A stretch of 56,399 nucleotides of DNA from Clostridiales bacterium (GTDB lineage: Bacteria; Bacillota; Clostridia; Peptostreptococcales; T1SED10-28): the NCBI GenBank assembly GCA_007120165.1, contig SKOH01000030.1, forward strand, positions 1 to 56,399. The letters run 5' to 3'. The notes beneath the pieces were generated by a model. It was not told the origin of the DNA and made no database searches. It saw nothing but the letters and a program-made list of their open reading frames with translations. The position numbers and the translations under genes are program-made. Positions 1 to 56,399 of the stretch are shown here, piece by piece. Position 1 is the stretch's first letter; each line of letters opens with the position of its first letter.

Positions 1-2532
1 CGGAAAAATGAACTGTTAACCCTGGATTATGATCCGAAGGAAACGTTTGGAGAGGACCTTGAGCTGGAACTGCAAAAAGAACATTTAAATATCGAGAGAA
101 TTATCGAGATTGTTAAAAGGAGTCAGCATGGGGACACGGAAGCCTTAATAAACCTTACAAAAATGAAAGAACAAGAGGACAATGAGCAGCAAAAACTGTA
201 CGAACAGCGGCAAAGTGCCGTGGATAACAATCAAAAGCTGACAGCCCTCGAGGAGCTGGAAAAGGATCTAAAGCTGCTGGAAGATCAAAAAGAAACCTTT
301 GAAAAAAAGGAAGAGGAATATAAAAACATACAACAGGCGGAGAAAATAGCGCCGAAACAAAAGTACTATCAGGACCGAAAAAAGGAAGTGGAGGAAAAAC
401 ACCAGGGGCTGGATCGGGAAAGAACGGCTTTCGAAACCCTGCTCAAAGAACTCCAGAGCCTGGATCAGGAAAAGGAAGAAGTTACCTCGGAGATCTTTAT
501 GGGGGAACTTGAAGCATTAAAAAAAGAGACTTCGAAACTGGAAGAATACCGTGAAGTGTTAAGGGATGTTAAAGATATCAGTAAAGAGTATGAAGAGGCA
601 GAAAAACTCCGTAAGCAGGCTGAGGATCAGCATCGAAAACTCCAAGAAGAGCTGGCAGCGGCTAAAGCTGCCCTGGCAGCCACCCAAAAGGTTATGGAGG
701 AAAACCGGGAAGCCGCAAATAGTCTTTATGAGAATGAAATAAAACGTTCGGAACTGAAGCAGTTGATTGCCCTCCTTAAAAAAGCCGGGAAAAGCCTGGA
801 AAATCTGGAAGCATTACAAGAGGAGGAAAAAATGCACGAAACCGCTTATCATCAGGCTGAAGAGGCATGGGAGAAGGCGGATCAGCACTGGAAAGAAAAA
901 AGACGGCGGTATCACCTGAATCAAGCGGCAAATCTTGCCAAGGAGCTAAAGGATGATGAGCCCTGCCCTGTATGCGGCAGTGCAGATCATCCATCCCCTG
1001 CAACGTTTACCGAAGCTGCCTGTACCATTGAAGAAGTGGATCAGGCGGAAGAATTAGTAACCCGGGCTGCAAAGGATAAAAGCAGTGCCCAGATGAACCT
1101 GGAAACCGCAAGAACCAGAAAATTAAATGCCAAAGAAACCGTGGATACTCATTATCGGGAGCTGGAGGAAATTCTGCCGGAGGATGTCAAGATAACGAAA
1201 AATCCGGCGGCAATCACGAAGCTGACAGCAGAGCAGGAAGCCAAAGCCTCCTCATTAAACCAGAAAATCATACAGCTGATAAAAGATAAAGAAACCTTTG
1301 AACAGGCAGAAAAGAAAAAAGCGGAACTGGATGAAGCATTTGAGAAACTGACGGAAAAGGAAGGCCAGGGTAAGGAAAAAGTTCAGTACCATGCAAACGC
1401 TGCGAAGCTGCTGGAGACCAAAAGGGATACCATGCTTAAAAACATACCGGTAGAACTGACCGATGAACAGGCACTGGAAAGCAGAAAACTGCAGGTTTCA
1501 TCGGAAATGAATCGTAAAGAAGCCAGAAAAGACCGCATTCTGGAAGAATATCAAAAAAAGCATGATGAAAGGACGAAAATTTCCGCCTCTATCGCCACCG
1601 CAGAGAAGGCCCTCAAGGGAATGGAAGAACGATTGGATCAGGAAAAAGCGTTTTATCATAAGGCTTTGGAAGAAGAGGGGATGACGGAAGAAGCGTTCTT
1701 ATACTTCCAACAGAAGATTCCTGAAAAAAACGGAATGGAAAAAGAACTGACGGATTATCACGATGCCCTTAAGAATAAGAAAGCTGCCATCGCTCAACAA
1801 CGGTCGGGCATTAAGGATTTTGAAAAGGCAGAGCTTGAAGATATGAATCTCAAAATTGAAGGATCTAAAGAACGGCTTTCAAAACTGCTGGAGGATATCG
1901 ATACGGTAAGACAGCGCAAGGGATCCAATCACAGGATCCTCGAAAATGTTCACGGCCTCAATAAGGATATGGAAAAAGAGGAAAAAGATTTCAAGACCCT
2001 CGGTCATATCGCCAATGTCATTAGCGGAAACAACGAAATGAAGCTGCCCTTTGAACGCTTTATTCTGCGAAGTTATTTAAGGGATGTGTTAACCGCCGCC
2101 AATCAGCGGTTTACCTCCATGACGAATGGACGATACACCCTAAAGCTTGCCGATGGCATAGAAGACCGCCGGGCAAGCAGCGGACTGGATCTGGAAGTGT
2201 TTGACCGCTACACCGGCCTTCCCCGATCAGTAAAAACCCTATCCGGGGGCGAAAGCTTTAAAGCCTCCCTTTCCATGGCCCTGGGCCTTGCGGAGGTGGT
2301 CCAGTCCCATGCCGGAGGAATTATGCTGGATACGGTCTTTATCGATGAAGGATTCGGCACCCTCGATCAGGAATCCCTCGATAACGCCATTAACTGTTTA
2401 ATTGATCTCCAGGACGCCGGCCGTCTGGTAGGGATTATCTCCCACGTGGAAGAACTGAAAGAGCGGATTCAGGCCCAATTGATTGTACAGGGGGATGAAA
2501 CCGGGAGTCGGACAGTCTTTCGCCTTCCATAA
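1..2532 (+). CDS. sbcC: Exonuclease SbcC/Rad50-type ATPase, 5' end truncated by window
   Basis: Frame is open from base 1 through the ORF at 163; long coiled coil with CPVCGSADHP zinc hook, C-terminal LSGGESF signature and FIDEGFGTLD Walker B. Confidence 0.93.
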   Translation, partial: RKNELLTLDYDPKETFGEDLELELQKEHLNIERIIEIVKRSQHGDTEALINLTKMKEQEDNEQQKLYEQRQSAVDNNQKLTALEELEKDLKLLEDQKETFEKKEEEYKNIQQAEKIAPKQKYYQDRKKEVEEKHQGLDRERTAFETLLKELQSLDQEKEEVTSEIFMGELEALKKETSKLEEYREVLRDVKDISKEYEEAEKLRKQAEDQHRKLQEELAAAKAALAATQKVMEENREAANSLYENEIKRSELKQLIALLKKAGKSLENLEALQEEEKMHETAYHQAEEAWEKADQHWKEKRRRYHLNQAANLAKELKDDEPCPVCGSADHPSPATFTEAACTIEEVDQAEELVTRAAKDKSSAQMNLETARTRKLNAKETVDTHYRELEEILPEDVKITKNPAAITKLTAEQEAKASSLNQKIIQLIKDKETFEQAEKKKAELDEAFEKLTEKEGQGKEKVQYHANAAKLLETKRDTMLKNIPVELTDEQALESRKLQVSSEMNRKEARKDRILEEYQKKHDERTKISASIATAEKALKGMEERLDQEKAFYHKALEEEGMTEEAFLYFQQKIPEKNGMEKELTDYHDALKNKKAAIAQQRSGIKDFEKAELEDMNLKIEGSKERLSKLLEDIDTVRQRKGSNHRILENVHGLNKDMEKEEKDFKTLGHIANVISGNNEMKLPFERFILRSYLRDVLTAANQRFTSMTNGRYTLKLADGIEDRRASSGLDLEVFDRYTGLPRSVKTLSGGESFKASLSMALGLAEVVQSHAGGIMLDTVFIDEGFGTLDQESLDNAINCLIDLQDAGRLVGIISHVEELKERIQAQLIVQGDETGSRTVFRLP

Positions 2533-2558
2533 AAACGGACTAGCAAAGGAGCGTTTTC

Positions 2559-2606
2559 ACCGCAGGATGTTGGGTATAATATATACCACCGTTCTGCGGT
2601 GTTTTA
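2559..2606 (+). terminator. Rho-independent terminator after sbcC
   Basis: accgcag...ctgcggt inverted repeat followed by gttttatt. Confidence 0.6.
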
Positions 2607-2633
2607 TTATGAAAAAACAGGAGGAAAAACCCT

Positions 2634-3656
2634 ATGGCAAAATTATTTACCGAAGGAAAACTGAAAGACCTTACACTGAAAAACCGCATTGTTATGGCCC
2701 CAATGTGCATGTACAGCTCCGATGATGACGGTTTTGTAAAAGACTTTCATAGCGTACATTACGGGGCAAGAGCCCTGGGCGGTACCGGATTGGTTATTCT
2801 GGAAGCCACCGCTGTGGAAAAGCGGGGAAGGATTTCCGGAGAAGACCTTGGCATCTGGTCCGATGCGCATATTGAGCCCTTAGCGGATTTGGTGGACCTG
2901 ATTCATCAATCCGGTGCAAAAGCCGGTATTCAGTTGGGACATGCGGGAAGAAAATGCGCCGTGACATCGGAAACAATTATCAGCTCCTCTAATGAAGCCT
3001 TCAGTGAGGATTATCAAAAACCGGAAAAAATGAACCAAGAGACGATCCAGCAAGTCATCAAAGCCTTTGGAGAGGGTGCCCGGCGTTCTGAAGAAGCAGG
3101 ATTTGATACCATTGAAATCCACGGTGCCCATGGATACTTAATCAATCAGTTTTTATCCCCTCTATCCAATCTGCGGGAAGATGAGTACGGGGGAAGGCTT
3201 GAGAATCGAGCCTTTTTTTTAAAAGAGGTTATGGAGGAAATCCACCGGCACTGGCCCTCAAATAAACCGGTAATCCTACGGGTTTCCGCAGAGGATTATA
3301 AAGAAGAGGGCAATCATCCCGAGGATCTGGCGAAAATGATTAATCAGGTAAAGGACCTGGGTCTGGATTTAATTAACGTCAGCTCCGGGGGAGCGGTACC
3401 GGCAAAGATCACGCCTTATCCCGGATACCAGCTGCAGTTTGCTGAAAAGATCAAAGAAATCACAAAACTCCCGGTAATGGCCGGAGGGCTGATTACCCGG
3501 GGAGAGATGGCGGAAGAAGCCCTTCAAAATCATCGGGCGGACTATATCTTCCTTGGCAGAGAACTGCTCCGTAACCCCCACTGGCCCCATGAAGCGGCAA
3601 AAGTGCTGGGAGTCGACATCGAGGCCGCAAAACAATACGATCGGGCATATCGCTAA
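2634..3656 (+). CDS. namA: NADH:flavin oxidoreductase, OYE family (YqjM/NamA-like)
   Basis: LKNRIVMAPMCMYSSDDDG start, QLGHAGRK, EIHGAHGYLINQFLSPLSNLREDEYGGRLENR. Confidence 0.9.
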   Translation: MAKLFTEGKLKDLTLKNRIVMAPMCMYSSDDDGFVKDFHSVHYGARALGGTGLVILEATAVEKRGRISGEDLGIWSDAHIEPLADLVDLIHQSGAKAGIQLGHAGRKCAVTSETIISSSNEAFSEDYQKPEKMNQETIQQVIKAFGEGARRSEEAGFDTIEIHGAHGYLINQFLSPLSNLREDEYGGRLENRAFFLKEVMEEIHRHWPSNKPVILRVSAEDYKEEGNHPEDLAKMINQVKDLGLDLINVSSGGAVPAKITPYPGYQLQFAEKIKEITKLPVMAGGLITRGEMAEEALQNHRADYIFLGRELLRNPHWPHEAAKVLGVDIEAAKQYDRAYR

Positions 3657-3780
3657 GCAATAGATATCCTCTGTTTGGTAAAACATTATTAATTTGTTTT
3701 GTTAAACAGGGGATTTCTTATGGTAAAATTAAAGTGGATTCAAAACACAGTTATTTATTAAAATACCGATAAGGAGGATT

Positions 3781-4362
3781 TTGATGAACTTAATCGTGAA
3801 AGCACTTCAACCGAAGCAGGGTAACGAGTTTGCAGATTTTTTCAGTAATTTGAATTTCGAACATGAACCTCACTGGTCCAGCTGTTACTGTCGTTTCTAT
3901 CATACGGACTGTACCTCGGAACAGTGGCAAAATCGAAGTGCAGCGGAAAACCGGCGGGAAGCCCTGGAAAAAATTGATCGCGGGGAAATGAAAGGGTACC
4001 TGGCCTACGATGGAGACAAAATAATCGGATGGCTTAATGCTAATGATGCCCGGTCTTATATACGGTTAAAGGAAAAGATGGAACCGGTAATTCAGGATAA
4101 GAAAGCGGGATGCAGCATATGCTATGTAATAGATCCCGATTACCGGAGAAAGGGGGTTGCCACCGCGTTACTGGAGTATGCGGTAAAGGATTTTAAGCGG
4201 CAGGGATATGACGGTATGCTGGCGATTCCGTTAGAAAAACCCATGGATCAAAACAATAACCCTGCAACATTGTACCGCGGGGCAGTAAGCATGTATCAAA
4301 AACAGGGCTATAAGGAACTTTTCAGAGACGGACCGGTTCGGGTGCTTTGGTTGGATCTGTAA
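3781..4362 (+). CDS. GNAT family N-acetyltransferase
   Basis: CYVIDPDYRRKGVATALLEYAV acetyl-CoA binding motif. Confidence 0.8.
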   Translation: MMNLIVKALQPKQGNEFADFFSNLNFEHEPHWSSCYCRFYHTDCTSEQWQNRSAAENRREALEKIDRGEMKGYLAYDGDKIIGWLNANDARSYIRLKEKMEPVIQDKKAGCSICYVIDPDYRRKGVATALLEYAVKDFKRQGYDGMLAIPLEKPMDQNNNPATLYRGAVSMYQKQGYKELFRDGPVRVLWLDL

Positions 4363-4445
4363 GGCTGTTTTATCAATAAATATTCAGGGTATAAACAATC
4401 TGTAGGGATCCTCTTCTGAGTAGTAAAGCCTAAGGAGGTCTTGGA

Positions 4446-5312
4446 ATGAAAAAAATTATTCCGGTTATCTGGTTTGAAAAGGATGGAGAAAAAGCGGCAG
4501 AGTATTATGCATCGATCTTTCCCGACAGCAAAATTAAAGACAGGGTATACGGTCCGGAGGGGAACCTGATCACTATGGATTTTGTCCTCGGAGGCATGGA
4601 TTTTTGCGTGCTGAACGGCGGCGTCGAAATTGAAAAGAACCCTTCCATTTCCTTTACGGTAAATTTATCGTCCAAGGAGGAAATTGACCGTATCTGGAAG
4701 GAATTATCCCCGGAGGGAAAAATCCTGATGCCGCTGGAATCCTACGAATTCAGTGAATACTATGGATGGGTGCAGGACGAATACGGCGTCAGCTGGCAGC
4801 TGATGTATGGGGAGAAAAAGGAGCCGATGATTGTGCCGGCGCTGCTCTTTACCAAGGAGCGGTATAAACAGGCTGAAAATGCTATTCGTAAATACACCGA
4901 AGTTTTCGAAGAGAGTCGGATCCAGAACCTGTATTATTACGGCGAAGAGCAGTTAATTGAGGATGAAGACGCTTTGATGTATGGCGGATTTCAATTGGAA
5001 AACCAGCAGTTCAGCGCCTTGGACAGCGGGCTGGACCATCCCTTTACCTTCAATGAAGGGATTTCCCTGATGGTACTGGCAGATACCCAGGAGGAAATAG
5101 ACGATATATGGTATCAGCTTTCCGCGGTACCGGAAGCGGAGCAGTGCGGCTGGCTAAAGGATGAATTTGGGGTATTTTGGCAGATTGTCCCGAAAATTCT
5201 CGACGAGTATCTTCGAGATGAAGACACGGACCGCGCAAAGCGGGTGATGAATACGATGCTGAAGATGAAAAAGCTGGAAATAAAGCCTTTGGAAGAGGCG
5301 TATAATAAGTAA
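4446..5312 (+). CDS. Tandem VOC/PhnB-like (3-demethylubiquinone methyltransferase-like fold) protein
   Basis: Two internal homologous domains: MKKIIPVIWFEKDGEKAAEYYASIFPDSKI and MIVPALLFTKERYKQAENAIRKYTEVF; ends DEYGVSWQL / DEFGVFWQI. Confidence 0.8.
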   Translation: MKKIIPVIWFEKDGEKAAEYYASIFPDSKIKDRVYGPEGNLITMDFVLGGMDFCVLNGGVEIEKNPSISFTVNLSSKEEIDRIWKELSPEGKILMPLESYEFSEYYGWVQDEYGVSWQLMYGEKKEPMIVPALLFTKERYKQAENAIRKYTEVFEESRIQNLYYYGEEQLIEDEDALMYGGFQLENQQFSALDSGLDHPFTFNEGISLMVLADTQEEIDDIWYQLSAVPEAEQCGWLKDEFGVFWQIVPKILDEYLRDEDTDRAKRVMNTMLKMKKLEIKPLEEAYNK

Positions 5313-5340
5313 AGGATTCTATAGGAAAGTCTCAATAGAA

Positions 5341-5378
5341 AGGACCAGATTCATAGGAGAATAAGGTCCTTTTTTTAA
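5341..5378 (+). terminator. Rho-independent terminator
   Basis: aggacc ... ggtcct followed by T tract. Confidence 0.75.
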
Positions 5379-5389
5379 GTGTTCTTATC

Positions 5390-5454
5390 CGTCTTAAGAC
5401 GTAGACTAAAACCTTCCTGGGACGGTTAATGCAAAGCCTTTTATGGGATAAAAT
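5390..5454 (+). promoter_or_regulatory. Phased-operator promoter A (upstream of lipoprotein gene)
   Basis: Operators CGTCTTAAGACG (5390-5401) and CTTCCTGGGACG (5413-5424), centres 23 bp apart; -10 taaaat 5449-5454, centre 33 bp from proximal operator centre. Confidence 0.75.
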
Positions 5455-5490
5455 TATATCATAGTATAAATAAAGGAAGGGGGAGGGATC

Positions 5491-5898
5491 ATGAGAGCAA
5501 ACGTTAAAAGGAACGGCAAAGGGCTGATGGGATTGGGGATTCTTATTATGGTGCTGTTGGCAGCGGGTTGCAGTAACGCCAATCTTAAAGTAGGCTATAT
5601 TTCCTCGGGGATCGGCAATACTTTTACCGCTTCCTATTATTATTTCGACGGCATGGAAAGCCGGAAAATTGATGGGGAACCGGGGGAAATTATCACCGTT
5701 GCCTATGATTCTGAAGTGAAAAGGGGGAATCTTCAGATGAAAATTCAAAGTCCCACTGGGGAAGTTTACCATCTATCTACAGATGCTGAATCCGAAAAGT
5801 TAATGGAAATTCCTGTAGACAAGACCGGTACTTACCGCTTGATTATCACAGGGGAGCGTACCCGGGGATCCTTCAGTGTGGCTTGGTCGTCGATATAG
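5491..5898 (+). CDS. Small secreted lipoprotein
   Basis: Signal peptide with lipobox LLAAGCSN; ggaagggggaggg RBS. Confidence 0.75.
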   Translation: MRANVKRNGKGLMGLGILIMVLLAAGCSNANLKVGYISSGIGNTFTASYYYFDGMESRKIDGEPGEIITVAYDSEVKRGNLQMKIQSPTGEVYHLSTDAESEKLMEIPVDKTGTYRLIITGERTRGSFSVAWSSI

Positions 5899-5936
5899 CC
5901 CACTAATGGGTCTAAGCTGGATTTTGATCTTTGTCT

Positions 5937-6506
5937 TCAATGATCACTTTTTCCGCTAAGGACAATAACCCCGCGGTAGACGATCAGCGCCATAAGGCCG
6001 AGAAAACCGGCACCGATAATCAACCATTTGGAGGTTGTAAACAACGGTACCAGGGAAGGAATAACCGGCATCCTTTCCGGATATAAAAACATTACCAAAG
6101 AGGCTCCGGTATTTTCCAAATAGTCCAAAATAACACCGATAATCGGTAACAGCACCACATACCGGGGGATTTGATGTTTTAAGGCTCTACCGAAATACGC
6201 AATGGAGGCCCATAGAAAAAATCCATAGGCTAGGGGCCAGATAACGTCAAAGGTAAACCGGGACCGTATATAATAAGCTCTTCCCTCCGCACCGAAGCCC
6301 TCGGCCATACGGTACAGATCTTCCCCGATATATATAAGGGAACTGTCCGGTGCAGGGGTATCGCCATAATATTTTTCTGAGCGCTCCGCCTCGTTGGGTA
6401 AAACAAAAAGAATAAACAGCATAAAAATAATAAAAGCCGTTAATACGATAACCCCATTTATCCGAAGGTAGGATTTTTCAACAATGGTTTTGAGCATCCC
6501 GAACAC
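5937..6506 (-). CDS. Multi-pass membrane protein of unknown function
   Basis: ORF with several hydrophobic segments. Confidence 0.65.
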   Translation of the reverse strand: MFGMLKTIVEKSYLRINGVIVLTAFIIFMLFILFVLPNEAERSEKYYGDTPAPDSSLIYIGEDLYRMAEGFGAEGRAYYIRSRFTFDVIWPLAYGFFLWASIAYFGRALKHQIPRYVVLLPIIGVILDYLENTGASLVMFLYPERMPVIPSLVPLFTTSKWLIIGAGFLGLMALIVYRGVIVLSGKSDH

Positions 6507-6704
6507 CTCTTTTCAGGGATTATTTACCCATAAAGAAACAGGACTAACCCTTTTTAAAATGTAAAAAATCAACAGCCTATAGGTTTGAGACGGGGCAGAC
6601 GTTCATTCAATAGGAATCAGAGTTAATCCCTTATTGACTTTCCTAAGCGTTATAAGATATCCTAGAGAAAACTTAGGGAAAACGGATTGGAGGAGGAAGT
6701 AATA

Positions 6705-7544
6705 ATGGACATCGCTTTTTGGGGTATTCGGGGCTCTCATCCTGCCATCGCCGAATACAGTGCTTACGGAAATCATACTTCCTGCGTGGAAGTTACTGCG
6801 GGTAATCTGCGTCTGATTTTCGATGCGGGAACCGGGATACATTCCCTTGGAAAAACCCTTATAAAAGATTGTGAAAATAAGGAACTGCATTTGTTTTTCA
6901 CCCACTATCATTTGGATCATGTGTTGGGACTTTTGAATTTTCAGCCGGTGTATCAGCCTAATTGGAACATTTATTTTTACGGGCCGAAATCTGAAAATCG
7001 CTCCTGTGAAACAGTGTTGAAAGAAATTTTTGATAAACCTTACCATCCCATAGCCTTAAAGGATCTTTCCAGTACCCGGATATTTACAACCCTGGGATCA
7101 AGAGACCGATTCAATTTATCCGCCGGAGAAAAAGAAGAGGACCGGGTTTTTATTGAATCCTTAGCCCTTAATCATCCGGGAGGCGCTTTGGGTTACCGGG
7201 TTACCTATAAGCAAAAGTCTTTTGCTTATATTACCGATGTGGTGCTTGGTGAATCCGCCGATAAAGAAGAAATTATCCGGTTTATTGAAGGGGCGGATCT
7301 TTTAGTAACGGATACTACTTATTCCAATGAAGATTATCAGAAAATGCCGATGAAACGATCCTGGGGCCATTCATCCTGGGAGGAGGCGGTGGAGCTGGCG
7401 ACGTCTTCGAAGGTAAAGAGGCTGATGCTTTTTCATTTGGATCCGAATAAGGATGACCGGGAGCTGGACCGTATTTTTAAGGCAGGGAAAAAGGCCTTTG
7501 ATGAGTTGGCCATTCCTCGGGAGGGAGAGTCTTTTACATTGTAA
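6705..7544 (+). CDS. MBL-fold metal-dependent hydrolase
   Basis: FWGIRGSHP, FTHYHLDHVLGL, LFHLDP; ATG 6705 with upstream ggaggagg is a better start than TTG 6687. Confidence 0.85.
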   Translation: MDIAFWGIRGSHPAIAEYSAYGNHTSCVEVTAGNLRLIFDAGTGIHSLGKTLIKDCENKELHLFFTHYHLDHVLGLLNFQPVYQPNWNIYFYGPKSENRSCETVLKEIFDKPYHPIALKDLSSTRIFTTLGSRDRFNLSAGEKEEDRVFIESLALNHPGGALGYRVTYKQKSFAYITDVVLGESADKEEIIRFIEGADLLVTDTTYSNEDYQKMPMKRSWGHSSWEEAVELATSSKVKRLMLFHLDPNKDDRELDRIFKAGKKAFDELAIPREGESFTL

Positions 7545-7718
7545 TTTAAATAAAATACTAACCTGGAGGAACAAAAGAGCAATACGGATTAATTTTTATA
7601 AAAAATTATACCGATACAATTTAAAAATATTCAAAAAGCATATTGCAAATTCATCCCGTTAATTCTATGATGGAAGTAGATATAAGAGTATCAACCACAT
7701 AGAGAAAGAAGGGATAAA

Positions 7719-8240
7719 ATGAAAAATCAAACGCAAGATCTGGTGCTTACCGGTCTATTAATGGCGCTGGTAACCGTAGGTACGATGATGGTCTCCATCC
7801 CGGTACCGGCAACCCATGGATATGTCCATGGAGGGGATATGATGATCTTTCTGGCCGCAGTGCTTTTCGGGAAGAAAAAAGGAGCCCTGGCCGGCGGCGT
7901 TGGATCCGGGATTGCGGACCTGCTGTTAGGCTACAGTCAGTGGATTATTCCCACCTTAATTGTAAAGGGTATTATGGGTTATATCATCGGAAGTTTAGCC
8001 AATGGGGAAACAAAACCCGTTGTAACGGCGAGGAATATCCTGGCAATGTCCGTAGGGGTATTATGGATGGTCTTTGGTTATTATATTGCCGGAGGATTTA
8101 TGCTTGGAAGCTTTACCGGAGCTCTGGCAGGAATCCCAGGGGATCTTTTACAGGGCTCTACTGGCATGCTGCTGTTTATTCCCATTGGCATCGCGTTGAA
8201 AAGAACGGTATTTAAAGGCGGACTCCATTTGAATCACTAA
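7719..8240 (+). CDS. ECF transporter S component-like membrane protein
   Basis: VHGGDMMIFLAAVLFGKKKGALAGGVGSGIADLLLGY, hydrophobic, ThiW/HmpT-like pattern. Confidence 0.8.
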   Translation: MKNQTQDLVLTGLLMALVTVGTMMVSIPVPATHGYVHGGDMMIFLAAVLFGKKKGALAGGVGSGIADLLLGYSQWIIPTLIVKGIMGYIIGSLANGETKPVVTARNILAMSVGVLWMVFGYYIAGGFMLGSFTGALAGIPGDLLQGSTGMLLFIPIGIALKRTVFKGGLHLNH

Positions 8241-8286
8241 AAATGGATTTACCATTAATATCTAATATCGCCATAAAATATAAGGA

Positions 8287-8361
8287 CGGCCCCTTCTATT
8301 GGATACCTTAATCCAAGCGGAAAGGGGCCGTTTTTTAGATGAAGGGGCCGTTTTTTAGATG
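8287..8361 (+). terminator. Terminator with tandemly duplicated 3' arm
   Basis: 5' arm cggcccctt (8287-8295); 3' arm aaggggccgtttttt present twice in a perfect 20-bp tandem repeat (8322-8341, 8342-8361). Confidence 0.8.
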
Positions 8362-8430
8362 ATTCTTCTCAAATCCTCTCCGGACTGTTTCTTCAGGAGA
8401 AATTTTCGGTCAAAAAATTTAAAAATCATA

Positions 8431-8495
8431 TTGACATAAAACATCGATATGCTATAATATAATCAAAATTAGCACTCAACACATGAGAGTGCTAA
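8431..8495 (+). promoter_or_regulatory. Sigma-A promoter with CIRCE operator (HrcA site)
   Basis: TTGACA (8431) - 16 bp - TATAAT (8453); perfect TTAGCACTC-N9-GAGTGCTAA at 8469-8495. Confidence 0.97.
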
Positions 8496-8540
8496 CAATT
8501 AAATCAACATTCAAAAATACAAGTAAAGGAGTGGTTGATC

Positions 8541-8990
8541 ATGGCAGGTTTGGTACCATTTAATCGACGAAGAAAAGATTTGATGAGCACAGGATTTGAG
8601 GACTTTCAAAACATGCTTGACGACTTTTTTGCCGAGGACTGGCCGCGACCCAGAAGTCTGATGAAGGACACTTTCAAGATCGATGTAAAGGAAGATGACA
8701 ATGAGTATATGGTGGAAGCGGAACTTCCCGGTATGACTAAGGAAGACGTCAGTTTATCCATCGAGGACGGACGATTAAGCATCTCCGTAAACAAAGAGGA
8801 AGTAAAAGAAGATCAGGATCAGAAAAACTACATTCACAGAGAACGACGGTATACTTCCATGCAGCGAAATATATTCCTCGCGGAAGCCGCAGATGAGGGT
8901 ATTACAGCAAAATTAAAAGACGGGGTACTAATGATAACCGTACCGAAAAAGGTCCACGAGGACAAATCCAGAGCGATTGAAATCGAATAG
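8541..8990 (+). CDS. hsp20: Hsp20 small heat-shock protein
   Basis: Alpha-crystallin domain: FKIDVKEDDNEYMVEAELPGMTKEDVSLSIEDGRLSI; ATG 8541 after aaaggag. Confidence 0.95.
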   Translation: MAGLVPFNRRRKDLMSTGFEDFQNMLDDFFAEDWPRPRSLMKDTFKIDVKEDDNEYMVEAELPGMTKEDVSLSIEDGRLSISVNKEEVKEDQDQKNYIHRERRYTSMQRNIFLAEAADEGITAKLKDGVLMITVPKKVHEDKSRAIEIE

Positions 8991-9001
8991 GAGCTGAGAT
9001 G

Positions 9002-9036
9002 ACAAACCACATTGGAAGCTTTCCAATGTGGTTTGT
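9002..9036 (+). terminator. Near-perfect hairpin between hsp20 and cbpA (partial terminator or processing site)
   Basis: acaaaccacattggaa-gct-ttccaatgtggtttgt, 16-bp arms, only a short T-rich tail. Confidence 0.6.
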
Positions 9037-9105
9037 TTCAATCAATGAACAAATTTGATAGATAAGCGGATAATAGGGAACAAATAAAGAAAAGGGGGTG
9101 AGCCG

Positions 9106-10077
9106 GTGAAGTATAAGAATTACTACGAAGTGCTGGGCATATCCAAGGATGCCTCGAAGGATGAAGTCCGAAAGGCTTATAAAAATTTGGCGAAGAAATA
9201 TCATCCCGACCTGAATAAAAACAGTTCCAGTTCCGAAACCAAATTTAAAGAGATCAATGAAGCTTATGAAGTGTTGAAGGACCCGGAAAAAAGACGAAAA
9301 TACGACGAACTGCAAAGTTCTGCGCGGTTCCGGCATGGGGCAGAGTTTGATCCGCGAAAATATGGTTTTGATTATCAGACAACGGGAAGCCGCGGCGGAG
9401 GTACGGGTTTCAGCAGGGATGATTTCAGTGATTTTTTCAATATGTTTTTCGGAGGACGGGGCGGCGGCCCCGAGGATATATTTGCGGGTTTCGGAGGAAA
9501 CAGCAGCTCTTATCAAGGATCTACCGGTCCATCCGGCGGCACAACCCCGAAGGCGGATATTGAAGCGGAAATGGAAATTGATCTGTTGGAAGCTTATCGG
9601 GGGGGCGAAAAACAGGTTCGCCTCAGTACCGAAGAGGGAGAAAAAAACCTGAGGATAAAAATTCCCCAAGGGGTCAGCGACGGGAATAAGATTAAACTGA
9701 AGGGCCAGGGACAAACCGATCCCTATACCGGAATAAAAGGGGATTTATACATCAAGCTCACTATTAAGAATAGTCGAGACTTTACTTTAGAGGGTTTGGA
9801 TCTTTATAAAAATTTAAAAGTAACGCCCTGGGAAGCTGCCCTTGGGGCAAAGGTTTCCGTAAAAACCCTGGATGAAGTTGTAAACGTCAAGGTTCCCCCG
9901 GGAATCGAGTCGGGAAAAAAACTAAAACTTAATGGAAAAGGGTATCGTAAAGCCGGTGGTGGACGGGGGGATTTTTATTTAACGGTAATGATCGTAAATC
10001 CTCCGAGCTTATCGAAAAAAGAAAAAGAGCTTTATCAGAAATTGCAGGAAGAATCACCTTTTACGCCGGATCGTTAA
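9106..10077 (+). CDS. cbpA: DnaJ/CbpA-type Hsp40 co-chaperone without zinc finger
   Basis: J domain [34 protein letters not shown]-rich linker, DnaJ C-terminal domain, no CXXCXGXG repeats; GTG start. Confidence 0.92.
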
Positions 10078-10184
10078 GGAGTTTACAGCGAAAGCATAGT
10101 AATACGTCAATAGATTAGAATTGAATTTAGAACAAAACTTACTAAAATAACCAACTGAACAGAAGAAGAAAAGGAGGAATCTTA

Positions 10185-12776
<2,592 letters not shown>

Positions 12777-12822
12777 TCCTGTCCTGGCCTCTCTAGTCGA
12801 TTCATAATATACCCTTTGTACA

Positions 12823-12865
12823 ACTAAAAAAGCATTTTCTATGTAAATGCTTTTTTAGTTGTTAT
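12823..12865 (+). terminator. Rho-independent terminator after clpB
   Basis: aactaaaaaagcattt...aaatgcttttttagtt inverted repeat. Confidence 0.85.
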
Positions 12866-13021
12866 TTGACTTTGTTGAAGCATAAAATAGATCCTAAAAT
12901 CGGATCATAAAAAAACCTTTATCTGGAGTTAGCCTGTCAATTCATGTTATACTGATAAATAAGAAAGAATATTTAAAAAATTGTTTAACGATACCAACCT
13001 ATTCATCAAGGAGGGCTTGAT

Positions 13022-13222
13022 ATGTTAAATGGTGTAAAGATTAGACAATTACGATTGAGTAAAGGATATACTGCGCTGGACCTTGCAAACCGGACAAATA
13101 TCTCCAAAAGCTACATAGAAGAATTGGAAAGAGGAACAAAATTCAATCCTGCCTTTAACAAAGTGGTTTCCTTAGCGGAAAGCTTGGGCGTTAAGGTGGA
13201 CGAATTAATTCTTCGGGCTTGA
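13022..13222 (+). CDS. XRE-family HTH regulator, 66 aa
   Basis: Single HTH: IRQLRLSKGYTALDLANRTNISKSYIEELERGTKFNPAFNKVVSLAESLGVKVDEL; RBS aaggaggg. Confidence 0.85.
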   Translation: MLNGVKIRQLRLSKGYTALDLANRTNISKSYIEELERGTKFNPAFNKVVSLAESLGVKVDELILRA

Positions 13223-13256
13223 GGTTCATGAAAAGAAAAACAATAAATGTGAAGGA

Positions 13257-13973
13257 GTGATGTTAATGTCAACAAAAGAGGTGTTGGATAAAGGTTATGT
13301 AAGACTGGTCAATCATATGGGTTCAGACTTAACGGTTGTGAATGCAGCCCGGGTTTCTTATGCGAAGGAATCAAAGGAACTGAGTGAAAAAGATCGTAGA
13401 CTGATAAAGTTTTTAGCAAGGGAAGGGCATACTTCCCCCTTTAGGCATGTGATTGTTCAATTTGAGGTGTATGCCCCATTAATGGTAGCAAGACAATGGT
13501 GGAAATATGTAATCGGTTCGGCTCAATTTGAAGGAAGCGGGGACAGCCTCGGGGCATGGAATGAATCCAGCCGTAGATACATTACTGAGGAGCCCGCATT
13601 TTATATTCCCAACTCTAAGGAATGGAGAAGTAAACCGGAAAACTCCAAGCAGGGGAGTGGAGAGATTTTACCGGAGGATATTGGCGTTAAACTTTCTAAA
13701 GAGTTACTGGAATATATAGAAATAGGCATTCGAAAGTATGAATCCGCCCTGGAGGATGGACTATGCGCCGAACAGGCGAGACTCTTCTTACCGGCTTACG
13801 GGATGTATGTCAGATGGTATTGGACCGCCTCTCTTCAATCCGTATGTCATTTTCTAAACCAAAGATTGGAACATGATGCCCAAAAAGAGATCCAGGAATA
13901 TGCAAAGGCCATATTGGAACTGAGCAAACCTTTATATCCCAGTTCAATAAGTGAATTAATGGGGGAGAAATAG
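13257..13973 (+). CDS. thyX: FAD-dependent thymidylate synthase ThyX (divergent motif)
   Basis: HTSPFRHVIVQFEVYAPLMVARQWWKYVIGS...AWNESSRRY; ATG 13257 or 13266. Confidence 0.88.
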   Translation: MMLMSTKEVLDKGYVRLVNHMGSDLTVVNAARVSYAKESKELSEKDRRLIKFLAREGHTSPFRHVIVQFEVYAPLMVARQWWKYVIGSAQFEGSGDSLGAWNESSRRYITEEPAFYIPNSKEWRSKPENSKQGSGEILPEDIGVKLSKELLEYIEIGIRKYESALEDGLCAEQARLFLPAYGMYVRWYWTASLQSVCHFLNQRLEHDAQKEIQEYAKAILELSKPLYPSSISELMGEK

Positions 13974-14025
13974 AATTTGGAAGTGCTTCCCTTATCACCT
14001 TGGTGTATTGTAAAGGAGGTTTTTT

Positions 14026-14424
14026 ATGTTTAAGGAAATATCAGTTGCAACCCATGGGAAAAATGAATTTATTGATATAACTGAAAAAATCAAAAGGTTT
14101 ATAAAAGAGGAGAACGTTAAGGAAGGAAAGCTCCTGCTGTTTGTTCCCCATACCACGGCGGCGGTCACCATCAATGAAAATGCCGATCCCGATGTAAAAA
14201 AGGATATGATCCAGGCGCTAAAGCGGATGGTTCCGGAGCATGAGTACTATGCTCATGGTGAAGGGAACTCTCCGGCCCATGTAAAGGCCAGTTTGGTTGG
14301 AATGAGTGAAACCATAATAATCCATCAGGGAGAACCGGTTCTTGGAACCTGGCAGGGGGTATACTTCTGTGAATTCGACGGTCCCAGAACGCGAAAACTG
14401 GTCCTTCGAATGGAAAGTGATTAG
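14026..14424 (+). CDS. YjbQ family protein (secondary thiamine-phosphate synthase-like)
   Basis: VPHTTAAVTINENADPDVKKDM, HGEGNSPAHVKASLVG, LGTWQGVYFCEFDGPRTRK. Confidence 0.9.
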   Translation: MFKEISVATHGKNEFIDITEKIKRFIKEENVKEGKLLLFVPHTTAAVTINENADPDVKKDMIQALKRMVPEHEYYAHGEGNSPAHVKASLVGMSETIIIHQGEPVLGTWQGVYFCEFDGPRTRKLVLRMESD

Positions 14425-14498
14425 GTGGAGAAATCCGAAAGTATGGATTTTCTTGAAAAGACATGATAATAAAATTCAAAAGAGCTAAGGGTGGTTTA

Positions 14499-15530
14499 AT
14501 GAAGGATTTTTATGAGTTGATCAAGGAATCGGAAAAGGGAGCCTTCAGTAGTGTGCTTACTGTTATAGAAGGCGATCAAGCGGGAGAGAAGGCGCTGATT
14601 GTAAACGGTGAATTGGTGGCTGATTCAACCGAGAACGGCTTTTTTACCAGGCATCAAAAGGCTTTCATACAGGAAACCGAAACGGCGATTTTGGAATTGG
14701 AAGGAAATCGGATTTTCTGCGATGTTCTCAGTCCCCCGAAAAAGCTGGTCATCTGCGGTGCTGGGCATGTATCTATGCCGATTATTAAATTCGGTATCAT
14801 GGCGGAGTTTTCGGTAACCGTAATTGATGACCGGGTAACTTTTGCCGACAATGCCAGGAAGGCCGGGGCCCATCAGGTTCTCTGCAAAGATTTTAAAAGC
14901 GCTCTGGAAGAGATTGAAAGCGATCAGAACACCTATTTTGTAATTGTTACCCGGGGTCATCGGTATGACCGGACCTGTCTGGAAGAGATTTTAGAAAAAC
15001 CTAAGGCTTACGTCGGGATGATCGGCAGTAAAATGCGGGTTAAGAAAGTAAAAGAAGAGCTGTTGGAAAAAGGGGGGAATCCCGGGGCAATCGAAGGGGT
15101 CTATACCCCTATCGGCTTGGATATTAAAGCGGAAACCCCGGTGGAGATTGCCATTGCCATTATGGGGGAGATTATCCTTGTGAAAAATCAGAAGAAAACC
15201 GGCATGGGCTATTCGAAGGAAATTATTAAAGAACTTCTCCTTTCCCAGCCGGGGAGTAGGGAAGTTGTGCTGGCAACCGTTGTTTCACGAAAAGGCTCTG
15301 CGCCCCGGGAAGTGGGAACGAAGATGCTGATATACCCTGATGGGAGGATTGTGGGCACCATCGGCGGAGGATGTGCGGAGTCCGATATCATGAGTAAAGC
15401 TTTAAGGCTTTTTAATGAAAAAAGCAATAATACGCTGCTGATTCCGGTGGATATGACCGGACAGGAGGCCGAAGAAGAGGGTATGGTCTGTGGCGGTGTG
15501 ATAGAAGTATTTTTGGAAAAAACAGCGTGA
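14499..15530 (+). CDS. XdhC/CoxI family protein
   Basis: LVICGAGHVSMPIIKFG Rossmann motif, YVGMIGSKMRVK, KGSAPREVGTKMLI...GTIGGGCAE. Confidence 0.88.
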   Translation: MKDFYELIKESEKGAFSSVLTVIEGDQAGEKALIVNGELVADSTENGFFTRHQKAFIQETETAILELEGNRIFCDVLSPPKKLVICGAGHVSMPIIKFGIMAEFSVTVIDDRVTFADNARKAGAHQVLCKDFKSALEEIESDQNTYFVIVTRGHRYDRTCLEEILEKPKAYVGMIGSKMRVKKVKEELLEKGGNPGAIEGVYTPIGLDIKAETPVEIAIAIMGEIILVKNQKKTGMGYSKEIIKELLLSQPGSREVVLATVVSRKGSAPREVGTKMLIYPDGRIVGTIGGGCAESDIMSKALRLFNEKSNNTLLIPVDMTGQEAEEEGMVCGGVIEVFLEKTA

Positions 15531-15548
15531 GGAAATTATTTATCGGAT

Positions 15549-15590
15549 GGTAGGGGTTAGGCAAATAAACACAACCCTGCCGTCATTTTT
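15549..15590 (+). terminator. Putative Rho-independent terminator
   Basis: ggtaggggtt ... aaccctgcc followed by gtcattttt. Confidence 0.5.
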
Positions 15591-15732
15591 ATGCCTTCTT
15601 CCATCGGTCCTGAGCCATTTCTTATTATTTATAGGAGCTTATCTATCCAGTTTTCGGATTTTTACTTAATCCGTATAACTTCAATATAGCTTCCATTAGC
15701 GGGTCGCTATTATGGGGGCCAATTAATATATC

Positions 15733-15797
15733 CGCCTTCAGACGGAGAACGGTACAGTCTTGAGACACTGGGGAGACCCATTAAACTTCGGTATTAT
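15733..15797 (+). promoter_or_regulatory. Phased-operator promoter D (upstream of nucleotidyltransferase)
   Basis: Operators CGCCTTCAGACG (15733-15744) and AGTCTTGAGACA (15756-15767), centres 23 bp apart; -10 tattat 15792-15797, centre 33 bp away. Confidence 0.7.
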
Positions 15798-15872
15798 TAT
15801 AGTAGGCAAGTATTCCGGCAAAGGTGAACGTTCATCGAAATCATTTAGAAATAGTGACGGGAGGCGGAAGTT

Positions 15873-16916
15873 ATGGACTTAATGAAAAGTGCGGAAATAT
15901 TGATCGAAAAAATTGAAAAGGATTACAAAGAGGATGTCGCCGTGGTGGTGGTTATGGGCTCCTACCTATACAACGACCTCCACAGTCGGTCAGACCTGGA
16001 TATGTATTATGTTCCGACCACCGAGCGGGGGGAGAATCTGGGTAAGGTGTTTATTATTGACGGCATCGGATTTGACTTTTGGCCGATATCCTGGGAACGA
16101 CTGGAGCGGATAGCCAATCACGAAGAACGGACCACCTCCATCGTTACGGAAGGGAAGGTTCTTTACTACGGTTCGAAAAAGGACCTGGAAAGATTCAACC
16201 AGTTGCGGGAGAGAGGTCTGGATACCGGGAATCGAAAAAACTTCATCGAAAAATCCAGGAAACAGTTTCAAAAAACCTATGAAGCATATTTCAAACTTTT
16301 ACAGGAGCAGAGGCTTTCCGATGCCAGAAAACATGGGATGGAAATCATTTTTTCTCTAACCTATGCCACCGCCCTGTTAAATGGCACCACAATCAAGCGG
16401 GGCAGAGGAAAACTGAAAAAAGAAATCCTTAATATGGACCTGGTCCCGAAGGATTTTTCGTCTTTATATGATACGGTTTTTATCAGCCGGGATGTTGAAG
16501 CCATAAAGAAAAGTTACGGCGAGCTGATAGGAAATATGAAGAGTCTGCTGGAAGAAGAGGAACGTAAAGAACAGAAGGAACGGTCTTTTCAAGAGCAGAT
16601 GGATGGATACTATGAAGAACTGATTAATTTCTATAATAAAATTCATCGAGCCTGTGAAATCGGAGATATTTATACCGCGCTGTTTGCAGCGGTGGAGATT
16701 AACCAGGAAATAGAAGCAGCCTTTTCGGGAACCGGAGTATCTCCAAAGACTTTGCCGGATATCATTGGAGCTTTCGATCCCGATAATCTAAAAGATTTTT
16801 TAAACATTGTAGAGGATCATCAGGCCCAATTGTTTGTTTTACTAAAAGAAAAAAATGTTCCCATCCGAGTATTTGATGATTTTTTAGCACTGCAGGAGTA
16901 TATCGATTCGTTGTAA
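15873..16916 (+). CDS. Nucleotidyltransferase-domain protein
   Basis: VVVMGSYLYNDLHSRSDLDMYYV fits GS-x(n)-SDxD polymerase-beta-like NTase motif. Confidence 0.75.
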   Translation: MDLMKSAEILIEKIEKDYKEDVAVVVVMGSYLYNDLHSRSDLDMYYVPTTERGENLGKVFIIDGIGFDFWPISWERLERIANHEERTTSIVTEGKVLYYGSKKDLERFNQLRERGLDTGNRKNFIEKSRKQFQKTYEAYFKLLQEQRLSDARKHGMEIIFSLTYATALLNGTTIKRGRGKLKKEILNMDLVPKDFSSLYDTVFISRDVEAIKKSYGELIGNMKSLLEEEERKEQKERSFQEQMDGYYEELINFYNKIHRACEIGDIYTALFAAVEINQEIEAAFSGTGVSPKTLPDIIGAFDPDNLKDFLNIVEDHQAQLFVLLKEKNVPIRVFDDFLALQEYIDSL

Positions 16917-16922
16917 ATTCTG

Positions 16923-16967
16923 GTGGTAAGTGTGGTAAGTGTTGTAAGTAGGGTAAGTGTTGTAGGT
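16923..16967 (+). repeat. Degenerate 9-bp tandem repeat, five units
   Basis: gtggtaagt gtggtaagt gttgtaagt agggtaagt gttgtaggt. Confidence 0.9.
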
Positions 16968-17009
16968 AAAGTCGTTTGTGAAGCAGGTTGAAGGATTGGA
17001 GGGGATCAC

Positions 17010-17729
17010 TTGATTGCCGAATATGATTCATCGAACAGAGGAAGGCAGTTGTTTACAGGAGGGGCCCTATTTACAGCCATCATTGTCATTTGGCCGATAT
17101 TGATGGTGCTGTCGCAACAGGAAGGCAGGATGGACGAGCAGCTGCTGGCACTCTCCGAACAGCCGGGGATTTACATGCTGAACTTCTTTCTCGCATCCCT
17201 GATAGCTCCCGCCATAGCAGTTATCCTTATGATGCTGGCATTCAGGGTAAAAACCGCAACTGAAACACCGACGCTTAACATCTTTGGCGTACTATTTATT
17301 GCACCCTATGTGACCCTCGCAAGTTTCTCTTATACCTCTCAGTACACGGTGCTTCAAAGTTTTCTTAGAAGGGAAGACTTTGTACAGGCGGAGCTTTGGT
17401 ATTTTGAAAATTTCGGGTCAGTTCCTTATTTTATCAATCAGCTGGGTTATGTTTTCTTCGGTTTAAGCGGACTGTTTATTGGTTTTAAGTTTTTAAAAGA
17501 GCAGGGGGTGCCAAGGGCTGTGGGAGTACTGCTGTGGATTTCGGGAATCCTATCTTTCATAGCCTTTGGAGGGTTGGCACTGGGCAGTGAACTGATGAAC
17601 TTCAGCACCCTCATCAGCGGGATGTTAACTCTTCCCATCGGCATATTAGTAATGGTATGGGGAAAGGGACTTATGAGAATTGAAGGGAAGCCGCTCAGGA
17701 AAAGGACTGCATTAAACAGTAACAGTTAA
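17010..17729 (+). CDS. Multi-pass membrane protein of unknown function
   Basis: Hydrophobic ORF with ggaggggat RBS, TTG start. Confidence 0.7.
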   Translation: MIAEYDSSNRGRQLFTGGALFTAIIVIWPILMVLSQQEGRMDEQLLALSEQPGIYMLNFFLASLIAPAIAVILMMLAFRVKTATETPTLNIFGVLFIAPYVTLASFSYTSQYTVLQSFLRREDFVQAELWYFENFGSVPYFINQLGYVFFGLSGLFIGFKFLKEQGVPRAVGVLLWISGILSFIAFGGLALGSELMNFSTLISGMLTLPIGILVMVWGKGLMRIEGKPLRKRTALNSNS

Positions 17730-17802
17730 ATAGTTTTAAGGGGATTTTATGGAAATATATTACTGAGTATATCATTAGGTATGTGATTGAGTTTACAAAG
17801 GA

Positions 17803-17840
17803 AAGGGAGCCTTCGTCATCTGGACGAAGGCTCCTTTTTT
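17803..17840 (+). terminator. Rho-independent terminator
   Basis: ggagccttcgtcatctggacgaaggctcctttttt. Confidence 0.9.
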
Positions 17841-17922
17841 AATGTTTATATTTCTATTTTAATGCTTGGCAGTGTAGGGGCTGCAACTGGACTCTATGCC
17901 CGATGGGCTGCTTTTTTCAAGT

Positions 17923-18621
17923 TCAGGAGGCTTTCTTTTGAACCCGGGTTTCCCCTACAATGATTCCATCACTTAACTCCAGGATTTTTGTGCCGTAGGC
18001 GGCGGTTTCCTTAGAGTGGGTTACCTGGATAATGGTGGTGTTCAGGTCCTGATGAATGGTTTTAAACAGTTCCATAATCTCTACCGTGGTTTTGGAGTCC
18101 AGATTTCCCGTGGGCTCGTCCAACAGCAGGATCTTCGGCTCGAAAATTAACGCTCTAGCAATGGCCACCCGCTGCTGCTGTCCTCCGGAAAGCTCCCGGG
18201 GGGTGTGTTTTCGGTAGTCGATCAGTCCTGTAATTTCCAATAACTCTTCCAATCGCGCTTTTTCTTTTTTACCATTCTTTCCGTCCAGAACCAAGGGAAG
18301 CATGATGTTATCCTCTACCGTCAGGTTCGGCACCAGATTATAGAACTGGAACACAAATCCGATGTCCCGTCTTCGAAGCAGGCTTTTATCTTTTTCTTTC
18401 ATTGTAGTAAGATCTTTTCCATGAAGGTTGATCTGTCCGAACGTAACCTCATCCAACCCTCCTAACAGATATAATAAGGTGGACTTACCACAGCCCGAAG
18501 GTCCCATTACCGACAGAAACTCTCCTGAGGCTACTTCGAAATTTAAACCTTTCAGTACTTCCACCGTCTGTTTTCCCATGGAAAAGTTTTTCTTTAAGGA
18601 TTTTACTTCAATTGCATTCAT
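17923..18621 (-). CDS. ABC transporter ATP-binding protein (MacB/LolD-type)
   Basis: GPSGCGKSTLLYLLGGLD, LSGGQQQRVAIARAL, LLLDEPTGNLD. Confidence 0.95.
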   Translation of the reverse strand: MNAIEVKSLKKNFSMGKQTVEVLKGLNFEVASGEFLSVMGPSGCGKSTLLYLLGGLDEVTFGQINLHGKDLTTMKEKDKSLLRRRDIGFVFQFYNLVPNLTVEDNIMLPLVLDGKNGKKEKARLEELLEITGLIDYRKHTPRELSGGQQQRVAIARALIFEPKILLLDEPTGNLDSKTTVEIMELFKTIHQDLNTTIIQVTHSKETAAYGTKILELSDGIIVGETRVQKKAS

Positions 18622-18702
18622 AGGGCATTCTCCTTTTTTATGGTTTTAATTAATGTTTCGATTATCAATTTTTAATATCGCCTGTTATTATACTTTGATA
18701 TA

Positions 18703-21183
18703 TTATTCGTACTGAATCTCCCGGATTACCGAAAGTTTTCGACTTTTCATAACCACCGGCAGGGTCGCCAGTAAGAACAGCAGGAAAGCGGCTACGAAAA
18801 ATGGCACCATTCCGAAGATGTTAAATTCAATCGGTATCGGAAGACCGATCATCGTGGTGAGGGCCGTAATCAGACGGGCCATCAGGTATCCGTAAGGCGT
18901 GATAAAGAGGATCGCCCAAAGGACGGTTACACCGGATTCGATAAAGATCATCCGACTCCGCTGGCTTCTGGTCATACCGAGGGAGCTTAGGATGGCTAAA
19001 TCTTTTTTCCGCTGAATAAAGCTGATGATGATATTATTTAAGGCTCCAAAGGCGCCGATGACCACTGCCATGATGGAAAATATACTGAGGATGTTCATCA
19101 TCTGCCGGTTGCCCTCCAGGTTACGTTCCATAGAAGCTTCCAGGCTGATTACCTGAGCACCGTAGCCCCGGGTGATCTCTCGTATTTCTTCTGCGAAGGC
19201 GTCGTTTGCTTCCTCGGCGTGAAAGTAAAGGCTGTCGGTATAGGCGTAGTGGAAAGAGTCTCTGAGCTGCTGATTATCAATCATTATGAAAGAACCATTG
19301 TAATACAGTCTTCCGTCCACCACTCCGGCCACTTCATAGTCTTTGGTTCTCCCGTCCACTTCAAAGGGAAGGATGTCACCTTCTTCAATTCCATTTATAC
19401 TGGCAGTATTTTTCGATACGATAATCATACTTTCAGGGTTTTCCAGGAAACGGTCATAAATGATTTTATTATCACCTTCGTGAAAGCCGAGGTAAGGGTT
19501 AAAGTCCGGGTATTTTAACGGATCGATCCCCATCACCATACTGTTGGTGGTATCCAGCTTTCCGTAGCCCAGCATCACTTCATGGATTGATTCCTCCTGA
19601 ATTTTTGGATGCTCGGCCAGGCTTTCCTTCAGGCTTTCGATAGACTCGGGATCCTGCATACGGATCTGTTCCACGGCATAATCAAAATCCATATCGGAAA
19701 ATGCGTCCACCACGGTGGACTGAAGACTGCTGCTGACGGAATTGATTGCCACCATGGCTAAGATCGACATAATCAGCAGCGTAATATTACCCCGGAGGGA
19801 TTTGCTGCTTTCCACATTATGCAGACCTAAGGCCGAGGTACTGCTAAAACTTTTCATCCCCCGAAACAGCTTAGGGGTACAAAAGGACAGAACCCGAGGA
19901 TAAATCAGTATCAGACTGATTACTGAACCCAACAGCATTAAGGGACTGAAGCTCACCACATAGGGCAGTTCCATGAAAACCGACAGGGTAATAAAGAGTA
20001 GGAGCAGGGTCCCAAGGATGAAGCCTTTATAACCTTTTTTTCCGTTCCGTTCATCGATACTTAATATTACGTTCTTCACTTGCATTCTACCGGCCTTAAC
20101 AATCGGCAGGGTACAGGAGAGCAGCGAAAGCAGTAAAGAGAAAACCATCCCTGCAGCAATCAACGAAGTTTCAAATTCAAAACTTCCAGTAATACCATAA
20201 TCCCGTAGGGGAGCAAGAAAGTAATGAATGAAATACAAAATCCCTATTCCAAGTCCTGAGCCGATCACTCCGCCAAGAATCCCATAAAGGCCGCTTTCAA
20301 GATAAAGAATGCGACGTACGTCTCCTTTGGTGGCTCCTTGGGAAAAGAAGGTACCGATGATCGGAAGACGCTCGGTGATAAGTAATTTAAAGGATCCGTA
20401 AATAATGAAACTGCTCATTAACACGACAATTAGCAGCATGCCGTAAAAAATCGAGGTGATCTGGGCGATCTGCGCTTCCGCTCCTTCCATATCCAATATT
20501 TCCTGGGCGTGAAAGGCTTCGTTATTTTCATTGAAGACGGCAATTCCTGACTCTACTGAATCCATGGAGGAGGCTGCACTCACCCGATTGACCAGGTTGC
20601 CCATACCAAAGATTTCTTGCGCGGTATTTAGCGGGACAACCAAGGAAAACTGTTCTTTCGTATCGGTGTAAAATATCCCGTCCACATCAATAATTCCGGC
20701 GACTTCAAAGGTCTCCCTATTTCCCATTAACAACACTTCCACTGAGTCCCCTAATTGAAGTCCCAGTTCCTCTTTGGTCCGATAAGAGATCAGCGCTTCC
20801 TTTTCACTGATGCCGGCGCTCTTATCTCCCTCAATCCAGTTTTTCGATTGCGTCCAATCCTGATCCATTCCATAAAAATTAATGGTTTCAAGATTATCGG
20901 TCTGATTGATCCCTTGAGAGACCACATAAGCGTTCAGCTCTGAGAGACCCTCGGTGTTCATTTCAGAGCGGTCAATCAATCCGTTTTCTTCCGACTCGAT
21001 TCGAATTTCCATTCCTTCAAAACTTGCGGTAATGGGCTTTAAAAAGCTGTCGAGACCGGTTTCCACCGCACCGATGCTGCCAATGAAAAGCGCCGTACTC
21101 ATGGCAATGGCAAAAACCAATAAAAACAGCCGCGCTTTTCGTTCCAACATGGATTTTGCAATGAATTTCATAAATATTTTCAT
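18703..21183 (-). CDS. FtsX-type ABC transporter permease
   Basis: 826 aa; N-terminal TM plus MacB-like periplasmic domain, two FtsX TM modules (ILSSLGMTRSQRSRMIFIES). Confidence 0.9.
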   Translation of the reverse strand: MKIFMKFIAKSMLERKARLFLLVFAIAMSTALFIGSIGAVETGLDSFLKPITASFEGMEIRIESEENGLIDRSEMNTEGLSELNAYVVSQGINQTDNLETINFYGMDQDWTQSKNWIEGDKSAGISEKEALISYRTKEELGLQLGDSVEVLLMGNRETFEVAGIIDVDGIFYTDTKEQFSLVVPLNTAQEIFGMGNLVNRVSAASSMDSVESGIAVFNENNEAFHAQEILDMEGAEAQIAQITSIFYGMLLIVVLMSSFIIYGSFKLLITERLPIIGTFFSQGATKGDVRRILYLESGLYGILGGVIGSGLGIGILYFIHYFLAPLRDYGITGSFEFETSLIAAGMVFSLLLSLLSCTLPIVKAGRMQVKNVILSIDERNGKKGYKGFILGTLLLLFITLSVFMELPYVVSFSPLMLLGSVISLILIYPRVLSFCTPKLFRGMKSFSSTSALGLHNVESSKSLRGNITLLIMSILAMVAINSVSSSLQSTVVDAFSDMDFDYAVEQIRMQDPESIESLKESLAEHPKIQEESIHEVMLGYGKLDTTNSMVMGIDPLKYPDFNPYLGFHEGDNKIIYDRFLENPESMIIVSKNTASINGIEEGDILPFEVDGRTKDYEVAGVVDGRLYYNGSFIMIDNQQLRDSFHYAYTDSLYFHAEEANDAFAEEIREITRGYGAQVISLEASMERNLEGNRQMMNILSIFSIMAVVIGAFGALNNIIISFIQRKKDLAILSSLGMTRSQRSRMIFIESGVTVLWAILFITPYGYLMARLITALTTMIGLPIPIEFNIFGMVPFFVAAFLLFLLATLPVVMKSRKLSVIREIQYE

Positions 21184-21227
21184 GTTTTGTCCTCCTTGTT
21201 AATCTCTAAACATTATTTTATATGTAC

Positions 21228-21315
21228 AGTATAGGGGAAGTTCTAAGTTTTCATAACCGTCTGGGGACGCTTTGTTAATCCACCTAAAGGTGTTTATCCT
21301 CTCAGTCTTCAGACG
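21228..21315 (-). promoter_or_regulatory. Phased-operator promoter B (upstream of FtsX/ABC operon)
   Basis: On minus strand: CGTCTGAAGACT, CACCTTTAGGTG, CGTCCCCAGACG; centres 21309.5, 21286.5, 21263.5 (23-bp steps); -10 TATACT at 21228-21233, 33 bp from proximal centre. Confidence 0.8.
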
Positions 21316-21354
21316 GAAGAACAGGGGGCATAATATATTTAAAACTGCATACGC

Positions 21355-21384
21355 TTTACACGAAGGAAGTCCTTATGATATAAT
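21355..21384 (+). promoter_or_regulatory. Promoter for riboswitch-antiporter transcript
   Basis: tttaca - 18 bp - tataat. Confidence 0.6.
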
Positions 21385-21396
21385 TCACGTAAATGA

Positions 21397-21486
21397 ATGG
21401 CGATGGAGTTCGCCCTTAACCACTGTAAAACAGTTGATGACTCCTGCAAAACGATCTTAGCCGATGGTTTTGCAGGAGTTTTTTGT
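21397..21486 (+). ncRNA. Fluoride riboswitch (crcB motif) with terminator
   Basis: GGCGATGGAGTTCGCC ... AACCACTG...CAGTTGATGACTCCTGC matches the crcB RNA core; actcctgcaaaac/gttttgcaggagt-TTTTTT terminator overlaps aptamer 3' end. Confidence 0.93.
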
Positions 21487-21550
21487 ATTTAGTTTAAAAG
21501 GCTTGAAACGGAATTGATAGACAAATTCTAGACCACAGGAGGTAAAATTA

Positions 21551-22741
21551 ATGGCATTCAGTTTGGCATTGGTAATTTTATTGGGTTTACTCCTTAGCGG
21601 GATTTTTAAAAAGATCAAACTTCCGGGGTTGTTAGGAATGTTGATTTTAGGGGTGTTGATCGGACCCTACGGCCTGAACTGGCTGGATGAAAGCATGATG
21701 GAGATCTCCGGGGATTTAAGAAAAATTGCTCTGATTATCATCTTAATTCGGGCGGGTTTCGGGATTAATCGGGAGGCGCTGCAAAAAATCGGTTTTTCGG
21801 CTCTTAGGCTCAGTGTGATCCCAGTGGTTTTTGAGGGGGTCACGGTAATGCTATTGGGAGGTTGGCTGCTGGGTCTTACCACGGTGGAAGCTGGAATGCT
21901 TGGCTTCATCATTGCAGCAGTATCTCCGGCGGTCATAGTCCCGTCCATGCTTTCCTTTATTACCCGCAGGAAAGGGGAAAGCAAGGAAATCCCAACAATG
22001 ATACTGGCAGGGGCTTCCATTGATGATGTGGTGGCGATTACCATATTTTCAAGTTTTGTGGGGATGTACAGTGGACAGAGTATTTCCTTAGGGGCCCAGG
22101 TGCTCAATATTCCCTTGGCCATTGGCCTGGGGGTGGGTCTTGGACTATTGCTCAGTATGTTCCTTCTACTACTGTTTAAAATATTAAATATTCCAAACAC
22201 CAAAAAAGTATTAATGATTTTGGCCTCAGGGATTCTGCTTACCACATTGGAGGATGTACTACAAAATGTAGTACCCATCGCGGCGTTGCTGGGGGTCATG
22301 GTACTGGGTTTTGTAATATTGGAGAAAAAAGAAAGCTTAGCCCAAGAGCTTTCCAGAGAATTTAATAAAATATGGGTATTGGCGGAGATGGTGCTCTTTG
22401 TATTAGTAGGGGCCCAGGTTGATATCAGTCTGGCCCTGGAGGAGGGCTGGGCGGGGCCGTTAATTATCGGTCTGGGCCTTTCCGCCAGATACTTCGGGGT
22501 GTTTCTCTCCCTGATCAGAACCAAGCTCTCCTTAAAAGAGCGGGGGTTTTGTATGATCGCTTATACCCCTAAAGCTACCGTGCAGGCCGCCATCGGGGCT
22601 GTGCCGTTAACGCTTGGTGTTCCAGCGGGAGAAGTGATTTTAGCCTTAGCGGTATTGTCAATAATATTAACCGCGCCCTTAGGGGCTGTGGGCATTAAAA
22701 TCGTTGGAGAACGGGTTTTAGAAGATCGTTATAAACCGTAA
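21551..22741 (+). CDS. Cation:proton antiporter (CPA family)
   Basis: 12-TM-like, LGLLLSGIFKKIKLPGLLGMLILGVLIGPYGLNWL; downstream of fluoride riboswitch. Confidence 0.88.
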   Translation: MAFSLALVILLGLLLSGIFKKIKLPGLLGMLILGVLIGPYGLNWLDESMMEISGDLRKIALIIILIRAGFGINREALQKIGFSALRLSVIPVVFEGVTVMLLGGWLLGLTTVEAGMLGFIIAAVSPAVIVPSMLSFITRRKGESKEIPTMILAGASIDDVVAITIFSSFVGMYSGQSISLGAQVLNIPLAIGLGVGLGLLLSMFLLLLFKILNIPNTKKVLMILASGILLTTLEDVLQNVVPIAALLGVMVLGFVILEKKESLAQELSREFNKIWVLAEMVLFVLVGAQVDISLALEEGWAGPLIIGLGLSARYFGVFLSLIRTKLSLKERGFCMIAYTPKATVQAAIGAVPLTLGVPAGEVILALAVLSIILTAPLGAVGIKIVGERVLEDRYKP

Positions 22742-22776
22742 GACCGACTCAATCCGAACAATTTATTTCCGAGTTT

Positions 22777-22865
22777 AACTGGATGCAAGCCCGGGACTTC
22801 CACCGATAAGGCATTGCCAAGGTAAAGCCTTCCCATTCGGAATTTTTCCTTTTCTTTATCCAGTT
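22777..22865 (+). ncRNA. Moco/Tuco-riboswitch-like leader
   Basis: P1 aactggat/atccagtt; internal ccgggac..ccgataaggcattgccaaggtaaagccttccc resembles the Moco RNA core; directly upstream of tungsten-type AOR. Confidence 0.72.
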
Positions 22866-22946
22866 GAATTTAAAAGTCTGAAGTTTTGGGTATAGAACTA
22901 TTTAGGAGAGAAAATACAATATTCATCATAAAAGGAGGAAATACCA

Positions 22947-24806
22947 TTGCCAACCGGATATGCAGGAAAACTATTATTTGTGAATTTGACCACGGAAGAG
23001 ATTCAGGAAGAAGAACTGAGTAAAGAACTGGCCGAACAGTTTATCGGAGGATACGGCATCGGTGCAAAAATTCTTTACGACCGAATGCCGGCAGGGGCGG
23101 ACCCCTTAGGACCGGATAGTTATATCGGTTTTATGACCGGTCTTACCAATGATACGAAAACCTTATTTGGCGGCCGCTACACCCTGGTGCATAAATCTCC
23201 GATTACCGGCGGCTGGAACGATGCCAACTCCGGGGGACATTTCGGACCGGAACTGAAAAAAGCCGGATACGACGGTCTGTTTGTTTATGGAAAAGCGAAG
23301 GACCCGGTTTATCTTTATATTAACGACGGTACTGTGGAAATACGAAGTGCTAAGAATCTATGGGGTAAAACCACCAAGGAAAGCCTTGAAATTTTAAAAG
23401 AGGAGACCGGCGAGGAAAAAATTCGGGCTTCGATTATCGGTAAATCCGGAGAAAATCAGGCTTTTCTCGCCTGTCCAATAAATGATCGTCACCGGGCACC
23501 GGGCAGAGGCGGCGGCGGCGCCGTTATGGGCTCAAAAAATTTAAAAGCCGTGGCAGTTCGGGGAACGCTAAAAACCGAAGTGGCAGACCCTGATAAAATT
23601 CGGGACGCCAATATGGAAATCAGTAAAAACATGAAAGAAAACAAAGGCAATCAGCGCCTCGGTGAGCGGGGAACCGGGGGCGGCACTCCCAGCGCCTCGT
23701 TAAGCGGAGATGCTCCGGTGAAAAACTGGAAAGGGATCGGGATTCTGGATTTTGGAGAGGCATCAGCAGAAAAGGTAGGTTCAAAAAATCTTGATCGATA
23801 TAAAACCGGGAAGTATCACTGCAACAGCTGTCCCCTGGGGTGCGGTGCCGAGTACTCCGTGCCCGATGGCCGGTGGCCCCTGGAAAATACCCAAAGACCG
23901 GAATACGAAACTTCAGGAGCTTTTGGACCTACACTGCTTTGTGATGAAGAGGATGTCATTATTTATTGTAATGAGCTGTGTAATATCCACGGCATCGATA
24001 CCATATCCGCCGGAATGACCATTGCCTGGGCGATGGAATGTTATGAGGAAGGGCTTTTATCCAAAGAGGACCTGGACGGGATCGAGCTTACCTGGGGAAA
24101 TGGTGAAGCGATCGTTGAGCTGTTGGAAAAAATGGTTCAGGGAGAGGGAGTGGGAAAAATCCTCGCCAATGGATCCGAATACGCCGCAAATCATTTCGGT
24201 AAAGGGAAGAGGTATCTGCAAACGGCCAGTGGAATTGAACTCCCCATGCACGACCCCCGCTATGCACCGGGACTTGCAAGAACCTATCAGTTCGATCCGA
24301 CACCGGGTCGGCATGTAAAGGGAGGCCTTGGAAGTCTGCATATGGGTAACCGGCAGGAGGGAGATAAATACGATTATGAGAATACCGGAGAGATCGATGT
24401 AAAACTCATGGTCCACCGGGAGATTCTTAACACTGCAGGGTTTTGTCTGTTTGGAAGCGGAGTTACGCCTAAACCTCTTCACCACCAGATTATTGAAGGA
24501 ATTACCGGACGAACCTTTGATAAGGAAACCGCCCGGGACACAGGACTTCGAATCTACATCCAGCGCCACGCTTTCAATCTTCGGGAGGGAATCACGCCAC
24601 GGGATATGACCTTAACGCTAAGAGCCGTAGGAGAACCTCCCCAGGACGCAGGCCCCTTAGAGGGGATTACCGTGGATCATCAAAAGCTTGGAAGAAATTT
24701 CTTCGGTACCCTTGGGTGGGATATGGATTCCGGAAAACCACCGAGGGAGCAAATGGAAAAGCTCGGTGGACTGGAAAGGGTCATTAAGGATTTATATGAA
24801 GGATAG
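22947..24806 (+). CDS. aor: Aldehyde ferredoxin oxidoreductase (tungsten-type)
   Basis: AGKLLFVNLTTEEIQEEEL, GGRYTLVHKSPITGGWNDANSGG, CNSCPLGCG, CNIHGIDTISAG, DPTPGRH; TTG start. Confidence 0.95.
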   Translation: MPTGYAGKLLFVNLTTEEIQEEELSKELAEQFIGGYGIGAKILYDRMPAGADPLGPDSYIGFMTGLTNDTKTLFGGRYTLVHKSPITGGWNDANSGGHFGPELKKAGYDGLFVYGKAKDPVYLYINDGTVEIRSAKNLWGKTTKESLEILKEETGEEKIRASIIGKSGENQAFLACPINDRHRAPGRGGGGAVMGSKNLKAVAVRGTLKTEVADPDKIRDANMEISKNMKENKGNQRLGERGTGGGTPSASLSGDAPVKNWKGIGILDFGEASAEKVGSKNLDRYKTGKYHCNSCPLGCGAEYSVPDGRWPLENTQRPEYETSGAFGPTLLCDEEDVIIYCNELCNIHGIDTISAGMTIAWAMECYEEGLLSKEDLDGIELTWGNGEAIVELLEKMVQGEGVGKILANGSEYAANHFGKGKRYLQTASGIELPMHDPRYAPGLARTYQFDPTPGRHVKGGLGSLHMGNRQEGDKYDYENTGEIDVKLMVHREILNTAGFCLFGSGVTPKPLHHQIIEGITGRTFDKETARDTGLRIYIQRHAFNLREGITPRDMTLTLRAVGEPPQDAGPLEGITVDHQKLGRNFFGTLGWDMDSGKPPREQMEKLGGLERVIKDLYEG

Positions 24807-24844
24807 ACTAAAAAATTATAAGGATTCGTAAGTGAGGTGTCGAT

Positions 24845-25084
24845 ATGGAGATTATGGTGAAATATTTCGGCTTGGAATCTATTCAGGAAGGCTTTGAGGT
24901 GATTCTCCCGGAAGGGGCCACCGGGAAGGACTTACTGGAAAAACTTAAAAAAGAGAGCACCGATGAGGAAAAGATACTTTTGGATACCGCAACCATTATG
25001 ATCAATGAAGATAAAGGGTATCCCGGTACTGTTCTTAAAGACCGGGACCGTGTGCTGATTTTAATACCCTTGGGCGGCGGATAA
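24845..25084 (+). CDS. MoaD/ThiS family small protein
   Basis: 79-aa beta-grasp-like ORF ending ILIPLGGG. Confidence 0.85.
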   Translation: MEIMVKYFGLESIQEGFEVILPEGATGKDLLEKLKKESTDEEKILLDTATIMINEDKGYPGTVLKDRDRVLILIPLGGG

Positions 25085-25109
25085 AATTTTCAAGAAGGAG
25101 AGGCGGATT

Positions 25110-25925
25110 ATGGAAGATAATCTTAAGCTTTTTCAGCGAAGCAAAGGGCATTTGTGGACCGATGAACATATTTCCAAAGAAATGTTAAAAGCACATTTGG
25201 ATAACCGCCACGAGGGGGCCAGCAGAAAGCCGGAAACCATAATAAAAACCGTGGATTGGATTGAAAAGCAGTTGACAGCAGAGGCCAAGGTATTGGATCT
25301 AGGATGCGGACCCGGTTTTTATACAACGATGTTAAATGAGCGGGGATATGGGGTTACCGGTTTTGATATTAATCCTATATCCATTGACTATGCTGTGGGA
25401 AAAGCCCGGGAACGTGGTGCAAACATCACCTATCGCCGTCTCAATTATTTGACAGAGGACATTGGTACGGGCTACGATGCAATCATCATGATTTACTGTG
25501 ATTTCGGCGCTTTAGTTCCCGAAGAACAAAGAGCGTTGCTAAAAAAGATCAAGGATGCTTTGAATCCCGGCGGGAAGTTTTTGTTCGACGTTTTTGGTGA
25601 GGGACTCAGCCGTCTAAAAGAAGAAGGCCGGCAGTGGAGCTATGAAACGGAAGAGGGGTTTTGGGGTGTGAAACCTCATTTTGTCTTGGAAGAGTCTAAG
25701 CATTTTTCTAAGGAGAAGGTTTGGGGAGATCGAAATATTGTCATGGAAGAGGGTCAAATTCCCAAAGAATATATTACCTGGGACCAGTATTACAACAGGG
25801 AGGAAATCGAAAGATTGCTAAAGGATAACGGATTTACGCTGATTGAGTTGAATGATCAGTTAATTCCTATGAAAGGTCAAGGGCAGACGGTGGTGCATTT
25901 TGTTGTTTCAGAAACATCCCCTTAG
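25110..25925 (+). CDS. Class I SAM-dependent methyltransferase
   Basis: AKVLDLGCGPGFYTTML motif I. Confidence 0.9.
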   Translation: MEDNLKLFQRSKGHLWTDEHISKEMLKAHLDNRHEGASRKPETIIKTVDWIEKQLTAEAKVLDLGCGPGFYTTMLNERGYGVTGFDINPISIDYAVGKARERGANITYRRLNYLTEDIGTGYDAIIMIYCDFGALVPEEQRALLKKIKDALNPGGKFLFDVFGEGLSRLKEEGRQWSYETEEGFWGVKPHFVLEESKHFSKEKVWGDRNIVMEEGQIPKEYITWDQYYNREEIERLLKDNGFTLIELNDQLIPMKGQGQTVVHFVVSETSP

Positions 25926-25976
25926 AAGAAATCATAAAAAAAGATACCCCCGTCATTTGTTAAGAGGAGGGATTTT

Positions 25977-26429
25977 ATGAACTACGATGTAAGTTCTATT
26001 GACGAATATCTTAAAGTGCTGCCGGATAAAAGAAAGGAGGCGGTAGAGAAACTTCGGGAGGTAATTGCTTCTAATTTACCGGAAGGTTTTGAAGAACAGT
26101 TCACCTACGGTATGATCAGTTATGTAGTACCTCTCTCGGTATACCCTAAAGGATATCATGTGAAGGAGGGGGAACCGCTGCCGTTTATTTCTATCGCTTC
26201 TCAAAAAAATCATATCGCCTTTTACCATATGGGAATCTATAGTAAAAAAGAGGTGGAAGAATGGTTTGTGGAAGAATATAAAAAACGGGTGGCTGCAAAA
26301 CTGGACATGGGAAAGAGTTGTATCCGGTTTAGAAATCCAGACAAAATACCCTATGACCTGATCGGAGAATTATGTACAAAAATTACGGTCAATGATTATA
26401 TTGCCGCCTATGAAAAAGGAAGAAAATAA
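25977..26429 (+). CDS. DUF1801 family protein
   Basis: SIDEYLKVLPDKRKEAVEKLREVI...GFEEQFTYGMISY. Confidence 0.75.
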   Translation: MNYDVSSIDEYLKVLPDKRKEAVEKLREVIASNLPEGFEEQFTYGMISYVVPLSVYPKGYHVKEGEPLPFISIASQKNHIAFYHMGIYSKKEVEEWFVEEYKKRVAAKLDMGKSCIRFRNPDKIPYDLIGELCTKITVNDYIAAYEKGRK

Positions 26430-26446
26430 ACAAACAAGCAAATACG

Positions 26447-26482
26447 GGAAAAAAATCGATGCTGATAACCGCATCGATTTTT
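26447..26482. terminator. Bidirectional terminator between convergent genes
   Basis: aaaaaatcgatgc ... gcatcgattttt. Confidence 0.8.
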
Positions 26483-26498
26483 GTTTGCAAAGAAAGAA

Positions 26499-27104
26499 TT
26501 ATTTTTCTTTGGTGGGGGCTTTACCGCAAAGTCCAAAGAAATAAAGCTGGGCTACGGATTCCCGGAGCCTTTTATTTTCCTTCGAAAAAAAAGTGGGATC
26601 ATCAAGAAAGCTTCGAAAGGAATTGATATACATCAGAACCGCTTTTTCTGGAAGATTCGGATCCAGATACCCTTCCTTTTTTCCCTGTTCAATTAAGCGA
26701 AGCAGCATCGGGTAGGTGCGGTTTTCTCCGAAGGATTGGATCATCTCCAGAAGTTTAGGATCCTGAACATCCAAATCAATAAAGGCCTTTTCTGCTCTGG
26801 CGGCGGCTTCATTTTTATCAAAAAACAGTCGGTCGATTTTTTCCTTAAAAGTGTGCCTGCCCGCTACGATTTTTTCAGATTCGGTGAGCTTTTCATCCAT
26901 ATAATCATAAAACACCTGTTGGTAGAGGCTGTCTTTACTGCCAAAATAATTATAGATGGTGACCTGGGAAACCCCGGCTTCCTTGGCAATTTCGGTGACC
27001 CCCACATCTTTAGGACCTTTCTCCACGAACAGTCTAAAGGCTGCGGCTTTTATATTTTTCATTTTTTTTTCTCTACGACGCTGGAATCCATCCATTTTCT
27101 TCAC
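26499..27104 (-). CDS. TetR/AcrR family regulator
   Basis: AAFRLFVEKGPKDVGVTEIAKEAGVSQVTIYNYFGSKDSLY. Confidence 0.92.
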   Translation of the reverse strand: MKKMDGFQRRREKKMKNIKAAAFRLFVEKGPKDVGVTEIAKEAGVSQVTIYNYFGSKDSLYQQVFYDYMDEKLTESEKIVAGRHTFKEKIDRLFFDKNEAAARAEKAFIDLDVQDPKLLEMIQSFGENRTYPMLLRLIEQGKKEGYLDPNLPEKAVLMYINSFRSFLDDPTFFSKENKRLRESVAQLYFFGLCGKAPTKEK

Positions 27105-27188
27105 CTCTCTTTAAGGATACTAAAAAATATGAACTAAAACAACAAAAATATTTCAAAACATATTGCAAAATATTAAAAAAGGGTATAT

Positions 27189-27218
27189 TATGAAATATAT
27201 AGAAGGAAATATTTCATA
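27189..27218. promoter_or_regulatory. Putative TetR operator
   Basis: Perfect tatgaaatat-N10-atatttcata in tetR/ABC divergent region. Confidence 0.65.
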
Positions 27219-27238
27219 ACTAAGGAAATGGAAACGAG

Positions 27239-28128
27239 GTGCCGACCATGATTCAAGTAACGGATTTATCAAAGATATATTCCAACGGCAAAGGGGTATT
27301 TAACTTGGATTTTCAGGTCTCGGAAGGAGAAGTGTTTGGATTTCTCGGACCGAATGGGGCAGGGAAAACCACTACGATCCGAATGCTTTTGGGATTTACC
27401 AACCCTACGAAAGGAACAAGCAGTATCAACGGATTGGATGCGAGAACAAAAACCGAGGAGATCCAAAGGTTTTTAGGGTATGTACCGGGAGAAATCGCTT
27501 TCTTTGACAACATGTCCGGTACGGAGTTTTTGGACTTTATGACTCGAATGCGGGGAACCAATGGAAATCACCGACAAAAAGAACTGATTGATTTTTTCGA
27601 GTTGGAAACTAAGGGACGTATTCGAAAATGTCCAAAGGAATGAAACAAAAGCTCGGACTGGTGGCAGCTTTTATGCACGATCCCTCGGTGCTGATTCTTG
27701 ATGAGCCTACCAGCGGTCTGGACCCTTTAATGCAAAAATGCTTTATTGAACTGATTTTACAGGAAAAAAAGCGGGGAAAAACAATCCTCATGTCCTCCCA
27801 TCTCTTTGATGAGGTGGAGCGTACCTGTGAGCGTACAGCCATCATCCGAGAGGGTATCATCGTTGCAAAGGAGCGAATAGATGAGCTGAAAAAAACCTTA
27901 ACAAAAAGTTATATTGTCACGTTGGAAAGCGCCTCGGACATTGAACGCATCAAGGCTGGGAATCTTCATTACAAGCTGTTGGAAGACCGAAAAGTGGAAA
28001 TTCAAATCGAAGAAGATTATCAGCCTATGCTGTCGGTACTTTCCAGTTGTAAAGTAGTGGATTTAAACGCACCGAAAAAGACCTTGGAAGATATTTTTAT
28101 AAAATACTATAGTAAGGAGGATGCCTAA
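27239..28128 (+). pseudogene. ABC transporter ATP-binding protein, split by a -1 frame disruption at 27625-27628
   Basis: ORF 27239-27643 carries Walker A (GPNGAGKTTTIRMLLG); ORF 27628-28128 resumes at MSKGMKQKLGLVAAFMHDPSVLILDEPTSGLDP; one extra A in cgaaaatgtcc restores GRIRKMSKGMKQK. Confidence 0.85.
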
Positions 28129-28931
28129 TGTCTCTTCCGCTATTTATCAGCAACATTAAAAACAACCGCATGATTTGGATTATTATGCTCGTAGTGTACA
28201 GCTTTTACTTTAGCATTATGATCTCCATGTATGACCCTGAAGGATTGGAAGCCTGGGAAAATATGCTGGGAATGATGCCCGACGGCTTTTTACAGGTAAT
28301 CGGCTGGGATATGATGGGGACTTCATTAATTGCGGTGCTTGGCACAAGTTTATATGGTTTTTTAATATACCTGTTTCCCTTAGTGGTTTCCATTGTGGTA
28401 AACCATCGGCTGATTGCCAGTCATGTTGATAAAGGGAGTATGGCTTACCTTTTGTCCACTCCAAACTCCCGAATAACCATTGCAGTAACCCAGGCCGTAT
28501 TCAGCCTGGCCTCCATTACACTTTTTTTCACAATGATAACCGGAGTGGGCATTGCCTTTTCGGAAATGATGTTTCCGGGCCACCTGGACATTGGAACCTT
28601 TGTATTACTGAACGTTTATGCCATTGTTCAATATTTTGCTCTTGGAGGGATTGGTTTTGTGGCCTCCTCCATCGCCCATGAGGCAAAGCACAGCCTGGCC
28701 CTCGGCATCGGTCTGCCGATTGGATTTCTCGTCTTAGAGATGCTTGGCAACAGCAGCCCGGACCTTAACTGGATCGGAAATCTGTCCCTTTACGCCCTGT
28801 TTGATCCCCAACGCCTGATCGATGGAAACACCAGCTTCGTAGCCCTAAGCATGGCAGCCCTATTCGTCATTGCCGCCCTCTTATACGGAATGGGAATCTT
28901 CTGGTTTAACCGTCGGGATCTGCACTTATAA
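28128..28931 (+). CDS. ABC-2 type permease
   Basis: 6-TM hydrophobic ORF overlapping ATPase stop by a TAATG-type junction. Confidence 0.85.
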   Translation: MSLPLFISNIKNNRMIWIIMLVVYSFYFSIMISMYDPEGLEAWENMLGMMPDGFLQVIGWDMMGTSLIAVLGTSLYGFLIYLFPLVVSIVVNHRLIASHVDKGSMAYLLSTPNSRITIAVTQAVFSLASITLFFTMITGVGIAFSEMMFPGHLDIGTFVLLNVYAIVQYFALGGIGFVASSIAHEAKHSLALGIGLPIGFLVLEMLGNSSPDLNWIGNLSLYALFDPQRLIDGNTSFVALSMAALFVIAALLYGMGIFWFNRRDLHL

Positions 28932-28937
28932 CAGAAG

Positions 28938-28964
28938 AAGACAGCGGGACGGAGTTATTGTCTT
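28938..28964. repeat. Dispersed hairpin repeat copy R1
   Basis: AAGACAGCGGGACGGAGTTATTGTCTT. Confidence 0.7.
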
Positions 28965-29058
28965 ATGCGTATCCTTCGTCCTTGTAATATGATCAGCAGC
29001 ACGGCGTCATCTCGGTTCAAAGGAGTCAATAAACCGTACGGACCCTGCTGCTAATTTT

Positions 29059-29092
29059 TTGACTAACTTTTGTATTATATGGTATAATACAA
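29059..29092 (+). promoter_or_regulatory. Promoter with perfect palindromic operator for GntR-type regulator
   Basis: ttgact -35, tataat -10, ttgtattata-tgg-tataatacaa (29070-29092). Confidence 0.75.
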
Positions 29093-29136
29093 GCATACAT
29101 ATATTGTTTTAAAAAAGCCTGGAAGGAGGAAGCTAA

Positions 29137-29502
29137 ATGTTGCTGAAGGTAAGCTTTGAATCCCTAAAACCGATCTATCAACAGATCCGGGATCAGATTA
29201 TTTTAGCCATGGGGAAAGAAGAACTTCTTCCCGGAGAAGATTTACCGACTGTTCGCCAGCTGGCGAAGGATATCGACGTCAATCCCATGACCATCAATAA
29301 AGCCTATAATCAGTTAAAAGATCAAGGCTATATTGTGATTGACCGGCGCCATGGGGCAAGAATCCAGGATTTCGATCGCTTAAAACAGCAGAAAACGGAA
29401 CACCTGGTGGAAGAATTAGAACTGATTTTATCCGAGACAAAGCTAAAGGGGATGCCTAAGGAAGAGCTCTCAGAAATCATAGAGAAAATCTATAGAAATT
29501 AG
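29137..29502 (+). CDS. GntR family regulator (YtrA subfamily-like)
   Basis: PIYQQIRDQIILAMGKEELLPGEDLPTVRQLAKDIDVNPMTINKAYNQLKDQGYI, short C-terminal domain. Confidence 0.92.
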   Translation: MLLKVSFESLKPIYQQIRDQIILAMGKEELLPGEDLPTVRQLAKDIDVNPMTINKAYNQLKDQGYIVIDRRHGARIQDFDRLKQQKTEHLVEELELILSETKLKGMPKEELSEIIEKIYRN

Positions 29503-29523
29503 TATTTTTCAGGAAGGGTCTAT

Positions 29524-29918
29524 ATGGGGGGGGACTTCTTACCATCGGATTGATTTTTGGGTCCTGGGCCTTTGTGGTGGCAGAGGAATTTGTAGACCCG
29601 AAGATCTTATGGGATGAAGAAGAACTGTATATTCAAGCCTTAGGTTATTCTGATGAAATTGCTTATGAAAGTATTGTAGAGGTGAGCACCATTGAGGAGC
29701 TGGGAAGACGGACGAAAACCAATGGCACCGGCACTGCGGACTATGCCCGGGGGAGTTTTAATGTTCAGAGTTATGGGAAATCCAGGGTATATGTATTTCA
29801 TCAGACGCCCCTTATCATAGTCATTCACTTAGAAGACCTTACCGTATTTTATAATGAACCCACAGAAGAAGCGACCCTTGCCATACTGGAGGAGCTGAAC
29901 CGAAGGGTAGAGGATTGA
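29524..29918 (+). pseudogene. Membrane-anchored PH-like-domain protein, out of frame with its start at a G8 tract
   Basis: ATG 29524 after aggaagg RBS; G9 would give MGGGLLTIGLIFGSWAFVVAEEFVDPKILWDEEELYI continuous with ORF 29550-29918; G8 gives MGGDFLPSD*. Confidence 0.65.
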
Positions 29919-30056
29919 TAACATATAAAACAGCGAACAGCGCAGCTGTTTTAAAGCGAATGACTATAGGGATCATTTTGGGGTATAGTATTGAAAATAA
30001 GAAGGAGTATTTAGAAATTAATACCTCTTTAATAATCTGCGAAGGGTGGAATAAAC

Positions 30057-31478
30057 ATGACAATCGATTGTATTATTAAAGCTCCCCATATTTATACGAT
30101 GAAAGGAAAAGGAGTAGGCTACGTAAGGGAAGAAGCGATTGCCATCGATCGGGGGAAAATTATCGCCATTGACAAACAGTAAATAATTGAAAAAACCTAT
30201 ACTTCCAATCAGATAATCGAATTAAAACATCATGCAGTATTTCCCGGTTTTATCGATGGGCATATGCACACCGCTTTGGCGGTTCTTCGAGGGCTTGCCC
30301 AGGATACAAAAAACTGGATGATGTATGGTCTTCAGCCCTTTGTTCAGCATACCCGGGAGGAGGACTATTACCTGGGCAGCAGGCTGGGAATTATGGAAGC
30401 GATTAAAAACGGTACCACCACCATCGGAGATTATGGGGACCCTATGGAGGAAGTCTGCCGCTTTGTTGAGAAAATCGGTGCCCGGGGAAATCTTACCCAG
30501 ACCATCCGGGAAGCCAAGCATAAGGTCTATCAGCCGGGCGAGCTTTATCAGTACGATCGGGGGCGGGGACAGAAAAGTTTGGAGCGAAATATTGCTTTAT
30601 TTGATAAATGGCATCAAAAAAAAGACGGACGGATTCGTATTCTCTTTGGCCCCCAGGGTCCGGACTTTGTCAGCGAAGAGCTTTTGCTGCAGGTCCAGAG
30701 GGAAGCGAAAAAACGGGATACGAAAGTTCATCTTCATACCCAACAGGGCAGCCGGGAAACCGAGCAAATGATAAAGCGCTATGGAAAGCGGACGATTCCC
30801 TGGTTACAGGAGCGGGGGTATTTGGATGAGACGCTGTTGGCTGTCCATTTAACCGATGCCACCGAGGATGAGGCAAAAATAGTAGGGAACTCCGGAGCCT
30901 CCATGGTGCTGTGTCCCGGTTCCATTGGAATTATCGACGGAATTGTGCCCCCGTCGGTTTCTTTTCAACGGGCCGGCGGAAATGTGGCCCTGGGCTCGGA
31001 CCAAGCGCCGGGAAATAACTGTCACAGTATCATCAACGAAATGAAACTGGTCAGCCTGTTTAATAAAATTAAGTACGAAGATCCGGAAGTGATGCCTGCA
31101 TGGAAAGCGCTTCGAATGGCAACCATTGAAGGAGCTAAGGCCCTCGGCTTGGAGGATACAGCAGGGTCGCTGGAGACCGGAAAAAGAGGGGATCTAATTG
31201 CCATTGATCTTCGAAAAGCACCAATGCAGCCGGTCTATACCCATCCTATGAGAAATATCGTACCGAACCTGGTCTACAGCGCAAGAGGGGATGAAGTCGC
31301 CCTATCCATGGTAGACGGGGAAGTGATTTTTAGGGAAGGGAAGTTTTTAAAAGTAGATGAACTGGAAGAATTAAAAGATCTGCAAACCCGGGTACTCCGT
31401 ATCGGTAACGATGCAGCCAAGGATTTTGAAACCTTTAGTCATCTGCACCGGGAATTTATGAAAGAAGGGAAATTGTAA
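30057..31478 (+). pseudogene. Amidohydrolase-family protein interrupted by in-frame TAA (30180-30182)
   Basis: MTIDCIIKAPHIYTMKGKGVGYVREEAIAIDRGKIIAIDKQ*IIEKTYTSNQIIELKHHAVFPGFIDGHMHT continuous in one frame; metal motifs HMHT, HLHT, HLTD, GSDQ retained. Confidence 0.85.
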
Positions 31479-31837
31479 TGAGTAGACAGGATAAAGGGTT
31501 AATCGTATTTTTTGGTTGTAATAATTTAGAAGAGACCGATCGATTTTACCGGGAAATAATGGGTCTGTCATTAGATAAAGATCAGGGACTCTGCCGTATA
31601 TACAATGTGGACGGTGGAGGAAGACTGGGGTTTTGCGAACATATCAAAATCATTAAGGCGGAAAAAAGTCCGATCATCACCCTGGTGGCGGATGATGTAG
31701 ACGCTCTATACAAAAGGCTCCTTAGTAATAATATAAAGGCAAAGCATCCCCCGGCGAGAAATCTTCAGTTTAATATTTATCACTTCTTCCTGGAGGATCC
31801 CAACGGCTATACCCTGGAGATTCAGAAGTTTTTATAA
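31478..31837 (+). CDS. VOC family protein
   Basis: GLIVFFGCNNLEETDRFYREIMGLSL ... FFLEDPNGYTLEIQKF. Confidence 0.85.
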   Translation: MSRQDKGLIVFFGCNNLEETDRFYREIMGLSLDKDQGLCRIYNVDGGGRLGFCEHIKIIKAEKSPIITLVADDVDALYKRLLSNNIKAKHPPARNLQFNIYHFFLEDPNGYTLEIQKFL

Positions 31838-31848
31838 TTTAATCGCGG

Positions 31849-31886
31849 AAGACAGCGAAAGTCAGCGGGACGGAGTTCCTGTCTTC
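31849..31886. repeat. Dispersed hairpin repeat copy R2
   Basis: gaagacagcgaaagtcagcgggacggagttcctgtcttc. Confidence 0.7.
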
Positions 31887-31977
31887 TCAATTAAGGCAGA
31901 GAAGGGCGAAGTCAAAAAAAAAGAAAAAAATGGCGGGATTTTCCTCGGAACAGTGTAGCGGGAAAGCTGGTGGGAAA

Positions 31978-32835
31978 ATGGAGAAAAAATGGGGAAACTT
32001 AAAAATGATGTGGGGGATTATGGCTTTGATTTTAGGAATGGCTATCGTTGTCTACTATGAGAACAACGGAATTACCGTGACCGAAATAGCGTATTCCAAT
32101 GCCAAGATTCCTGAAGCTTTTGAAGGTTACAGGATTCTTCAAATATCCGATCTGCATAACAAAGCCTTTGGAAAAAATCAAAAAAGGCTGTTGCAAGCAA
32201 TCGAAGCCAATAACCCGGATATAATAGTAATTACCGGAGATATAATTGATCGAAGGAAGTACGATTTGGATACCGCCATGGAATTCATTGAAGGGGCGGT
32301 AAAAATCACTGACGTGTACTTTGTTTCTGGAAATCATGAAGTATGGTCTGGAAGATATTACGAAATAATAAAAGCTTTACAGGATCATGGGGTCACGGTG
32401 TTGGAAGACCAAAAAACCCAGATTGTAAATGGAAGTGACAAAATAACAATCGTCGGTGTAGCGGACTATTACTTTCATTATCACGGCTATGGCAACGAAG
32501 ATCCGATGATTAAGTTCAAGAACATATTGAATAATTTATCAGATGCTTCGGGTTTTCAAATTCTCCTATCCCATCGGCCAGAGTTTTTTGAACTCTACAG
32601 TGAAGTGAAAGTGGATTTGATCTTTTCCGGCCATGCCCATGGAGGTCAGTTCCGGCTTCCGTTTATTGGAGGGCTCGCAGCACCGGGACAGGGGTTATTA
32701 CCGGAATATACCAGCGGAGCCCACACAAAGGACAATTCCACTCTAGTAGTCAGCAGAGGACTGGGGAACAGCATTATTCCCCTTCGAATTGGAAACCCAC
32801 CGGAAGTGGTGGTAGTAACGTTATCGGCTGAGTAG
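31978..32835 (+). CDS. Membrane-anchored metallophosphoesterase (YkuE-like)
   Basis: ILQISDLHN, VITGDIID, VSGNHE, FSGHAHGGQ. Confidence 0.9.
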   Translation: MEKKWGNLKMMWGIMALILGMAIVVYYENNGITVTEIAYSNAKIPEAFEGYRILQISDLHNKAFGKNQKRLLQAIEANNPDIIVITGDIIDRRKYDLDTAMEFIEGAVKITDVYFVSGNHEVWSGRYYEIIKALQDHGVTVLEDQKTQIVNGSDKITIVGVADYYFHYHGYGNEDPMIKFKNILNNLSDASGFQILLSHRPEFFELYSEVKVDLIFSGHAHGGQFRLPFIGGLAAPGQGLLPEYTSGAHTKDNSTLVVSRGLGNSIIPLRIGNPPEVVVVTLSAE

Positions 32836-32886
32836 CTGCCGACCGATGGAAAAGACAAATGAATAATAAAAGGAGGTCTACATCCT

Positions 32887-33816
32887 ATGAAGATTGGAAA
32901 ATTAAAAGAAACGGAAGGGGACCAGCGAAAGCTCTGGGCAGGGATGAATGTTCCGAACGGTACGATAGGGGAGCTCGATGCAGTAATTTTCGGTATCGCC
33001 TATGATGGAGGCGTCAGTTTTCGCGGAGGCGCTGCAAAAGGACCGCAGTCGGTAAGGGAAATCACCTATACGATTTCCAAAACCACCGAACATTTGGAGA
33101 GTCTGGCAGGTTTTTGTCTGCGGGATCTTGGAGATTATCAAGGGTTGGATCGAAAGCAGGTATTTGAAGAGGTGACAGGGCTGGTTGAAACCCTGGTTAA
33201 GGAAAAACAGTTTTTCACGATGATCGGAGGGGATCATTCCACAACCATTCCGGTCCTTCAGGGAATTGATAAAGCGATTGGGGAAGAATTTGGCATTATT
33301 CATATTGACGCTCATTTGGATCTTTGTGACAAAATGGACGGGGATTCCTTGTCCCATGGTTCCACGGAACGAAGAGCCTTAGAGCTGAATCATATATCGG
33401 GGCTGGAAAACTTGATGTTTATCGGAATTCGCTCCATAGAAGACCAGGAGTACGATTTTTTAAAAGATCAGCAGCCGTCGATTATTACCGCCTATCAGCT
33501 GAATCAAATGGGGGTGGAGAAGGTACTGGAGAAGATTTATCAACAGATGAAAAAGTATAAGCATATTTATCTGACCATCGACATTGATGCCCTGGATCCC
33601 GGCTTTGCAGCGGGAACGGGTACGCCTCAGTTCGGAGGATTAAACAGCCGTCAGCTGTTGGATCTTCTAATGGGAATATTTAAGCTTCCGGTGATAGGGT
33701 TTGATGTAGTGGAAATCGCTCCGGATCTGGATCCGTCCAAAACCGCTTCCTTTGCCGGAAGAAAAATTATAACCGAGGCTTGGGGACATCATTGGAGAAA
33801 AAAAGAAAAACAGTAG
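32887..33816 (+). CDS. speB: Agmatinase/arginase family ureohydrolase
   Basis: GGDHSTTIP, IHIDAHLDL, IDIDALDPGFAAGTGTP. Confidence 0.88.
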   Translation: MKIGKLKETEGDQRKLWAGMNVPNGTIGELDAVIFGIAYDGGVSFRGGAAKGPQSVREITYTISKTTEHLESLAGFCLRDLGDYQGLDRKQVFEEVTGLVETLVKEKQFFTMIGGDHSTTIPVLQGIDKAIGEEFGIIHIDAHLDLCDKMDGDSLSHGSTERRALELNHISGLENLMFIGIRSIEDQEYDFLKDQQPSIITAYQLNQMGVEKVLEKIYQQMKKYKHIYLTIDIDALDPGFAAGTGTPQFGGLNSRQLLDLLMGIFKLPVIGFDVVEIAPDLDPSKTASFAGRKIITEAWGHHWRKKEKQ

Positions 33817-33879
33817 AATAGGCCCTAAGACAATAAAATGAGGAGAGAGGGAACCCTTCCCCGGCCTCTGTCCTCATAA

Positions 33880-34845
33880 TCAATCATCCCTACCGGATAA
33901 AAACTCCAGCAATCGATCATTAAACTCCGCACTATCGGTTTCCATCGGAGTGTGAGCGCTCCCTTCTATAATGGTCAAATCTCCCTTTGACAATAGATTT
34001 TCTAAACGCGCTCCCTCCTCTAGAGTCACCCAGCTGTCTTCCTCTCCCCATATTAACATTGCAGGAACTGAAATGCTTGCTACAGCCTCTTCACTAAAGG
34101 CGGTGGAGGTAGACAATAAATCCCCCCAAGCTCTTCCGGTTCCCGGAATATTAAAGGGGTGGAGGTATCCCTCCAGCGTATCCTCGTCTACTTCTTCCCC
34201 GTAAGCCGAGGACAAAATTCCCTCTAACCGGTCTTTGGAAAAAAATACATGCTCACCCAACACGCTGACCGTTCGTTTCAATGGCGGATAGGAAAGAAGG
34301 CTCCGAACTCTTGGGGGATTGTCCAGCACGGAGCCGGCTACAAAAATTAACGTTTGTATATCCTCCGGTCGATCCAGGGCCATAGCCGCAATTACTCCCC
34401 CGCCCATGGAATGGCCCACTAAATGATAGCCCTCTCCCGGATGGATTATATCCGTAGTATGCAGATAATCCAGCAGTTCGAATATCCACTTGCTCCGATT
34501 TTCCTGGGAGTGGATTAATCCTGTTTGGCGGCTGCTGTATCCAAAAGCGGGAAGATCCACTGCAATTACTGGATAACCCTCCTCAACAAATTCATCGATA
34601 TTATTACGCCAAGAAAAGGTGGAGCCTCCGAGTCCATGAATATAGACTATGGGATTATGTTCAGCCTCGTCGGGTATCCAGGTACGGTAATGAAGTTCAA
34701 CGCCATCAATACGAAGCCTCCGGCTATTCTCAAAAGGAGTATCGGTAATTTGGGAGGCTGTGGAAAGCGGGATCAAAAATGGAAGTATATGAAGAAATAG
34801 GATCAAACCCAACAGCACCATTAATATTTTTCTTTTTACAGTCAT
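33880..34845 (-). CDS. Alpha/beta hydrolase, N-terminally anchored
   Basis: VYIHGLGGSTFSWRN, LVGHSMGGGVIAAMAL, signal anchor. Confidence 0.9.
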   Translation of the reverse strand: MTVKRKILMVLLGLILFLHILPFLIPLSTASQITDTPFENSRRLRIDGVELHYRTWIPDEAEHNPIVYIHGLGGSTFSWRNNIDEFVEEGYPVIAVDLPAFGYSSRQTGLIHSQENRSKWIFELLDYLHTTDIIHPGEGYHLVGHSMGGGVIAAMALDRPEDIQTLIFVAGSVLDNPPRVRSLLSYPPLKRTVSVLGEHVFFSKDRLEGILSSAYGEEVDEDTLEGYLHPFNIPGTGRAWGDLLSTSTAFSEEAVASISVPAMLIWGEEDSWVTLEEGARLENLLSKGDLTIIEGSAHTPMETDSAEFNDRLLEFLSGRDD

Positions 34846-34985
34846 TGTACTCTCCCCCTGTAAATAACGTCGGAGTTATATGTTTTATCATTTTACCCAT
34901 TAACACTTTCATTACACGGAATTATAAATATGGAATTAATGTTTTCATTAACGAAACTATTCGTATAAGACCCTTTAAGGCGAAA

Positions 34986-35029
34986 ATAAAGACCAGGCAA
35001 GGCACGGCAGTGCTTTTTCTGGTCTTTAT
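34986..35029. terminator. Hairpin terminator downstream of deoxynucleoside kinase genes
   Basis: ataaagaccag ... ctggtctttat, internal ggcac/gtgct stem. Confidence 0.75.
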
Positions 35030-35033
35030 AAGC

Positions 35034-35747
35034 TTACTTTACGATCGAACGCAGTTCTCTAGGTCTTCGTACATCATGATTCTGCAGCTTTTTAATCTCT
35101 CCGATAATTTCATCAATCTGGTTGGGATTTTCCACAAGGTCCACCTTATCGATGTTTACGATTAGCACCGGGGACTCTTTATATTCCGTTAGCCATTTTG
35201 TATACCGGTTATGAAGATTCAGCCAGTATTCTCTGGGAACCGCCTTTTCCATCTCCCGTCCCCGTTGATGAATCCGATCGATGATGGTATCCACGCTTCC
35301 ATCGAGATAAATCATCAGATCCGGTTTGACCAGATAAGGGCTCATCATCGCATAGAATAATTCGGAGTAGGTGTGAAAGTCCCGCTCACTCATTTTGCCA
35401 TTATCGTACAGGGATTTTGCGAATATCTCCGCATCTTCGTAGATGCTCCGGTCCTGAATATGATTTTCATTGGCCGCCGCGATGGCTTTTTGATCCTGGA
35501 ACCGTTGGCTGAGAAAGTATAGTTGAAGATGAAATCCCCACCGGGCCTGATCCTGATAAAAATCCTCTAAGTAGGGGTTGTCATCAACTTTTTCATAACT
35601 GGTTTTGAAATTCAGTTTTTCTCCCAGGAGCTTGGTGAACGTGGATTTTCCTGCGCCAACGTTCCCCGCAATAGTAATGAAAAAGCCGTCGGAGGGTTTT
35701 CGGTTTTTGGGAATATAATTCTTTGGGATAACCAGGTTTGTTAGCAC
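35034..35747 (-). CDS. Deoxynucleoside kinase
   Basis: FFITIAGNVGAGKSTFTKLLGEKLN, DRSIYEDAEIFAKSLYDNGKM, dNK family. Confidence 0.9.
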   Translation of the reverse strand: MLTNLVIPKNYIPKNRKPSDGFFITIAGNVGAGKSTFTKLLGEKLNFKTSYEKVDDNPYLEDFYQDQARWGFHLQLYFLSQRFQDQKAIAAANENHIQDRSIYEDAEIFAKSLYDNGKMSERDFHTYSELFYAMMSPYLVKPDLMIYLDGSVDTIIDRIHQRGREMEKAVPREYWLNLHNRYTKWLTEYKESPVLIVNIDKVDLVENPNQIDEIIGEIKKLQNHDVRRPRELRSIVK

Positions 35748-36466
35748 TGTTGTTTCCTCCTTTGGTAGATGGTTTCGGTAATTTTTTCCACCAGATAATC
35801 AACATCTGAGGGCTGATTGATAAAATCCCGGTCCCGAATATTTATCGCAATAACGGCAGGGGTGGTATAACCCATAACACTTTTTTCGGCAGATGGTTTA
35901 GGGATGTCAAAAGAAAAATAACGTTCATAGGCTGCACTTAATTTTTCCATATAATCCCGACTCATATTCCGCTCAAAGGGACGGTCCCTAAGGGCGATCC
36001 GCTTCATCAATCGATCCACGTCGCCGTGCAGATAAATGATTACATCCGGTTGAGGGAGGTCCCTGGTTAAAATTTCAAAGACCCGCTGATACTTTTGAAA
36101 GTGATCAGCCTTCAGTGTAAGACCTGCAAAAATCAGGTTTTTGATAATGCTGTAATCCGCCACCACAGAAAGACCCTCTTTTAGTTTTTGCTGTTGGGTA
36201 TCTTCCAATTGCTTGATACGGTTACATAGAAAAAACATTTCCGTTTGGAAGGCATATTCTTCGATATTCTGATAGAAATTCTTTAAATAGGGGTTTTCCT
36301 CTATGATTTCTTTTAGGCAACGGGCCTGTAGTTTTTTTGTCAGCAGTTTTGTAAGAGTGGTTTTCCCCACGCCAATAGGCCCTTCCACAGCGATAAAAAA
36401 GGGCTCTGATGGAGCTTTGGATATTTTGGTATTCTGTTGTTCCTTAAGATTGATCGGTTTAGTCAT
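35741..36466 (-). CDS. Deoxynucleoside kinase paralogue
   Basis: FFIAVEGPIGVGKTTLTKLLTKKLQ; stop overlaps start of next kinase. Confidence 0.9.
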   Translation of the reverse strand: MTKPINLKEQQNTKISKAPSEPFFIAVEGPIGVGKTTLTKLLTKKLQARCLKEIIEENPYLKNFYQNIEEYAFQTEMFFLCNRIKQLEDTQQQKLKEGLSVVADYSIIKNLIFAGLTLKADHFQKYQRVFEILTRDLPQPDVIIYLHGDVDRLMKRIALRDRPFERNMSRDYMEKLSAAYERYFSFDIPKPSAEKSVMGYTTPAVIAINIRDRDFINQPSDVDYLVEKITETIYQRRKQQC

Positions 36467-36774
36467 GGAATTTACCTCCAGCTGTATTTTGTGGTTTGTA
36501 ATTATAATACCACTTTATATGGTATATAACAACCGGAAGAGAGGGAATTTTGATGAATTTTTCAAAGTCAAAGGATGAAGGAATTTAACCCAAGGGATAA
36601 ATATTTTGAAGAATTTTTAAAATAAAAGGAGTTTTGATGAACTGTGGCGAACTAATTGTTAACGGCGTTATGTTTTCAATAATGAAAGGTATAAAATGTA
36701 AAAGTGTTTTCCCTATAAACCTTTGGGCATGGTGAAAGGATAAGGTCATGTAAATATAAAGGAGATGAGAAAAT

Positions 36775-37755
36775 ATGAAATTTGTAACCGTAAAACATCA
36801 GGGAAAAGAATTTCCCGGCGTGTTGAATCCCCATGAAACCGGTGTACACTTTCTAACGGAAATATTAGGGGACAAGGCTCCGAATTCTTTACTCGGGTTC
36901 ATTCAGCATATGGAAAACCACAGAGAAAGGAAAAGAGATACAGATCATAAAAAAAGTATGGGTGTAGAAGAAGAAATTGAATCGGCTGGAAATCCATCCA
37001 GGGAAAATGACGCTATCGAAAGAATTTCCCGCTATATCAATGATCCGGAAAAAATTCCTGTACCCCTGGATCAGTGCCGTATATTAGCGCCGATCCCCCG
37101 TCCCTTACGAAATATAATTTGCCTTGGTATGAATTATCGAGATCATGTGGAAGAATTAAAAGGGTCCGATGGAAAACCCCGTCCGATCCCAACCGTACCG
37201 GTATATTTCGGGAAAATGGCATCGGAAATTACGGGCCCCGGGGGAACTATCGAACTTCACCCGGAGGCTACGGATTCAGTGGATTATGAAGTGGAACTAG
37301 CAGCAGTTATCGGCAAGGGGGGAAGAAACATTTCCCCGGAAAAAGCCTATGATCATATTTTCGGTTATTCCATTATGAACGATGTTACCGCTAGAGATCT
37401 TCAAGGAAAACATCAGCAGTTTATCCGCGGGAAAAGCCTCGATAGCTTTACCATCATGGGGCCTGCTATTTTATATCGGGACGAAGTGGAAGTGCCCGTA
37501 GAGTTAAATCTTCAGTGTGAAGTAAATGGGGAACTGCGACAATCCTCCAATACCCGCAACTTCATTTTTGATCTACCCTATGTGATCAGTGATTTTTCCA
37601 AAGGCACTACTTTGCAGGCAGGGGATATCATTGCGACGGGAACTCCCGGAGGGGTAGGCAAAGGGTTTACCCCTCCGAAATACTTACAACGGGGGGACCG
37701 GGTGATATGTAAAATTGAAAAAATCGGGACCCTCTGGAATGTGGTAGAGGAGTAA
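36775..37755 (+). CDS. Fumarylacetoacetate hydrolase family protein
   Basis: NIICLGMNYRDHVEE, DYEVELAAVIGKGGRNI, GYSIMNDVTARDLQ, GDIIATGTPGGVG. Confidence 0.93.
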   Translation: MKFVTVKHQGKEFPGVLNPHETGVHFLTEILGDKAPNSLLGFIQHMENHRERKRDTDHKKSMGVEEEIESAGNPSRENDAIERISRYINDPEKIPVPLDQCRILAPIPRPLRNIICLGMNYRDHVEELKGSDGKPRPIPTVPVYFGKMASEITGPGGTIELHPEATDSVDYEVELAAVIGKGGRNISPEKAYDHIFGYSIMNDVTARDLQGKHQQFIRGKSLDSFTIMGPAILYRDEVEVPVELNLQCEVNGELRQSSNTRNFIFDLPYVISDFSKGTTLQAGDIIATGTPGGVGKGFTPPKYLQRGDRVICKIEKIGTLWNVVEE

Positions 37756-37768
37756 CAGGAGGTGCACC

Positions 37769-38719
37769 ATGAATATCAGTGAAAAAGGGAAAGGATACGG
37801 TCTGGTGGCGCTGGCGGGTGTCATGTGGGGGACCGGATTCTTATATTTGCAGTTTGTTTTAAACGGGGGGCTGACACCCCAGGAAATTGTCTCATGGAAA
37901 ATGCTGATCGGCTTTCTATTTATGCTGCTGTATACCCTCAGAAAAAATCCCAAAGCCCTCCGGATCGACAAACAAGGTCTGCTTTTGATTGGAATACTGG
38001 GTCTGGTTTGTCATACCTTCTATAACTTGTTTATGAACCTGTCCGTTGAACGAACGACAATTGCCACCGCTGTAGCCCTGATATACACTGCGCCTTTTTT
38101 TGTGTTGCTGATTTCCAGATTTCTGTTCAATGAGAAGTTCACTCCCCTGAAAGTGATCTCTGTGATCATTGCTGTAAGCGGGGTGTACCTTACAGTTACC
38201 GGAGGACAGTTAGACCAGTTGGCCTATGATAGGGTAGGGATAGTATTTGGCTTAGGAGCAGGGTTTACTTATGGAGTAATGAACCTATACAGTAAGTTTT
38301 TGATTACCCGGTACCTGCAACAAACGATTTTAACCTATGCCTTTGGTTTTGCCTTTTTATTTTCCCTTAGCTTTTCCGACCCTGCCGCGGCCTTTCGATT
38401 GGACTTTGATCCCTGGCTCTGGGTGAATCTTATTCTTTTAGGATTGGTACCCACAGCCCTCAGCTATACTTTTTTCACTGCAGGACTTTCTTACAAAATA
38501 GAATCCTCCAAGGCCGCCGTGGTAGCCACCATCGAAGTACCGATATCGGTCCTGGGCTCTTTTTTGATTTTTTCCGAAGCACTGAATCTTATGAAGCTGC
38601 TGGGTATTACCATGGTCCTGATTTCTGTTTTTCTCCTTCGATGGGAAATCCATGAGAAAATAGGCAAAGAAGAGGGAAAAGAGAGAGGACCGGAGTTAAT
38701 AAAACGGAAAACATATTGA
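37769..38719 (+). CDS. EamA/DMT family transporter
   Basis: 10-TM, two EamA repeats. Confidence 0.9.
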   Translation: MNISEKGKGYGLVALAGVMWGTGFLYLQFVLNGGLTPQEIVSWKMLIGFLFMLLYTLRKNPKALRIDKQGLLLIGILGLVCHTFYNLFMNLSVERTTIATAVALIYTAPFFVLLISRFLFNEKFTPLKVISVIIAVSGVYLTVTGGQLDQLAYDRVGIVFGLGAGFTYGVMNLYSKFLITRYLQQTILTYAFGFAFLFSLSFSDPAAAFRLDFDPWLWVNLILLGLVPTALSYTFFTAGLSYKIESSKAAVVATIEVPISVLGSFLIFSEALNLMKLLGITMVLISVFLLRWEIHEKIGKEEGKERGPELIKRKTY

Positions 38720-38827
38720 TATAATTATAATAAGGGAGATACCATTTAACGCACTAATTAAAACCGCATCACCATCTAACGGACAAAGAAAGGAATACAT
38801 CTTGCCGTAACGAAATGAGGAATAACA

Positions 38828-39586
38828 ATGACTGTACTGAAAGTTGAGGATCTATTCTCAGGATATGAACGAAAACCGATTATTAAAGGGATAACCTTTG
38901 AACTTTATAAAAATGAAATACTGGGAATCATCGGCTCCAACGGTGCCGGTAAAACCACGCTGTTAAAAACCCTTCTGGGCATCATCCCATACTCCAAAGG
39001 TGGGGTCTACATCGAAAATCAGGAGTTAAAAGACAATCTTTTTGCGGCCAAAAAAAGCATTGCCTATATCCCGGAAGTTCCTATTTTATACGGGGAAATG
39101 ACGCTTAGAGAGCATATGGAGTTTACTGCAATGGCTCATGAGGTCAACAAACCGGACTATTCTAAACGGTCTGCTTTCTTATTAAAAAAGTTTCGTATGG
39201 AAGGAAAACTGGAACACTTTCCCAATACCTTTTCAAAAGGGATGCGTCAAAAAGTTATGGTAATGAATGCATTCTTATACGAGCCGAAAATCTATATTGT
39301 CGATGAACCTTTTATCGGTCTGGATCCTAAGGCAATTGAGGATTTTTTACAACTATTGGAGGAAAAACGGGTCAAAGGCGCCTCGGTGATCATGTCCACC
39401 CATGTGCTGGATACCGCGGAAAAAATCTGTGACCGGTTTTTATTAATCGAAGAAGGAGAGGTACTGGCCTACGGAAGTTTAGAAGAAATCCAGCAAAATT
39501 TTACGTTGGATAATTACAGCCTTCGGGAAATTTATCACCAACTGGCGGGTGAGGCTTCTGAAGAATCGGAGGGATGGGATGAATAG
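38828..39586 (+). CDS. ABC transporter ATP-binding protein (EcsA-like)
   Basis: GSNGAGKTTLLKTLLGI, FSKGMRQKVMVMNAFLYEPKIYIVDEPFIGLDP. Confidence 0.9.
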   Translation: MTVLKVEDLFSGYERKPIIKGITFELYKNEILGIIGSNGAGKTTLLKTLLGIIPYSKGGVYIENQELKDNLFAAKKSIAYIPEVPILYGEMTLREHMEFTAMAHEVNKPDYSKRSAFLLKKFRMEGKLEHFPNTFSKGMRQKVMVMNAFLYEPKIYIVDEPFIGLDPKAIEDFLQLLEEKRVKGASVIMSTHVLDTAEKICDRFLLIEEGEVLAYGSLEEIQQNFTLDNYSLREIYHQLAGEASEESEGWDE

Positions 39587-40865
39587 TATAAAAGCTCTCT
39601 GGAATCGGCGAATTCGTTTTCTTGTGAAGCTTTATTATGACTTTATCGCATTTCAATTGGATATGGTATCCCTTATCTACATTGCAGGGATGGTTATTTT
39701 TATAGGGTATTACTATTATCCCGAAGTAGAGGGTTATCTTTACTGGATTCGCCAGGAGCCCTGGAGCTATCTGTTATACTTTTTTTCTGTAAAAGTTGCC
39801 AGCGGAGGAAAGCATACCGGGTATCTCAAAGAGGCGGATGAACTATTTTTAACGCCCCTGAATTTGTATGGCAGGGAATTTGTTCAGCGCTCCCATAATC
39901 TGAACCGGATCTTAGGATTTGTCAGCTGGGGGCTCTGGGTGGCGATAATGACGGCCCTGGGGATTTTAACATTGAACCCGTTAGGATTTCTAATTACCGG
40001 TCTGCTATGGCGGTATTTGGGTATGAACGGCAGATTTTTTATCCAGCAGATCAGCGGTAAATGGATTCAAAGAACGGTGCAGTTTTTCTATAAATTACTC
40101 TTCATCTCATTAACTTTCGGCTGGATTTTTTACTGGGACCGGGGGTTAGGAGAAGGATTTTTTCTGCTCGCATTCATTATCACAGCCCTCCTTTGGTGGA
40201 CGGACCGTAAGAAAAACACGGCAGACCTTCACTGGTCACGGATGATTTCGGAAGAGACCAATCGCCGGGCTCAACGCCTGTCGGCAATTATTCAAGTGGT
40301 TCCTGAAGAAAAAAGCCGGGGGATCAATACGTCCAGAACCCTAAAAGTATTCAGCGGAGTTAAAATGCTACCCTTTAGTCCGGTAGGAGCCGCGCTGCTG
40401 GCTTTTGAGCGGCGAATGAGAAGAGGAAAAGGGAATCTGGTACTGCTGATAAATATTGCGCTGGTTCACTGGGTAGCCATGGTATTTATCGAAGGGACCT
40501 TAGTGCAGATGATCCTGAATATACTGGTGTTTTTCATTATCCAGGAATTTTGTTTATCTCTTTGGAATGCCGTACTGGATGAAGACTGGTTTCACATTTA
40601 CCCCTTCTCCAGTGGAGCAATAAAAAGAGGGATATGGATCGGCAGTTTCAGCTATGTTTTTAGCTATATGCTATTGACGTTTTTGATTTATTATTTGCGC
40701 TGGAGAGATTTTACCGCTGCCTGGAGATTCTTTTTGGTCTTTACGGTTGTCATGTATTTACTTAATCAATTCCGCAGCAGCAATGTCTATTACAACTACC
40801 GCTACAACAAAAGACACCCGGAAAGACAGCTGGACGGAGTTGCTGTTTCTTCAATAAAGAAGTAA
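39579..40865 (+). CDS. ABC transporter permease (EcsB-like)
   Basis: LWNRRIRFLVKLYYDFIAF...KVASGGKHTGYLKEADELFLTPL; overlaps ecsA-like stop. Confidence 0.85.
   Translation: MNSIKALWNRRIRFLVKLYYDFIAFQLDMVSLIYIAGMVIFIGYYYYPEVEGYLYWIRQEPWSYLLYFFSVKVASGGKHTGYLKEADELFLTPLNLYGREFVQRSHNLNRILGFVSWGLWVAIMTALGILTLNPLGFLITGLLWRYLGMNGRFFIQQISGKWIQRTVQFFYKLLFISLTFGWIFYWDRGLGEGFFLLAFIITALLWWTDRKKNTADLHWSRMISEETNRRAQRLSAIIQVVPEEKSRGINTSRTLKVFSGVKMLPFSPVGAALLAFERRMRRGKGNLVLLINIALVHWVAMVFIEGTLVQMILNILVFFIIQEFCLSLWNAVLDEDWFHIYPFSSGAIKRGIWIGSFSYVFSYMLLTFLIYYLRWRDFTAAWRFFLVFTVVMYLLNQFRSSNVYYNYRYNKRHPERQLDGVAVSSIKK
40822..40852. repeat. Dispersed hairpin repeat copy R3, overlapping end of ecsB-like ORF
   Basis: aaagacagctggacggagttgctgtttctt. 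Confidence 0.6.
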
Positions 40866-40896
40866 GCGATTTTGTAAACGGAAGGTATAAGGTTTT

Positions 40897-41403
40897 TTAC
40901 GGTTCGATTTCAAGTTTAACAGGCTTTGTTCTTAAGGCTTTGATTAATCTTTCCCGTTCATCTATGGAGACGGAAAAACTGACATCGGAGCGGAGTCTGC
41001 GTTTCAGTTTGACTCGGAACAATGAAGTATTTCTAGGGACGGCAATTACTTCGATTTCTTTCCAGGGGTAAAAGTGTCCCTTAGCCCGAAGTCCTTTTGT
41101 ATGTACACCGTGGGGTTGGGGGACTAATCCCATGACGGTTAGGGCGATGATTAAGGTGATGGTATATAAATCTGCTGCATCAAACTGAATGATTAACAGT
41201 AAAAATACCACTGTGAACACTCCATGGGAAATTAATCGGATCCAATTGGAAATATAGGGAGCAACGGGAAGTTCCATGGGGCCCCCTTTTTTTGCGTTAA
41301 AGTAACCGGTAATCTTAGGGCCCACATCCTTTACGAAGATCCCTGCCACAAAACCCAGAATTAGAATATCGAAACCTGTCATGTTGAAACCTCCTTTGTG
41401 CAC
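40897..41403 (-). CDS. Membrane protein of unknown function
   Basis: Hydrophobic N-terminal half then basic PH-like segment FYPWKEIEVIAVPRN. Confidence 0.65.
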   Translation of the reverse strand: MHKGGFNMTGFDILILGFVAGIFVKDVGPKITGYFNAKKGGPMELPVAPYISNWIRLISHGVFTVVFLLLIIQFDAADLYTITLIIALTVMGLVPQPHGVHTKGLRAKGHFYPWKEIEVIAVPRNTSLFRVKLKRRLRSDVSFSVSIDERERLIKALRTKPVKLEIEP

Positions 41404-41409
41404 CGTTTT

Positions 41410-42930
41410 CTAGGTTTTATTAAAACTTTCGATCTGGTCTACAACCTGCTGTCCCGAAAGCACCACCATGGGCATGCCGCCCCCGGGGTTTACACTGCCG
41501 CCGACGAAAAACAGATTTTGATAAAATTCACTGTGCTTTGGAGTTTTAAAGCCTTTGTTTTTCCTTTTATCGGAAATCACTCCGTAGATGGAACCCTGAT
41601 TGGAATAGTAGTGCTGTTCAATGGTTTCAGGAACCCAAAGCTCTTCGGTTACAATATGTTTTCGAAGATCTCGAAGCCCCATTCGCTCCAATTTATCCAG
41701 TACGTGGCCTTTATAGGTTTCGTACTCCTCTTCAGTAAAGGGCCGATCGGGATCCACCACTGGGATATGGGGGAGGATTTTGATGACTTCGCACCCAGCA
41801 GGGCCTTGACCCGGATCGGTTTTCATCGGAGCCACCAGATAAATTGTGGGATCCTCGGTTAATTTATGCTGATGGAAAATATAATCAAAATGCTTTTTTC
41901 CGCTTTTGGTAAAGAAAAAGTTGTGATGCCTAAGCTGTTCATATTTTCGGTCCACCCCTAAATGCAGGGCAAAACCGGAACAGGCGGGGCCGTATTTTTC
42001 TCTGTAGGATTTCAGACGAAGATCGGATTCCTTTGTAATTTTCTCGTAAAAAGGAATGACCTCCATATCGGATACTACCAGATCGCAGGATAATGTCTGA
42101 AAGGGGAGGACGTTTCCGGAAGCAGCAGAACTTTGAACTTTCAAAGCCTGGATGCGTCCATCGGTTTTCTCCGTCCCTACCACCTCTGTATTCTTCATAA
42201 CCGTAATACCCAACTCTTCAATCAATTTTTCCAATCCCCGGGCAAGGTTATAGAGCCCTCCTTTCACGTACCAGAGATCGAACTCCCACTGTACGAAAGG
42301 AAGCAGGTTTAAGATCGCCGGGGCGTCATAGGGAGAAGAACCTACGTATTTCACAAAAAAGTTTAAAATATCAATCAGGTAAGGGTTCTTTATATGCTTA
42401 CGGACCCCTTGATCCATCGAGGAGAAAAAATCGCTTCTAAACAAAAACGTCAAGGGATTATAATATTTGGCCACATCCAGCATTTTTTCGCTTTGGTTTT
42501 TAAAATAGGCTTCGTCGGAGAGATGATAAAGTTCTTGGCTGTAGGATAAAAAGGATCGCAGATCATTAATATCCTTATCACTTAAGGAACCGGGAGGTTT
42601 TTTCATCCCCTCGATATCCGGCTCTAAGTCAATAATCGTACCGTCTTCAAAAAAATTCCGCCAATGGGGTCTTACCGGTTGGATTTGGTAATAATCTTCC
42701 CGTTTTTTTCCATGCATGGTAAACAGCCGGTCAAATACCTGGGGCATGGTATATATGGAAGGACCCAAATCAAAGGAGAATCCGTCCTTTTCTACAAAAT
42801 TTAATTTGCCGCCTAAATGGACATTTTTTTCAATGATTGTGATATCATATTCGGGATTTTTCTTTAAGGAAATGGCCGCGGAAAGTCCGCCGAGCCCTCC
42901 CCCGATAACCAGTACCTTTTTCTTTTCCAA
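41410..42930 (-). CDS. Phytoene/dehydrosqualene desaturase-like protein
   Basis: VLVIGGGLGGLSAAISLKKNPEYDITIIEKNVHLGGKLNFVEKDGFSFDLGPS; SVNPGGGMPMVVLSGQ. Confidence 0.88.
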   Translation of the reverse strand: MEKKKVLVIGGGLGGLSAAISLKKNPEYDITIIEKNVHLGGKLNFVEKDGFSFDLGPSIYTMPQVFDRLFTMHGKKREDYYQIQPVRPHWRNFFEDGTIIDLEPDIEGMKKPPGSLSDKDINDLRSFLSYSQELYHLSDEAYFKNQSEKMLDVAKYYNPLTFLFRSDFFSSMDQGVRKHIKNPYLIDILNFFVKYVGSSPYDAPAILNLLPFVQWEFDLWYVKGGLYNLARGLEKLIEELGITVMKNTEVVGTEKTDGRIQALKVQSSAASGNVLPFQTLSCDLVVSDMEVIPFYEKITKESDLRLKSYREKYGPACSGFALHLGVDRKYEQLRHHNFFFTKSGKKHFDYIFHQHKLTEDPTIYLVAPMKTDPGQGPAGCEVIKILPHIPVVDPDRPFTEEEYETYKGHVLDKLERMGLRDLRKHIVTEELWVPETIEQHYYSNQGSIYGVISDKRKNKGFKTPKHSEFYQNLFFVGGSVNPGGGMPMVVLSGQQVVDQIESFNKT

Positions 42931-43114
42931 AAAATCATCCCTCCCTAATTAAGGTTGTGACTATTTTACCCCTCCTGGGCGTACTGAAACAGATTAATCT
43001 CGCAAATATTGTCAAAATTGATAGAATTAATGATATAATTGAGTAAATCGTGGTTACATTGAACTAATTCGTGGTAAAAATACCATAGCAGCATTTAAAT
43101 GAGGGGGGCAAAGG

Positions 43115-44647
43115 ATGACGAGCAAAAGTGTACAGATAATCGGTGCAGGGCCCGGAGGGTTGGCCAGTGCACTGATTCTAGCCAGTAAAGGATATCAAGT
43201 GGATATCTATGAAACGAAACCAACCGTGGGCGGCCGCACAGGGTCAATAAAAATTGGAGAATATACCTTTGACATCGGGCCTACGTTTTTAATGATGGAC
43301 TTTATCGTAACAGAGGTTTTTGAGAAAGCAGGGCTGAATCACCGGGATTATATGCAGATCAAAGAAGTGGATCCGATGTACCGTCTAATATACCGGGGGG
43401 AGGAGGATCTTTACTTATATCGGCAAGATCAGGAAAAAATGAAGGACTCGCTTAATGAAAAATTTGATAACGGTTATGAGCATTACCAACAATTCCTAAC
43501 GAAGGAAAAAACGAAATATGACCGCATTTTACCCAGTCTTCGAGTACCCTATACCAATGTCTGGGATCTCCTTCGAAAAGAAATAAGGGAGGCCCTACCA
43601 CAGTTGGATGCCAATATCAGTCTTCATGACCATTTAGGGAGATATTATAAAGAAGAGGATTATAAACTGGCCTTTACTTTTCAGGCGAAATATTTAGGAA
43701 TGTCTCCCTGGGACTGTCCCGGGACCTTCAGTATTATTCCCTATATCGAACACTCCGGGGGGATTTATCACATCATGGGAGGCCTTAATCAACTTTGTGA
43801 AGGGATGGCCCGGGCGCTAAAGGATCTGGGAGGACGGATTCATTTAAATACCCCGGTAAAAACCGTCTTAGTTGAAGACGGCATAGCCCGAGGCCTGGAC
43901 CTTGAAAATGGAGAAAGCAAGTATTCGGATCATGTAGTAATCAATTCGGACTTTGCCTACTCCATGGAAAATCTGGTTAAGGAAAAAGATCGTAAAAAAT
44001 ACACGGCGAAAACCCTGAAAAAGAAAAAATATTCCTGTTCCATATTTATGATGTACCTTGGGGTTAAGCGCCGATATGTTCATCTTCAACATCACAACAT
44101 CTATTTTGCCGATGATTATCAAAAAAATGTAGAGGAAATTTCCAATACCAAAGTACTGTCGGAAGACCCTTCAATTTATATTCAAAATGCAATTATCACC
44201 GATCCTTCCCTGGCACCGGAGGGGAAATCCACCCTTTATGTGTTAGTACCGGTCCCCAATAACTTGAGTGAAATATCCTGGAATTCCGAAGAAAAGGAAA
44301 CTTTCCGAGAAAAAATCCTTGGAATGCTGGAGAACAAAGCGGGACTGAAGGATCTGCGGGAACAAATTGAAGTGGAAAAAATCATCTCTCCCAAGGACTG
44401 GGAAGAAGATTTCAATATCTATCAAGGGGCGACCTTTAACCTGGCCCACAATATCGGACAAATGCTTTATTTCCGCCCCCACAACAAATTCGAAGATTTC
44501 GACCGGGCCTATTTGGTGGGTGGCGGCACCCATCCCGGCAGCGGCCTGCCTACCATCCTGCAATCCGCCATGATTACCTCGGACCTGATCCTCGAGCGGG
44601 ACAGGCTGGATACGGAACACCAGAGTAAAAAGAAAGTGAATAAATAA
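43115..44647 (+). CDS. Phytoene/dehydrosqualene desaturase-like protein, divergent paralogue
   Basis: VQIIGAGPGGLASALILASKGYQVDIYETKPTVGGRTG; GGGTHPGSGLPTILQSA. Confidence 0.88.
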   Translation: MTSKSVQIIGAGPGGLASALILASKGYQVDIYETKPTVGGRTGSIKIGEYTFDIGPTFLMMDFIVTEVFEKAGLNHRDYMQIKEVDPMYRLIYRGEEDLYLYRQDQEKMKDSLNEKFDNGYEHYQQFLTKEKTKYDRILPSLRVPYTNVWDLLRKEIREALPQLDANISLHDHLGRYYKEEDYKLAFTFQAKYLGMSPWDCPGTFSIIPYIEHSGGIYHIMGGLNQLCEGMARALKDLGGRIHLNTPVKTVLVEDGIARGLDLENGESKYSDHVVINSDFAYSMENLVKEKDRKKYTAKTLKKKKYSCSIFMMYLGVKRRYVHLQHHNIYFADDYQKNVEEISNTKVLSEDPSIYIQNAIITDPSLAPEGKSTLYVLVPVPNNLSEISWNSEEKETFREKILGMLENKAGLKDLREQIEVEKIISPKDWEEDFNIYQGATFNLAHNIGQMLYFRPHNKFEDFDRAYLVGGGTHPGSGLPTILQSAMITSDLILERDRLDTEHQSKKKVNK

Positions 44648-44697
44648 TACCAGGGATAAAATTGTCTTTTCAGTTTTAATTCCTAAAGGAGAACCCT

Positions 44698-46254
44698 ATG
44701 TATGGAGTAATCAAGAAAATAAAAAAAATCATGTTTCATCGGGTGACCTATTTATTGGTCGCCTTTCTACTGCAGATAGCCTTGATCTTTGGCGTGCTAT
44801 GGGGCTTCCAATCTTACTTTGTGGCTTTCTACGCTCTGAGTATTCTCTTAAGTATCGTGGTGGTTGTATGGGTGATCAACAAGCATATTCATCCCGAGTT
44901 TAAATTAATATGGGTGATCCCTATTCTCTTATTTCCAATATTTGGAGGATTGTTTTATCTGCTGATCGCTCAAAACCGCATCAGCCGCAATGCCCGTCGG
45001 AAGATGGGGCATTTAATGGAAATAAGCAATGAGGTGCTGCCCGGCAATCAGGAGATTATTTCAACGCTGGATAATCAGAATCGAAATGCGGCAAATCAAA
45101 TCCGTTATATTAAAGAGTATGGACTGTATCCTCCTTATATAAATACGACGTCCCAATACCTGGCCTCCGGGGAAAGAAAGTTTGAAAAACTCCTTGAGAA
45201 AATGAGAGCTGCGGAAAAATTTATTTTTTTGGAGTATTTTATTATAGCAGAGGGAAAGTTGTGGAATGATATACTGGAAGTTTTAACTCAAAAAGCAGCA
45301 GAGGGTTTGGATGTACGGGTGATTTATGATGATGTAGGCTGTATGATGACACTGCCGAAAAGATATTATCAAAAGCTTGAGGCCCTGGGAATCAAAACCT
45401 GTGTATTCAACCCGGTAATTCCGATAATTTCTTCTTTACACAATAATCGGGATCATAGAAAAATAGCAGTTATTGATGGGAAACATGCTTTTACCGGAGG
45501 CATCAATATTGGAGACGAATATATTAATGAATACGAGAAATACGGGCATTGGAAGGATTCCGCCATTATGATAGAAGGGGAAGGCGTCTGGAGTTTTACC
45601 GTGATGTTTCTTAGTTTATGGGACTATCTACGGGACGAGGTGGAAGATTTTCTTCCTTTCAGATACTCCTTTACCGCTGATCAGATAGAAAATCTCCAAA
45701 AGGCTCCGGGGATCCTGCAGCCCTTTTCTGATAGTCCGATGGACGGCGAGACCGTAGGAGAAAACGTCTATTTGAATCTGATCACAAAAGCAAAAAAAAC
45801 GATCTATATTACGACGCCTTATTTGATTTTTGATTACGGTATGTTAACCGCAATTACCAGTGCGGCAAAATCCGGGGTGGATGTTCGAATTATCACACCC
45901 CACATCCCTGATAAATGGTATGTTCATAAAGTGACGAGATCATATTACGGAATATTGATAGACAGCGGGGCTAAGATTTATGAGTACACTCCCGGGTTTA
46001 TCCACTCTAAAACCTTCCTGGTAGATGAGGAATACGGGGTGGTCGGGACCATTAATATGGATTATCGGAGTCTGTATCTGCATTTTGAATGTGGGGTTTG
46101 GATGTATAAGACAGAGTCTTTGAATGATATGAAAGCAGATTTTCTCAAAACCCTGGATAAATGCCATCAAATTAATTTCCAAGAGGTTACAGGAGCTTCC
46201 TGGCCCAGAGTACTGGGAAGATCAGTGCTTCGCTTATTTGCTCCCTGGATGTAA
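44698..46254 (+). CDS. cls: Cardiolipin synthase
   Basis: Two HKD motifs (HNNRDHRKIAVIDGKHAFTGG; HSKTFLVDEEYGVVGTINMD), N-terminal TM pair. Confidence 0.93.
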   Translation: MYGVIKKIKKIMFHRVTYLLVAFLLQIALIFGVLWGFQSYFVAFYALSILLSIVVVVWVINKHIHPEFKLIWVIPILLFPIFGGLFYLLIAQNRISRNARRKMGHLMEISNEVLPGNQEIISTLDNQNRNAANQIRYIKEYGLYPPYINTTSQYLASGERKFEKLLEKMRAAEKFIFLEYFIIAEGKLWNDILEVLTQKAAEGLDVRVIYDDVGCMMTLPKRYYQKLEALGIKTCVFNPVIPIISSLHNNRDHRKIAVIDGKHAFTGGINIGDEYINEYEKYGHWKDSAIMIEGEGVWSFTVMFLSLWDYLRDEVEDFLPFRYSFTADQIENLQKAPGILQPFSDSPMDGETVGENVYLNLITKAKKTIYITTPYLIFDYGMLTAITSAAKSGVDVRIITPHIPDKWYVHKVTRSYYGILIDSGAKIYEYTPGFIHSKTFLVDEEYGVVGTINMDYRSLYLHFECGVWMYKTESLNDMKADFLKTLDKCHQINFQEVTGASWPRVLGRSVLRLFAPWM

Positions 46255-46267
46255 GGTAAACAGGAAA

Positions 46268-46300
46268 GCGGCGTCCCAGGACGCCGTAATTTTTTTGAAT
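46268..46300 (+). terminator. Rho-independent terminator after cls
   Basis: cggcgtcc-ca-ggacgccg followed by taattttttt. Confidence 0.75.
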
Positions 46301-46371
46301 TTTTATGGACATTTTGACGAAGTCCTTCGTTTAATAAGTGAAGGGTCATTTAAAAGAAGGGGAGACCGACT

Positions 46372-46866
46372 ATGAAACTGTTTGAAATTTACCATCATCA
46401 GGGTGAGGATTTCTTTCGATTCGCCCTAAGTCTTACCCGTCACAAGGAAGACGCGGAAGATTTGGTGCAACAGGCCTATATTAAAGCCCTTAACCAGCTG
46501 GAACTATTTGAGGTGATGGAAAAGGAACAAATAAAGGGCTGGTTTTTCACTGCCATCAAAAATCAGTTTATCGATCACTATCGACGTTCAAAACGATTCC
46601 CAAAAGTGCCCTTCGACGGGCAAATGATGGAAAACTTTTCGGATCATGCCGGGGAAGTTTCCACTGAAAGAAAGGTCCTCGAAAAACTTGAGGCAAAGGA
46701 AGTATTGGAAAAACTGCCTAAGGAGTTAAAAACGCTGGTCATTTACCGTTATTATCTAGGATATAACACCCGGGAGATATCGGAATTATTCGGAATCAAC
46801 CCTTCAACCCTTCGATCCCGCTATGTTAAAATTCAAGCTCTTTTGACGAAAGAGAAAAATTCATAA
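46372..46866 (+). CDS. ECF-type RNA polymerase sigma factor
   Basis: FRFALSLTRHKEDAEDLVQQAYIKAL (region 2), LVIYRYYLGYNTREISELFGINPSTLRSRYVKIQALL (region 4). Confidence 0.92.
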   Translation: MKLFEIYHHQGEDFFRFALSLTRHKEDAEDLVQQAYIKALNQLELFEVMEKEQIKGWFFTAIKNQFIDHYRRSKRFPKVPFDGQMMENFSDHAGEVSTERKVLEKLEAKEVLEKLPKELKTLVIYRYYLGYNTREISELFGINPSTLRSRYVKIQALLTKEKNS

Positions 46867-46952
46867 AATAAAGAGAGGCAGTGAAAAAGATTTATAAATC
46901 CGGTTTATATTCAAAGGACGTAAACAAAAGAAAATAAAAGGAGCGAATAAAA

Positions 46953-48143
46953 ATGAAAATTTACCAAAATATCGGCGTATTGAATCTATCGAAAGCTAAG
47001 GATCCGGTCTTGGAAGAGATTCATAAACTGGAAAATATCGGTCTGCTGATTACCTCCAAGGATCAAACTGAAAAACTGGGCCATATTGAAATGGAAAACA
47101 TCGGGGATCAGGCCGTAATCGATGGGAAAAAAGATATCGGAATGGTCATCAGAAATGGGATCCTGGATATCAAAAAAAGTTTTTTGGAGGATTCGGAAAA
47201 GGAAATTTTCTTTATTGTCAACGGAATTTTTTCCATCGAGGAAATGCCTGGGGAGCATCTAAGAAAAATACACGGCATTGTATTAAACGGAGAGATGGTT
47301 GCCCCGGAAAAAGTTTATGGAGTATTAAGTGACCGACTCAAAATAAACGGAGAGGTTTTAACCTATCCCGAAGGGTTTTTGTATCTGAAAGGGGATTTTA
47401 CGTTGCAAGAGGAGCATCTATTGGGTTTACAGGATCAAAGCAAAGTGGCTGTAGCAACTCTAAAGATGTTAGAAGAAGTTGACACACAACTGGTGGAGGA
47501 TAAAATTGAAAAGATGGTTATTTTAAAGGAGCTGATAACCACCAAAAACAATTTGCGATGGATTGCTCCTAGAGTGGAGAATTACACGGAGGTGGCAAAG
47601 ACCATTGTTCCCGAAGGTTATGATTATTATGAGAAGCTTACGATTAGTGATGAGAATCTTTCGTCGTTTACTAATCGAAAAATATTTGTAAAGAGGAAAT
47701 TAAAAATCGACCTGCCCTTTGAAAAAATCAAAGGACATATCAGCGATATAAAAGGCAAAGCCCTCTATGTACCTGAGGGGGAACGGGAAGCTTATTTGGA
47801 AGTCGCGGAGGGGATGGAAATTAAAACCTTTAATCCGAAAGCCGTCGAAAACTATGCTAAACTGGAAGTGGATTCGGGGTATTTGAAAGGAAGAGAAAGC
47901 ATTGAAATAGAAAACTACGGGGTGCTGGAAGTTAAAGAAGAAGTCACTGAGGAATTACTTGATCTCGGGATTAAACGCATTAAAAACTATGGCAAAATTC
48001 AATGTCCTAAAAAGATTTATGCCCTCCTTAGTCAAAAAGTTACGGAAAATTACGGGGTGATCGATTCAAAAAGTGACCGGCCGGTAAAAGTCGAAGAAAC
48101 GGCTCATACCAAAGTGTCAAACATGGGGGTTCTTATATTATAA
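46953..48143 (+). CDS. Beta-solenoid-like repeat protein of unknown function, adjacent to ECF sigma
   Basis: Recurring IxNxGxL / ENYGxL units; no signal peptide; RBS aaaaggagcg. Confidence 0.65.
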   Translation: MKIYQNIGVLNLSKAKDPVLEEIHKLENIGLLITSKDQTEKLGHIEMENIGDQAVIDGKKDIGMVIRNGILDIKKSFLEDSEKEIFFIVNGIFSIEEMPGEHLRKIHGIVLNGEMVAPEKVYGVLSDRLKINGEVLTYPEGFLYLKGDFTLQEEHLLGLQDQSKVAVATLKMLEEVDTQLVEDKIEKMVILKELITTKNNLRWIAPRVENYTEVAKTIVPEGYDYYEKLTISDENLSSFTNRKIFVKRKLKIDLPFEKIKGHISDIKGKALYVPEGEREAYLEVAEGMEIKTFNPKAVENYAKLEVDSGYLKGRESIEIENYGVLEVKEEVTEELLDLGIKRIKNYGKIQCPKKIYALLSQKVTENYGVIDSKSDRPVKVEETAHTKVSNMGVLIL

Positions 48144-48187
48144 AGAACAGAAACTCGTAAATCAAACAATGATGTTGATAGTAAAAT

Positions 48188-48235
48188 AACCGCCTCCAGG
48201 TTCTACTCGTAGACCTTAAAGGCGGCTATTTTTTT
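48188..48235. terminator. Bidirectional terminator between convergent genes
   Basis: aaaataaccgcctccagg...cttaaaggcggctattttttt. Confidence 0.8.
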
Positions 48236-48262
48236 CTTTGTCCTATAAAATTCTTTGCTGTT

Positions 48263-48544
48263 TTATCCGATAAAGTTGCCATAGTGAAATTGCTCCTTAG
48301 CTTTTTGGATATCTTTTTCCACTTCTTTATGAAGTAAAATTTGAGCAATTTTGTCCTGGGCTTTATTGAAGATGAATGTAAGTTTGTTGGCGTTGGTCTC
48401 ATCAACGGTTACAACAAAGGTTTCATTTTGTACCTGTAAGGTTTTTTCCATATGTTCTCCCTCCTTTACCTGATCGATTTTTGCTGCGATGGTGTCCAGT
48501 CCGTTCATTTCTAAAATGTTTTCCAATGTGACCGCTCCTTTCAA
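48263..48544 (-). CDS. Small protein of unknown function
   Basis: 93-aa ORF; aaaggagcgg RBS suggests start TTG at 48526. Confidence 0.6.
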   Translation of the reverse strand: MKGAVTLENILEMNGLDTIAAKIDQVKEGEHMEKTLQVQNETFVVTVDETNANKLTFIFNKAQDKIAQILLHKEVEKDIQKAKEQFHYGNFIG

Positions 48545-48581
48545 ATTTTTTAGTTCTATGTAGTACTTTGAACTTGTCTTT

Positions 48582-48669
48582 ATTATAGAACGGATGGAAA
48601 AACTAAATAACCGTCCCGAGACGCTTTTTGAATCCTCCTCAAGGGAGTTTGTATCTCGGTCTTAAGAAG
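48582..48669 (-). promoter_or_regulatory. Phased-operator promoter C (upstream of small-protein gene)
   Basis: On minus strand: CTTCTTAAGACC, TCCCTTGAGGAG, CGTCTCGGGACG; centres 48663.5, 48640.5, 48617.5 (23-bp steps); -10 TATAAT at 48582-48587, 33 bp from proximal centre. Confidence 0.8.
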
Positions 48670-48918
48670 GAGGAGAATTGATTGAAGATTCAATGATTAC
48701 TACGGTTCTGACAAAAATAATTTCTGGAAAAAAGCAAAATTTCTTTTGAATAGAGGAATTTTTGAATAGAAAATTGAATAGTATAGAGTAAAAGAGGATT
48801 ATTCAAATTTAACGTAATCGACAGGTTATGGGAAGTAGCAAGACTTAAGGATCTTAACTTCGGAATAATTCCCCGGTGTGTGGTTAAGAGCTTAGACAGA
48901 TCTAAAGGAGGAAAATTA

Positions 48919-50112
48919 ATGGGAATGGAAAAACTAAAAGCCGTGATCAGCGAAGAGGAAATTATCGATTATATAGCTGCCCTTGTAGCAATTCCCAGCT
49001 ACAGCCGATTGAAGAATCAGGAAATGGAAATTGCCGGGTACATTCACCGGACCTTTCTCAAAGAAGGGATTGATTCCCGGTTGATTGAAGTGAAAAAAGG
49101 GAGATATAATATTATAGCTACCCTTAAAGGGGAGGGAGGCGGAAAAACCTTACTGCTGACCGGACACACAGACACCGTGCCGGCGTATGATATGAAAGAT
49201 CCTTTTAAACTTAACATAAAGGGAAATAAACTCTATGGACGGGGCGTAGCAGATATGAAAGGCTCCCTGGCCTGTATGATATTCAGTATGATTGCGATCA
49301 AAAGAGCAAAGGTCAAGCTAAAGGGAGATGTCCTCTTTGCAGGGGTTATTGATGAAGAGGAGGGAAGCTCAGGGACCATCGATTTAATTGAAAGAGGAAT
49401 AAAAGCGGATGCTGCCATAGTGGGAGAGCCTTCAAATCTTAATCTTTGTGTCGCCCACCGGGGATTGGAATGGTTTGAATTCCAATTTCATGGGAAAACC
49501 GTGCATGGGGGCAAACAATCCGAGGGGATCAATGCCATCCTAAAAGCTTCGGATTTTATTCAACGGTGCGAGGAAAAATTAATGCCGAAAATAATCGACG
49601 AGACCCATAATATTATCGGATTTTCCTCTATGAATTACGGAACCATTCAAGGGGGGACCCAGCCGAGTACCGTCCCAGGAGACTGCACGCTGAAAATCGA
49701 CCGTAGATGGGTGCCGGGAGTAGACTATGAACAAGTTGTAAAGGATTTTGAAGATGTAATTGCAGAATTAAAGAATGAGGATAAAAACTTTGATTGCAGT
49801 TTTAAAGTCATGAAGGAAAGCAGGATGAAAGAGGGGTATATCCATGAAGCAATGGAGATTGATTTAAAACATCCGATTCTTTCCATGCTGAGAAAAAGTA
49901 CTGAAACAGTTCAAAATAAGACTCCCGAAACTACCTTTTTTCCTGCCTGGACCGACGGGGGGCTACTGAGTAGTTACGCGAAGATCCCCACCATCGTATT
50001 TGGACCGGGGGACTTAAAAAGCGCTCATTCCGCCAGGGAATATTTAGCTAAAGATCAAATTTTACCGGCAACACTCATCTATGCTCTAGTTGCAATGGAC
50101 GTATCCAAATAG
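48919..50112 (+). CDS. M20 family metallopeptidase (ArgE/DapE/CPG2-like)
   Basis: LLTGHTDTVPAYD, GRGVADMKGSLA, GVIDEEEGSSGT; ATG 48919 after aaaggagg. Confidence 0.93.
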   Translation: MGMEKLKAVISEEEIIDYIAALVAIPSYSRLKNQEMEIAGYIHRTFLKEGIDSRLIEVKKGRYNIIATLKGEGGGKTLLLTGHTDTVPAYDMKDPFKLNIKGNKLYGRGVADMKGSLACMIFSMIAIKRAKVKLKGDVLFAGVIDEEEGSSGTIDLIERGIKADAAIVGEPSNLNLCVAHRGLEWFEFQFHGKTVHGGKQSEGINAILKASDFIQRCEEKLMPKIIDETHNIIGFSSMNYGTIQGGTQPSTVPGDCTLKIDRRWVPGVDYEQVVKDFEDVIAELKNEDKNFDCSFKVMKESRMKEGYIHEAMEIDLKHPILSMLRKSTETVQNKTPETTFFPAWTDGGLLSSYAKIPTIVFGPGDLKSAHSAREYLAKDQILPATLIYALVAMDVSK

Positions 50113-50190
50113 AATCATTCCATTAAAGCGTTGGATTTAATTAAAGCTGTTTCCAGGGACAGATGACGAAGAGTCTTTGATGCAGGTGTA

Positions 50191-50514
50191 TCATTTCTTA
50201 TTAGAGTACTTAAAATAGCGAAGAAAGTAATAAATTCCCATAAAGATCATGATTAGGTTAAATAGTCCTACGAGTACCGCGGCGAAGGCCAAAATTATCA
50301 AGATACCCCCAAGGATTTTTTCATACCATTCAATGGGCGTCATTCTTGCGGCGAAACTCATCGAGGCGAAACTAACACCAGCAGCAATAATGACGCGGAA
50401 TAATCCACCCTTCATTCCCTTTATTCCTTCTTCGCGCTTTCGATATTTATCGTTGGTTTTGATATCAATATCCCAGGCGCCCTTTGTTGAGTCCCATCTT
50501 CCAAACCACCACAT
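50191..50514 (-). CDS. Small membrane protein
   Basis: 107 aa with two hydrophobic helices; RBS on minus strand (aaaaggagagattc). Confidence 0.6.
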   Translation of the reverse strand: MWWFGRWDSTKGAWDIDIKTNDKYRKREEGIKGMKGGLFRVIIAAGVSFASMSFAARMTPIEWYEKILGGILIILAFAAVLVGLFNLIMIFMGIYYFLRYFKYSNKK

Positions 50515-50647
50515 AGAATCTCTCCTTTTGTATAATTTATACCCCTTTAACCCATTTTATATTAACTTCTATAAAGCCCCGGCAAAATCCTTTATTTTTA
50601 CTGAATTTATGAAAAACACCTGATTTTGTAAAAGGGTTAAAAAGAAA

Positions 50648-50692
50648 ACCCCACAGAAGAAGGTCCGGATTGATACCGGTGGGGTTTGTAAA
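50648..50692 (+). terminator. Hairpin terminator
   Basis: aaaccccac ... gtggggtttgtaaaaaatttt. Confidence 0.6.
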
Positions 50693-50818
50693 AAATTTTC
50701 CTGTTGTTTAAGATTTAGCTATAATAGTAATATACATAAATAATTTTAAAGTAGAGGATACAGATATTTTGAAGGAGCAAAAAAACTCTTTAAAGGCATT
50801 GTTATTTTATTAAAAGGA

Positions 50819-51133
50819 GTGATAATAATGATCCACATCGGTACCGGATTGCTGCTGATTTTCTTGGAATATTTAATTAAAGTGAAAAAGATGACTTGGA
50901 TGATTGCAGGCTACAACACCTCCTCTGCCAAGAAAAAAGCGCAGTATAACACTGACGCCCTGGCAGAGGGGATGGGAAAATTCTTATATACTCTTGGAGG
51001 GATTGCTATTGTCGGATCCGTCGGGGAGATATTTGATTATCCCGTTATCATGTATATCAGTTGGAGCGTTTTTTCATTATATATGGTATTTTTTCTGATC
51101 TATGCCAATACCGGCGGCCGTTATAAAAATTAA
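50819..51133 (+). CDS. DUF3784-like small membrane protein
   Basis: WMIAGYNTSSAKKKAQYNTDALAEGMGKFLYTLG. Confidence 0.8.
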   Translation: MIIMIHIGTGLLLIFLEYLIKVKKMTWMIAGYNTSSAKKKAQYNTDALAEGMGKFLYTLGGIAIVGSVGEIFDYPVIMYISWSVFSLYMVFFLIYANTGGRYKN

Positions 51134-51183
51134 GGAGCAACAAGATGGGTAACAGATATCAGATATATAATCGGGTAGCTGCT

Positions 51184-51735
51184 TTAGTCGATTTCTTTTT
51201 CATAAACCAATTCGCCCCCGGCGTCATATCCCCGTAGTAAACTAGGCCGGATGCCGGCACTTGCCTGATCCTCAGAGGGCCAATGACCAAAATGAAGGTG
51301 ATCCCTAAAAGATTCCAGCAGAAACGTCGAACCGTCACTTCGCTGAACCTCCAGTGTGGTGACAGGTTCCTTTGCATACGCCCAAAGGACAAAGTGCATT
51401 TCATTGTCAGCAAAATTATAGCTGACGACCCGGAATGTGACCCCCTTTGCGTTATCGATCTTAAGTTCCCCTACCATAGAAGCCGGGGTATAGAATAATC
51501 CGTAGCGTTGATATAAGTTAAAAACCGCTATCCAATCTTCGTATTCTGCCAGTATGTAACGGCCTTCAATATTATCTGAAATATACAGTTCGGTGGCAGG
51601 ACCAAAGTGGAGATATCTTTCGAAATGACGATAAGCCGCCTTTGAAGTGAAAAAAAGCTGTTGCTGATTGATAATAAATACTAAAACCAGCATAAGAAGT
51701 GCGATCTGTATGCTCAGTTTGTGCTTCCTATTCAT
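51184..51735 (-). CDS. Secreted/membrane-anchored protein of unknown function
   Basis: MNRKHKLSIQIALLMLVLVFIIN signal anchor; overlaps upstream ORF stop. Confidence 0.65.
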   Translation of the reverse strand: MNRKHKLSIQIALLMLVLVFIINQQQLFFTSKAAYRHFERYLHFGPATELYISDNIEGRYILAEYEDWIAVFNLYQRYGLFYTPASMVGELKIDNAKGVTFRVVSYNFADNEMHFVLWAYAKEPVTTLEVQRSDGSTFLLESFRDHLHFGHWPSEDQASAGIRPSLLRGYDAGGELVYEKEID

Positions 51736-52450
51736 TGGGTGCGCTCCTTTCGGGAAGGGGTAGGATGATTTCAAAGGCCTGGTTGTAACGATCGTATTCC
51801 AGAATGAGAACCTCCGCCTCTTCATCAATGTCACTAAGGCGCAGAACTAAATCTTGCCGAAATACTCGTGAACGATAGGGAATGGTAAGGTCGTAGTAGT
51901 GGTTCCCTAAGTCATCATGGACGGAACGGAATAAGAACCCGCGAATTCTTGGTCGCCGGGTATAGGATAGAGCCTCAATAAGAATAAAAGCGCTACCGTT
52001 ATCCTGGATAACCGCCCGATCAAAATAATAGGTAACAGCATCCATTTGTATTTCCTGATCAAGGGGAATTTCTGCAACCACAAGGTCATCTTCTATTCCT
52101 ATATCTCTTGTGCTATGGAACAGCAACTCCGTACTGAAAGAAATCAGCAAATAAAGGGCGAAGGCTCCAAAAATAATTAAGAGTCCTTTAGTAAGGAGAA
52201 GCATCCAGCCTAAGAGAGGATTATGGACATCATTAAGGGCCTTGCCAATCTCCTGGGGGTCCCCCATTTCTTCCATCGTCAGGGTAAGGGCTTCTTTCCG
52301 GGTCATTTGTTCTTCGATGATCAAAGACCGAACCTTGTCTTCAATATGACTAAGGTATTCGTCTTCAATTTCCTTTTTAGCAGGGGAAAAGCGGACTTCT
52401 CCTAAAAGTTTTTCAATAAAGTCTTTTTCCAAAGGGTTCTTTGCTGTCAT
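51728..52450 (-). CDS. HAAS/DUF1700-like signalling-domain membrane protein
   Basis: KDFIEKLLGEVRFSPAKKEIEDEYLSHIEDKVRSLIIEEQMTRKEALTLTMEEMGDPQEIGKALN; adjacent to PadR. Confidence 0.8.
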   Translation of the reverse strand: MTAKNPLEKDFIEKLLGEVRFSPAKKEIEDEYLSHIEDKVRSLIIEEQMTRKEALTLTMEEMGDPQEIGKALNDVHNPLLGWMLLLTKGLLIIFGAFALYLLISFSTELLFHSTRDIGIEDDLVVAEIPLDQEIQMDAVTYYFDRAVIQDNGSAFILIEALSYTRRPRIRGFLFRSVHDDLGNHYYDLTIPYRSRVFRQDLVLRLSDIDEEAEVLILEYDRYNQAFEIILPLPERSAPNE

Positions 52451-52465
52451 ACATAACCACCTCCA

Positions 52466-52822
52466 TTAGCCATAGGTATTAATGCTTTTTTGTCCTCCGG
52501 CTGCGATCACTTTTCGGACATTTTCACAAAAAGATTCCCAGGCCTCGGTTTCTTCTTTCAGTTCCTCAATACCGGCTTTGGTTATTTTATAATATTTCCG
52601 GGTTTTACCGGTATCACCTTTTGCTTTATAGGATTTCACATAGCCCTTAGCTTCAAGGCGATGAAGAACCGGATACAAAGTACCTTCCTTGAATTGAAAA
52701 GCTTTTTCCGAGCGGATATGCAGTTCTTTAATGATTTCATACCCATAGCGGTCCTGTTCTTGTAAAAGCGATAAAACCAATAAAACCGTACTTCCTCCGA
52801 TTAACCCTTTATCATAATTCAT
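52466..52822 (-). CDS. PadR family regulator
   Basis: LLVLSLLQEQDRYGYEIIKELHIRSEKAFQFKEGTLYPVLHRLEAKGYVKSY. Confidence 0.95.
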   Translation of the reverse strand: MNYDKGLIGGSTVLLVLSLLQEQDRYGYEIIKELHIRSEKAFQFKEGTLYPVLHRLEAKGYVKSYKAKGDTGKTRKYYKITKAGIEELKEETEAWESFCENVRKVIAAGGQKSINTYG

Positions 52823-52875
52823 GGTTTTCCTCCTTTAGGGAAATTTGAATAAAATATGTGGATGATTGATTATTA

Positions 52876-52924
52876 CATAGAGGGTCTATGCTTAAATTAT
52901 ACTTAGATTATCTATGTATGTCAA
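52876..52924 (-). promoter_or_regulatory. Consensus promoter with palindrome upstream of padR
   Basis: Minus strand TTGACA-N17-TATAAT; catagagggtctatg palindrome 52876-52890. Confidence 0.85.
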
Positions 52925-53129
52925 GCAACGACGGAATATTTAGTAAATACAAGATTTTTTTGATGATTTTAGGTATAACAGGGTAAAGTACCTTAATCAA
53001 TATGGAAAAAAAGATTAAGAGGCAGCGGTTTTCAGCGGGATCTGTACCGCCGGAAACGCTAGCTGATTGTTCGTAAGAAAAAAGGATATATAACTAAAGA
53101 AGAATATAAAATTTTAGGAGGCGTAAATA

Positions 53130-53513
53130 ATGAATTATAAAATGCTGCATACCTGCCTACGGGTGATGGATCTTGAAAAATCCCTGGAGTTTTATACGAA
53201 AGCCCTGGGATTAAAAGAAACCCGCAGAAAAGATTTCCCCGAGCACAAGTTTACATTGGTGTTTTTGGCAGACGAAAAGGAAAGCCATGAAATTGAACTG
53301 ACGTATAATTATGACCAGGAAAAACCTTACACAATAGGCGATGGCTTCAGTCATATGGCTCTTGCGGTGGATGATTTGGAAGCCTCCCGGCAACGCCATG
53401 AGGAAATGGGATATGAAGTAACGGATTTGATGGGCCTTCCCGGTTCTCCACCTAGATATTACTTTGTAACGGATCCTGACGGCTACGAAGTGGAAATTAT
53501 TCGTGGATCGTAG
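53130..53513 (+). CDS. gloA: Lactoylglutathione lyase-like (glyoxalase I) VOC protein
   Basis: MLHTCLRVMDLEKSLEFYTKALGLKETRRKDFPEHKFTLVFL ... FVTDPDGYEVEII. Confidence 0.88.
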   Translation: MNYKMLHTCLRVMDLEKSLEFYTKALGLKETRRKDFPEHKFTLVFLADEKESHEIELTYNYDQEKPYTIGDGFSHMALAVDDLEASRQRHEEMGYEVTDLMGLPGSPPRYYFVTDPDGYEVEIIRGS

Positions 53514-53577
53514 ATTTTTACCTGGTTTGACCTGAGTATAATAAGGGTTAATCCAACGGTGAAAAGGAGGAAAAATT

Positions 53578-54801
53578 GTGCTTACCAGAGAAGATATGAA
53601 AACCGATCAAAAACCCTATGAGATCGATCAACAACTATATCAGCGTTTCCCCGTAACCAATCAGGCCTTTGCCATTGTCAGCACCCGAGATATGGGAGAG
53701 CCCAGTTATTTGGGTTTCCTTGAAAAAATGCATCAGAACTTAGGGATCCGTATGGAAAGGGGAGACACTGGATTTTCAAGGGAAGAAAATGCCAGGGATT
53801 TAGGAGCCAATGCCTTGAATTTGATCCTCGGCTCTTATGGGTTTCCCAATCATCAGTTTTTGCAGTGGAAGTCGCTGATTGTTCCGGAACCCCTTACAAA
53901 GAATCCGGTAAAAAGTTCTCCACAAGAGCTGACAGCTATGGTGAAAAAAACTGCGAAACTATATGGGGCAGATCTAACAGGAATTGCATCCCTGGACCAG
54001 AAATGGATATATTCTAAAGATATGGAAAAACCCTTTATACTCACCGACGAAGGAGAGCCGGAAGAAAAAGAAGACGGATTTTATATCCCAAAAACCATGA
54101 ACCGGGCTATCGTTATGGCTTTTTTGATGGATGAGAGTAAGATTAGCCAGTCTCCCGAGCTTGAAGCCAGTGTTACCACTTCCTTCGGATATTCCCGAAT
54201 GGGAATTACCGCCGTGTCCTTAGCGGAGTATATCCGGGCCCTGGGTTATCGTGCCATTCCCTGTATGAATGATACGGCATTGAGTATTCCGTTGGCGGTG
54301 GATGCAGGCCTAGGCCAATTAGGCCGTCACGGCCTGCTAATTACTCCGGAATACGGCTCCAATGTAAGACTTGCAAAAGTTCTTACGGATATGCCGATAA
54401 CTGTCGATCAGCCAGTAGACTTTGGTGTCACCGAGTTCTGTGAAAACTGTTATCTTTGTGCCGATGATTGCCCGTCTGCGGCAATCAGCAGTAAAGAGCA
54501 AACCTTGGACTGCAAGCAGGTAACCGGCAATTCCGGTGTAAAAAAGTGGTATATTGAAGGGGAAAAATGCTTAACCTTCTGGCAGTTAAATGGGGCCAGC
54601 TGTGCTAACTGTATAGCAGTTTGTCCATTCACCTATGGATTTGAATCAATGCAGTGCTTCGAATGTAAAGGCTGCGCGGAAAGAGACCGGGGATGTATCC
54701 TCCAGAACAATACCCAGTACAAAGTAAAAAATGGTTATTTACATCAGTCCCGCTGGGCTGAACGGGGAGAAGTTCTTTCTCCGAGAAGAGGAGGCTTTTA
54801 G
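53578..54801 (+). CDS. Reductive-dehalogenase-like (RdhA family) iron-sulfur protein, no Tat signal
   Basis: FCENCYLCADDCPSAAIS and KCLTFWQLNGASCANCIAVCPF double cluster motifs, B12-binding-type middle domain; extra C-terminal CFECKGCAERDRGC. Confidence 0.75.
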   Translation: MLTREDMKTDQKPYEIDQQLYQRFPVTNQAFAIVSTRDMGEPSYLGFLEKMHQNLGIRMERGDTGFSREENARDLGANALNLILGSYGFPNHQFLQWKSLIVPEPLTKNPVKSSPQELTAMVKKTAKLYGADLTGIASLDQKWIYSKDMEKPFILTDEGEPEEKEDGFYIPKTMNRAIVMAFLMDESKISQSPELEASVTTSFGYSRMGITAVSLAEYIRALGYRAIPCMNDTALSIPLAVDAGLGQLGRHGLLITPEYGSNVRLAKVLTDMPITVDQPVDFGVTEFCENCYLCADDCPSAAISSKEQTLDCKQVTGNSGVKKWYIEGEKCLTFWQLNGASCANCIAVCPFTYGFESMQCFECKGCAERDRGCILQNNTQYKVKNGYLHQSRWAERGEVLSPRRGGF

Positions 54802-54842
54802 TACTTTAAAATTGCAGGTTCTGCCTACCGGAAAGTGAGGAG

Positions 54843-56180
54843 ATGGCCATGGCCCGAATAAAAACTCTTTATCGTTGGCTGATAGAGAAAATTTGGTTTT
54901 ATCCCACGCTATACAGCATTTTTTCAGTGCTTGCTGCCTTTATAGTGATCTCTAATGATATGGGTACAATAACCTTTTTCCCCTTTGAAATTCCTTCGGT
55001 TCTCCTTACCACAAAAGAAATGGGAGAACCGATTTTAGGCATTATTGCAGGAGCTTTTGTTACGATTACAACCTTTACGTTTTCCACCACAATGGTGGTT
55101 CTTACCATGTATACCTCCCAATACACTCCGAGGGTAATAAAAAACTTTCTTGCCCAGAAAGAAACGCTTCAATCTTTTGGGGTTTTTGTCAGTGGTTTTT
55201 TATATGCGATGATCGCACTTCTTTTCCTTAGCAACTTTGAAGAAGATGTTGAAATAGCATCGGCTACGGTAGGCATTGTCTATATCCTTGTGGGGCTTGT
55301 TTTCTTTTTTCGTTTTGTCAACAACGTAGCCTCATATATTCAAACAGAGGTTCTTTTAGAGCGCTTGAAAGATAATGCCTATGAATCCATTAAAGATTAT
55401 AAGGAACTGACTGAAAAAAAAGAGATCCTAACAGATATTGCATTAAAAAAGCTTGAGCAGGGAAACTCTATCTATGCAGAAAAAGACGGCTATTTCCAAA
55501 GAATCGATTATCAAAAACTGATAAAGATTGCAAAAGATTACCGCATTGAACTTTTTATCACAAAAGTAATTGGTCAATTTGTTACAAAGAAAACTAAAAT
55601 CGGAACCTATAGAGAAATTGGACAACCCTTAACAAAGAAGCAGCAGGATCAATTATCTGAAGAAATGATGACCCTGGATCTGGTTAAAAAAGAACGGACA
55701 GAAGAGCAGGATTTCGCCTATACATTTCAAAAAGTTGTTGAAGTAGGTATGAGAGCGCTGTCACCGGGAATCAATGATCCGAATACAGCCGTACAGTGTA
55801 TCCAAATGTTATCATTAATGCTTCGGGAATTATCCTCGGTGGACAGCGGGTATCTTATTATGGAAAAAGAAGAGGATGAACAGAGTCTTCATATTACCCC
55901 GGTCATGGTTTGTACAGAAGCCATAGATTTCGAGATTCTTCTAATTAGAACGTTTCAGCAGCTTGTCCATTACGGAAAAGATGATATGATGGTAATGAAG
56001 GAAATCCTCAAAGCTATGCAGGTTATAGATGAAAATTCCACAGACATTAATCATAAAACCGTTATGGATTTCTGCAACTATATCATTAGAAAGCTGGAAA
56101 AGGAAAATTATGATAAAAAAGAGTTGAAAATTATCCAAACTGAAATTGATGAGCTGAGAAAGGAAAGAAAAACCCGCTGA
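54843..56180 (+). CDS. DUF2254 family membrane protein
   Basis: FTFSTTMVVLTMYTSQYTPRVIKNFL, RALSPGINDPNTAVQCI. Confidence 0.9.
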   Translation: MAMARIKTLYRWLIEKIWFYPTLYSIFSVLAAFIVISNDMGTITFFPFEIPSVLLTTKEMGEPILGIIAGAFVTITTFTFSTTMVVLTMYTSQYTPRVIKNFLAQKETLQSFGVFVSGFLYAMIALLFLSNFEEDVEIASATVGIVYILVGLVFFFRFVNNVASYIQTEVLLERLKDNAYESIKDYKELTEKKEILTDIALKKLEQGNSIYAEKDGYFQRIDYQKLIKIAKDYRIELFITKVIGQFVTKKTKIGTYREIGQPLTKKQQDQLSEEMMTLDLVKKERTEEQDFAYTFQKVVEVGMRALSPGINDPNTAVQCIQMLSLMLRELSSVDSGYLIMEKEEDEQSLHITPVMVCTEAIDFEILLIRTFQQLVHYGKDDMMVMKEILKAMQVIDENSTDINHKTVMDFCNYIIRKLEKENYDKKELKIIQTEIDELRKERKTR

Positions 56181-56214
56181 TAAGTTTAAGTAACTGATCA
56201 GCGGGTTTTTTAGA
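56175..56214 (+). terminator. Rho-independent terminator
   Basis: aacccgctgat ... atcagcgggttttttag. Confidence 0.9.
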
Positions 56215-56229
56215 TTTTACCGGGCATCT

Positions 56230-56397
56230 TTATGAATCCTCCGAAGCATATTTGGGAAAAATAAGGGTAATGGTTGTCCCTTCGTCTAAAGCACTTTCAA
56301 TTTTCATTTTCCCATGATTTTTCTCGACAAACTCCTTAATAATATTGATGCCAAGACCTGTACCCTTTTCATTCATCGTACCCGGGGTAGAGGTGTT
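56230..56397 (-). CDS. Sensor histidine kinase C-terminal fragment (truncated by window)
   Basis: Minus-strand frame NTSTPGTMNEKGTGLGINIIKEFVEKNHGKMKIESALDEGTTITLIFPKYASEDS*, HATPase G2 box. Confidence 0.85.
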   Translation of the reverse strand, partial: NTSTPGTMNEKGTGLGINIIKEFVEKNHGKMKIESALDEGTTITLIFPKYASEDS

Positions 56398-56399
56398 AA

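Follow-up and report, generated by a model that had tools for sequence, protein, structure and literature searches.

Phased palindromic operators in an uncultured Clostridia genome as putative LiaR/VraR-type sites of a cell-envelope-stress regulon

Introduction

A 56,399-nucleotide stretch of DNA from a Clostridiales bacterium, referred to below as the window, carries four promoters at which short palindromes recur at a fixed spacing upstream of the -10 element. This raises the question of whether the palindromes are operators of a common regulon and, if so, which regulator recognizes them. A sequence-only reading of the window had proposed an undescribed regulon with activator-dependent promoters and an envelope or antibiotic stress character, the regulator of which was held to be unidentifiable in the window. 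The close relatives of the organism are Clostridiales/Clostridiaceae MAGs from sediments, with soda lakes suggested by the isolate codes, and we know of no cultured strain of the lineage.

Operator arrays in the window

Each of the four window promoters has 12-bp near-palindromes with the core CY..RG, two apiece at 5.4 and 15.7 kb and three apiece at 21.2 and 48.6 kb. Read from the sequence, the centre-to-centre step is 23 bp throughout and the proximal operator centre lies 33 bp from the centre of the -10 in all four arrays, confirming the positions and distances originally proposed for them.

At 5.4 kb, on the plus strand, the distal LiaR-type operator CGTCTTAAGACG (5390..5401, centre 5395.5) is followed by the proximal operator CTTCCTGGGACG (5413..5424, centre 5418.5), which is placed by its sequence and by the phasing test. 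A weak -35-like TTAATG (5426..5431), which holds the TTA of GACGGTTA, stands 17 bp before the -10 TAAAAT (5449..5454, centre 5451.5), and the gene downstream (5491..5898, plus strand) encodes a 135-aa lipoprotein with the lipobox LAAGC. The 15.7-kb array, also on the plus strand, consists of a distal operator CGCCTTCAGACG (15733..15744, centre 15738.5), which is kept upstream of the orthologue in the relatives G001 and G003, together with a proximal operator AGTCTTGAGACA (15756..15767, centre 15761.5) and a -10 TATTAT (15792..15797, centre 15794.5), both of which are likewise supported by conservation. It precedes the gene for a 347-aa protein (15873..16916, plus strand), the translation of which contains a nucleotidyltransferase-like GS...SDLD motif and gives a weak, sub-threshold NCBIfam match to the MntA-family adenylyltransferases.

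The two triple arrays are on the minus strand. At 21.2 kb, the distal operator CGTCTGAAGACT (21304..21315, centre 21309.5), the middle operator CACCTTTAGGTG (21281..21292, centre 21286.5) and the proximal operator CGTCCCCAGACG (21258..21269, centre 21263.5) lead to a weak -35-like TTATGA (21251..21256) and, after a 17-bp spacer, to the -10 TATACT (21228..21233, centre 21230.5); conservation supports the middle and proximal operators and the -10. The downstream gene (18703..21183, minus strand) encodes an 826-aa FtsX/MacB-type ABC permease, with Pfam FtsX and MacB_PCD domains, and shares an operon with the gene for a 232-aa LolD/MacB-type ABC ATPase (17923..18621, minus strand). At 48.6 kb, the distal operator CTTCTTAAGACC (48658..48669, centre 48663.5), the middle operator TCCCTTGAGGAG (48635..48646, centre 48640.5), the proximal operator CGTCTCGGGACG (48612..48623, centre 48617.5) and the -10 TATAAT (48582..48587, centre 48584.5) stand before the gene for a 93-aa small protein (48263..48544, minus strand) that belongs to a multi-copy, genus-level family with no assigned function. 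Here the -10 is conserved, and the middle and proximal operators are kept within the small-protein family. In both triple arrays, the middle operators CACCTTTAGGTG and TCCCTTGAGGAG are weaker than the flanking ones.

As the sequence-only reading had noticed, GACGGTTA is found exactly 20 bp upstream of the -10 in three of the four arrays, those at 5.4, 21.2 and 48.6 kb, and a TT at the -35-like place is kept over 11 array families. Since liaF promoters from the same bacterial family, which are described below, read TTGG where three of the window arrays have GGTTA, the latter is best read as a weak or degenerate -35 (TTA/TTG, 17-bp spacer) that is abutted or overlapped by the proximal operator. 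Class II activator promoters usually have such a degenerate -35 overlapped by the proximal activator site. The promoters, which combine a good -10 with no more than a TTA/TTG vestige of a -35, have the activator-dependent form that had been predicted.

A further palindrome at 46272-46283 (CGTCCCAGGACG) was considered as an operator and rejected; it forms the stem in an intrinsic terminator (GGCGTCCCAGGACGCC), where a run of T follows CGTAA.

A genome-wide test of the geometry

The sequence used amounts to 1.41 Mb of the 2.41-Mb genome. A PWM built from the 10 window operators only, combined with a generic -10 matrix, was scanned over the 1.36 Mb outside the window for operator steps of 15-31 and -10 distances of 25-41, giving 289 cells. 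The cell (23,33) had the highest count of all, with 25 matches compared with a mean of 8.2 (sd 4.0). At scores >20 it contained 6 matches, representing 5 distinct arrays (on contigs C154, C40, C192, C24 and C43) with the C154 array counted on both strands, against a background in cells with other steps of 0.11 on average (sd 0.32, max 2). Coverage is biased toward strong arrays, their contigs having been chosen after whole-genome pattern searches had flagged them; the excess at (23,33) nevertheless stands, because, even with the background scaled up to all 2.41 Mb, the expectation at this score is only ~0.19. Arrays at random positions and orientations, which would have told against a regulon, were not seen in the genome scan.

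Mismatch-tolerant pattern searches, allowing up to 3 mismatches, gave no excess over reversed-pattern controls, and the signal resides in strong, correctly phased matches. Lone strong operators in the same genome show no clear peak at 33 with respect to the -10; therefore, the signal requires two operators. One palindrome, at C59:10181, is solitary and has no partner operator. Alignment of 32 arrays puts the operators 33 and 56 bp away from the centre of the -10 and reveals A-rich columns just 5' of the proximal operator, at -41 to -38 counted from the -10 start.

The liaFSR operon

The best array outside the window, with a 23-bp step and a -10 at 33, precedes an operon on C154 which encodes LiaF, a HisKA_3 kinase and a NarL-type response regulator. 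The genes, assigned by profile matches, are in the order F-S-R (L071 7918-5005, minus strand). LiaF matches NF040535 with 67.7 bits (cut-off 57) and PF09922 with 85.5 bits (cut-off 29). LiaS has a HisKA_3 domain, and its best NCBIfam match is to Strep_LiaS with 188 bits (cut-off 450), a model that describes a streptococcal equivalog and sets no family-wide requirement. Among solved structures, those nearest to LiaR are 5hev (E=2.7e-68), which was deposited as VraR and which we take to be LiaR of E. faecium, and S. aureus VraR (7ve6/4gvp, E ~4e-64). DevR comes next at 6e-36, and LiaR is far closer to 5hev and S. aureus VraR than to either DevR or NarL. The DNA-binding (recognition) helix of LiaR, KTVKTHVSNILSKLE, is the helix of VraR.

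By homology, the regulator of the arrays can be named with good confidence as LiaR. We put at about 0.88 the probability that the arrays are tandem putative binding sites of the C154 LiaR, a NarL/LuxR-type regulator belonging to the LiaF-LiaS-LiaR envelope-stress system. The genome also encodes three other full NarL-type regulators, one on C121 and two on C9, and short palindromes are common among the sites of NarL-family regulators, so that the arrays might instead be operators of one of these proteins, with liaFSR merely among its targets. This appears unlikely: the recognition helices of the three (SEKTVKNHVSNIFKKI, AEKTVRNYLTKIMEKL and AEKTVRNYSSKLFRKI) differ from that of LiaR/VraR, neither C9 nor C121 has a (23,33) array above threshold, the array operator fits the published LiaR/VraR consensus, and the arrays co-occur with liaFSR across the order.

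Conservation and co-occurrence in relatives

The array upstream of liaF is kept in this genome (G000) and in all five of its family relatives (G001-G005), while the stretches that separate the operators and the -10 vary in sequence. In G007, G062, G011 and G022, which belong to two other families and have LiaF proteins that are 34-45% identical, the liaF promoters have a pair of operators with a step of 23 and the -10 at 33, and those of G118 and G085 have a step of 24. The distant liaF promoters combine a near-perfect distal operator (AGTCTTAAGACG) with a weak proximal one (AAACTAAAGCCT). Arrays are also present before the orthologues, in those relatives where they were found, of the FtsX permease, the ABC exporter, the PAP2 phosphatase, the nucleotidyltransferase-like protein and the 93-aa protein, in most cases with (23,33) as the best geometry. 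The array before the nucleotidyltransferase-like gene in G001 and G003 surfaced in a blind pattern search and not by way of the gene. The proposal of a genuine regulon defined by promoter-fixed, phased palindromes is upheld.

The presence or absence of liaFSR was set separately from the search for the array pattern over 148 genomes of the order. Two operators and a -10 were found in 9 of the 12 genomes with liaFSR versus 3 of the 136 without (Fisher p=6e-10). The three latter cases look like chance, because a reversed control pattern also gives 9 matches over the 148 genomes, although none in genomes of this family. Across the phylum, 23-24/32-34 is the best geometry at 10 of 19 lia loci with an adjoining LiaS-like kinase gene, several of which come from the same family and are not fully independent, compared with 1 of 10 LiaF-type loci without a kinase gene and 3.4% of shuffles.

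The arrays are not all independent of one another, because those at 48.6 kb and on C59 are paralogous, as are the genes behind them, and the 21.2-kb array shares spacer letters with the small-protein arrays. This would be expected if they were dispersed REP-like repeats, or duplicated copies of one promoter, with no common regulator. However, every array points to a -10 at the one fixed distance of 33, in keeping with the earlier observation that the operators lie on the coding strand, whereas REP-type elements are independent of position and orientation. The liaF, ABC-exporter, PAP2 and nucleotidyltransferase-like arrays retain operators and phasing within unrelated spacers, and orthologous promoters have kept their operators while their spacers diverged, footprints which already contradict the REP or duplication explanation and make it very improbable. 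That the arrays are a chance alignment of short degenerate palindromes chosen by eye, as the lack of excess in the 3-mismatch searches might suggest, can be dismissed given the out-of-window PWM test, the footprint over six genomes, the co-occurrence across the order and the few matches of the reversed control.

Two side observations come from the relatives. A second LiaF-like gene in G005 (L110, G005:C39) and G003 (L111, G003:C106) has operator pairs 23 bp apart upstream, which suggests a further lia-type locus that is controlled in the same way. G005 also has an array, with TTTAGT as the -10-like element, in front of a gene resembling those for ECF-type sigma factors (L323, G005:C72), which hints at a sigma-factor cascade fed by LiaR in this genome.

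Members of the putative regulon

Arrays are found upstream of the liaFSR operon (C154), the FtsX/MacB-type exporter (window 17923-21183, minus strand), a pair of half-size ABC exporters (C40), a PAP2-superfamily phosphatase (C192), the lipoprotein (window 5491, plus strand), the nucleotidyltransferase-like protein (window 15873, plus strand), and both the 93-aa small protein (window 48263) and its paralogue on C59. An HflX-type GTPase (C24) and a methyltransferase with a MATE exporter (C132) are weaker candidates, which counts somewhat against the scheme. The PAP2 superfamily includes undecaprenyl-pyrophosphate phosphatases such as BcrC. The target set would fit an envelope and antimicrobial stress response, in line with the stress character first proposed from the window.

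Genomes of the genus hold several copies each of the 93-aa family (in G001, 12 stretches match), and a three-operator array precedes almost every copy. Searches of Pfam and NCBIfam gave no match for the family, and the AlphaFold model of the protein has a mean pLDDT of 45.5, making the fold unusable.

Two further sites were noted in the genome. On C43 (L076 655-760, minus strand), convergent genes end on either side of a three-site array with a -10 at 33, which faces a bidirectional terminator ~60 nt further on; the array may be a relic or may give rise to a very short RNA. On C177 (L075 1-60), two operators 23 bp apart run off the contig end, so that a further member of the regulon is cut off by the assembly.

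Comparison with known LiaR, VraR and CesR sites

The pneumococcal VraR consensus, TMMRYCTRARGWYKGA, is located 31-34 nt before the start site (PMC11034029), and the distance from site to start is 32-34 nt at three pneumococcal and six lactococcal promoters (PMC6560143). The LiaFSR/VraR system of S. pneumoniae and CesSR of L. lactis thus resemble the arrays in having, regulon-wide, a palindrome with a CT..AG core at the start-site distance of the proximal operator. The consensus is matched here at up to 16/16 positions: the 16-mer TCCGTCTGAAGACTGA at the 21.2-kb distal operator is a perfect match, and the minus-strand 16-mer TACGTCTTAAGACGGA at the 5.4-kb distal operator has 1 mismatch. As an independent probe of the 1.41 Mb, TMMRYCTRARGWYKGA with <=1 mismatch has 18 occurrences, of which 5 are distal operators of arrays compared with 0.013 expected by area. 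Of the 19 places that match the CesR box with <=2 mismatches, 3 are inside arrays; the flank bases are unlike those of the classical CesR box, with CGTC in place of the CesR half-site TCAG, which counts against the assignment. A single site is described in S. pneumoniae and L. lactis, whereas the arrays have one or two extra operators upstream (PMC11034029, PMC6560143, PMC4447274).

With starts inferred from the -10, the proximal operator would be centred at ~-42 and the distal one at ~-65. In B. subtilis, which has the same LiaF-LiaS-LiaR set, the primary LiaR site at PliaI (-76 to -52) equals the distal operator position (PMC7191749), but its secondary site lies upstream (-89 to -76) and not at ~-42, and the gene set is different. 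At PvraSR of S. aureus, two tandem sites precede the regulator's own operon, R1 from -75 to -50 and R2 from -46 to -26, the second being less conserved and occupied only by phosphorylated VraR (PMC6612188), a homologous regulator with a near-identical DNA-binding helix. The better conservation of the distal site is shared with the distant liaF promoters. Unlike the palindromes described here, which keep an exact 23-bp step at many promoters, some of them three-site, the R1 and R2 footprints define no lattice.

An operator before the regulator's own operon, as at liaFSR here, is common to the B. subtilis and S. aureus types. Autoregulation by LiaR is not universal in the family, however, because LiaR of S. 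mutans does not bind the lia promoter itself; this protein requires an A-rich stretch beside the inverted repeat (PMC4447274), and a similar stretch is found here just before the proximal palindrome. From comparison with the literature only, DesR and other NarL-type activators are also similar in using adjacent palindromes for cooperative activation (the DesR motif is cited in PMC11034029), although DesR has another recognition sequence and another sensor system.

A model for activation

We infer the following for the inducing signal, phosphorylation dependence, binding, filling order and activation. Envelope damage would cause LiaF to let go of LiaS, which would then phosphorylate LiaR. Dimers of LiaR would fill the better-conserved distal palindrome at ~-65 and then, cooperatively, the proximal one at ~-42, with a third site at ~-88 at some promoters. 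From the proximal position, a LiaR dimer would contact RNA polymerase at a promoter with a good -10 and only the TTA/TTG remnant of a -35. In this way, LiaFSR would activate itself along with the ABC exporters, the PAP2 phosphatase, the lipoprotein, the nucleotidyltransferase-like protein and the amplified small-protein family. A step of 23 bp corresponds to 2.2 helical turns and leaves neighbouring dimers rotated by roughly 70 degrees, not on one face of the DNA; because of this rotation, the exactness of the step points more to contact between dimers than to face alignment.

Discussion

Most likely, the arrays mark a LiaR/VraR-type cell-envelope-stress regulon of uncultured Clostridia that keeps strictly to the 23-bp step and uses two or three operators per promoter. 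The regulator, once thought unidentifiable, can be named because an array precedes liaFSR on C154 and because the operator, its place with respect to the start of transcription and the DNA-binding helix match those of the LiaR/VraR/CesR family. The reading as an undescribed regulon is not supported: its layout and target set are new, but the kind of system is known. The literature searched, which covered few subscription journals, yielded no account of a LiaR regulon from Clostridia of this kind.

A wider reading, which we offer tentatively and at somewhat less than even odds, is that a two-rung LiaR ladder, with operators at ~-65 and ~-42 that are 23-24 bp apart, is an ancestral promoter code in the phylum. 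The single sites of B. subtilis (distal) and of streptococci and lactococci (proximal), as well as R1/R2 of S. aureus, would be partial remains of this code, and some lineages would have added a third rung to give a cooperative, regulon-wide switch that includes the amplified small-protein family. Three seemingly different LiaR/VraR promoter layouts may thereby be reconciled.

A probable regulator has thus been named for a regulon that sequence reading alone had brought to light in uncultured Clostridia, probably of soda lakes. The promoter code of operator, 23 bp, operator, 33 bp and -10 is scannable, and could be used to list LiaR targets in genomes without experiments. It also points to an expanded small-protein family as a main output of the envelope-stress system.
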